Source: Ascidia mentula
Lineage: Eukaryota > Chordata > Ascidiacea > Phlebobranchia > Ascidiidae
Reading direction: 5' to 3'
DNA: 64,000 nucleotides
Assembly (NCBI GenBank): GCA_947561715.1
Contig: OX387197.1
Coordinates: forward strand, 19,700,266-19,764,265
Shown here: positions 1-64,000 of the stretch, one piece after another
How positions within the stretch are numbered: position 1 is the stretch's first letter
Layout of the letters: each line of letters begins with the position of its first letter
The notes under the pieces: model-generated
Told to the model about the DNA's origin: nothing
The model's input: only the letters and a program-made list of their open reading frames with translations
Database searches by the model: none
Position numbers and translations under genes: made by a program

Positions 1-5515
<5,515 letters not shown>

Positions 5516-6511
5516 AAGAGTTTGCAGAAGAAGGCCACGTGCAATAGATTCAGTAGATGTTTAGGGTTGTTATTTAGACGTAGAGAATATTCGTAATGCG
5601 TAATATTTGTTTGGCACTAGAATGTACACTGAATGACACAATGCTATACAGCCATCATCTCAAAGAAAAGAAATTGAAATTGTTTAATATGATTCCTGGT
5701 CGTTGCTAATCGTCTGTTGCGTTTAATTGAAACGGTAAATAATTTAATATAAATTTTATAAAACTGTTTGTATCCATCTGATCTAATGCAAGAAATTTTG
5801 TGGCATTGAAATGTATACAAGATGTAGAATAAAGCATAGCTTCCAGTCTTTTACAATGTATACGGTAACTATAGTCGGGTATTTGTGACAAGTTGTGCCA
5901 ATCCAAATCGTTCATCCGCAAGTTATAATTAAAATACATGTACTACGATTTTATAAAAAAAAATCAAGCCTCGCAAACTTTTACTGAAAATAAATTACTA
6001 AGCTGTGCTCATATACACACGCAATCAAATTTATTTGAAGACAAGCGGTTGATTATAGAAAATGTAAGGTAAAACTGTACAACAAGCAAAACAATAACAG
6101 CCTACGTCAATTGTGGAACTTACAGCGTGACCTCACGTAGGCGCAGACAATCATTGCAAAATACTCTGCATTATCTTTGAAGTTGAACTGTGCTGAACTT
6201 GTAGCATTTTAATGTGGTTGCCACCTCAAACTATCACGATATATAAAGGTCATATTCTGAAATAAGTTTGACTGACAATCTACCGGTTGGTGACCTCAGA
6301 GATGCGTGAGCCATTGTGGTGCAGAGGACTGTACTTTAAAAAATCGTGCATAACAGTCGAAACATTCAAAATCAAATTCGTCATTGCTTTGACGGGTGCA
6401 TGCTTGCCAGTATGTACAAGTGCATATAAAATTGAAGAATAAAGAAAAAAAGGTTTGAAGAACGGGATTCGTTGAAATTTCGAGGTCAGTTAACTAAGCG
6501 AAAATCTTCCG
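5516..6511. other. Convergent intergenic spacer between EGF gene and peroxidase
   Basis: This holds the 3' UTRs of two converging genes. An AATAAA at about 5828 could be the + strand polyadenylation signal, and a TTTATT at about 6029 could be the signal for the minus-strand gene. I see no coding exon, repeat or RNA gene here. Confidence 0.5.
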
Positions 6512-9500
6512 TCACATTTTGTTCACACTTGGAATGGAGACGTCATCGGCCCCTTTGTTGACATGCACGGTGCTTTCGTTCAGTTTGTAGTGCGGGGCAC
6601 GGTATTTCTCTTTGGTATGAAGGACACTAGATTGAAAATAAACGTTTACAGTGACACAAAATAATAAAGACGCAAACAAGTTTCAAAATACGTTCATTTG
6701 AAAATAAGTTATTCGTAATTTGGCTGACGCTGGATATGTTTTTTAAATAACTTACGTAAACATATTAATGTATCATTTGATCCACACAGTCACCAACATT
6801 TCCCAGTTAAACGGTCAAAGTTGATGAAAAAAGATTTTATTTTTTAAGATTACTGTAATGCAGTGCCACAAAGCGCAACGAAAATTTCAACGACAGAAAT
6901 TCTAATTGCTGCTTGATAGGAAGAATAATAGGATTTGGCAGGACTTGTCCAAAATTGTGGTCTGTGGTTTTAACCTTAGGATACTGGCATATCGCGTTTT
7001 CCAAGTTAATGGCATTCAAGTATAAATTACCCCTGCCACGTTTGTCCGACGCATAACTCCGTCCAATTGCCCTAAACAACAAACCTATCGCTTTCTTTGG
7101 GCGGTTGGGTTAGGATAGCGATCCATTAGTGGCGCCAAAATCACAAACACTTGGCCCATCTAAAACAATCTATTAAAGGATAAGCCAACAAAACACGTCT
7201 CCCGCACCGTAACAACAGGGAAATGAAAACGTTGTGCTTTATCGCCCCTCTTGCACGCGCCACTTGTTCTTTCACGGCAATTGAATTTGCATTACGACGC
7301 ATCCGATGCTACGGATGTTGTGTTTATCGCTTGTAGGCGGTTATAGGAGGTGTGATTCAACCAACGACGGATTGTTGGTGTAACTGCTGATGTGGTCGAA
7401 GTTGTTTATCGATGTCTTCTTTTGGAAATGGGAAAATTACTTACCGTTGAATATTATTTATAGACTTTCAAGTTCCGGAATACTTTTAGATAATTTTACT
7501 GCACCTTCAGATGCATGCAGTAACGGTTTTTCTAAACTCTTAATGTAGATTTCTTAGACTTAGGATTCACGAAAAGCGAAACAACCTTAGTTTTATTCAT
7601 GAGTTGCGTCGGGACTCTCCACCTAGGCTCGAGAAAAAATCAAACAAGATTCACCGTATCGTGTCAAGTGCAAAGATAACAAAAGATATCGCGGAAAGAG
7701 ACCTCACAACACACTTAAAAGATGACTGACGCTCCCCTAGAATAAATAAGCACTTACTAATATTTCTTGACGAGCACAGCAAAGAAAACGAATAGGACAA
7801 GAAGAGCGACGCCAAGTATGACACCAAGAATAATGGCTTCTTCGTTGATATCATCACCAGTAACCTGCGTTAAATTTATTACTTAAGCATTTGTCAGTAA
7901 ATAAAATTAGTGTCGTACCACCGACCGGCGCATGCTTTCTTTGTTAATAAAATGAATTGCTTCGATATGGTCAAACAAGCACTAATAGCAAATGAGGCGA
8001 ATCTTAAAAAGAAGCACTTTACAGTTCTTGTCGCGCGTTTCTCGCGTTTTTCTCTTTTAGGTGGCTTGATGTACATACATATTATATTCTGTGTTTTGTT
8101 ATGTTACGCGTGCTTGATCCAAATGCAATTTTCGCGGAAATTAAAAAATGTTACTATTCCGAGAATAACACCTTTACGGCACGTTTTAGGTGGAGGGTCA
8201 CGGACCTATAACTTACAAAGTTGCTATAAAAACAACTAAATACGTACTATTGTTGTTGTTGTTGTCGTTGATGGAGGTGCTGCGGTAGGGGGTGTGGGAG
8301 AGCACGACTTGCCGTTTGAGGAAAGGACTCTTCCCTCTCTGCATGAGCACATCATACCTCCAACGGTGTTCTCGCAAACATCCATACACCCACCGTTGCC
8401 GTTCATGCACTCGTTAACATCTGCGTGTAGTTTTGTGTGGGACCGGTTTTATTCATTTGGCTTTAAAAAAATCACTGTATTTTTTGTCAGTCTTCGATTA
8501 CGACAGCAGTTGCATATTTTTTAAAGCGTTTCTCAGCAACAACATAAACATGAAGACCACTGTGGTACTACATATTTGAATCAAATTCCATATTTCTTAC
8601 CGACACACTCGGGCGCGGAAGCACTGAAGCTACCACCGTTGCAAGTAATATCAGCGGTTCCGGAGATTGTGTATCCCCTGTTGCAGTGGTAGGACACGCC
8701 ATTTTCACCACACCTCTTCCAATACCCGTTGCGAACATCTGTCGGTCTTCCGCAATTCGACACTGAAACAAAGTTCAACTTGGCGCTGGGGTAGCTGCAG
8801 TGTTATAAACATCGCAAGAAAATTGTAGTTATATATTTCGGTCAAATTCACTTTCGGGTGATATAAACTATAAGCGTTGTATTTGCAGTGAATCTCATAT
8901 GACCTGTGTACCACAATTACACATGACGCATGTGGCGTTGACAAACGAGCGTCTGAATACTCCTTTATCCCTACTTCCTGTGTAGATACGAGTGCACAAC
9001 AACGTGTTGACGCTGTTGTTTGTGGGTTCACTGTACCACAGGAAGCGAACAAGGCAAACAAAACCTTCCCTGGAAAAGGAAATGCAAACACGGAAAAATA
9101 TTGAAGCTCCGTCCTAAGAGACGGTCTCTAAAACTGTCTGGTACGGCGCAAAGTCGAAACTAAATAAACAATACTTTCTTATGAAAAGGAAGCTTTGTCA
9201 TGACATTTCACCACAGGGGCGTATTTTGGTCTAATCAACGACGAACTGAAGGAGCGGAACCGAAATTTCTCAACACATCACAGTTCTGTTGAGATATTTG
9301 CCGCGCCCCATTTCTAAGTTCATCACGCGATATTTGCTAAAGGATCACCTTCCGGCGACTCCCTCCACATTTCCAAATTGAGCTGGGGAATATTACTGCA
9401 GGATGTGAATGAATTGCCGTCGCCCTCATTCCGGAAGACGTCGGGTTGGACTCGGTCGACACCAGTGTTGTCGCAGATTGCCCGGGCAAAGCTCATCTGG

Positions 9501-12500
9501 TCTAATGCGTTCATCTACATATACGTAATCGAGTATTTCATGAAATGAAACCAAATTCGGTAATACATCGTTTTTTGACAATTTAAATGTATTAAAAGTA
9601 CACGTTGCAGCAGCACAGTATGTACGCACAAGTACAAATGAATAATTGGTCTATTTACCTGGCCCATGGTAAAGACGCCAGGGTTTTTATAATAAAACCT
9701 GTCGCCGTCCCGAAGCATTTTGAACTGTCGAGCCATCAGACAGGTGAAAACCGGCCCACCCCTCGAACCGTTTAAGAGATCTTCTGCTAAGCCAGCCAAC
9801 CAAATGTCAACGTTGCTAAAAAAAATTTCAGAGTTTATTTGAAGAAACATTTTTTTTATAGTTAGGCGGTAAGATCGCTGCACAGGCATCACTTTATGGA
9901 CGTCAGTGTTCCCATAAAAATTGTACATCACGAAAAAATTTAGCTTAAAATTCACCCCGGATGTCCATAGAGTTGTTGTAGTCTTTGTCGGACAGTTTCA
10001 TTGCGTATTTCGTTCGCCAAATCGTCAAATGTGTTTGCACGCGACAAATTACAATTCTCTCTCCAGTCGTTGTACAGTGGAAGGCCGTGATCCCTTCCCC
10101 GTTGCAGGTTCAGTGAAGCGAGGTCCAGGGCAACCTAAAGTGGACAATCTTTTGTTAACATATTATTATATCTTTCCAGTAAACGCGTCAATTGACCTGG
10201 TTTTGTAGGGCGAAGAGTTTGTCACGCAATTCCTCGTGCATCATCTCGAACTGAGTGATCAGCTTGGCTCCGCGGCCGATTAGGCCTTGTAAAAATAACA
10301 TTGGGTTTGCTTGATCTATTTTTACAACCGCATTGCATTTACACGAATGCGATGCGGTTTATCACATTTCGTTGTCGACGCCCTAAAACAAATACCTCTC
10401 ATAATCGGGTCGGCTCCACCTTCCCTGACAAATCTCCAAGAATTGAAGAAGGCGCGGTGAAGAAGGATGGTCGGGTACTCGGGATGATCGTTGAAGTTTT
10501 CGTCGAGACGCCGGAATTCGGGCCAGATAGTTGCGTGGCCAAAACGAAAAGCGGCCGTGGCAAAGACATTCGACACGGTTGGATTTGCGTTTTGATTGTA
10601 GGAGTTATATTCTCCCATCTGGCGCACGCCATCAGGTCCGATAATTTTTGGTACATACTCTCTATAAATATAAGGGCCGTGCAAATTATCGTACATCGTA
10701 AAAGTTTAGCAGTTACGACCATTGTAAACATGTCCACGTATGTGTAACTTTGCTCACAAACTAAACGAAAGATCAACCACATTTCAAATTAATGCAACAA
10801 CAAAAACCGTTAATTACTTGATATACTACAGAGATGAAAAACAACACACTTTCAAGTCACTAAAAAAGCGTAGCTTTTTATTGCAGGATCAGCCTGGCTT
10901 ATAAATCAGGAATATATATTTCGCCCCATGGGCATCTTCAGTTCCTTCAGTAAACACATTAAATGATATTAAAAACGTCTATTTGAATAAGACGTTTTTA
11001 ATGTGTTTACTGAAGGAACTGAAGATGCCCATGGGGCGAAATATATATTCCTGATTTATCAGCCAGGCTGATCCTGCAATAAAAAGCTACTGCTTTTTTT
11101 AGTATTACAAAATAAGTTGCAGTGATCGCTAGGCCTGCATCTGCAGTTTTGGGAAGATCCCAATATTTCAATTTTTGAAGTCGCTTTCAAGTCAATACGT
11201 TTACTGCGTTCTAAACCATATTCGTCAGGCTTGGACTTACTTCCAGTTAACCACCTGATGGTAAGCGCCCACGATTTTCCGCGTCTCGTGGTAGATTATT
11301 TCCCCGCTCCAGTGAGGATTCATCGCTTTCAAGCGTCTCGCAATTCTATTGTGTTCCCGGACCCAAATGGTATGGATAGCCGTTAGCGTCAAATGTTCGC
11401 TTACCCTGGAAAAATGTGTTTTAGTTGTTCCATCGAACAATTGCGCCATAGCAAGATATTCAATGTTAATTTTTGTTTAATTACCTTCCATCGCCGGCAT
11501 GAAAGCAGGGGATTTGTTCTCCTGTGGCGTCAAATGGATCTTGAACGCATGGGTTGCTCGGATTAAATGGAAGCACTTCGAAACCTATGGTGGCGAAATA
11601 TAGTTGGCTTTGTAAGGACAAACCAAACAACAAATTGTCAATCATTTATTTGTACTGTACTGCAGCACAGCAAGGTACTGCAATCGCAACCTATTTACGT
11701 ACTTGGATTTCCTTGGCTCAACGCAGGCGAAAACACTAAAAAAATAACGTACCATTGTCTGTGAATCGTTCGTTGACCCTCATAAGACCGTCGTCGCCTG
11801 TCATGTTGCGCAAATCAAGGGCAAGACCCTCGGCACTTCCATAAACCTAGGAGAAAAAATGAAATATCGACCTAGAAGCAATTGCTTTCATACTGCCAAG
11901 TAATAGATTTTAACAGTAAAAAAGTGTCAAAATTTTAGCAAACATAACCTATTCGCAAATGTTGTAAATTATAGTCTTACTGTGCTCGCGTCTACGAATG
12001 CTGTCACGGCATTGATTTGTTCGCGAGGCTGAAGGCGATGAAAGAGGGAGGACGTATCCCCGGTTGCACAAACCGCTGCTGATCGAAAGAAAGGCATGCA
12101 TCGAGCGTTTTGGATTCGAGGATCATCGTCGGGTACCTAGGAGAGGAAAAATATTTATCCGCAGCAATTGTGTGTGCTTGTCGAGACACTATTCGCAGTG
12201 GATACAAACTTACGGTTAGTGGTTACGTAAGAAAAACTTGTAGAAGTTGCAAGATGTTCCAATCTAACCCAACAATTGCCGTGTGATAAAGGTTCTATTA
12301 TTTGGAATCGATTTTGATCGGTGATTCATTAGAGCTATAAAACCATTTATGAATGTTTACAAAGACAGAATACCTAGACTTGAAACCGGTCAAATAGTCA
12401 ATTTGATTTAGGTCGAAACTTTTTTGTGAGAAGAAGGCTTTTGTCAATATGCTTTACAAACATAATACATATTGACCTTCACTGTAAAAGCAAGCTTCCA

Positions 12501-15333
12501 TTGAAAATTACATACTGTGACACACGTTTGTCCAACAAAGCTTTTGCTGGAGACACGAGTCATTTGTAGGAATTTCAGTACGTGTTTTCATACCACATCA
12601 GTTTCGGGATTGTTTTATATAGTAAGACACTCCCCTGAAACGCTTCACTTCATCAACAACCCATGGGTTGTCACGGAATTTTCGCAATAAAGGCCGTTTT
12701 GTTTTCACCGAACGATACACGTTTGTTCGTGAATAACAATGTATTGAATTTATTTCAGCGTTCGCAGACATTTACGACAATTGACCAACATTTTACAAAT
12801 TTCTCAATTTACACCACAGAAAATAAATCTTGAAATTTGCACCTGCATTGGGTAGCAAGGTGAAAGGTTCATGCAGGTCTCTTTGCAGTCTGTGAGACCC
12901 TGAAATGTGGACGTGCTCAAACTCTGAGGCGTGAAGTCGATGTCGTGGTCTATGTATTGTCCCCACACCACCAGCATATGAGAGTAATCGGGATCGCCTG
13001 CACAAACAACCTTGGGTTTTATCAAAGGTCCCGTTTTCCCGAAATCGATCAATCGTCGCGACAAGGGACTTCGGCATTTGACGCCTTTCTATACATTTAG
13101 GGATAGATCTTCTCACGAAGATGGCGCTGATAACTACACAACTTAAGTAGTGATTTTTATCGTTATAGCGGGTGGCGTTTGCACACGGATCACACGTTGT
13201 TCGAGTTTAGTAAAAGCGCAAAATTTCGTTTCGTACAGAGGAATTGGCATGTACCTCTCTTTTTATAAATTTAACCCAATCGGACTCTATATAGTTCAAT
13301 TTCTTTAATTTGCTGTGTCCGTCTCCGGTCTATGCCTATAATGCTTGCTGGTGCACTGATTTTGTAAGAGACTGACTGGTAAATAACTTTATTATAGCAC
13401 CAGCTTTCGCGAGCTTGATCTCGCTTCTTCAGGTGCAGTAAATGGCGTCAACTATATAGTGTATTTTGATACACTATATTTTTCTATAACGTGTATTTTG
13501 ATCTGCATCAACGTTTAACACGTAATAAGCGTAACATCACATAATACCTTGTATGACTTTATACCCGTTTCTTGATAAAAACGCACACAGGAAGAATAGA
13601 AAATTTTTAGAAAAAATATTAAATGAAATTTTTAATTTTCTTTTTTTATAGCCGTGTATAATACCAACGCACCTGTCACATCTGAATTTGAAGTTCGCAT
13701 TATGTCGTTCGACACCTTTCGCACAATAGGAAGCCTAAAGCCGTTGTATTGCCTTTCTGGGTTCCAACCAATCGGAGTGCTGAACTCGTTCTCGTATTTT
13801 GCCGGAATCCAGCGCACAAAGGGGTTGTTTGAGGCACCCCAGTGTGAGTTTGCTCTGTTATTGCACTCTCCACTGTAAGTTCTGTCAAAAAGGGAGAAAT
13901 TTTGTGAATGCAGATTAAGACAAGCCTCGATTTCTGCATTTTTTGAATTAAAATTGACAAACGCTTGTAGCAGATGAAGGTATATGTGATACGGTACGTT
14001 TAGTAATACGAAAATACAATCAGAAAACACAAACCGCTTAGAGCAAGAACAGCAACTATATCATTGTTTTCAATTGTACCTCAAAGGGTAAGCAGCAAAC
14101 GCGTAGAAGGTTTCGTGAAACCTTGCAGCCATTTTTGAGAGATAATGTCAGCGTAATAATGTATATATTACCTGTACTTGTTGGCAAGACAAGTATTTGG
14201 ACAAATTGGTGGGTTCCGATTTGCGACACATCCAGAAAACTTGGCCAGAGCCTGGAGAGTGACGCCCGAAAGGGAATCGGTGGCATTTACTCGTCGTTTT
14301 GAGCTGCCGAAAACAGAATGAGTTTAGTTCCAGTTGAATGACGTTTTTGTGGTTCGGGGGATAACATGCAATTTATCTCGCGGCTTTAAGGTTGGTGAAA
14401 AATCTCTTTTACGCTACGAAATGGAACTGAAATACCACTGATATTGAACTTAAAGAAAAGCTTACTTACGTGTTTTTTATGAAAAAAACATTTAACAAAA
14501 CACAGTGCAGTCTCACCGTCTGTGCATGTGGTCAAGCTTGTCCTGGATGATATCAAGGGCATATTGGTAAACGTCTCCAGCTTCGGCAAGCCGGGCCGAC
14601 TCCTCGCACGGTGGACGTTTGAAGAACTGGAAAAGTGTGTCCGTCCGGTCCCACGTTTCCTGCAGCAAAACAGAACGGGATTATTTTTTATAATATATAA
14701 CGCGGTGACATCTATATCGCATGCCGAGGATTTACCGGTTTTTCCCATTGCTTGCCGGTGCGCTTGTGGGCACGTTTGACTTGTTGCAAGGCTTCGAACA
14801 TGGCGCTCTTCGCAAACTGGTCGCCATCCAGCTCTGCAATAACAATAGAGCCCTAAATCCACCCGAAACCCACCGGACAATTACATGTTTACATGTAGGG
14901 TTAAGGTGTGTTTTGGAAATGATCTAATAAACACAGATCGAAACCCATTCAACTTGACTTTTATCTAATCGCAATACATAGTTAGGTGACCGAAATTATG
15001 TGCTTTTTTAGATCAAATAATGCCCTAATAGAATAAAGAATATGTGTGTGCGACGCTGCTTGGTTAATAAGTTGTAAAGATTGTGACGGATGATATGGCT
15101 ATTGAATCTTTAATACAGAAGAAATTTAAATTTATGAAAACCAAAAATAAGCACTCTCTGCAATTGCCGCAAAGATATCACTATTTGTGGAACTATTTTA
15201 AATAGTTTTTATTTTGTTCGACCTCCGCAGCTGGGCTGTACATGAGCTGGCACTTACCTTGTTCCGGAAATTCAGAAGAAACCACCGTGGAAACACATAC
15301 GGCCAAGACAAGGAATGCCAAAAAATTTTCCAT
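6512..15333 (-). CDS. TPO: Thyroid peroxidase (animal haem peroxidase with CCP, EGF and membrane anchor)
   Basis: Nineteen exons join in frame to 913 residues (human TPO has about 930): 15333-15258, 14833-14736, 14659-14517, 14303-14172, 13881-13673, 12997-12843, 12136-11981, 11846-11753, 11584-11485, 11405-11241, 10661-10396, 10285-10197, 10134-9956, 9815-9659, 9514-9349, 8762-8601, 8420-8248, 7864-7758 and 6626-6512. Exon 1 encodes a signal peptide. The haem peroxidase domain has distal His in WGQYIDHD (~238) and proximal His in FRFGH (~485). A CCP domain (~729-783), an EGF domain opening DVNEC (~783-825), a Thr-rich stalk, a membrane helix (~851-872) and a ~40-residue cytoplasmic tail follow. 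This order is that of vertebrate TPO, which iodinates and couples tyrosines using H2O2; in ascidians TPO is known from the endostyle. Exon 7758 could also end at an in-frame TAG (7757-7759) if its donor is not used. Confidence 0.95.
10862..11102. repeat. Near-perfect inverted repeat with hammerhead-like arms, in a TPO intron
   Basis: Arms at about 10862-10980 and 10988-11102 are reverse complements over more than 100 bp, around a spacer of only about 7 bases. They differ by one visible substitution and short indels, including a ~10-base insertion near the apex of the left arm. Each arm, read in its own orientation (minus strand on the left, plus strand on the right), holds CTGAAGA, then a GCCC/GGGC hairpin, then GAAA, close to a hammerhead core. 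It lies between TPO exons 11405-11241 and 10661-10396. It is either a foldback element or two head-to-head terminal fragments of a ribozyme-bearing retroelement. Confidence 0.8.
13374..13432 (-). ncRNA. Degenerate hammerhead-like motif
   Basis: On the minus strand CTGAAGA (13432-13426) is followed by a five-pair GCGAG/CTCGC stem, GAAA, a CTGGT/ACCAG stem and then GTC. These are the hammerhead elements in the right order. There is an extra A next to stem II, the stem III closure is not canonical, and I found no convincing adjacent stem I. It sits in the intron between TPO exons 13881-13673 and 12997-12843. It is probably a remnant of a Penelope-like or related element. Self-cleavage is doubtful. 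Confidence 0.4.
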
Positions 15334-16654
15334 TTCCTATCGATGCCACACCTATGACTGTTGGAATAGTCGACAAAATAGCAAACACTTTGTTTCGAAG
15401 TTCAATTTCTTTGTTTCCCTACAGTAAATCGTGTTGGTAATTGAAAGTTTTGTTAAGTTGTTTTGTTATTTCTTAATAATTATGTGACCCAGTGCTTTCC
15501 TTATTTCGAAATATCAAAATTTTGTTCTCACATTGAAATTTCGTGTACAACCCGAAAACATGAGTAAAATTTCCTGAGAAGCAAAATCAGGGCTAACGTT
15601 GCAAAGCATAAATATCTTGAATGTCAGGTTGACTGCTTAAGCTATTACGAAAAACACGTTCTGAAGCTTTGAATACGTAAAGCGTTCAGACAACAAGCGC
15701 CTATAAATCCATCAACGTTCCCAGATGCCTTTACAGACAAAGGCCCTGTAGCTGTGTGAGACAGGAGAGCGTCGCAGTTTTTATAGTAAGTCCCGCTACC
15801 CCAAGAAAAACGTAAGCCACGTGATTTTCTTTTACTGAGTTACCCTCTACCGTCCCCCTGAGACTTCCATAACTCAATTGCAAACAAGGGGTGTACAACT
15901 GAAATTGGCATATTTGTCATAACATATTAAAGTAATTTCTAGCGAACACATGATCTTGACAGCGCATTACAGGTTTCTTAAATATCCTCCCGAACGTTTG
16001 AAGCGTTTTGTTTAAGATCATAAAGAAAAAAGAGGATTTATGGTGAAAATGGCTTGACATTTTCAAACCATTGTATCGTTAACATCACGAGTATTTTTCT
16101 TCGAGGTTTAGTCGTGACACATAGCAATAAAATAATTAAATATTGTAACAAACTCACTTTTAAATCCTGTCTGTCATGGAATCTTGTCAACAGCTACATA
16201 TAGCCTTAGGTTTTGCATAAAAGTTAGTTACAGGGATTTGTTTGCAGCTGAGTAAAATATATGGTTGAGATAGCTACAGGGTATCTGGAAAAAAAAATTT
16301 GAGCATTCAGTTACTGCAGTGGAAACTGGCCGAAAATTGGATGCCAGCTAAATGTACATTGACAAAATATAGTGGCTGAACAATACGTTAAATTGTGAAT
16401 ATTTGCTCAAAAACGGTGTTCAAACTTCCGTGGCATATAGACAAGCTTTTTTTAAAAATAATATGGTGAAGCCTAAATGAATGCAGGGGATGTACGATGT
16501 CAACTTATTTAGAAGATAACAACTGTAGATGAATGCCTCAAGGCGCTTTAACAGAAATACTTGCGGCAAACAGAGCTATACTAACCCGTTCGATCAAACG
16601 CGTCAAACTGAATGACATATGCATATAAGCCTTATGAGAGGTCCTCGGCCGCAG
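15334..16654. other. Upstream region of the peroxidase gene
   Basis: This is AT-rich sequence upstream of the TPO start codon. It must contain the 5' UTR and promoter of TPO, but I cannot point to a definite TATA box or factor site. No coding exon is visible. Its distal boundary is set by the tandem duplication that begins near 16655. Confidence 0.4.
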
Positions 16655-19560
16655 CCACTCACACTTTTGTAGAAATAACTTATTGTTGCAAACGTATTTT
16701 TACTAAAACGACACTGCTCCTTTTCGTCGAAGATGGCCGAAGATTGCCAAGTCTTTTAACATCGGCAGCAACAATATAGTACTGACTAAAACTGGTTAAC
16801 AGTCAATAGTAAAGTGGAAAACATTACCCCAGTTTGATAGAAACGCAACAGATCTGACAAGGGGCTTGTGTTCTTGCTGAAGTAAACAACACATGAGAAA
16901 AAAAATTGTGGCCCACAACACCTCAACCAAACTACAACTCAACATACCTTTCACATGGCTGATACATTGTTCAACACTGCGATGACTTGACATGTTTTTG
17001 TCAGAACAAAGTTATGCTCATAATAAGAAAATCTTACCTTGAAAAGTGAAACATTGAACTGCACCCTATTCAAGGATAAAGAACGCACGTCAGAAAACAG
17101 TGTATGTGACAGAGCTTATACGTCGGTCTTTTGCGTCATAATGAAAAGGCAGGTGAAGGACGCGTCCGATTTACATGCTTTGAAGCGGAGAGTTAGATTG
17201 TGACATCGCCACAATAAGGGTAACGAGATACCACATGTTCCAGATCAAGAAAGTACCTTGTGATACCGTACATCGCAGTTGTGGCGTAAGATGAGGAGAA
17301 ACGCACACGACAATTACACGTGAATAGGCATTTGTTGCATGTCTGAGTGATTTGGTATGGTTGCTGCATGCAAATGCCCTAACGTGCCACCTAAACAAAG
17401 CGTTTCCTTAAGTCTAACCCTTGCGTGCACTACACTTGTGGTCGTAATTGGTCTATAGGTGATAATTCAGTAGGACTGCATATTCGTTATTTGGTCTCAC
17501 ATTATTGTCACGCACAAAGTTTATTAGTTTGACATTTACAAAAATTTAAGAAAATGTAGTTTAACTGCATTTCATTGTTCGCTCAAAACGTCTAATGGGC
17601 TTGTAATACGCTTTTGTGTAAACATAATTTAAGACTTCCTTTCAGAAATTAAATTCGGAAAGACGATTTTGAATGTTGCGTTCGAAGCAACATTGCCAAC
17701 GTATTAATATCGATAAGATTGCTTAATAAACGCATAATATTAACCTACCTTTTCGTAATGATTTAAACTCGTTTCAGTAACCGTTACACAACGTCTGCGA
17801 AACAAAAAGATGATATTTATTGGCCCGGCCGCTGCATAAAGCATATGTTAGGCTACAATAAAAAACGGACGAAGTTTGGAGAAAACATTGAATTTCGTAT
17901 GGCCGAATTGTACGACAGATTGAAGGTGCCTATAATCACCCACACCCGCCCCAAATCTTACAGAGAAAGTACACCGAAAGAGTGCATACCGAGTAGTGGC
18001 AGCAAGCGGATATGTTTTTCCAACAAGGAAGTTGTCAGTAGATGGTGGTTTGGGAAACACGTAAAAGGTAAAGCCTTTATTTTATTTTTATGGTTGTTTT
18101 TCTGCGACCATACAGCAGTAGAAACCACTCACACTTTTGTAGAAATAACTTATTGTTGCAAACGTGTTTTTACTAAAACGACACTGCTCCTTTTCGTCGA
18201 AGATGGCCGAAGATTGCCAAAGCCTTTTAACATCGGCAGCAACAATATAGTACTGACTAAAAACTGGTTAACAGTCAATAGTAAAGTGGAAAACATTACC
18301 CCAGTTTGATAGAAACGCAACAGATCTGACAAGGGGCTTGTGTTCTTGCTGAAGTAAACAACAAATGAGAATAAACATTGTGGCCCACAACACCTGAAAC
18401 CAATTTACAGTTCAACATACCTTTCACATGGCTGATACATTGTTCAACACTGTGATGACTTGACATGTTTTTGTCAGAACAAAGTGAAACATTAAACTGC
18501 ACCGTGTTCAAGGATAAAGAACGCACGTGAGCAAGCAGTGTATATGACAGAGCTTAACGTCGGTCTTTTGTGTCATAATGAAAAGGCAGGTGAAATACGC
18601 CTCCCATTTACATGCTTTGAAGCGGAGAGTTAGTTTGTGTACTTCGCCACAATAAGGGTAACGAGATACCACATGTTCCAGATCAAGAAAGCACCTTGTG
18701 ATACCGTACATCGCAGTTGTAACGTAAGATGGGGAGAAACGCACTCGACAATTACACGTGAATAGGCATTTGTTGCGTGTCTGAGTGATTTGGTATGGTT
18801 GCTGCACTCAAATGCCCTAACGTGCAACCTAAACAAAGCGTTTCCTCAAGTCTAACCCTTGCGTGAACTACACTTGTGGTCGTAATTGGTCTATAGGTGA
18901 GAATTCAGTAGGACTGCATATTCGTTATTTGGTCTCACATTGTGGTCACGCACAAAGTTTATTAGTTTGACATTTACAATAATTCAAGAAAATGTAGTTT
19001 AACTGCATTTCATTGTTCGCTCAAAACGTCTAATGGGCTTGCAATACGCTTTTGTGTAAACATAATTTAAGACTTCCTTTCAGAAATTAAATTCGGAAAG
19101 ACAATATTGAATGTTGCGTTCGAAGCAACATTGCCAACGTATTAATATCGATAAGATTGCTTAATAAACGCATAATATTAACCTACCTTTTCGTAATGAT
19201 TTAAACTCGTTTCAGTAACCGTTACACAATGTCTGCGAAACTAAAAGATGATATTTATTGGCCCGGCCGCTGCATAAAGCATATGTTAGGCTACAATAAA
19301 AAACGGACGAAGTTAGGAGAAAAACATTCTATTTCGTATGGCCGAATTGTACGACAGATTGAAGGTGCCTATAATCACCCAAACCCGCCCCAAATCTTAC
19401 AGAGAAAGTACACCGAAAGAGTGCATACCGAGTAGTGGCAGCAAGCGGATGTTTTTCCAACAAGGAAGTTGTCAGTAGATGGTGGTTTGGGAAACACGTA
19501 AAAGGTAAAGCCTTTATTTTATCTGTATGGGTGTTTTTCTGCAACCATACAGCAGTAGAA
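16655..19560. repeat. Tandem direct duplication, two ~1.45 kb copies
   Basis: Copy 1 runs about 16655-18124 and copy 2 about 18125-19560. Corresponding landmarks are offset by 1470-1472 bases near the start and about 1437 near the end, so small indels have accumulated. Identity is high by eye along the whole length. The junction is sharp: the end of copy 1 (ACCATACAGCAGTAG) runs straight into the start of copy 2. There are no terminal inverted repeats and no poly-A, so this looks like segmental tandem duplication, not transposition. Confidence 0.9.
19229..19435 (+). other. Short ORF in duplication copy 2, broken in copy 1
   Basis: Copy 2 has an ATG-initiated 68-codon ORF beginning MSAKLKDDIYWPGRC. 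In copy 1 the corresponding sequence (about 17790-18000) has ACG in place of the start codon, plus substitutions and a frame change after the lysine/arginine-rich part. I do not recognise the peptide. It may be a decayed exon of an old gene or chance coding potential. Confidence 0.25.
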
Positions 19561-21268
19561 AGCACAAAACTGGTACACATTTATTAATTTACTGAAGAAA
19601 CTTGCCGCAACCATCCTGGGAATCTTCCGGAGCGGGGCTATTAAGCCTAAATCAAGATTAATCAGAACAGAACGTCTCATCCTGCCAAGAGCAAAGTACG
19701 TGGTCATATTTGGTTAAAGGCATGTTTACAACTGCCCACTTTTTTATTTGTGACCCCATATTATTTGTCAAAGAAACGACACGTACATATTCGTTAACTG
19801 CAAAGTTCCATCACGTTTTGATGCGATAAATGAAAATGGCCTGTAAATTCACATACTTGCTTTCACGATAAGCTTACGAGACACAGCACGCAGAAGACAA
19901 ATGAGCCACAAAAATTGTGCACATTTGCCAGAAGGCAATTAAACTGACAGTTCAAATGTAACAAAAAGCAGAAGCACCAGACGACCAATTACAATCAGTT
20001 ATGACGTTCATGTAAACTTTTGCGAGCGCAAACACTACGTTTATCCAATATCGTTGCCAAATTCAAAGATTGATCCGATAACGGCTACTATCACATTACT
20101 GTTGGTTCGGCAGAAAGGCCGCGCATAAGCTTCTACATGTTTGATTAAATACTTAATAAAACAAATGCCGAAATTTCACTAAATTGCATTTCGTAATCGG
20201 CCACTTCGGCAAAATCATTATTGTGAAGCAATAATTCAGGCAACAAATGAGTGGACGTATCAAGATTGTCCAATCAAGTCGAATCTTTCCTCACACTTTC
20301 CATTTTGTTAAACGGGGAGCTCTAAAACACCGCACTACAACAATTGGAAGTGATGTAAATGCTGATTGATAAATGCATCTGGCTTCACTATTAAAGACCG
20401 CATATCAGTAATTCTATTAAAATAGTTTTGCCCGTCTTGTACTCCCCTGTCATAGAGAGTCTCAGTCTCGTCACGAGGCAACCGGTGATGCATTGGGGTC
20501 AATTTTCTGGTTGAATGAATAAGAAGTCACGTGGTGTAGCCAGGGCGATTTTCAGCGTGTTTGGTGCGGTTTTAGTGCATTTTTTGCTCTTCTCAGTCAG
20601 TCAGACGTTTGGTGCAGGGTGCTGTAAAAAGTTTAGCTGAAAAACCATCAAAATGTTCAAGGGGATGTAGCTCAAAATTGAATCACATAAGTATACCTTA
20701 ATTTGTGATTTTATGTTAGGCCCGCCTCTTGGTTACGCAGTAAGGTGAAAATTAGTTGCAAGATAGTTGCTTAAAGCACCCCCTAGGGGTCATTTCGGCC
20801 CCCGATCAGTCATTATTTTAGCTAAATGGGCTGCAAAAAAAATGTAAGATAGTTTTGCGAAAAAATGAATCACAAAAACCTCATCCAATTTGCAATTTAA
20901 TGTTGGCCCTAACCCTTTTCTACACAATGGCAAAAAAAATTGTCACAGGAAAGTTGCTTTGGTTGCCCCTGGGACTGTTTTTGCTATCCTATTGGACAAA
21001 AGATCCTCCTGGAGGCTCCTCAGTTCCTTGCTGTGTTTTGGCGGATGCAGCTGCAATCAATTTTTTTTCTCTATGAATAGTACCAGTAGATCTTCATGGG
21101 TCACTGACCACAGGAATTGTTGTTGGCAAAAAAGCAAATCACTCAGTATGGGTATTAATGGTGATAGCCTTCAAAACTACATTTTTGGGATTTAATACTG
21201 ATATGCGGCCTAAAACAACGCACTGTTTGAAACAACCATACTTACCACAAAACATATTGAGATGCACG
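19561..21268. other. Intergenic spacer downstream of the methyltransferase
   Basis: No exon is supported here. Around 20660-20910 two stretches resemble each other: 'tgaatcaca', a T-rich or A-rich run, then 'atgttggccc' or 'atgttaggccc'. This suggests an imperfect ~200 bp direct repeat. The rest is AT-rich sequence without recognisable content. Confidence 0.4.
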
Positions 21269-23375
21269 TCATGTGGTTGATTTCCAAATTTGAAGTAAAT
21301 GAATTTGTTCGCTTGCATCATAGCAGAAAATACGCGGAATGTGTGACGTATCAATCTCTTTATGATTTAAGGAACGCCCGCCTAAATATATAACGTCACA
21401 ATGGAAATTTTACTGTGCAATCCAATGCGAATGGTGTTAAGATACTTGGGATTTTGGGTTGTGCAACGCACCTAGTTCATGCAGAAAATGCTGGTAGGTT
21501 GTTGGGTTTCGTTCCGTGGAAGCAACGAATGCATTTCTTCGGTTAGATTCTTCGATCAGGTGCTCGATCGAAGTGACAAGGTCAGGTATGAGATCGGGGT
21601 CGAAAACGACATCTGACAACAAAGATTTGAAAACCAATGGGGAAAAATCAAAGGTTTCTGGTTTCATTATTTTTCACACATTTTCAAAACAAAATGAAGA
21701 GGCGACTATTTTGTAAAACATAATTGGACCAGGTCATATTAACGGTTAACTTGTACCAAACACCAATAAAGATTGTTTTAGTAAGTATAAATTTGTGCTG
21801 TTGCAAGAGAACACACAAATGAATGAAGCGTTAGAAACTAAAACATTTCAGCCTTTTTTCCTTTTATTTCTTTAAAAGTCAATAGCTCTTTGTAGCCACC
21901 AAGTGACAGTTTTTTTCCAAAACAAAAAATTGCACACAAGTGTAAATCTTTTTGCACTTGAAGTGTACCTGGGGATATTTGATGTCAAAATAAATAAAAA
22001 CTGGACACCTTATATATTATAATGAACTTTGTTGGAAGGACATTCAAAAAAAAAAATATTAAACGAAAAAATATACCAAACAGCACTGTTTTACTAAATG
22101 AATACTCAAAATTTTTAAAACAAGACAAATGAAAATCTGGCAAAAAGAAAATATCACCTGCTGCAAGCATGTAGTCTGGCTTCTTTTTTATAGGTTCAGT
22201 GTCACCCCAAAATAGTTCTTTAATTGTGTATACTTCTACATGAAAATGTAAAAGTTGGTTAACTTACAGTTTTGTAATAATATAATTCGACAAAAAGCAA
22301 AAACCTCATCAAATATTTGAAAAACAAATGTTTAAACAAATTATGTACCTGGATCAATGTGATTTAGGTCAAGATTCTTGTGCAAAAGTGACAAAACACT
22401 TTGGTGACAGTCAGTAAATGTATAATGAGTTACAGACATGGCTTTCAAAGCAACGATTCCTGTAAAACCACAGCCACAACCCAGTTCCATCAAAGACATA
22501 CCATCAAACATGTCTCTGTTGCTCATCATCCATTCGGTAAGAAGCATGCCACCCTAAAAACCAAGCAACTGTTGTCCACCTAAATTATAGAAAAGTTTTA
22601 TCTATTTTAATAAGATAACAAAAAAATCAAAATTTTAATTTCTTTGTTACCTTATGCATAAAATACTAACCTTCCATGACACCAGGCCTGTGGTGCCCCC
22701 GGATATCATGCTTTTGGTTTCTTGCATTACAACATATTGTTTTAGACTTGGCTGAAAGGCACAGTAAAGTAAAACAAACTTTTGTTAGTACTGTCTTGTC
22801 AAAAGGAGAAACAAACCAAATAGTGAGATTTGTGAGTATAATTGCCATCACTTTCAGACAACATGTTGACATAAAGAGAATAAAAATCTTCATTCAATGT
22901 ATATCCCAATGATTCAACCTTGCAAAAAAAAGATAAAGTCTAGGTCAAATAGGTTATTATTGTTCAAAAGTTCACTGAAAACATATATGACAAACTAGGA
23001 TTGAGTTTTCAGAAAGTTAGAAATATATGACAGATTTACTTTATTCATAATCCATTTAACAAACATTTTTCTATAGCTGGCTGATGGTGGGTATCTCTTT
23101 CCAATGCGATGGTACAATGTCTATAAAAAAAATCACACATAAAGACTGTTTTCTTAAACGTCTTCAGCAAGCGTTAATACAAACATGTACATTCATTTCT
23201 ATAAATGGGCACAAATGCTTCTCACCCTGTCAAGGATGGCTTGTTGGCAACTTTCACCCCAACATTCATGATTTTGTCCATGAATTTCACACAATTTCAC
23301 ACACGAACAATCAACCTCAAGAAATTGCTGATAACAATTGAACAGATCAATCTTTACATTGGAAATGGTACTCAT
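21269..23375 (-). CDS. EEF2KMT: Protein-lysine methyltransferase of EEF2KMT/FAM86 family
   Basis: Eight exons join in frame to 316 residues: 23375-23226, 23120-23040, 22918-22817, 22751-22671, 22553-22349, 22235-22158, 21612-21472 and 21381-21269. The N-terminal helical region aligns with human FAM86A by order of motifs: AILDRT, RYPPSASY, then HKSHYL. Next comes GGTTGLVSW before the Rossmann motif I ELGCGCGFTG (~161-170), then FTDCH, LAAGDVVFDP and STERNPTTYQHF, and a C-terminal IPRIFCYD. The human enzyme trimethylates Lys525 of elongation factor 2 in the cytosol using S-adenosylmethionine; the same role is inferred here. Length is close to the human protein (about 330). Introns are small; the one between 22817 and 22751 is only 65 bases. 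Confidence 0.9.
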
Positions 23376-24768
23376 TGATAGCTTCAAACAACTTATAGGC
23401 CTACCTCATCGTTGTTACAACAATTGTTGCATTTCCTTTTTTTGGTTTTCCAAGAAAACCGACGCAAGGGGACTTCCGCTAAAAACTGAACAGTAATTTC
23501 GTGATTTTGTCCCATATCCATTCGCAAATCTTACAAGCTCCCTACTCTACAATAACTCGAACATAACACGCGTATTGTGATTGTGATTCGAATGTTTACT
23601 TTAACGACTAATCATCCGTAACTTAAACAACGTGATTTCAATGTACTATAGACATCATATTTTTGAAAAGGTCTGATCCAGTGTTTCTTGGCTAGGGGCC
23701 AGTCAACATTTAATTTTTTATTATTATCGTGTAAAAGTACATCTAACCAGCAACCAATGCTATTTTTGTGTAGTGGCGTATATATCACTATTATTTTACC
23801 GGAGCTAGCTAATCTGCAACCCAACAGTGCTGGGTTCACTACGTGGCAAACGAAGCCAATGCCGTTCAAAAATCCACGCCACCTAAAGAACTTAGTGTTA
23901 TATTTTTTAAACTTGAACAGGTCAGTGCCGCACGCTCTGCCCTATCAGTCTATACAAGCGGTCCTCAATCTTTTATGCCTTGTGGCTCACCTACACAGTA
24001 GATATCGGCTGCAATCATCCCTTCTCTAAACTGCAGCCAAAGTATTATTATTTTATAAATGATTTTATTGGAATACAAAATACGACCCTTTTTTCTTTTG
24101 AAGCATAACTGATGATAATATTTGATTTCGAAAAATTGGGAGCACGATTTCGCAGCAAAACAAAAAAACGTTCAGTTAAAAGAACATTTTTCAAGAAATT
24201 ACAGAAATAGCAGTTCGAATGTCTAAGTATGAATCAGGATGCAATGAAAAAAATCGCTAGAAAATCGAATAAAAAACGCTACAGTTGCTTCAAAAAATGT
24301 GGTGATAGTGCAATTAATGTTGATAACAATACAAAAGCGGCGTGACATGATTAGTGGATATGAACTCCAAAGTCAAATACCGCATTTAGTTTAAGTTTAC
24401 ATATATGTACATATATCCTAACACACCTAACGCTAGATGGAGTAAGGTTTCATCAAAACATAAATTTCAAGAGTTATATAAAAAAAAATAACTTCACGCA
24501 TTTAATAGTTCAATGACCAAGATTTTTTGCGACACCACTTTTCCATCAACAGTGTCTATAGGCACATTTTGCAACCAATAAGTTCAACCCTAGCGCAAGG
24601 AACCAAGCTACATTAATGTTGTCAAAAAACGTTTGTTAAAGTCAACAACCCAGGCCACAATAGGCCATTGTACACTTGATACTCAAGCTAAAAATAAAGT
24701 TTTCTAGTCAAAGCGACTTATTTCAACAACAGACTCAAATTCGAACTCGAAAACTTCACGCTGCACAT
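23376..24768. other. Spacer between the methyltransferase start and the exchanger end
   Basis: This contains the methyltransferase promoter on the minus strand and the 3' UTR of the exchanger gene. Near 23675-24000 there is transposon-like sequence, described separately. I see no exon. Confidence 0.4.
23675..24000. mobile_element. Possible hAT-type non-autonomous element fragments
   Basis: Two short stretches, at about 23680-23700 (CAGTGTTTCTTGGCTAGGGG) and about 23957-23990 (GCGGTCCTCAATCTTTTATG), resemble the CAG-GGTTCTCAA-type termini of hAT elements. Both face the same way, so they would be ends of two nested or tandem elements, not of one. No transposase coding sequence is present. This is a pattern-based suggestion only. 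Confidence 0.25.
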
Positions 24769-27700
24769 TTAAAACCCAGCTATGACTCCAGTGGCTTGCA
24801 GGGAAGACAGCAGAATATACAGCAACCACAGAAGCACGAAGAAGGCCGCAGTGGCGTATTTGGGGCCATTGGGCCCTCCCAACTCTGTGTTGCCAAATAT
24901 CTTAAGGTGGCGCCGAGCAACGAGGGTAAAAATACAAATGATGGCGGCGATTGAGTAGAGAGCAACGCTGAAGCCGATTGTTCCAGCCGGGACGTAAAAA
25001 TCAGAGTTCTGCAAAGAAGTAAATTTATCAAAATCGGTTTTAACCAGTAGCGACTTTAAACTACGCATCGCAGGTCACTTGATAGAGCTTTTGTTTAGTT
25101 TGACACGAAATCTTTGTACTGTTTTGTTTTCTTTTCTGGTGTTTGTCAAAGACTATTTCACAATTCTATGCAATAATTTCTGTTCAACGACATGCAAATT
25201 TTGTAACGCGGCTGCAAAAATGAATACGAGAAAAAAGATGCTGTTTAACGCAATCGAAATTAACCACTTGCAGACTCACCGTCTTAACTTTCCAGTAGAT
25301 GGCGGCAATGAGCCAGGGTAGTCCAAGTCCGAGGAAAACGTTCACACTGTTGCTCCCTGTGACATTTCCTATGCTGTTGTCGGCGTATTTTTCCTGCAAT
25401 GCTGCCGTTCTGCTTGCGAAGAGATCTGGTAGAGATGTGCCCAGAGCCACTATAGTGATGGCGTTAATCGTAGGCTGAAGAAAAAGGTCGTTTGAATAAG
25501 GTTTTGAAATTAACCTGACTTATATTTTCGATGTGACAGAAGTAGCGCGACTGATTAACAAAAACAAAAATAAACTAAATACAACTTACGGGGAGGTATA
25601 TGAGACACCCGAATATGCTTGCGAGGTCGCTTATGAGAGCCGTAAGACCGATGAGAGCAACCAGAGCGCTGCAGAAGCAAGCCCACCCTCCCCAGATACT
25701 CGGGGGCGGAAGAAAAGCGAAAATCACCTACATTTTAAGAAATATTAGCACTGCTTACTCATACTATCGTTAACCATTCGTTTAGTTGGTACAAGAAATT
25801 ACCTTGAAGGCAAATGTAACGAAGTGCATGACGTAATCACCGCCAGTTGCGTTTTCAATGTCGCCCCCGTTCACGTTCATCGCCTGGGTGAACTGATCAG
25901 CCCAAGACTGCGACCCCAGCTTCATCTTTGAGAGTTTTAAGTGGGTTTTGGCGACAATACGACGCACCAAGCCATCAAACTCTGTTGGGAAAAAGGGGGT
26001 TATGAGAATAAGCTTTAATCACATAAATCGATGACAACATAAGTCGTGTATTCTTGTGTTGTTATCCCAGAATTCCAGATGATGCTCGTAAGTTTACAGC
26101 ACTATATTACTAAATACAACATAGCGAAACCCCAACAAGTGACACTTACCATCATCTCCGACAATAGTGACGATGGTTTTCTGTGTGTGACCCAACGTTG
26201 CCCCGCCAGAGGCGCTTACGATTGATAGCTGTTGAAAAAACGTGACTATATGAAATCATATATAGGTTGGTTGCCGTTTTCCAACGACTATTAGATTGCC
26301 ATGCATTTGTTATGAACCCTAACGATTTCAGCTCATATAGAATGATTCACAAAAGAAGGAGACAATGCATACGACAATTGTCGTTATCTGTCGAGTTGTA
26401 AGTAGAGCGTAATTGCTCTTAACGCCACATAAATCAATAAACCGTAGCCAACCCGACTGAACCGGATTGAACCAGACGACGGATTGATCCAAAATACTGC
26501 GGTAAATGGTCGCGAAGGCCGCGATACTTGAGAGCCGCGATCCATATTAAGATTCTGGAATAACACACGAAACTGGACGCAACCATAAACCAATATATCA
26601 GTACGATCATCTATATTTCATCAGATGAACGGGACTGCTGGTGGCAACAGTTGCTTGCGATGGGAACCGTGTATCGATCTCCTTGACAAACAAGCGTCGA
26701 GAGAAAAGATCGTTGTGATTTTAGTGCTTGTTGTGCGTTGGCGAATTCGATATCGACAAACAGATTTAGTTCTCTTGTAGTAAACATAAGCTTGTAAGCC
26801 AGAAGTAACTTAGTACAAACAACCATACGAAAACTCCATCCAGAACTGACACAAAGCGCGGATATAAAATATGTTATGAAGTAATAAAGCTACTGTGTTG
26901 TCGCGAGAGACACATGTATGGACTAATATACAGTTAAACGAACAATTACCTGAAAGTTTTCATCTTTCTTGGTTTTGTGATCGTTAATAATTGGTATCTC
27001 AATGTTTTTTTCATCTTCGCCATGCTCAAAAACTACCTTCCCGGTGCGGCCGATAAAGTGAGATCCTTCCTTGGCTGTCAAGTCTGTAGCACTGTGGAAA
27101 ATAACTTTCAATAAACGCCAGTGCGGATAGGTAAAGCAACAAACATTTTGGGCCACATCTGACCTAACATCAAAGCAGATCAAAAAAAGCTGCTAAATTG
27201 GTAAAACACACACAAAGAAAACAAAAAAAAACAAGAGGTTATTTGGTAGTTCAACGAATAAAAATTGCTTGTATGGATGTGGTGGACGTTTTGTAATAAA
27301 GGCCGTAAAATCATAACGTTGGAAGTCGCGGCAACAAACAAAGAGCCCCACTATTTCAACCGTTCCAGGTAGTTAGCGCGCCATTTAGGCTGAGGCGCAG
27401 AATAACTATTTGTTCAACCAAGCCATCATTCGTGACAATAGAGGAAGACCGATCCTGTCGAGCACCGAAAGGTTAATTTGTATGCTCGGCAATGATAGCT
27501 TGTGCGTCGTCGTTAAATAATGCATTGGATTGCTTGAAAAAGTTGTAGATGTTAATTATTCGTTGGTAAGTCTATAATATGACACGTATACAATTGGCAG
27601 TATGTGCAAACCACCGGTTTATTCCCAGGTAAGTTACAGCAACGTAGTAATTCACAGAATATAATCACACACCCGGTGAATAAAGTAAGACCGTCGGCCA

Positions 27701-30700
27701 CGTAATCTGAACAACGTAGGAAATTGGGTCGAATCAATGATAACAAACATAGAAAGGCAGATCACAAAACGTTGAAAAACTTCTTCGTATCCTGTACATT
27801 TGCGTTAGCATGCTAAAATTAGTTCCTCGAAATAATTAACTCGGTTGACGTTAACATATGACGTGTTGGTTTCGCGCCATTTTAAACCTGCTCCCACAGT
27901 TGATACACAGGAGCGTAAACATACGGTGCTGGATGTTACCATGACGTAACCCAACTCCCGGCAAGCAAATATTGAATTCCGAATAAAGTCGCGTCCCACG
28001 CACTGCTAGTGAATAGGTCAGGGTGTGTACGCGGTAATTTGCGTGCCACGTTCTTTATGTCATTGCGCGTTTGACGCCGCAGCTTGGCGTGTTATTGGGG
28101 AAACGGGCGACAAGCACATTAATCACATCAACGTTGGTTGGGTTAAGTACGGTATATTACTGTTTGCCGAGTGCTATTTTGCAACGTAGCGCTGAGTTTG
28201 TATGTATATTAATAAGATCTAGAGTTTTTGGGTTCAGCGGTAGAGATGTTGTCCCACGACGCCCTTTCAACAGTCGTCATTTGAAACTTTAATCAATGAT
28301 ATATTTTGCTTGGTTGATGGCAATAAAACCAGAAGTCATTACTCAGCGAAGTTGTTTCCTTCATTGTATCAACACACGTGAAGATGTGTTTGAAAACGCT
28401 ATTGAACACTAATCCGCCTACTATAGTACATTCCTTGTCCACAATGCAAAGTTAAACTTTACGGCAGCATTGGGTGAATTTACCAAGTTACAAGAATTCT
28501 TGCTTACTTCCATTCAACCTCCACCACGCCGTCGGCTCCGTTGGTTCGTTGAATTGGGATGTAAGCATCACCGACACTCTCCTTCACCAGATAACTCGGT
28601 TTAGTGAACTCGATTGTTCCAGGTTCTGTACAAAAGATAACAGTTTAATTATCGCGACGACTGCAGCTGCAAACTGATTTCTGCAGCAATTTACAGCTTC
28701 TACAGTAACTACTCGTTGGTTAAGTTTGTTGAGCAAACGCAATATCACAGTAACTGGAAGCAATACAAAACCCTGTGGGACTTCATGGCAATAACTTTGA
28801 CAGTCGTTAGCTGAGTTATGGTTCCAATTCGAAAGCGAACCGGGGCAAGACCGCACTTGGCATTGAAGTACCAAAATGTGAGGAAGAAACGAAATTGAAT
28901 TGATTAAAAAAAAAATTCAATTTGCAGTAATCGACCTGCGCCAAATATCGAAAGTTCATTCCGACAGCTGTGTGTGAGCGTGTAATGGCGATTGGCACAG
29001 GGAGAAGTGATTGCGTCACAGGACGATCGGTCCCTTGTTTTCAAGGTAATAACTTTCATGCATATTTTATGGGCGGCCGCGGGACACCGAGCGTAGAAGC
29101 GAAAACGACTGTAAAGCAAAGAAAGATTCCCTGACGGAAATCCCTTACGCCCGTGGAATGAAATCTGAGAACCGGGAAAGGCCTGTGGAGTTTGAAGAAT
29201 TTAAAACCACGTCTTTGGAGTGCGTATTCAGGGTCAGTTTCGTTGGGTCGGGGTCACACGAAATTGGGTCAGCGACGATTTAATGTCCATTAACTTTAAT
29301 CCGATGCAAAGAAGTCGTTGTTTTTAACGGTCAGATGTTTTGGAGAAAGGGGGAATAACGCTGATACACTGTAAAGAGGTTTTGATCGTTCACTCGCAAT
29401 GGGAAGCAAGTGTAAAACAATTTCAATACACGAAACGTTGATGTCTATAGTTGTATCACGCTCAGCAACGGAAAAGTTCTCGAAGTACAAAGAGATTTAT
29501 TTTATTTCGTGCAAAAAATGCATGTGCCCGGTACCATCCCAATGATATGAATAACAACACAAAAACGCGAACCCAATCAATACCCCAACCCTTGGGTACG
29601 ACAAACCTCTCACTTAAATAACGTGTTGCCTGCAAATGTAAAACCCACCGTCGTCGTTGATGATCGTAATTTGGTTGATGACCTTTCGGCCGAGAGTGAC
29701 ATATTCAGTATCGTCGTTGTCGTTTACATCTCGCTCAGGTAGTGCAAGCTTAACGAAAAAGGTCTCGTCAGGTTCCCACACGTTGTCATCTATGATCTTG
29801 ATTTCAATCGTCTGCCGCGATTCCTGGAATGAAATTCGATACAAGATAAGAATAGATTTATCACAAATCAAAATCTTCGCGCTTTTCACCCGAAAGTTTG
29901 TGGTATTTAGGTTATGTAATCAATCAGAAAGGACGTTCAGAGTGAGTGAGATTGTATTAAAGGAGATCACAAAAGCTGCTGAAGTTGTATTACACGATTG
30001 TCTTCTGCACGTACTAAGAAAGTGATTTTACGCAAACATGAATTTGTGCTGTGACCGACTGCAATTCTATAATTACATTTTCGTTTCATCATCACTGACA
30101 TTTCAAGACTTGCAAGTTCAATGGCATCAAAACATAAATATATTGGAAACATACAATCAACATTTGAGTCACACAGAAGTTGGAAGGTCTTGCTAACCCA
30201 TCGTACGTTTGAAGTATGCCACAACGCAAGTATTTGCACAGCACACATGTTGTCAAAATTTAAACTTCATCTTACTTTCGGTTGGAAAGTTAGGACGTCT
30301 TTCGAAGCGATGTAGTCTTCACCGGCGTTTGCAGTCCCGTCAATCGTCTCGTAACTGCAAGAAAACACAACGTTAGCATTTGAGCATCACATCTGGTTAA
30401 TGATTTACAACAAGCTTATCGTGTAGCTACGGTCTAATGTACGCGCCCAGAACATCAAACGGTGCCCAACAATAAATGTCACATATAACATGGTTCCCAG
30501 ATTGAAGCTACTGCGAAAGTAACAACTAGAATCGAGTGCTGCTTCGAAGATGCAAAAATGCCTTGTGGTGTATGGTTGATTTAAAATGAACATTCACTCG
30601 AAAACCAGTGGTTACAAGAGTCATGTTGTAGCAGTTTAAAATCACACCTATTTTGCCCCCGGGCCAGCAAACGCTGCCGAAAAACGTAAAAGGTCACTGC

Positions 30701-33700
30701 TTGTTTGCGTGAGCACGGAACGTCGTGATGACTCGTCGGTCACGCTAAGCCTACGACCTGTAAAGCGAGGTCTCCTACGACAAGCCGTAATTTCATGGAT
30801 GGTTGATCGCCGACGCACTATCGACGGCACGTGAACCTCCTCCAACTGGTAATACCGAACACATAAGTAAACATTCGGTTTGGCACGTTCGCTAATTTGT
30901 AAACTCAAGTGTTTGTGAAACAACGCAGGTTTTTTTCGAAATTCTTTTCAATGGAAAAACTAGCGCGCGTCACACAAAACGGCGGAATGCAATGTAAAAT
31001 CGCTTTGCATTTGGAGCTTGAAAAGTGCACAGGTCCGGAAGTTTATATACTCAAAAGCCGAGACAAGGACTTGCATGAACAATAAGCTCACTACGGCTTT
31101 TCAACCGAAATTAGGTTTTTGTTTCAAACAACACGCAATACGTCGACTGAAGCAACTCAAGTAGCACACGAAATGAAATGAACAAGCCTTTCATTCAAGT
31201 TTGAAAGACACTTGAGGAAAGGAATCTAAATGACCGCGACCATTCGTAAAGACTGCATGACCACATCCACGATCATTTTAATTACTTGGGTGTGCCGAGG
31301 AGTTAACTATATACCATGGACGAATAATTCATGTATAGGAGGTTATAAAACAAATAGTGTTACAACTTGCTTTGCACTATGAAGCCATGATAACGTTTTG
31401 TTTTCCAACAAAGGAGTTTTTTTTATCCTCGATAAAGAAAGGATGCAGTAAACAAGCAAGGATAGAAACCCCTAACGTAACGGCGTCAACAACACATGCG
31501 TCATCGTATTCGGTTTCATTCGTAACTAAAGATAAACTTCGGCTCATTTTATAACAGTACTGAAACCAGCCGGAGGAACTTTGACGCAAAACAACGGCGT
31601 AAGCGACGGAAGTTATAGTTTACTGTATGAGAAATTGATGACAACTATCTCGTTAACGCATCCTTACACGCCTATAGGCGCGATTAGGGTGACTTTTAAA
31701 ACAATCCCTTTTTTTCAGACTTGATAAATGTTTTCAGACGTTGAAGGTTCCCGCATGCTTACTTGCCCGGGTGTGCTAACAATGTTTCAAAAATCTTGAC
31801 AGTTAATATTTAAACCGTAAACCATGGCGTCGACGGCAATTTACGATAAAACTGTAAATAGAAAGCGAACAAGGCCACTATTGTGAGTTCCTGCAAAGCA
31901 ATCACCTGTAAAGTTTCATGTTTTCTTGTTTCGCGAGTGAACGAGCATGCGTAAACTTGATAACCACATCGCACGTTTGACATTCAAATGTGGTCAAAGT
32001 TTCACCCGAAAGGTTTGTTCTCCTTTTCAAACGGAAATCGTCCCTGACCACCAACCGGATCATAATTCCAACGTACTGTCGCCCTATTCTCACCACCACC
32101 CAGGCGGTGGAAAACCTTTTACCGCGGTCTTGAGAGACATCCAGTTGATGTGTATTACGTTAAAAACCAACGTAATACATTAATGTTTATTCACAGGAAA
32201 TGGCAGGTCAAACTTTGAGAAGAATGCGCTTCATGTGGGTAGGCTAAATGCCAACTATAATAAGCCTATTTGCAGACCGTTTTGGGTGTGATGAACTTTA
32301 ACTGAGCTCGACTGCAACAAAATTATACTTTTAAGTGTATCTGACGAACGGGGTAAAGTCAAAGCACACAGTTTGGTAAAAGCCATTCTCAGCAAAGATA
32401 ATCCGTTTGTCTACCTAGTGCTTGTCAGTTTTTACGCACCTGACGCTGGCTTCCTTAGACAGGTCGCCGTGCCTCACCACGATCAGCTTCACAGATCCAC
32501 AATTTTCCATCACCGAGCATGAGACAGCGTCGAATTCGATCTCGGTGGAGAGACGAACTGCGCTGAGTATTTGATCCAATTCCAGACGTTGAGTGGTGGT
32601 CGGTGCCACGCCATTTGCGTGCGTCACTTCCGCGAGCTGTTCGGACGAGCGCCGGCACATACGTTTTTGTTAATGCAACGCGAAGCAAAAAGAAAACCCC
32701 ACCGAAGATGGGCGGATGTGGAGAATGGGGAGTATTATGTCAAATAGGTTAAGCTGCATTGCTGTGACTTTTTATTTAACGCTCAACTGCGATAAAGTAG
32801 GTTTACAACTACCCTCGTCTTTAAAACAACACAAAAAGAGTTTTAACGGAAAAAGATAAAATGTTACAGGGTGCGGGTACTTATGTGTCTACCGTACAAA
32901 GCTCAAACTTGACAACATGCGATTTTATGTGCAGGCGACGTGCAAACGCATGCAAGCAAGCAACTATACAACAATACGTGGAACACAGTGAAGCTTACAT
33001 GCCACCTTCCGAGTATACATGCGGTAACAAAGTTACTTATAGTAAAGGAACCAGGGGAAGAAAGACTTGAGAATTGGAACTTATTTTTGCAGGTAAGTTT
33101 AAATGAATGCGGTTTCAGATTGCAGTTATCTTTCTAACGTTTGGGATTCTCAACCTTTAGAGCCGATCGCTTTGGGCTGTTTGATTGACATCTTTTCAAG
33201 AAGGACTTCCGCTTTTGTTGCGAACATGCACGGGAAGTCCAAGCATATGAGGCTTTGAACCATACCCACACTTTTGCGTAAGATACAATTTACAGATATA
33301 AAGCACATGACACGTATAGTAAACCTATACGTTGTTTGCACATTATTTTCATCAAAAATACGTGCAGCTGCTAATAATTTAAGCTTGTCAACTATTATGT
33401 ATAGTTTATTGCGCATTCGCATAGTGTCCAGCTTCAGGAAAACCTTTATTACATGATTAACATTAATAGTCTGTGTCTTAATACCAAATGTACGTCTGTG
33501 TTCTATAGTATATCCACAAAATAAAAGTGTCATGAATGTTTAAGAGGCATTTTACTAGTTTAATAGGCGATTCACACGTTGAACCTACTGCTTATTCTGC
33601 ACGTTTTTTATTCCCCGACATACCATGAAATATTCATTTTATGCTTAGCTTGATGGACACGAGGCCTTGTAGTTCATTGAAACAAAGCAAAGCGGTCGCT

Positions 33701-36700
33701 TTGCAAATGCAGCCAAGTGCGTTGCACGAGGTGACATTAATTTTTTAGAAGGGGTGGCGTTGCGACTTGTTTCAGCGGCATGTCACCCCTCACACAGGGA
33801 TTGTGTGGTTAATATACTTTAAAAGGTTTTGCACAGGTTTAAGACGACCTGGAAATTCGGTTTAGTGAGATAATTCCATACAGATTGCGCCTGCGGAGCA
33901 ATTGCATCCTTTGCATGCTTGTCACTGTCGCAGCGACAAGTTCATATCTTAATTGACCAAAAGCTATCAAAAGCGCATGCGCCTTTAGCATTGCAACAGT
34001 GTTAAATCAGCACCTGGGTATAAGCTGCCTTTTATTGAACGCAAAAAAAGTCAATCGTCTTTAGGGACCACTAAACAACGCGAGAAGGTATAAATATTTT
34101 TTAACTTCCGATTTTGACGTCCTTAAGTCAATGGGTTAGAGGCCTGTTTAATCGATAATAAGGTAAAGGCGACATTTAATGTCATTTGCTTTCGATTTCT
34201 CTCCTCGTGGGGTCAAAGATTTGCTTCTAAATCGGCGAACAAATCGTTATTTTAATGATTTTACACAATTCGAACGTCGGGTCGTGGCAGCAGTAGCTTT
34301 TAAACTTCAATGGTCTACATTGAACTAACAGTTTAAAAGCTTCGGACCGGGATTTGGGCGAAAGTAGGTAAAACGATAGGACTTAAGTAACTGAAGAAAG
34401 GAAAATTAAAAGGTGGAAACTCGTGCTGTGAAAAAAGTCACCGAAAAAAATCAAGCTATTAGGCAGGCGACAACTCGAAGTGCGGATTTACACCTGGAAG
34501 ACGACGTTTGCAAACAAACACACCACAAACTAGAAAAAATCAACATAAAGGAGAAATTGCCAACCTGAGTTGTTGATCCTGAGCGCAGCACCTACGCAGA
34601 TAAAACGACGATGGTAGTATTGAGAGTTTTTCAACGGCGTCAAAGCCGTGAGGTTTACAGGAGCTTCAAACGGGTGAAAGCACTTACAATAACCCTAAGG
34701 TCAAGTGCAACTGTGCAAGTCAACACTGTTTTGACGCCTGTGGTTGCAGACTATTGCAGTTCACATTAAATCGATCAAGAACACCTGGTATTTTGCCCGC
34801 TGCATGGCATTGGCGAGTTACGTCGTTCGTGAAAGTGAAGAACGGCCGGCGGATTACAAAAGTATCCGTGACTCTTGCATGGATTCATAAATTGGGTTTT
34901 ATTCAGATCTTGGGATAGTGATCCTCGGGCGCAAGTGCAAATTTCGGTTTGGAGCATGGGAGTCTTTTTGTGTTTGTTACTGGGTGGTGGGGCTTGTGTT
35001 TTTTTGGTTTTCGTCTAGACATGAAGGGTATATGTCCACAAGCGGATTTGTCATTAAGTATTCATGGGTTGCGTTAAACGAAGTGTAAAGGCAACCCTGG
35101 TGAAGGAATTAATAATGAAAGATCACTCTGTATTTTAGTACAAGGGCGATCCAATTCACTGTGCGGTGTTTGTTACACAATATGCACGATCTACTTTCTT
35201 CATTAACACAAAATGCGAAAACTATAGTTTTGAGTAAACAAATTTTTACCCACTTGAATTACTTGGAATATACGCACAATAACGAAATCCGGTGTAAACA
35301 TTTTGCCCGCGAATGACCAGTGCTATTTTGGATTTGAAAAAGCCAACGGCAGTCGTTTACAAACATATTTGGCATGCAAACATCGTCTATGAAAGCCCAC
35401 ACGATAATATGTAATCAGACATTGTGATAGCGAGTACGTCATGGTTAAACAAGGACGGTAACGCGCAGATGGTAAATTGCATGATGTCGGATTCGGGTGC
35501 AGCGCATGCGCAAACAGAATGCCAGGCATTTGTGATCGGATCAATGAAATGTATAAACTTGTTCGTTTTAATACTGAGATGTAATGCTTGTCTGGTTGGC
35601 GATTAAAATGGACACAAAATAAGGACGATAGACTTCATTGTTCACAACTATAAGAACCAACTCAGCTACAATATTCAGCTTTGTGACGTTAATTAGGCTG
35701 TTAGTGCTATTTTAACTACCTCCACCTTTTTAGAAGGTCACATATTTTTACTGGTTGTTAGTTCAGTGTGCTCTGCCGCGAACGGTGAATGTTAATGAGG
35801 AAATACAGAAGATTGCTACTAAAAAAACTCATCCATACGCTTGTTAAGGTATTTAAAGTGTAGTCAACGAATGAAGGCTGGTGAGCGTGGGCTCGCGCGC
35901 TTCCTTCATTGAAATACAGGCATGGAAAATAAACGCGCATAGATCTCTTACTGCACCGGGCATAAATTAATCAGCTGAGGGTGTAAGTTACGACCCCGCC
36001 GGTTGTACGAAGAGACGAAATTCTTGAAAAACCTACTGGTTTCGATACAACGCAACTTCAATTGAAGTCACAAGAAACCATAAACCGATTGAAAAGTAGT
36101 TTTAAATCTATGAGGTCAACTTACAGTGACTTCGATTTTATGTCATATTCATTGGGCAAAGAGCTAAATAAAAACTGCAGCAGCGCGTGGCAAATTAGCT
36201 TTTAAACTTGTGAGATGGCCGAGCTTGCTTAATATTACAAAACGTGTTACTGCAACGAAACGAGCAGCTAGCAGCACAAAATAAATTAAACTCGCTCGGA
36301 TTTCTACTAAAGTAGCAGCATGATGAACTCATCGTAATGTCAATGTGCACTGACGGTCGTAATATAAATAAAGCGCCCGAATCTCGTCAGCCAAAAGCCA
36401 CTCCTATTCCCATAGGCCCCGAACAGGCCTCGTGAATTAATGCGACAGCGCAAGCCTACGCCCATACGTAACACGACCAATTGAGGTATGCGTGCAGATT
36501 TAACGGCCTGCGTGTCTGTTCGTAAATGACAGACCAAATACGCGGCCTCACGTTTGGCGTGCAGGCAAATTACAGTTGGCGTCAGACGTCAGTTTACCTT
36601 TTGCAGATTTTCATTCAAGCGAGGCTGGATCCGCTGGCCGGCAAAAAGATCTCTGGACGCTTTGACCCGGTACCAAGCACGACTGTGCGGGGTCTCGTCC

Positions 36701-39566
36701 TGCGTTAAAACAAAGAAAATATGTAGAATGATTGCGGTGTTTTCGTGAAAAAGATTGGGTTCAGAAAAGTTTGATGGCAGGGCATGGCGTGTGACATTTG
36801 GAGACGCAACAGCGCATGCCGCGCGTGCACACTGCACACACACTGTTTGCGCGTCTCCATAGCGTGAAATTGTAGTTTCAAAAATATGCTATGGGAGATA
36901 ATGTCTGTTCATGATTTATACTTGAGATACAAACTGGCAAGTAAATATGCGTGGGAGGGTCATCAAAATAAATCACACCGTCATCCGATGAATGCCATGC
37001 AAACGCACAACATACCTGGAGTTGCAAGGCAGCAATGTTAGAAGCATCATCTTCACTCAGCTTTTCAGGTTTATCCAGGGTTTTCATGAAAGATGCCACA
37101 ACATCTTTCATTCGCTCCTCCTCTGTTGTGGGTTGCTTCATCAGGGCCGTGTCTTCCGCGGCGTTGCCAAGCTCTGTCAAAGCAATGGGGATTTTGCTTG
37201 TTGTAATGGTGTATTGATATAGTTTTTGTCACGTAGATAAAAGAATCATAAATTCTTTGTTTTCCACAACTCACCGATCTCTATGAGCTTTAAAAGCGCG
37301 ATAAAGACGTAAAACTGTCGGAAATGTCCACCAACGTGTAGGGCAGGATTAACATGCTTGTTTTAGTACAATTGGCATTTTGACGAGATGCGCCAGTAAA
37401 ACTAAAAGGATCGACTGCCATTTACCGAGGCTTAGATACGGACTTGAGCACACACTGCCATACGGCCCAAAAAACGTTTCTATTTGTACGTTGTGCAAAC
37501 ATACGCTTTTCAACAACAATTATATTTTGAACTTTTCTTTTATCATTTGGTTCAGTTTTTTTTCAAAACAACATCAGAAACTAATTCGGTATATACCCTA
37601 ACGATGTTTTAGCGCCGAAGCAGAGCATGTACGTTATTATACCAACCGATTTCAAGCCGATCGTCCTTGACCTTCTTTTTGCCGCAATAATCCTTGTCGG
37701 CAAGAAAAGCCAACATCACGAGCAAAGGAAAGAAAGAAAACGTGATCACTGCCTCCCACAATGAGATCTGAAACAAAACGCAACACCAGCTGTGAGACAT
37801 AATAATCGCATTTGCTGTACAGCTGGAACGCTACCATCCGCTCCAAAAATAAGTGTTTCTACACTGTAATGACACGAAAACGCCCATTGTGGCCTCGTCG
37901 AATGCGAAATTGCCGCTGATCCGTGAAAATGAAATTAACAACTATAATTGACAACGGTGGTTTGTCATTTGTGTTCTAAAACTTGTAACGCCATTCGGCT
38001 GCAGTGTACAACTGCCAAGATGTTGAAAGGTTTATGATTTTGCAACACTCGGTATTTGTCACGATATTGTGCTATGACCGGTCGCCTGGTTATTCAGCGA
38101 TTAGCACACAAACCCGTGTCTGAAACGTAAATACGACCAGTGAAAACCGGTACAAAAAAGCGCGATCTTAGCGTCGTATTTGTTTGCATTGGCGCAGACC
38201 CTATGGTCCACAAACCTTTCATGGAAACACTATCAAAGGGCAATAGCATGAAGACACACAACGTCCTTCTGGCCAAGAATGCGGCCGACGCCTTGGGCAA
38301 GTTTGAGCAAGGTCTGACCGGAAAAGGACGCCGCCTTGTTTGCGTTGACAGCTGTTGTCTGCAATTGGGTATTGTGTGCCCGAAAAACTGGCTACACGCT
38401 AGGGAAACCGATACTAAGTCCACGAAAAATAACCGTGCATTTTTCAACAAAGTTGCAAGAGCTTACATGGTTTTTGCTTGGTCCGAGTAACACGAAGTAG
38501 AGCCAACCATAAGCAAACACCGAAAAGAAAGCCGTTGTGTAGAAGACCTTCATCCTGTTCACACGACGATGCTCGCCTTCGGGAATACCCGCCACGCACA
38601 CTGCGATGATGACCATGAGGTTGAAGGAGGCAGAGCCAATAATAGTTCCTGCAGGACAACAATTCTCAGAGCTTTCGACTTTACAAACTAAATACTGTTC
38701 CTAAGGAACTAGGGCAATCATTTCACAAACATAATGAACAGTTCAATAGGCAAACACTAACAAGTAAATGGTTATGCACTTAAATATTTTATATTTGAAT
38801 CAAGATACAAATACTTATTTTGTTTTAATAAGTTAAAACATGTATTTATTGATGAGTTGCCTTACCTGGACCTAATGCACCAGCGTGGAAGTTATTGGAT
38901 ACAATTTCAATGATGGATAGCAAAATTTCAGGTGCCGATGAACCAAGAGCCATCAAAGTAAGATTGGCTACAGTGTCGTTCCATACTCTCACTTGAACTA
39001 TTTCATAACCCTCTTCTTTGTCTGGTCGCGCAACTTTGACCTAATGTGTAGCAATACAAATATGTAACAATAACAAGTCATACATCATTCACATACATTC
39101 AAAATGAATTGGAGTATCATGGTAAATAGAACTTAAAAATGTCTTTTTCTGTTGTAAAACCTTATGAATAGCATAAAACAGTTTTTTAACTGCTATTTTT
39201 TCACAATTGTATTATGCTCAGTTTACTAATTAATGTTCTGTCATGAGAAATATAAAAAGACAAAGAAATGACAGAAATTGTTGAAATCATAATATATTTT
39301 CTGGTCATCAATTCAAAACCATGCTACTGCATGACACAGATTAACACAAGAACACATCTCACCTCAGTAGTTTTACTGGTAATGACTTCTATTGCACACA
39401 TGAATGTATCTGCAATTATTGCAACAGCCATGAAGCTCCACAGCAGTCCAACCAAGTAAAGAATTGCACGAAATTCTGTGCTCCATATTGATTCATTAAC
39501 AAGGGGTAAAATAAGTCCACTGCTGCACCTAAAACTTTCATTCAAGCAAGTTGCATTTGATGCCAT
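24769..39566 (-). CDS. SLC8: Na+/Ca2+ exchanger, SLC8 (NCX) family
   Basis: Seventeen exons join in frame to 845 residues: 39566-39363, 39040-38866, 38648-38467, 37767-37633, 37314-37275, 37173-37016, 36699-36598, 32636-32440, 30354-30276, 29823-29649, 28625-28508, 27091-26950, 26228-26150, 25981-25803, 25727-25590, 25474-25280 and 25008-24769. The alpha-1 repeat contains GSSAPE (~95) and the alpha-2 repeat GTSLPD with IGNVTGSN (~710-740). Between them lies a large cytosolic loop with SRAWYRVKA and two Calx-beta domains: [10 protein letters not shown] then [11 protein letters not shown], and a second one ending in [13 protein letters not shown]. The C-terminus reads [13 protein letters not shown], as in NCX. 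The protein exports Ca2+ from cells against three Na+. Acidic clusters in the first Calx-beta domain fit Ca2+ regulation. Human NCX1 has about 970 residues, so the loop is shorter here. The N-terminal signal peptide is uncertain (see 39541-39756). Confidence 0.93.
27092..28507 (-). other. Intron within the second Calx-beta domain of the exchanger
   Basis: A 1.4 kb intron separates exons 28625-28508 and 27091-26950. In vertebrate NCX genes this part of the loop hosts alternative exons. I searched both strands for a cassette of compatible phase (2 to 2) and saw no convincing one. Confidence 0.4.
32637..36597 (-). other. Largest intron of the exchanger gene
   Basis: A 4 kb intron lies between the loop exon ending at 36598 and the first Calx-beta exon at 32636. 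It is AT-rich and contains only short ORFs without recognisable domains. No repeat or RNA gene was identified. An enhancer or alternative promoter could be here, but nothing in the sequence shows it. Confidence 0.4.
38140..38490 (+). other. Antisense 116-codon ORF in an exchanger intron
   Basis: An open frame of 116 codons ([13 protein letters not shown]...) runs opposite to the exchanger. It covers the 38466-37768 intron and the end of exon 38648-38467. Its GC content is higher than the neighbouring intron. No homology is recognised, and the opposite strand is open as well (38450-38094). It may be a nested retro-fragment or chance. Confidence 0.15.
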
Positions 39567-39756
39567 TTTCGTTTTGATGTTTAGTCTTCACACCGGCGTA
39601 AGACTTCACAGCAGCAACATCTGTGTTACAAAATACATTTTCAAAAAATGAAAACGCGGCTGTTGCTACGAAGAGTACAAAAACAGGCCTTAGCAGCAAC
39701 TTTGGTGCGTGGTGCTTTTTTTCAGCTAAACTGCCCGTTAATCTGATCAGCGACAA
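39541..39756 (-). other. Signal-peptide-like ORF overlapping the exchanger start in another frame
   Basis: A 72-codon ORF starts at 39756 and has a hydrophobic stretch (RPVFVLFVATAAFSFF) after a basic N-terminus, as expected for the cleaved signal peptide of an NCX protein. It ends at 39541 and overlaps the exchanger ORF start (39566) in a different frame. No usable splice pair was found between the two. Either the true start is MASNATC at 39566, or an indel or assembly error separates the signal peptide from the rest. Confidence 0.45.
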
Positions 39757-40839
39757 TTATACACCATTTCCGCTGCCAAGCGACACACTCACTGCAAGCT
39801 TCCTTAGCTTGGTTTCATATCAACAACAAACTATTCGTCCCTCTGAGCTATTCCCTTGAAAATTGTTGAAGAACTTTTTTCTCTTTTGCGCGCCAAAAGT
39901 GGGAAGAAACACAATAGCGCCACACTACTGTTGTCATTCGGTGATTTTTACAACACTATCAGCGCTGTTCCACGATTGGAAAACTGACGCGTGCAGTTCT
40001 ATTTGAAGATTCCTGTACTGTGGTAGCGTATTTGTGTTAACAACTGGATGGATACGAAAAAAAACTTATTTTCCATTGGTTTTACTTTGTCGCAAACAAT
40101 TATGAAAATTACGCATGACGTCACAACAAAAATGGTTTTAGATTGTTGGTCGCCGCGACTTTCATTGCAATTTCCTACTTTAATTAGTTGTCGTAGAACC
40201 GAAAAATTTTAAAAATATTTTTATTCCTGTTCATTGGTTTTTATCATCGCCCTTTCTACGTTCTCATGTGTTGTGTTTACGGCGTACGTTCGTGCTGCAG
40301 GTGGTGTAGCGTTGCGTTACGTGTCACGTCATTCGGCTTATCTTTGCGCCTCTGTTCCATTACAGTGTAGTGCATATAGGGAAGGCAGCAGTACAGGGTT
40401 TCTTGCTTTTTAACTTTAGTAGTTTTATTATACATTTTATTATGTATTATATTTTATTTTAATTTATTTTATTCTTGGATTTATTTACCGCATAGCTTTC
40501 TGTGTTTATTTGCAAATTCAAATTTGCAGAAACTGAGGATGCCAGTTCAGGCGAAATCGATTTTTTACTAATAAATCAGCTGACTCAATTCGAAACTTCT
40601 GCTAGTTTCATTGATTTTTTTATTGTGGATATACTTTTAATTTTATGCAAAGTTGCTATCATCGGATAAAAATGGTTAAACGTTTCGACACACTTCCACC
40701 CCTTATTTCGTTAATGTTCAACCAAATTGAACGAATCTGTTTTGTCCACCAGGCTGACTAAGGTAAAGCTTCCCATAAAGTTGCCTAGAAATCAGCTCAA
40801 CATTGATTTTTCTGCCTCGGTTTATGAACAAGGTACGAG
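39757..40839. other. Divergent promoter region, exchanger (-) and PC-esterase (+)
   Basis: About 1.1 kb lie between two head-to-head genes. The region contains a dispersed repeat copy at about 40495-40620, described separately. I see no defined core promoter element and no exon. Confidence 0.45.
40495..40620 (+). repeat. Dispersed repeat, copy A
   Basis: This ~125 bp stretch recurs in reverse orientation at about 52180-52309. Shared landmarks in order are CTTTCTGTGTTTA, AAATTCnnnTTTGCAGAAACT, GGCGAAATCGATTTTT and ACTAATAAATCAGCTGACT. It is probably a short non-autonomous element. Ends and target-site duplications are not clear. Confidence 0.75.
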
Positions 40840-42848
40840 ATGAGAAAGGAAAGTCCAGTGAATCAGGCAGTAGCTATTTTTGTGCTCATGCTAGTCGTGT
40901 GTATGGTTTGTCAAGTCATCATTTCATCAACTAGTTATGAAGGAATTCATAAACAATATTTCGTCGTGTTACCTAAAAAAATGCCAATTGAAGATTCGAC
41001 ATTTACGGACACAAGACCTGTTACTTATAGAAAACCAGAAGTATGCGAAAATATCTTACAAAACCTTACTGTGGGGAAGTGGCAGAAATTACATGGGAAA
41101 AACATTTCCTCTCTGGATGAGACTTACAGAGAATACTGGGGGATAAAGGGTATTCTGAAAAATTTGTGGCGAAAAGATGGAAAGTGCGGATACTCAAAGT
41201 GAGAAATATATTATGTCGCAAACAGGTTTTGCTTAATAAATCTCTCGGTTTATGAAAACGTGTGTCAGTGTGATATAAGTTAAATTGATGTGAATGTGAC
41301 AGAACTTTTAAGTGCAAACCAACAGACAAACTGATTTTTATTATTTTTAAATTTGAGTAATCAAATTTAACTCAAGTAACAACGTCTGCCAATTTCTAAT
41401 CGACTAAATTTTAATCCACTTATCAAATATAACCAACCTCATTTGATGGCAGCTTGCTTGCAGTGATTCCTTTACATGAACAAATGTTGGTTATCACTAG
41501 AAAATGTGGTTCTAGTTTGGTTATATGTATTCACGGATAAACCTAAATATTTGATCAAAATAGTTCTTTTATTTCTGAATAGTTTGCAAGATAAAATGCC
41601 AGGCAGCAAGTGGCCTGCAGTTGGAAGTTGGTGCGACAAAGACGGTTCCAAACCATGTTGCAACAACAAGCAAAATGGCAACTGCTTCAAACCAATAAAG
41701 GAAGCATGCCAATGCAAAGGGTGTGTACTAAATCATTATTAACCAACTATTTGAAAGCTCTTTTAACTAACTATTTAGTTTAATGAACCCAACCTCAGTA
41801 GACCTCACCCAATATTTTCATTTAGTTGCGTCGACATGCGGCAATACCTTCATGCCGAACTATCCAAATGGCATCCCATTGATCAACGATGCAAGTGGCG
41901 CCAATACGGACCAGCTGAAGCGTGTGACATCATTGAACAATCACAGTATGACGACATACGTTTCGTCGGGGATTCACTCATGCGAAATATGTTTGCCGCT
42001 TTTATGATGTTGCTCACTGGCGATACGGTGCGGGGGGCGTGGGGCAAGGAGATGACAGAAAGGCAAAAGGAGAACTGTGTGGACGTAAGGTTTTTTTTCT
42101 GGGACGAATGCCGCAAAATTGTAAGCTCTTTGAGCGATGTACTGTTCAATGAGAAACTGTGCGGCGGGAAAGGGCCAAATTTTACTACAAATTCCCACGT
42201 TTACTACAGTCTGGATCAAAGAAAACAATTTCAAGACATTGTGAAAAGTTTAAGTGGAAAGAAAGGTTTGACATTACTTTATTACTTATTGGTGAACAAT
42301 GCTGCGGTACACAAATATCAATTGGCTATAGCAAACCGCGAGAGTCTAAACTACACAAAGCAAATATGTCAGAAAGCACGTTACACCAATATGACACGAT
42401 TTTATTTTTAACTCTAAATAAACCTGCCTTATGTTTAGGTACACTTCTCTTGGTCGGTGTTGGCTTGCACATGCAACTTAATCACAAAATGGTTGTTGAT
42501 GAATACTTGGATCCAGCTGTTCAAATAAGAAACGACTTCTATAAGAACTCAAAGATTCCGAATGAAGCTCGTTGGCCGCGCTTTATATTTTTGCTACCTT
42601 TGCTCCCGGGACTTTTAAAGCCCTATTCCTTTATCAAAACTCAAAATGATGACACCCTTGCCCACTTTTCCAAAAGAATTAAAACTTATTGTGGCAAGCA
42701 TAAAATTCCTGTGTTCGATTTTCGTCAGTTTTCTAAAAATGTACATAGTTTTGATGGCACTCATTATGGCCTGGGTGTAAATTTAATGAAAAATCAGCTG
42801 TTGCTGAATTACATTGCACAAGAATCTGTGGAGAACATTATACCTTGA
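40840..42848 (+). CDS. PC-esterase (SGNH-fold) family type II membrane protein
   Basis: Four exons, 40840-41198, 41583-41720, 41826-42265 and 42439-42848, join in frame to 448 residues. Residues ~8-28 form a single membrane helix close to the N-terminus, predicting a type II Golgi or plasma-membrane protein. A Cys-rich stretch (KPCCNNKQNGNC, CQCKGC) precedes the catalytic block. Block I reads FVGDSLMRN with the presumed nucleophile Ser at ~216. Near the C-terminus, FDGTHYG supplies the Asp-x-x-His pair (~418/421). This is the arrangement of PC-esterase proteins (plant TBL/ESK1, animal PCED1-like), which esterify or de-esterify sugars. It lacks NXPE hallmarks that I know. Substrate unknown. 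The first downstream AATAAA is at 42869. Confidence 0.75.
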
Positions 42849-42868
42849 AGTGTCTTGTATGCACGTGA

Positions 42869-42874
42869 AATAAA
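42869..42874 (+). terminator. Polyadenylation signal of the PC-esterase gene
   Basis: AATAAA lies 21 bases after the stop codon. Cleavage 10-30 bases further on would fall inside the antisense hammerhead sequence at 42879-42938. Confidence 0.6.
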
Positions 42875-42878
42875 TGAG

Positions 42879-42938
42879 AGCTGCAGACAGGGTGTGTACA
42901 CACACTGTTTCGACCTGTAAGCTCTCATCAGTGCAGCT
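42879..42938 (-). ncRNA. Hammerhead ribozyme, complete core
   Basis: On the minus strand the order is: stem I 5' strand AGCTGCA (42938-42932); CTGATGA (42931-42925); stem II, 42924-42912 (five-position stem with one G-G mismatch, loop TAC); GAAA (42911-42908); stem III (42907-42888, GT-rich, one mismatch); and TC completing the GTC cleavage triplet, with C at 42886. Stem I 3' strand TGCAGCT (42885-42879) is the perfect complement of the 5' strand. All conserved core bases of the hammerhead consensus are present. The open end is at stem I, so the permutation is type I. Cleavage is predicted after the C at 42886. It lies antisense, immediately downstream of the PC-esterase stop codon. Confidence 0.8.
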
Positions 42939-43480
42939 GTTGAAGTGGCCATGTGCTAGCTGGTAGACTAGCAGGCACACAGATTTCCACTTTGTGGTAC
43001 CTTTCGGTCAATCGTCGATATGTTGGGTATCAAACTAGGTACTAATCAACACAGACGAACCACGTGGAGCGCACAATGGCCAAAACAACTGTTTGGGATC
43101 CAATAGCGCTATCGGCTCGACTGAAATAAATGTTTCCTTAAATGTAAAAAAGGTTGCACGTTTTTTGCGGCAATTTACACTTGCTATCGGCATTTTTTAA
43201 AGTAGATTTTAAAATATCGTAAAGACAATTCAGCCTACAGCTCTGCAAAATATTGAAGATTCGCTATCTGTATATTGTGAGCATTTTTCTTTTGCAACTT
43301 TTAAAAACATTTCAAAACATGACACTTAAGTTTAGCGGCAAAATTCCTAAACTCCATTGTTACGTTGGGACTCATTAGTGAATTTAAAAATGTACTGGTC
43401 TTCTGGTATAAACGTACTGTATTTTTACGACGTTTTAACGAAAAAACAATGCGCTGCGTACAAACCAATATCCTGTCTGG
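42939..43480. other. Spacer between hammerhead and Penelope-like remnant
   Basis: No gene is visible. Just after the ribozyme there is a small hairpin (TAGCTGGTAGACTAGC). The sequence before 43480 should hold the truncated 5' part of the Penelope-like element, but no reverse-transcriptase motif is readable. Confidence 0.35.
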
Positions 43481-44175
43481 ATGTTAAGCGCGAGAACGGC
43501 ATTAATCCAGAAGCATGAAACGCCCACTAGCGGAACAGTTGTAATTCCCTATGTCCCTGGCCTTACCGAAACATTGCGAAGATTGATGTCGGATTACAGC
43601 ATAAAAGTTTACACGAAGCCTCATACAACGCTTGGCAATCTAATTTCACGACCCATTGCTACGGTGGCTTCCGAACCAAAGGGGGTGGTCTATTCGATAC
43701 CATGCAAGGATTGCAGTGGTGTATACATCGGCGAAACCGGGAGGGCCTTCAAGACGCGACTGAAAGAGCATCGCCGTGATGTCGCATCGAAAGATGCCAG
43801 CAAGACTGCGTTGGCCAAGCATGCGGTGACATTGCGACATGAAGTTGACTTCAATAGAGCTCAAGTCCTGGAAATGGAGCTGGACCACGCCAAGCGGCTA
43901 TTTCTTGAGTCACTGCACATCCACAAAAATAGTGGTTGCGTCAATGACAAAGAACAAAGTGTTTTCTTTCCGGCAGTTTACAATAATGTGTTGCAATTGT
44001 TGTGTCTTCTGCAATGTTTGGTGCGTCTGCCTCTAGCACGTGAGTTGACAAGCGGTGTCTACGTTGACCCTTTTTCTTTTTCTTTCGTGCCCCTGCGTGT
44101 TTCAGTGTGATTTACTTGTTGCGTTATACCTGATGAATTCTCGCCGCATGGCAGACGAAACGTCGAAACATACAG
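43481..44175 (+). mobile_element. 5'-truncated Penelope-like element with GIY-YIG endonuclease
   Basis: An open frame from 43481 to 44110 encodes the C-terminal part of a Penelope-like retroelement protein. It contains VVYSIPCKDCSGVYIGETGR, a GIY-YIG endonuclease start with a preceding Cys pair. Next come KTRLKEHRRD, the conserved Arg/His segment, and AKHAVTLRHEVDF with a His-containing motif. The reverse-transcriptase domain is missing. Downstream at 44129-44162 there is CTGATGA, a hairpin, then GAAACGTC, the hammerhead-like signature found in Penelope-type terminal repeats. The element is dead by truncation. Confidence 0.8.
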
Positions 44176-44725
44176 TACGTTTATGCCAAAAGATCAGTAC
44201 ATTTTTAAATGCAATATGCCTGGCAGCAACAGGAATTTCATCAGTGAATTTGTCTGCAATGTGTAAAAGAATATAATCTTCTGTGTTCTTGCCAGGCAGC
44301 GACACCTTAACGTCAACCGACCGAGATGAAAATAGGCAACTAAACATTTCAAAATGTTTAAACATATGTCTATTTTAATAATGAACAGCGTAAATGAGCC
44401 AGCCCTAACAACTGCAATTTTATTGCTAAAATATAAACATTTTCGTTTTTTTTTTCCTTCAACAGCAGTAAAGCAACATTTTACTTGATGTTGACAATGC
44501 ATGCATATTTTTGGTCTGAAGTTTGCGTGCAATTTGTAACTTGTGTTTCAACCAACTTTTATAAGTCACATAAAGAGCACAGTTGTATTTACAGTGTAGA
44601 AATATGCAATACAAGAAGCTACAGTATTTACGCAATGCCATCAGATAAGTAAATTTACAACCATTTAAAGATAATTATAATCATACACAATGTGTTATGG
44701 TCTTAGAAAAACATTTGGCTTTCCA
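44176..44725. other. Spacer after the Penelope-like remnant, 3' of the nebulin gene
   Basis: AT-rich sequence with the probable 3' UTR of the minus-strand nebulin-repeat gene. Nothing else is recognisable. Confidence 0.35.
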
Positions 44726-46304
44726 TCACTCCAAATTGGCATAGAAGTCGTCTAGGTTGTTTTCTGGGACATCATAAATTCCCTCTGTTTCCTCTTGTCC
44801 ATCAGGCTTGTCGTAGTTGGTTTGCTCGTTATCCGCATCAGCAGCTTCGTACACATTTTCCTCCTCTAAGTATCCTGAGGTCTGGTCGTAGCTTTCCTGT
44901 TGATAACCGTTGCTGGTCGGTGGTTCGTCTTCCATGTTTTGCTCATTCTCCTCGGCAGTGGTACTATCATCTGGTTGGGGTTGGCTGTCTTCCATAGGTT
45001 TCTCTGCAACTTCAACTGATGTTTCTTGTGCGTTTGCAGATTCCGGATCAGAGTAAGAAGTTTCATTGGGCGGGGAGGAACTTTCTTCCGGGGTGGGCTC
45101 CTTTGTAATTGTCTCCTCGGTCGCGTAGGAGGATTGTTGCTCTTGCGTATCCGTCATTTCACGTTCTTCCGGCTCACTCTGCACTGGCACTGTTGTTTCG
45201 TGATGTGCGTCATCTATTGTGCTTTGGTTCGGCTCGGCCTTATTTTGTTGTTTGGCTTGAGTTTCGTTCTTTAAAGCTTAAAAACCACAAATATGTAACT
45301 TTAAGAATATGTTGACATCTTTTTTTGTTAAATTACTATCCAATGAGTGATGAGTAAAGTGAACAAATAACTATCAAGCATTTTAATGACATCAACGTTT
45401 ACCTTTTTCTTCCCTTCGTCGACGACTTCTCATGGAAGCTAATTCCTTGCCTTTGTAAGCATTATTACTGATCTGTTGCGTCATTTTTATAACTCTTTGG
45501 TTTTCGGGTGTGTCTGCTACCTGCAATTTGCATTTGATGTTGTGCTCAAACATTTAAAAATTCTCTGGGACGAAGTAAAAGTAAGCGGACACAGTTCCGT
45601 ATAAATGTGGCATGATGTGCTATACTCCAGTTTAACAAGGTTTGCAACGTGTTCGAGGTTTTGGAACCGAAAACAACACATGATTCATACTTTACCGGTG
45701 TGAATTTGGCCTTGTTCTTTTCGAAGTCGCTTGTGTATTGTGTTTTGCTAACAAGGGAGCTCATTCGTTTGGCATTGTCCAATTCTGGTGTGCTGGACAC
45801 ACTAGTAAATCCTTTTCCTTTGGTCTTGTCAAACGATTCTCTGTATTTTTTCTGCAAAGTTGTCAATAAAAGTAAACGAGATACATAGTGTCTGTAACAA
45901 TGGATACTTTCGGAAACTTCTCCGAACTAATGTGCGTGTCCGAACAAAAATCCTAACGCATAAACCGAATAGAAGTTTAGCTTAAACCAAAAGTATATGC
46001 AGCAAACTTTTATTCAATTTGCACCAGCATTGTACAGTGATATCGATATCAGGCGACAAGAGTATATGCAAATATATGCAAAAAGCTTATGAGTATTCGT
46101 GTTTACATGTTTACAAGCCATCGTTTTACATTTTGTACATATGACATCAGCATATAGCAGGAAATAGCCAAGCAAGATACTGTTGTTAAGTACCTGGCTT
46201 TGTTGTTTTGACATTGAAAGGGCATGCATCATTTGTGGCGTCATATAAGACTTTGCCGCCGCTGCAGCCCATCGCTTTTTCTTTTCTTCTTCTGTTTCAG
46301 GCAT
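44726..46304 (-). CDS. Small nebulin-repeat protein without a LIM domain
   Basis: Four exons, 46304-46194, 45851-45696, 45520-45403 and 45276-44726, join in frame to 311 residues. Residues ~15-125 contain three to four nebulin-type repeats: KSYMTPQMMHALSMSKQQS, then KKYRESFDKTKGKGFTSV with TPELDNAKRMSSL, then KTQYTSDFEKNKAKFTPVAD with TPENQRVIKMTQQISNNAY. Such repeats bind actin filaments. In LASP and nebulette they sit between a LIM domain and an SH3 domain; both are absent here. A basic RSRRRRE segment leads into a ~180-residue acidic tail (Glu, Gln, Ser, Thr) ending EGIYDVPENNLDDFYANLE, with YDVP as a possible phosphotyrosine/SH2 docking site. The tail is one long exon. It is probably an actin-associated cytoskeletal protein. 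Confidence 0.78.
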
Positions 46305-47055
46305 GATCAGTCTACTACAATTACGCTCAAGCTCCAAAAGAAGTTAACTCTAGCTGAGCAATCATCCGGTTAAAGACAACACTGCGGGTATACAACGCTC
46401 GTTAATGATTAATGCTTTAAATCTCGCCCACATCAACAAACGACAAACAAAGAAATCGTCGTCCTACAGAACTTTTGCATCCGCTGCCACAACATGGTGA
46501 GACTATTCGAAAACTCTTCACTACCGGCCGCATAGGCCAGGGCTTAGAAGGCTTAATGCGAAAGAAAGACTGGTTGCGCGTGTCGTCACTTCCTCTCTGT
46601 CGCTCCCTCTCCTTCTCACTCTCCGCGTGTGCACCACTTCCCCTTGCAAACTGAATTACAGCACTCTGACATATACAGCCAACTGGAATCGACTTTTGCT
46701 CTCACTTTGCGCAGCATTTCGATTAAAATCCATAATAACTGTGTGGCCTGTCCTAATAGAAGCTTTGAAGTCTGTCCGTAACCCATGTTTGCCTCACTAT
46801 GACTGTAATCCAGCCATTGTTGTGTGACGCACACGGAGGCGAATTAAGTTCAGCTTCCGCAACACTACGTAAGCGTGACTGGGCTTCAAAAGACCGAGCA
46901 TACCTGGTATAGCATGCATTGAATCAACTTCCTGCTAAGCAACTGCATACTGCGTATGTATGTCCTGTCGTTATTGCTGCTGGTGTGTTTGTGTCCTAAT
47001 TCGCATTTTCGGTTTGTCAACAGCGGTATTGTAATTCAACAGTGAAGTTACAAGA
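46305..47055. other. Shared head-to-head spacer, nebulin gene and PX-SH3-SH2 gene
   Basis: Only 751 bases separate two divergent start codons, so the genes may share a bidirectional promoter. It includes a pyrimidine-rich CT stretch near 46590-46625. No TATA box is clear in either direction. Confidence 0.45.
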
Positions 47056-50000
47056 ATGAGTGTCAAACGTACGTTGCTCAGCGTCAACGTAATAGATGTG
47101 GAGAAAAGGAGAAAGCCATCAAAGCATTACGTATGCGGTTAAAAGTTACATTGAGGCCGTGTTTTAAGTAATGAGTGCTTGTTACCTGATGTGTATATCG
47201 AGTGATTGGAAAGAAAATTGAGTAAATAGCAGCTGGAGACATGCATTCATTTTTAGGTGTACGTTATGAATGTGTCGTGGAGCGATGGAAACCTGTGTCG
47301 CATTGCTCGGCGCTTCAGTTCCTTCTTCGACATGCACGTCAGTATTCAAATATAGTTTATGACATGGAAATGTACAACTTGGTTTAAGACGACAGTAACA
47401 CTACAGCTATATACAGTTGTGCATTCTGTACCGTGTAAAATGCTTGGACGATGCAATCCGTTATTACGCAGATGGCTCTACTGGATAAGTTTCCAGTGGA
47501 AGGAGGTCAGAAGGACCCCTCAAAACGTGTTATGCCGTTCCTCCCTGGAAAGCTTTTCTTCCGCCGTTCGCATACAAGAGATGTTACAATGCAGAGATTG
47601 GGAAAGATTAGTGAATACTGCCAGGTAGACTAAACATGTTTTGATAATTAGCGTTTTTTTTACTGATAGGTAACTAATTAAAAAATAATATAATTTTTAT
47701 CACAAAAATTGATATAAAAACGGTTAAATGAACATTTCCAATGCACTCCTTTTTTAATTCAAGTTATTCATCCGATCTGGCTTAAATTTAGGATCTCACA
47801 AAGCTTCCCAACAACATATCTCAGTGCGACATAATTATCAACTTCTTTCAGTCGAGTGTCGACGACGAAAAGCTAAGAAAGTAAGGTGGTCAGAACTGCA
47901 TGGCAAAAGAGTTACCCTTAATTTTTGTGATTTTTTGCAGAAACTCTGATTCGGAAACAAACGGTAAATGCGATTTCGTATATTTTGGGATGTCATCCAT
48001 GCTGTGTATTTATATTAAATCACCAACCTTTGTTCACACAGAAAAGCCTGAAATTCGGAACATTACGGGACCGATTGAGACGGAATCTTACATCGCCATC
48101 GCAGATTACAAAGCCGAAGCAAAAAACCAGATCAGTATGCACGTGGGAGAAGTGGTTGAAGTTGTAGATAAAAGCGAAACAGGTGAGATTTGCTATTTCT
48201 GCAACACCACTTATTGATGACATATTTGCCTTGCTATACAGTTGATAAGAAGTTCAAATCGACTTTCTGTTTCGCATGTAGGATGGTGGCTGGTTTGTAA
48301 TTTATACGATGCAAATGGTTTTGTTCCTGGCGCCTTCCTCGAGAAACTAGATGGAAGCCAAGATGACAACAGTCAAGAGGATGATGATGAGGACAACGAT
48401 ATAGGTAAACAAAATATGGTCCATATAGAGCTATACAATATAGGTCAAGCTAAGAATGAAAAACTCACTTAAAAGGTGGAATGTACGTGGCAAAAGTTTC
48501 GTACGATGCTACTTCCCAAGACGAACTGAGTTTTCCAGCTGGCGCTTTACTGGAGGTTGTGCAAAAGAGTTTTGACGGATGGTGGCTAGTGAAGTAAGGT
48601 TAAAATACAAGTTTAGCAATTTGAACTCTTTCCTGTTGCTTTTTGTATGTTTTCCTCTCAGATATATTTTGATTGGCCGAACATGAACAAGAAACGTTCC
48701 ACATTTTCAAGTTAGATAAACAGCAGACGAAAAATTTCGTTTTCTTTCGGCGTCTTTTTGTATATATGCGACCAAAATAAAAACACTCCGCAGAACAAGT
48801 CCCGAAGACAAAACAAACCACTTCCTGGTTTTCATTGACACTTTATAGCCGTGATTAATAACGTATTCGTGATAAGCGCATGTACCACCCTTCGAACATC
48901 TTTCGCTACCCCGTTGGTGCATGGAAACTAAAGCGAAGATAATTCTTCTGTATGCAATGCAAAATAAATAGTTGTTTCGAAACTTTACTAACATAAATCC
49001 AGTAAATAAAATTGCGACTTATAGAAACAACAACTCTGAGGGTTGGGCCCCGGCTTCTTACCTTGCAAAAACCGATAGAACAAGGTCTGCATCGACTCCA
49101 CCACCGCGATTTGGAAACGGTATTCCATATTTTATTGTTACTATATAACTGATGTTTGGGGACGGGGGAAACACCCGATCGCAAATGAAACTATAGTGAA
49201 AACTTTGACTCAACAGACGCGTACACAAAGTGCAATAGTTGGGAAACCCGGCTTAATCAACTGCTATATTTTCGATGTGCCCACTAGTTTAGTTCAAAAG
49301 TTAATTGTTTTGCGTTAAACCCTCCTGTGTTGCGAGATAGGGTTAATATGTGCATGACTTTGGCATTGTAAGCTTGATTCAACCACATGAGAAACTATTC
49401 CTTTAGGTTTACCGAACCCTGTGGCTGGGTTTGCGACACTACAGGTTAACAGAAAACTTCCACCAAAACGCAACACGATAAGTCGCAAACTGAATGCGGA
49501 AACCAGAAAGGAGGCACTGAGGAGACTCGACACTTTCGACGAAGTTACGGAGGAAGAGAGACAAAAATATGTCACATTGTTCAAACTCGACAACAAAATA
49601 GTGGACGGACTGAGCTTCAGTGCCGGGGAAGTGGTGGAGGTAAAAGGATTTGCAAATGATGTTGATTAAAATCATGCCTAGATGGCGACAAAAACTTTAA
49701 AATCCTTGGTTTTAGCAAACTTAATTATACAAATACTTTTCTCTGGTGGTATACGTATCACATTTGTTAGAGTTCATCAAGCGGGTCAAAAAATATGGAA
49801 GCGAAATATATTTCTTAGGTGATAGAGCAGTCCGACAACGGATGGTGGTTTGCTAGTCTTAATGGGAAGGAGGGTTGGGTACCAGCCAACTACCTCGGCC
49901 CCATAAAGGAAACTGATGGTTCACCAAAACAGAAAAGCCCACCTCCTCAGTCAAACCTCAAACCCTGGGAGAGATTGGCGTTAACGGAAAAAAATCAAAA

Positions 50001-51092
50001 GAAGGAGGAAGTGAATCCTCCACGAACAAAAGCGAAACCTGAACGACCAAAGGAGCCAGAAAGGCCTGATTTCAGTTCGTCGCGATTTCCCCCTGCTAGA
50101 AAAGATAAACCTCCAATAAAAAAACAGTTAAGTGCATGGACTCGATTTGCCGCCATGGCGGCCGAGAAACAATTGCCCTTCTTTTGCCGAACCGACCCAA
50201 GATATATTTTACTGTTAAATACTACTTCCCTGCAGAAATGTTTGATTTTAAAACCAAATCCTTTTACAGATTTGAAATTAAGTCAGAGATGTTGGCAGAT
50301 GTTATAAAGAATAAGAACAAACCTATTCCCTCAACCAGTTTTCCAACAAGGCCAGCTTTGGAAGAGCCCGAAGCGCAATATGTAGCTATGGTTAACTACG
50401 CAGGTATTTGTGCTTATATTTTATTACTGTGTGATCATCTCGGATTATTATTGATCGAGAGTAATTAAAGACTTTTTAAGGTTATCCGTGCCTGGAGTGT
50501 GACAAAATCTTTTCTTCATAACCCACTTACGCAAACATGTATGCAGGAAATCGCCCAAAGCGTTTGGAAGACGAGGCGTGGTTTAAAGACATCGGACGCG
50601 TTGAGGCAGAATCATCATTAAAAGCTGAAGACAAGGTTTGCCGAAAAGCTGTAATTTTTTCTCAAATTTTTTGCACAGAACAACCACCTCGTAACTCTTA
50701 TCTTTAGTGAAAATATCAGTAAAATTGGCTAAATTTGTTTCATATAAACTGCTATTGTATACCTGGGATTGCTACACTTTGTGGATAAAATAGGCACATA
50801 AATACGTCAAAGAAAACCTGTTTTAAAGGAGGGCTACTTCATTGTGCGTCGGAGCAAGTCGGGCGGAAATGCAAACCCTTACTCCTTGACTCTTTACCAT
50901 CGTCGGAACATCTTTAATTTCCACGTAAGACGAAGACCGGACGGTCGCTATGCCACTGGAGTGTTCAGTGAGGGAGAGAAAACATTCGCGAGCGTACAAG
51001 ACCTTGTACAGTTCTACCATGAGAACACTCTGGTAGTTGGTGATGAGACGAATATGGTAAAACTAAAGGGGACACCCAATGATTACTTGTAG
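47056..51092 (+). CDS. PX-SH3-SH3-SH3-SH2 adaptor related to p47phox
   Basis: Fourteen exons join in frame to 641 residues: 47056-47130, 47257-47337, 47472-47624, 47792-47880, 47941-47963, 48042-48182, 48282-48404, 48476-48593, 49025-49119, 49407-49639, 49819-50126, 50270-50403, 50547-50635 and 50829-51092. The PX domain (~1-130) has ARRFSSF at the phosphoinositide site and [10 protein letters not shown] in place of p47phox FPIEAG. SH3-1 (~156-210) follows ITGPI, exactly as in p47phox, and carries GWWLV. SH3-2 (~231-287) and SH3-3 (~353-410) also have the GWW signature and GWxPAxYL ends. A Lys/Pro-rich linker (~410-525) follows. The C-terminus is an SH2 domain (~536-634) with FIVRR (Arg ~561) and a SLP-76/BLNK-like NFHVRR strand. 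p47phox organises NADPH oxidase at membranes; the SH2 adds phosphotyrosine binding. Exon 50270 relies on a 143-base intron that fixes an otherwise broken frame. Confidence 0.85.
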
Positions 51093-51430
51093 TGAAACAG
51101 AACTGCCAAACATTCGATCTCTACCAATCTTTGATTAAGTGGCTGTGCATACAATGCAAAACCGATTTTCATTTCCAGATATTCTTTACTTTGCAAGGAG
51201 AATTGATTGTTTTGAATATTATATTATGCCAATACAAATTTGGGTGAAGCGGTAAAACCTGCACTAAATTTTTTGGTAAATCCCACTATTTCACAGTCAA
51301 ACAGTGTTGTGCCGTATAAAGGTAAATGCTGCTTATCAGAAGTTCCTGATTTCAATAGCGTGCCGTTTTCAATGCTGTTATTCGAATAAAGTCCATACAC
51401 GTAAAAAAAAGATATAACATTCACTGAGGG

Positions 51431-51478
51431 CTGCAGACAGAGTGTACACTGGTCGTTTGGGCACCAAACGTATTGCAG
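51431..51478 (-). pseudogene. Decayed hammerhead ribozyme copy
   Basis: On the minus strand the sequence keeps a CTGCA/TGCAG stem I, a long perfect hairpin in the stem II position (CGTTTGG/CCAAACG), the CAGTGTACAC...CTGTC stem III and the TC cleavage step. It matches the intact ribozyme at 42879-42938 in stems I and III. The catalytic CTGATGA is lost and GAAA reads GACC, so it cannot be active. Confidence 0.6.
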
Positions 51479-52179
51479 CGTACAAATAGATTTCCCAGTC
51501 GCTGCTTTGCTGAAGCTAAGTCTGCTTGCGTGTTCTTGCTGAAGACTACTAAATTTGAAACTCCGTGGCAGACTTATTTATGAATGGAAACACACATTTG
51601 CAGTGCCAGGCGGGGTAAAGTTTAATTTGTTCCAAGCGCGTTATAGTGACTGAGCGAGTAACTTCTACAGCGTGTCAGTTGTTTAGTTAAGTGACTGAGA
51701 CTAGTTGGAATGCAAAGTTAATGACAGAGAATGACAGCGAATAATGACAACGAATCCTAACAAGGAATTGAGACAGACAAAAGTGCGAACGGGTATTTAA
51801 GTTACAATGAAGAAAATGGTCTGTCGTCGAGCCGGATGCCAGAAGGCTGTGCGATTTCTGCCGGAAAGCCAAACACCGTCTGCAGCCTTCGGTCCGTCTG
51901 TGTTCCAAATGTGTGAAGAATTAAGTAGGGAAACATGCGTGTTGCCACAGAATCGACGTTGAATATCTAAGGCTGTTAAGCGATTGTTAATGCTTAGAGA
52001 TTAGCCCAAAAATAATGGTGTTCCATGCATTTGTTTTAAGAGACTACCAAGTGTTGCAACAAAAATAAAAAATAAAAAAACCTGGCCAGTAAGACTGTTC
52101 CCTTAGTTTTTTAGAATCTAGCCCTCTGGTTGGCATTGCTTTCTAATCAGCTACACCAATTTCCTATTTTAGTATTAAG

Positions 52180-52309
52180 TATTAAGTGAAACTAACAGAA
52201 GTTTCAAATTGCAGTCAGCTGATTTATTAGTAATCGTGAAAAATCGATTTCGCCTGGACGGGCATCCCCAGTTTCTGCAAACTCGAATTTGCAAGTAAAC
52301 ACAGAAAGC
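52180..52309 (-). repeat. Dispersed repeat, copy B
   Basis: Reverse-oriented copy of the repeat at 40495-40620. It shares the CTTTCTGTGTTTA, TTTGCAGAAACT, GGCGAAATCGATTTTT and ACTAATAAATCAGCTGACT landmarks, with about ten scattered differences and one short insertion. Confidence 0.75.
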
Positions 52310-52524
52310 AAAACCGTTTTAAAACAAATCCTGGGCCAGTACTATACACATATCCCGTCACAAATATTCCAACCTTCTGTACTACCTTACACATTGGTGA
52401 TGTTTATTGCTGTTTTGCCACCTCGTAAATCTGCAAAAAAGTACATGCGAAACGATTGCAAATAAAAACCACCACAAGTAATATCATCGCGGCGAGTTTT
52501 TTCAGTTTCTATGCTTTGTGCTGA

Positions 52525-54328
52525 TTAGTCTCTGCGCATCAGTGGCCCTGAATTAATAAAACAAGTTAGTTTAAGTGATGTTTTAGAAAAGCCAAACAAG
52601 GCAAAAAGCTGAGCAATTGATATATATAATATATATTGGTTGAAAAGTTGCACAGAATTTATTGTAAAACTTTTTCTTTACCTTCGATGCCCAGTTGATA
52701 AGGACTGCTGGTTGTAGTTGTAACCCTACAGTGTTACGATGAGATTAAAAATGAGTACAATACAAGATTTAAATCATTGAACAATTACAAGTAAAACAAC
52801 AAATTACCCCTGAGCCTCTCCAAACAACAGTCTTTCAAAATCTCCAACAGCCCAAGATTGTGGTACTTGGTCATCTGACATAAAAAAATTGATTTCAAAT
52901 ACAGTTTTTAAACGCTTTAGCACTTACAGTTACATATGGTAGTTTTTATCCCTTCTAAAGTTGTGATAACCACGTTGGCGAGATTCTTTATATACACTCT
53001 TGTGCTGTTATAGACATTAAGTCGGGAAACGTCGAAAGTGCATCGGCTTCTCGTTGTGTTAACAAACCAAGTTCTTAACTTTTCGAAAGCCCTAAAAAAA
53101 GAATAGCATGGTATAACCACTGGGTCGTAAAATAACAACAGACCTTTGTGTAAAACTATCGAACAATGATAATGAAAATATATCAACACATTATAAGAAA
53201 CATGAGAGGATTTGCAGAAAACATTTGTGGGAGTATATGGACCTTGACGTGCGACTTTTAAAGTTTAAAGCACAGTACTTACGGACACACGTCTGCAGGC
53301 CCCTTGGACCACAGGTACGCATACATAAACTCCCCAACTTCTTCCACCAAATCGTCAACGACACCATTCTCACAAATTCCACCCAGGTCGGTCTCAAGGG
53401 CGAACGGATAGTCAAGTTTAATTGCGGCGTGGTAGCAAAACGTATTGAGGAAGTTGTTTCGATCGTACTGTCTTGCTGACTGGATATTGCGCAAAAATGC
53501 GATCATGGTCTACAATACAATTTAATGCAATTTATTAGCGGTGGTCAATTGCAATAAGTAGGTAGCACATGAAATATAGGAACATACAATTAATGTATTT
53601 CATTTTGAAACATTAAACCAAGTTTGCAAAATACAAATATTATTGTGCTTAAAAAAACCTGAGATCGAATGGGATGAATATCTAACAAATCAAGGACATT
53701 TTCCCCAGCTCCCATACGACATTGATACAATTGAAGAGCGACACAACGGAAGAGACGGTTCAGCACGGATCTGGCAACAGAAAATATGCGTATATAGTTT
53801 GGGCGGCGAAAAACAATGGTATTAGCAGGCTGACCTGCAAATTTCAGGACCATTGTATCGTCTGGCGGGTGTGCGAAAAATTGCATCACATCTAAAAACC
53901 GAGTTGACTGCGGCTTTCGCCGAGCAGGATGGGAGTAGGGGCACATCTTTTTAGATAAAACAAACAAAAATCATTTGTTAATGTACTGTTTATGGGTCAC
54001 TACGAACGGCGTAGCAAAAAAGGACAAAACAGAAACCTTTACGAACTGGTCGTAATATTTTTTTGTCGTATAACGCTGAAGTCAAGTTATTGTCTAGTTT
54101 AGGAATTTTTATCTTTCGTAGTCTCATTTGTTTCAAGCTCATTTTTTTTATTGGAAGATTTTATTAATTGAAAGTTTCAGTTGCTTTGTCCTTTGTAGTG
54201 CTGCACAATTCATGACAAGCCACTTGACAAAAAAAGAATAAATATTTTGATAGCCAGAGCAGGGGGGAGTTTTAACAAAAAATATTTGTTTGACCAACCT
54301 GACACGGTACTTGATTTGATCGGTGGAT
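52525..54328 (-). other. Unique C-terminal domain of the modular protein
   Basis: After module 5 a 10-residue linker exon (54328-54299) leads to ~210 residues not resembling the modules. Cysteines appear in LPSCSAK, VFRCDAIF, PEICRS, RLFRCVAL, LYQCRMG, NTFCYHAA, GGICENG, ADVCPAFE, SRCTFD and TTICN, a helical Cys-rich pattern. Strong landmarks are YPFALETDLGG and AYLWSKGP. A TTTTSSPYQLG segment and a short PLMRRD end close the protein. I do not recognise the domain. Confidence 0.7.
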
Positions 54329-57300
54329 CTGTAACGAATACGAATTTAGTTTTTAATGCATTTAAAGAATAATGATTCAGCATAACAACTTTGTTTTACC
54401 TACGGCATTGGATACCGTATTCATCATATTAATCATTGTGTCCCGTACAGTGTCCCGAGAGATTTTTCCATTCGATCTTTCAACAAACACACAATTAAAA
54501 ATCTTTTCCTGTTTTCATTGTGAGCAATTCAGAGTTCGATACACTCACCGCGATAGCAGCGTGTAGCCCATAAACATGCGCTTAGGGCGGCCGGAAAGAC
54601 GAACCGATGTTTTCATTCGATCACGGCTGGAGTCGAATTGAACAAGTTCGAACTGAATTCGAGTGTTTAGATGCCATTTCTTCAAAAAACGTATTATTGT
54701 GAAATGAATAAGTATTTATCCTGCAATAGCAGATTGCCACACCTCATTTGTAATAATAAAATACACTTCGCAAATGGCAGGGTCAGCTGTTCCGTATATT
54801 TGAAAGACGTGAAACTGAAGTGAGAGGCTGCCGTTGTTAATCGTATCGCCAAACACTTCATAGTTGCCGGAGCCGTCCGCACCCGCAAACCCTGAAACCT
54901 TGCATACAAAATTATTGTTAGACCAAGGTACCGTATACCCAAAATTTAAGTTAACAATAACTGAACGATTTTTTCTAACTATTGATGGCTATAGCTTTAG
55001 CCAACGCTGACAAACATATTTAAATGAATTGTTTATTATATCATATATAACAGTTAAAAAATGCATTTCTTCAAATTTTTTTGCCTACATTCAACCGAAA
55101 ATCAGCAGTTTCCGACAACTCTGTGGAATCTTTGATCCAAACCAATGTTACAAAAGGGTGGATCGCAGAAACGCCTATTTCATAGCTTTCCGTTCTAAAC
55201 AAAAAAGGTCCTGATAATTTTGGTTTTGTTCTTGAACATATTTTACGCAAATAAAATTTTTATGGCAGCTTACACGTTTGTGGTATTGTACTTGAGAGAT
55301 TGGAATTGTTGTCCGCCACTGCTGAACCATACCTATATGACATAATTTGTGATCAATCCCCGGTAATTTTGATCAAAATCAGAACTAGGGAAATATACTT
55401 ATGTATATACTGTATATCTGGACGTATATCACAGAAATATTTATATCAGAGAAAAAATGGTTCATATTTAACCTTGTTTCCAAAGTCATACATATCATTG
55501 CCACCATCCCTTATGCCGTATAACCCGCCATCATATTTGTAGTTGTAGAAGCTCGGAATGCCGGATCGTACGTTGTTGCTCTCGCCAGCAATTGCACGAA
55601 GTGCAGTAGCTAAAACAAAAATATGTTCACAGAGGCAGTCTTTAAAATAAACCAGCAAAATGTAAGACCACAAAGACCTGTTATTCCCAACATTTCTGTA
55701 GTTTCAGAAGTTGTCGTGGGTTCTAAAACAAAAAACGCCATTGCTTTTGTACAATTTTCTTCTTCAAAGGATTAAAATGTTTAAAGTTGGTTGCGGACAA
55801 ATTTATAGTTTCCCTCATTTTTAAAACAACTAACTTCAGTAAAAACATTACTTACCGATTGGAAGAGTAGTAGGGCCATAAGTAGTAGTAACATTAGGAC
55901 TAGCATCCGGCAGGTCTATGGTTACTGTAGTGCCTCCGCCTTCTCGGGGACTCTGGTCAATGGTTTCTTTACAAATATATGTTACCTTGGTTGACATCTC
56001 ATACTTTTACATTCACAAGAGTATTGAGAATTATTTCTACCTTCACCAGTCAACGTGGTCAGCAAATTTTGCATTGTTGTTTCAATCTCGTATTGCGTGA
56101 TTTGACGCCCTCGTCCCAGAAAAAAACTATACACCAATAAAGTTACTAGATTTCAATACTCACAAAACTATTTCCAAAAACATACTTACCTAGGTCAATG
56201 CAACTGATGTAGTCTTGGGGTATTTTTCGGTTCAACAAACAAATATACAAATTACACTTACGAGGAAAGTAACGTGTAGCCGAATACAACATTTTTGGCA
56301 ATCCCTGTTAGCCGAGCTGTACTTTGAAGAGATCGCCTGTTCCTTATTGGTGATGAAAACGTAAAAGTTAGATTCCGATGATTCTGAACCTAAAAAATGC
56401 AAGAAGTATAAAAACAATGAAGATGAAAATATTTGTACGCCGGAGTCAATCAATCAGACACCGAATAAAGGCGATTATCGTCTTTGTTTTTCTGAAAATA
56501 TGCCAACCAGCATGCGAAAGGACGGCGGTTTCATTTTTTTTGAAACATGAAATTCGTTTGATCACGTTCAATACGCTTGGAGAGGATTGAGGAAAATTGA
56601 TGATGCATCGAGCCAAACATTTTATCACCTGATATAAGTAGAAATAGACCTCACACACGCTCGGATCATTTGCTCCGAAAGCTTGAACCCCTTTGAAGGA
56701 TAGGATATGGTTTTCACTCCGTACTGATCCGTTGAAGTCCTGTATGAATCCACTACCATCTGCTCCCAGATTCGAACGAACCTTTTTGCATGACCCAAGT
56801 AAATAAAGTTGAAGTTTTTGTAATTAAATTAACAAGCTTGGAAATCATCACCTCCAGAGTGTAGGTTTCTGGGTTTTGATCAGTTGAGTTGATGTGAAAC
56901 AAAGAAACAAACGGATGCAAAGCGAGCGTTGAAAACGTGTAGTCGGAACCACTGTGTACAACAACTTGACTTGGTTAGTCGGACGTTCGTCAAACAATTT
57001 TTAAAATTTAGAACAATTTAGTTAAACTCTGTTGAACGCCTGTTTTTAGCTTACTTGTATGTGCGATTGTATTCAGCCCAGGTCCGAATACCTTTTGCGG
57101 TGAAGTACACCTAAAAATGTAATAGCTTCATTTATTAAGCAATGTTTTAACGCTTTGTTGCACAGTTTTAAACGATCTCATAAGTCAAATGTCATGTCAA
57201 GCAAGAACTTTATAATGTCGTTTTATATATGATAACATTTGTACCTTATTTCCACCATCATACATATCATTCCCTCCGTCGTTAATTTGTTTTACAATCC

Positions 57301-60300
57301 GTGAGGTGACATCGTACCGATATCGGTAAAAGTTTGAAATGTTTTTTGTCAAATCAGCATTCCTCAGACGCCTTAGTAATGCTTGAGATTCATTGGCAAC
57401 TAATCGAAAAACAAAGTTGTACTAGTCATATCTTCAAAATCGTGCAAAAACGAGACAAAATCGTAAGAATCACAAAGAAAACTAAAAAAAAACTAAAAAA
57501 ATCCACTAACTGTTGGCGTCCATTGGGTTGCTGGTCGGTGTAGTGACGATATTTGTATCTGCAAAAGGAATTTTGACATTTTAGCTTGATATTTCATTTT
57601 AACACACTTTCTTTTAATTTGGCATAAACAACTATATGTTTGACGATTTTGATATACTATATAGTAAAAGGTAATAGGTTTCAGTCTAACACAGCACCAG
57701 TGAATATAAATGGAGGCGGTACAAAACGGAAAATATTGGTGTGGTCAACTTAGTCCTAATAATTATAGCAAATTGCAAATGTAATTTACTCCCAAATTTT
57801 AAACAGAGATTGCATACATCAAACACAAACAATTTTACCTACAACGACAGATAAATAGAACGATGTCATTACAGGAAAAATAAAAGCCGTAATTTGCAGT
57901 GCAATAGGTGTTTGATGACCAGAATCAATCTGCTGCGTGCAGCGTTGGGTTTGCGTTTAGTTACGTGTTATCTTTACAGCCAATATGAATATTTGGATTA
58001 ACTACTCGGATTCGAATCTAGTAAATTCTGTGTTGGCACATCTCTAACAGCTATCATTAGTCAAAGTGTGTATCTTGTTACATTATAAAAATACTGAACA
58101 CTTTTTAGTGATGCTAGCATGAGGTACAAGTTGCTTTCAGATAAACGATTTTTATTACCTTTCAAATCGCCCACCTACCATTGCTTATCATAACCGCCAG
58201 AAGTTGTCCCATGGTTGTTTCAAGTTCTATTTGGGAAATTCGTGTTCCTCGAGATCTTCGGCACAAAGTCACATGGGTTATATTAATGCGGTTATGTTGG
58301 AATTTAAAAGGAAACTTACTTTGATAGTAGGGTAAACCCGAAAATCACATCGTTAACCCTTCCTCTTAGTCTTGCCTCGCTTCGTAAATTTTGTCGATTA
58401 CGTGTGGGTGATAAAAACGTAAAGTTGAGATTTCTTTCCTGAATATCATATGTATCTAAATATCTTGTGAGATATTCGTAAATTAAACAGCACATTGTTC
58501 GAAATACGTGTTGGTTCCATAACATAAAGTATTCTCAATATTCTGCTATTTTTGCTGCCAGGCATATTAATTAATCAGAATTGTTCTGCTGGCACTTAAT
58601 TTTCTAAAGTGTTCATTTGAAACCGACGTTTCGTCTGCATCCGGCGAGATTTCCTCAGGGTTATGTCTACAATAATGCATCAAGCGCATAAACACTAAAA
58701 ACGCAAGAAAAACGTAAAAAAAACACAAGAAAGAGATTCGATAACATTGGCACCACTTGTATCGTCACGTATTCTCAACATGATGAAATTTCATCTGACA
58801 AACTTAACTCCGTAAATTGTAATGCGATGTTCTTTCATGAAAAAGTTCACAACATGAAAACGTTCCATAACTTTAAATATTGCTTTGTGACATATTTTTC
58901 CCGTTTAGAGTTAACACCTTACCTGCGATACGTAGAAAAATACTTCACAAACACTTGGATCGCCTGCGCCAAATACTTGAATCCCCTCGAAATGAAGTGT
59001 GTGACCACCAAGACTTATTGAACCGGAAAAGTCGTCTATGCTTCCGGAACCATCGGCACCAAGGTTAGATGTCACCTGCAATAAGTAACATTAATACATT
59101 ACGATTTGCGTGTCTTGTTCAGTACAATTAAATCACGGATACGGAGCAAAGTTTGGTTCTTCAAGAAAAAAGTTAAAATTCTGAATTCGTTAAATTTTGG
59201 TAAAGCTCCGCACATGTAACTGATGTTTAAACTTTTCACATGCAAACATGACAAAAATAAATAAATCTTGCCCGAATTGAGTAGTTGCCTGCTTCTTGCA
59301 AGGTTGGATCGAAGTGGAAAAATGCGAAAAAGGGTTGAATGGCCAGCGAGGTAAAGGAATAGTAAAATCCGCTATTACATAAGTCAAAAATTAGATAAAC
59401 ATTTACTTAAAACTACAAACAAGCACTCACTTGTATGACTTGTTGTAGGTTGCCGTTCTTTCAACCCCGTTCACAATAAAAGTCACCTTTCAAAAAATAT
59501 TTGGTTGCCTTGTTTTCAAATTCCTTTTGCATGAAATGTATATTATTTTATTGCTATTCAAAAATTATTTTGACGAACAATATTAATCACTCGGATAGAT
59601 GTATTTTACCGTATTTCCACCGTCATACATGTCACCCCCTCCGTCTGAAATCCTGTCAATCGGCGGTGAAGTGTCGTCATAGCGATATCGATAGTAGTTT
59701 GTAATGTTTCGAATTACGTTTGATCCTAAAAGTCTGTCCCGCAACAAATCTACCGTTCTGTTTTTCCTATCTGCACAGTTAAAGTAGTTTTGTTTTATGT
59801 TTGTACGTCTTATGTTGAGACAAATGGCTGAACTTAAACCAAGGTTTCTATGACTTTTTTTTCCATCAAATACAATTTTGCAAGCTCTAATCTACCCCTC
59901 AATGTATCCGTTGTCATTAGAATCAGAACACTTTCCATGGTGTTTCGTATCTCCCGATCAGATAGACGATTTTCGTCTGACCTGCCACAAAATTGAAATA
60001 CAATTTTACTGGCCCTGTATTGCTCTTTAAGTTCCAGAAAACTTTCTGTTTGAAATAATAGCACCCAAAGACATTGAACCATATTATAATGTACCTCGAT
60101 AAAAGGGTGTATCCTAAAATTGCCTTTTGAAATTCTCCGGTTAAGTTGACGTAATTTTTCATTTCACTTCTGTCGCGTTGTGGTGCTGAAAATGTTAGAT
60201 TACCGCTGGCGTTCTGTAAAGTAAACTCATTTCTCAAAGAAAAACGTTTTTTTTTTAGAGAAAGTATTTTTGGACACTTCAGTGTGTTGAAATGTACAAC

Positions 60301-63300
60301 TAGCTGTTTTTGTGGTAAACTCTACAAATCATTAGTTAGATAAATGAGCCGTACCTGGTATATATAGAAATAGACTTCGCAAACACTAGGATCACCGCCA
60401 GAATACACTTGTGCCACGTAGTAATATAAACTGTAACCCTTTTCTCCAGACACAGAGCCAGATGATGTGCGAAAGGTTCCGCTTCCGTCAGCTCCTAGGT
60501 TTGAAAAGACCTGCGAAAAAAATACGTTGCTTTTAACTATGGAAATTTAACTATGGAATGAAAAATGAAAACTTTACTTGAATAGAATAATTATTCGATT
60601 TTCTTTGGCTTTGTGTTGTTTGGTCAATGTAGAAAAATGCAGTAAATGGATGCTGAGCGACCGATGTAAACGCGTATCCAGTGTCACTAAAACAACAGTT
60701 GTAAAGTTTTTGAAATGTACACTTCTTTTTCTGTTTATTTCATTTCATCATTGTTTTTAAAAACGAACCAAAACGAACTACCTCAGCACTTACTTGTATG
60801 TTTTGTTATATTGAACAAATATTTGTTTCTTGTTCACAGTAAAGTAGACCTTGAAACATAAACTCATAACATTATTTGCCTTTATACATTAATGTAAAAA
60901 CACGTATCCAGTTCGTATACATAACGCGCATTTACATTTCCTTGATTCTTACCTTGTTTCCGTTGTCATACATATCATCTCCACCGTCAGCGATCATGTT
61001 GTTGCTCGAGGAATCATATTTATACAAATGGAAATTTGTAATTGATAGCATTAGGTTTTGATTGATCACGCGCTGTCGAATGTCATTTGTCTTTTCAAGC
61101 ACTGCGGTGTAATAACACAATGGTTGGTAACAGGTCGCCGAGGAGGTTTGTTGCTAAAACACTTGAAATAGGGCAACATGTTTGTTTCACTATGGAGTCT
61201 TGCACTACCAAATATATACCACATAAGTTTCTAATAAAATCAAAAGTGGCTTTGGTAAAGCATTGGGTCAATGCAACAAAATTTGTCTTGTAAATGATAC
61301 ACTGTCTTATCGAATGTATGCAGTGATTCACTTAAACCAAACTTGGCTTGTGGTCAATATAATCTTTTTCAGGTTTGAGAAACTAAATTACTTTCCAAGC
61401 AGTTATGCTGTTTGAGAATCATTTATCAATAAACCATGAGTGTTACTGACTTCGGTCATGACGTAGCGTTACTTCTCGAGATGAAGTTGTGTAAGTCATT
61501 GTTTGTGTTGCAGACGTTACACTCGGCATAGTTGTTGTACTGACAGTAGCTGTCGAATCCACAGTTGTTGTTTCTACATAATACCGAAAAAATAAGAAAC
61601 ATTGGCAATATCCAATCATCTAATCATGTCAATAAGAACGTGTCTACTAAACAAAAGATTTATGCAAAAATTTTTGTCAAAATCAAACGTATTTGTTGTG
61701 TGAGTTCTATCCGGGGTAGCAAGCATTGGGTTATATACCAAAAAATTAAAACATATGATGTTTTCTAAACTGAGTGATTATAGTTAAACACAAAGATATT
61801 CTTGTAACTTTTACGAAATCTCACTGACTCTCTAGATCCACTGGCATGGAGGTCCGTGCAGATGCGTTAGTTGTGGTTTTCAATGTGTTTGCAATAATTT
61901 ATGCAAAAGACAGATACGAACTATCATCACAAAAGAACTATTGTGTTTTACAATAAACACCAAATCTTCCAGACGTATAATGACATCGAAGGGAAGCGGA
62001 GATAAAAACCTACTTTTTGGAGCGCGATACGAAAAAAAAACCTCGACATATAGCGCATGGATTTTTGACCAGCTAGTGCCAGGATAGGGTGCATAAAGTC
62101 AAGTGCAAGACCATAAACTACCAAGATTAACAGTTTTGTAAGACTGCTTTACCTACGTATCCAAACAACGCATGCAATGCAGTTATTTGTAATCTGCATG
62201 CTGAGATCTGTACAATTTTGCTCTTATAACTGTACCACAGCATTTTAGCAGTGGCCATGCAAACTGTGTTCACATAGGCGGCAAACACCTTATCCAAGAT
62301 GATAGGACAATTGCATTTACTTGTCAATGTCAAGACGCACGTCGCTTATAGGCATGCGGTCGCAGCAAACAAGTTTCCCTGTGTGCCGCCGAAAACGCCT
62401 CAGGGCAAGGCATCTATAATTCCATTTATGTGCGTGCGTGGGAGGCCAAAATTTCCGCTGTTTTTCCACGTTTTAAGTTAGAACACCGGACGTTGTTTCA
62501 TAACTACTTACCTTCCCCTGATAAGACATAAAAGAATCTGCGCATGACGGCGTTCAATTCTTCGTCAGTTATGACGTCATCGGGGTGTCTGCGAATGTTT
62601 GAAACAGCGTATATGTCTTTGAACAGTGGATTTGAGAAAAGTGGAAAATTGTTATAATTTCAGGCATATAGAACTTCGCCTTCATATGGATGCTTTACCT
62701 AGAAAGCAGTGTGTAACCGAATATGGAAGGTGGGCCGTTCCCAGCTTGAACAGTTGCGTTGTTTCTAAAGATATTCCTGTTGCGCGACTTGATTTCCAAA
62801 TCTATTTCTGTTGCTTGGTTTCCCTGCATGAGACAATAAACTTGACCAATATTGAAAAATCATGTGCAAGTTACATCACCTGTTCGGAAAGATAAAAAAA
62901 GATTTCGCAGACGGTTGCATCGTAGGCGTCGTAAACTTGAACTGCTTTGTATGACAACCTAAAGTTGTTGCTGCTTATTTGTCCTGACGAGTTTTTCATC
63001 CTTCCCCTTCCATCAGCTCCAAGGTTTGAAACAACCTGCAGATAAATAGATTACTTCAAATAACACTAATATGTTTCGATGATTTGTTACTGCGTTGATT
63101 CAAAGATAAATTTTATACAGGGAGGAGACCCCGCACGCACTGAGGAAAAAGTTGTCTGGTAGGTTAACACGAGGGGATGCGTGTAAACATATGGGCGAGT
63201 TACCGGGTCTCCCTTTTCTCCTGAATAAGCAGAAAATTCAAAACGATGTAATCTCGACACGGTACTGTTTGTCGATAACTGGGCATTGGATTTGGTAATA

Positions 63301-64000
63301 AAAGGACTATGAGAACATACAATGGCTTACATAATAATTTGTTATATAAATACAATTTGCAAATTAACAGTTATTTCTTTATGGCTTATCACATGTTGTT
63401 TTTACCTCAATGGAAAAATTTCTCAGACCAGCACCTTCAGGCCTTGATTCGATGTTAAACAAGGCAGTAAACGGATGGGTTGCGAAAGACAAAAACCTAT
63501 ACCCTGACGACCTGCAATCAAACATATATTATTTTGCACTGTGCAAACTGCAATTACGGCTAACTTACATGTATGTGCGATTGTAAACCACCTGAGTCAA
63601 ATTACGTCCATCCACGCTAAAGTACACCTGTAGTAAAAAGTTTCTTTCTTCAGTTTTTTTTTTACTCTCGCAATCGACATGACATTACAATATTGGAGGT
63701 TAAAAAGTTAGCGATAGGAAGTGTAAGTACAGCTATTTACCGAGTTTCCTCCGTCATACATGTCGTTCCCGCCGTCGCTAATAGAAGTTTGCACATCTCC
63801 TGTTCGGTAAACGTAAAAGTGAAAGTTTGCAATGAGGTCACTTAAGCTGGCTTCACTCAATCTTTCCATGAGGACATCCCGTGACATCGAGGCTAAAAAA
63901 TCATGTAAACATAAAGTTTGCACTAAAACTGTGTAATGTTTGTCGCAAACAAAAAACAAAATACCGAAATAAGGGGTTTCTGCAGTGACAGCGACCGATG
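52525..64000 (-). CDS. Large modular extracellular protein with five tandem copies of an unrecognised module; 5' end outside window
   Basis: All exons from the window edge to a TAA at 52525-52527 join in frame to 1488 residues. Order: partial Thr/Ser-type linker exon 64000-63965; module 1; linker 61573-61451; module 2; module 3; linker 57558-57511; module 4; linkers 55966-55856 and 55722-55678; module 5; then the C-terminal exons 54328-54299, 53946-53835, 53770-53659, 53509-53283, 53091-52928, 52874-52808, 52725-52682 and 52547-52525. Linkers are rich in Thr and Ser (for example TTTVDSTATVSTTT), typical of O-glycosylated stalks. Modules contain many N-x-S/T sites and one or two cysteines each. 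No membrane helix is visible at the C-terminus, so it is probably secreted. Function unknown. The signal peptide should lie upstream of the window. Confidence 0.85.
54400..55609 (-). repeat. Module 5 of the repeated protein (213 aa)
   Basis: Exons: a 55609-55473, b 55332-55274, c 55194-55089, d 54898-54743, e 54652-54549, f 54476-54400. Landmarks are YNYKYD and IRDGGNDMYDFGNK in a, VWFSSGG and YNTTNV in b, IHPFVTLVWI in c, GADGSG and DPAICEVYF in d, MGYTLLSR in e and ISRDTVRDTMINMM in f. It is shorter and more diverged than modules 2-4, with a short exon e. Confidence 0.8.
56041..57399 (-). repeat. Module 4 of the repeated protein (224 aa)
   Basis: Exons: a 57399-57245, b 57110-57055, c 56951-56852, d 56781-56629, e 56383-56262, f 56126-56041. 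Landmarks are YRYRYD and INDGGNDMYDGGNK in a, YFTAKG and YNRTY in b, LHPFVSLFHI in c, SNLGADGSG and DPSVCEVYFYLYQ in d, FGYTLLSS in e and ITQYEIETTMQNLL in f. It is close to module 3 in sequence, suggesting a relatively recent duplication. Confidence 0.85.
58179..59770 (-). repeat. Module 3 of the repeated protein (222 aa)
   Basis: Exons: a 59770-59610, b 59486-59431, c 59371-59272, d 59075-58923, e 58438-58320, f 58255-58179. Landmarks are YRYRYD and ISDGGGDMYDGGNT in a, FIVNG and YNKSY in b, IQPFFAFFHF in c, SNLGADGSG and DPSVCEVFFYVSQ in d, FGFTLLSK in e and ISQIELETTMGQLL in f. Exon c appears to use a GC donor. The d-e intron contains a Penelope-like fragment (58622-58665). No linker exon separates it from module 2. 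Confidence 0.85.
58622..58665 (-). mobile_element. Penelope-like terminal fragment with hammerhead-like signature
   Basis: On the minus strand CTGAGGA, a TCTCGCCGGATGCAGAC segment and GAAACGTCGG match the 3' end of the Penelope-like element at 44129-44162, with a handful of differences. It lies inside the d-e intron of module 3. Only the terminal signature is recognisable here, so it is a short insertion or relic. Confidence 0.6.
59896..61101 (-). repeat. Module 2 of the repeated protein (225 aa)
   Basis: Exons: a 61101-60953, b 60849-60794, c 60686-60578, d 60510-60355, e 60213-60095, f 59981-59896. Landmarks are IADGGDDMYDNGNK in a, YFTVNK and YNKTY in b, QHPFTAFFYI in c, SNLGADGSG and DPSVCEVYFYIYQ in d, LGYTLLSR in e and LSDREIRNTMESVL in f. 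Same phase pattern as module 1. The f exon donor was chosen at AGGG|GTAGAT because it alone keeps frame with module 3. Confidence 0.85.
62512..63892 (-). repeat. Module 1 of the repeated protein (225 aa)
   Basis: Six exons: a 63892-63741, b 63627-63569, c 63511-63406, d 63035-62880, e 62823-62699, f 62588-62512. Exon a ends with ISDGGNDMYDGGNS, b has YFSVDG and YNRTY, c has THPFTALFNI, d has SNLGADGRGR and ATVCEIFFYL, e ends FGYTLLSR, and f has ITDEELNAVMRRF. Phases are 1-0, 0-2, 2-0, 0-0, 0-2 and 2-1. Exons d and e are the most diverged from the other copies. Confidence 0.85.

Follow-up and report, generated by a model that had tools for sequence, protein, structure and literature searches.

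A six-exon protein module multiplied in the genome of the ascidian Ascidia mentula belongs to an undescribed domain with relatives in bacteria and viruses

Extracellular modules that are exon-shuffled as symmetric 1-1 units are a known class of protein building blocks. A stretch of 64,000 nucleotides from Ascidia mentula (C1:19700266-19764265, contig OX387197.1; hereafter the window) raises the question of whether such units can also be made of a domain that no library names. A preliminary description of this stretch, drawn from its letters, had reported an undescribed extracellular module of approximately 220 residues, repeated at least five times as a six-exon cassette. Here we rebuild the modules from the DNA, follow them through the genome and into other organisms, and ask what kind of protein they would form.

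Five homologous modules, each of 221-224 residues, were rebuilt from the DNA on the minus strand between 63892 and 54400 (Table 1), and the proposed six-exon cassette is borne out. In 5/5 modules the exons run in phases 1-0, 0-2, 2-0, 0-0, 0-2, and 2-1, as had been stated, with an AG acceptor on 30/30 module exons and a GT donor on 29/30, the remaining donor (M3 exon 3) being GC. The claimed 1-1 symmetry of cassettes and linker exons likewise holds: a phase 1 intron borders all five modules on either side, and the four linker exons, mostly Thr-rich, that fit between modules are all symmetric 1-1; between M2 and M3, which abut, no linker exon was found. An alternative donor for exon 6 of M4, at 56041, leaves the phase unchanged. 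The other four modules are 53, 42, 40, and 35% identical to M4, with M5 the lowest, and 41 columns are invariant in all five. This likeness goes beyond chance, because a whole-genome search with M4 as the only query recovers the fourth exons of M3, M2, M1, and M5 (E 3.4e-17, 4.0e-10, 7.4e-10, and 5.5e-4, respectively). The landmark motifs described as common to all copies do occur in fixed order, while their identity in every copy did not stand: YRYRYD and ETTM are found in M3 and M4 only, and the exact HPFxALF in M1 only. Each window module contains one Cys. A gene model of 1479 residues carries 31 N-glycosylation sequons; this model closes with two small exons (52718-52681, 52548-52523) at which splice consensus is absent, and it is one residue short in the C-terminal region, where it ended the first exon at 53662, three bases before the donor. 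Open frames, splice signals, and homology suggest that the exons of the window are spliced into one gene.

Table 1. Features of the module array and its C-terminal region, in positions of the window.
Feature	Position	Strand	Exons	Phase or splice site
M1	62512..63892	-	63892-63741, 63627-63569, 63511-63406, 63035-62880, 62823-62699, 62588-62512	
Linker exon, Thr-rich	61451..61573	-		phase 1-1
M2	59896..61101	-	61101-60953, 60849-60794, 60686-60578, 60510-60355, 60213-60095, 59981-59896	
M3	58179..59770	-	59770-59610, 59486-59431, 59371-59272, 59075-58923, 58438-58320, 58255-58179	GC donor, 59371-59272
Linker exon	57511..57558	-		phase 1-1
M4	56047..57399	-	57399-57245, 57110-57055, 56951-56852, 56781-56629, 56389-56262, 56126-56047	
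Linker exon, Thr/Pro-containing	55856..55966	-		phase 1-1
Linker exon, Thr-rich	55678..55722	-		phase 1-1, weak donor gtcttt
M5	54400..55609	-	55609-55473, 55332-55274, 55194-55089, 54898-54743, 54679-54549, 54476-54400	
Cys-bearing C-terminal region, separate from modules	52808..53891	-	about 53891-53659, 53509-53283, 53091-52928, 52874-52808	

Mapping of the gene upstream of position 64000, as the preliminary description had proposed, reveals that the array continues, with a sixth, diverged module just beyond the window (C1:19764809-19765961). The exon-4 region of this module gives no clean reading in one frame, which may reflect decay or a different splice, and the 5' end and signal peptide of the window gene itself were not found. 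At its other end, the gene closes with a C-terminal region for which a Pfam scan returned no match. The genome contains two relatives of this region outside the window, at C1:18.512M and C67:7.932M. Because each of these is preceded by modules on its own strand, we take the region to be the normal C-terminus of this type of gene. The first exon of a sister gene at C1:18.504-18.512M is signal-peptide-like, as judged by eye, and has a best donor of phase 1; three modules (the first-exon match of the third being weak, E 0.009) and the C-terminal region follow. The signal-like exon of this sister gene, the sequons, the Thr-rich linkers, and the secretion tails of bacterial relatives (see below) support, short of proof, the extracellular setting first suggested for the module, and the product of the window gene would itself be secreted.

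Five copies proved correct as a minimum for the window and understated the reach of the module in the genome. A 24-base pattern for codons of the DGGxDMYD/F type occurs at 76 places (54 exact and 22 with one mismatch; reversed control, 0), and a protein search of the genome gave at least 169 matches, with 150 of 292 candidates scored. Merged by position, these amount to 103 or more first-exon places spread over seven contigs, plus ten known from later exons alone; the count is a minimum for places of this kind, and some of those with one mismatch may be non-functional as modules. At 14 loci outside the window the same phases recur: for exons 1-6 in order, acceptors of the expected phase were found for 12/13, 7/7, 24/24, 27/27, 4/4, and 4/4 matches, and donors for 33/33, 7/7, 15/15, 32/33, 18/18, and 4/4, such that phase 1 stands at the outer borders in 12/13 first-exon acceptors and 4/4 last-exon donors (the counts are restricted to matches that stop no more than six residues short of the profile end, some of the loci overlap one another, L009 contains some of the M1 exons again, and the 15-base splice search also yields other phases, e.g. 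for 13/33 exon-1 donors). At C2:5.16-5.21M lies an array in which stretches spanning several modules are repeated in tandem, among them one of 3990 bases with 90.5% identity and one of 1038 bases with 94.6%; recent tandem duplications are evident in this genome. Recurrent phases and tandem copies of 90-95% identity support the earlier proposal that 1-1 units can be gained or lost, and the cassette would have been multiplied to its at least approximately 100 places partly through tandem duplication. The ascidian module shares with other symmetric 1-1 shuffled modules both its same-phase border introns and its tandem copies, but differs from them in having five further introns of fixed phase per module and no match to a named Pfam module. 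Purifying selection acts on close copies outside the window: dN/dS could be defined for 21/22 close pairs and ranges from 0 to 0.46 (median 0.20). The pairs are non-independent, the ratio averages over the whole module, and none of the pairs comes from the window array, in which copies are too diverged.

Searches for a named domain were conducted at several levels. Four of the five window modules (M1, M2, M4, and M5) had no credible match in Pfam, nor did one window module in NCBIfam or among PDB sequences, and 28/28 bacterial relatives in one alignment (A2) lacked a match in Pfam and NCBIfam at E 0.01. Membership of a Pfam-A or NCBIfam family was defined as a profile score above the curated cut-off, and the four proteins compared with each library gave sub-cut-off matches only. 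The weak Pfam candidates, all of them rejected, were FTHFS (E 0.064), DUF7244 (0.13), an Lmo2445-like family (0.024), and DUF3104 (0.042), the sole NCBIfam candidate was formate-tetrahydrofolate ligase (E 0.045), and candidates among PDB sequences were at chance level (best E 0.96 in one search and 0.023 in another). PHROGs contained no match at E 0.001 for the module proteins of four viral-set loci (L054, L055, L056, and L057) and L042. The motif strings are absent from the open-licence paper texts searched, and, among the matches listed for open-licence literature on ascidian gene transfer and gene clusters, nothing concerned the module family. The strong profile match to a named domain against which the preliminary description had staked its claim did not appear in the Pfam and NCBIfam scans, and the module domain is undescribed in the libraries searched, as first supposed.

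The module has relatives beyond animals. Prokaryote species genomes contain 33 bacterial loci encoding the module domain, in seven phyla (Bacteroidota, Verrucomicrobiota, Planctomycetota, Neomarinimicrobiota, Zixiibacteriota, Acidobacteriota, and, with Microseira, Cyanobacteriota). Viral contigs gave 7 loci with an ascidian profile and 46 with a phage-derived profile, several contigs in the latter set being recurrent or seemingly identical, and tailed-phage genes are present on several of the module-bearing contigs. A tblastn search of 50,697 phage records, queried with a single module each from phage and bacteria, gave no match at E 1e-5, which speaks against the module being common in deposited phage genomes. 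Comparison of the ascidian with the bacterial profile (probability 99.4, E 2.6e-21, 199 columns) reveals homology over the full length, with landmarks in the same order. Unlike the ascidian module, bacterial relatives are encoded in a continuous reading frame and in low copy number, with one module in 5/6 and two in 1/6 of the genomes searched. Their host proteins, such as those of L042 (Zixiibacteriota), L020 (Fulvivirga), and L022 (Reichenbachiella), are giant and mostly multidomain, and among the 11 scanned of the 33 loci, several of which run off their contigs, ASH/HYDIN-type Ig-like domains were found in 8, a T9SS sorting tail above cut-off in 5 (and below it in a sixth), subtilase in 2, and TSP3 repeats in 1. 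Many viral relatives (e.g. on contigs L057, L083, and L087, and BFVD A0A6J5NIC1, TM 0.89) are proteins of approximately 290 residues with the same domain; unlike the ascidian gene, those examined mostly have one module per protein, and the shorter phage proteins carry a long insertion after the DGG motif.

Neighbouring proteins were scanned on 10 viral contigs, in sets of six and four. In the first set, for which proteins were chosen partly for a fibre-like look, tail or tail-fibre PHROG matches were obtained for 6/10 neighbours on 4/6 contigs, beside or near the module gene. The second set, comprising six neighbours on four contigs, gave no tail match, two head and packaging proteins, one DNA polymerase, one protein of unknown-function class, and two without match; the module gene of L054 is flanked by the two head and packaging proteins, terminase and portal, and that of L057 adjoins the DNA polymerase. 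Exposure at a surface may be the common thread of these settings, into which the neighbourhood of L057 does not fit.

In an alignment of 84 rows (32 ascidian, 17 viral, and 35 bacterial), one residue is shared by 85% or more of the rows of every group at 16 columns: an I that precedes the motif, the motif residues D-G-G-D-M-Y-D-G-N, a Tyr, the residues G-A-D-G, and P in DP. The key residues of DGGxDMYDxGN and GADxxG and the P of DP are therefore common to all three groups, whereas the D of DP falls below 85% in at least one. Part of this conservation is ascertainment, because the searches relied on the DGG motif for the bacterial loci and on DGG or GADG patterns for some of the viral ones; that of GADxxG and P in bacteria is independent of the DGG-based search. 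Following DPxV, Cys is present in 21/32 ascidian and 13/17 viral rows and Asn in 35/35 bacterial rows. In a tree of 85 rows, in which M1 is represented twice, all ascidian rows fall into a single clade (support 0.67). A split with support 0.998 sets the 35 bacterial and two viral rows apart from the ascidian rows and the other 15 viral rows, the latter 15 being grouped together with support 0.935. Two DGG matches within subtilase stretches (L020_0 and L034_0), three sequences that are short or contain an unknown residue (L023_2, L035_0, and L052_0), and L059, a copy of L058, were dropped from alignments and tree, and the tree left out 5/33 first-exon modules outside the window that had no fourth-exon match. 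As an unrooted tree with ascidians as its only eukaryotes, it demonstrates neither horizontal transfer nor a direction for one. Bacterial contamination as the source of the ascidian modules is ruled out, the copies being split by introns and lying within a 27.9 Mb contig of the 195.8 Mb assembly. The mitochondrial COX1 likewise points to an ascidian: it contains five in-frame TGA codons, and under the ascidian code 16 AGA/AGG codons are read as glycine, 13 of which, counted by eye, align with glycines of a solved mammalian COX1.

The fold was modelled on a bacterial relative, which stands in for the ascidian module. For this member, AlphaFold with an alignment of 28 sequences (pLDDT 93.4, pTM 0.92) predicts a helix, a set of beta strands, and a helix, the loop of the DGG motif being the least confident part (blocks 75 and 74); a phage model from four sequences was poor (pLDDT 58.8). 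Three predicted viral proteins match the fold (E 5.7e-16, 8.6e-15, and 1.1e-9), two of them from uncultured Caudovirales and none with a named function. Foldseek found no match below E 0.001 in the PDB; the top match, the CERT START domain (E 4.0e-3), is meaningless at a TM of 0.12. GH92 mannosidases recur as weak matches with a beta-sandwich resemblance (best labelled row E 6.9e-3, probability 0.93), but TM-scores did not exceed 0.40 in the best 50 of 900 rows, where a TM of at least 0.5 together with a sequence relation was required for the same fold, and no sequence match to GH92 was obtained. A GH92 catalytic domain was listed neither for the ascidian C-terminal region nor for the 11 bacterial proteins (25 of 33 families listed for L042).

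Taken together, the module is probably a widespread surface-binding domain that has been multiplied approximately a hundredfold in the ascidian. We infer surface binding because the domain is common to giant secreted bacterial proteins and to phage proteins, several of which are encoded among tail-fibre genes. For the window gene, we see an even chance that it encodes a secreted, multivalent, surface-binding extracellular protein of undescribed strand-rich modules with a putative metal-dependent ligand site. The window would then hold the 3' part of this gene, and in the protein strand-rich, beta-sandwich-like modules would follow one another in a chain, with short Thr-rich linkers between them and the conserved Cys-bearing C-terminal region at the end. 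Each module would bind a glycan or other surface ligand, at a site predicted to be built from the loops DGGxDMYDxGN, GADGxG, and DP; such conserved Asp/Gly loops suggest metal or glycan binding, in line with the putative site of the preliminary description, and the site is probably metal-dependent. The most likely role would be adhesion in the tunic, mucus, or extracellular matrix.

The main rival is that the many clustered and varying modules constitute a germline-encoded recognition repertoire, of immune or allorecognition type, that binds microbial or non-self surfaces. Large module clusters, recent duplications, and the tail-fibre neighbourhoods of some phage relatives speak for it, but purifying selection in close copies outside the window (median dN/dS 0.2 as a whole-module average) argues against it, and we consider it rather unlikely. 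A related and unlikely scenario is that an unnamed surface-binding domain circulating in bacteria and tailed phages entered the ascidian lineage, or an animal ancestor further back, where it was split by five introns, gained phase 1 borders, and was multiplied to at least 100 copies; these would form a repertoire of multivalent proteins that bind the surfaces of microbes or of the tunic. Decidedly unlikely is a spacer or matrix protein of structural function alone, whose ligand-free modules would serve for nothing but length and glycosylation; it is consistent with the Thr-rich linkers, the abundant sequons, and purifying selection, but strict conservation of Asp/Gly/Asn loops across ascidian, viral, and bacterial rows suggests a functional site, and a copy number of one or two in each of the six bacterial genomes searched does not suit a spacer. 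That the module is an enzyme or enzyme remnant, such as a glycosidase-like domain, is highly improbable, as the weak GH92 resemblance is opposed by the low TM-scores, the lack of any E below 0.001, and the missing sequence match.

The module represents a domain family that occurs in a chordate, in seven bacterial phyla, and in viruses of bacteria and that has no match in the Pfam, NCBIfam, and PHROGs libraries searched. The fixed six-exon cassette offers a clean case of module duplication through symmetric introns. Naming the domain would aid annotation of giant bacterial surface proteins, of phage fibre-region proteins, and of a large clustered ascidian gene family, and would give a testable prediction on the ligands of these proteins.

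Beyond the window gene, module copies lie on contig C2 of the ascidian assembly, where five neighbouring loci (L012-L016) form a single array with 18 places matching the first exon of the module, and where tandem repeats spanning several modules reach identities of up to 90-95%. Further along C2, two single-module stretches (L017-L018) are 98.8% identical over 240 compared bases, and upstream of one of them a hydrophobic stretch, located by eye, could from its sequence serve as a membrane anchor. On C1, the contig that contains the window, a cluster of approximately 180 kb with more modules lies outside the window on the strand opposite to the window gene, starting about 6 kb from that gene's sixth module. 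In addition, two module blocks on C1 display a near-identical match pattern in a protein search of the genome, and are probably either the product of a large duplication of recent date or haplotypes left uncollapsed in the assembly.

Coordinates of features in and outside the window
Feature	Location	Strand	Remark
Cys-bearing C-terminal region	window 53891-52808		relatives in two other module genes
M3 exon 3 donor	window 59272		GCAAGA
SH3/SH2 exons	window 49819-51092	+	
Module cluster	C1:19771694-19951795	+	
Paired module blocks	C1:23.034-23.047M; 23.102-23.116M		
Module array	C2:5165545-5207056		L012-L016
Single-module stretches	C2:12.34-12.36M		L017-L018
Hydrophobic stretch	~L018:520-600		candidate membrane anchor
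Bacterial relatives	L020:2832-9038; L034:2814-6962		
Viral genes	L103:902-3666; L104:902-3666		

Within the window gene, the third exon of the third module (M3) has a GC donor, the other 29 of the 30 module exons having GT, and the Cys-bearing C-terminal region found no match in Pfam. The neighbouring exons encoding a partial SH3 domain and an SH2 domain belong to an adaptor-like gene, separate from the module gene.

At the viral loci L103 and L104, two adjoining genes each contain both module strings, DGG and GADG. Two bacterial relatives, L020 from Fulvivirga and L034, combine the module with a subtilase protease as well as a T9SS sorting tail.
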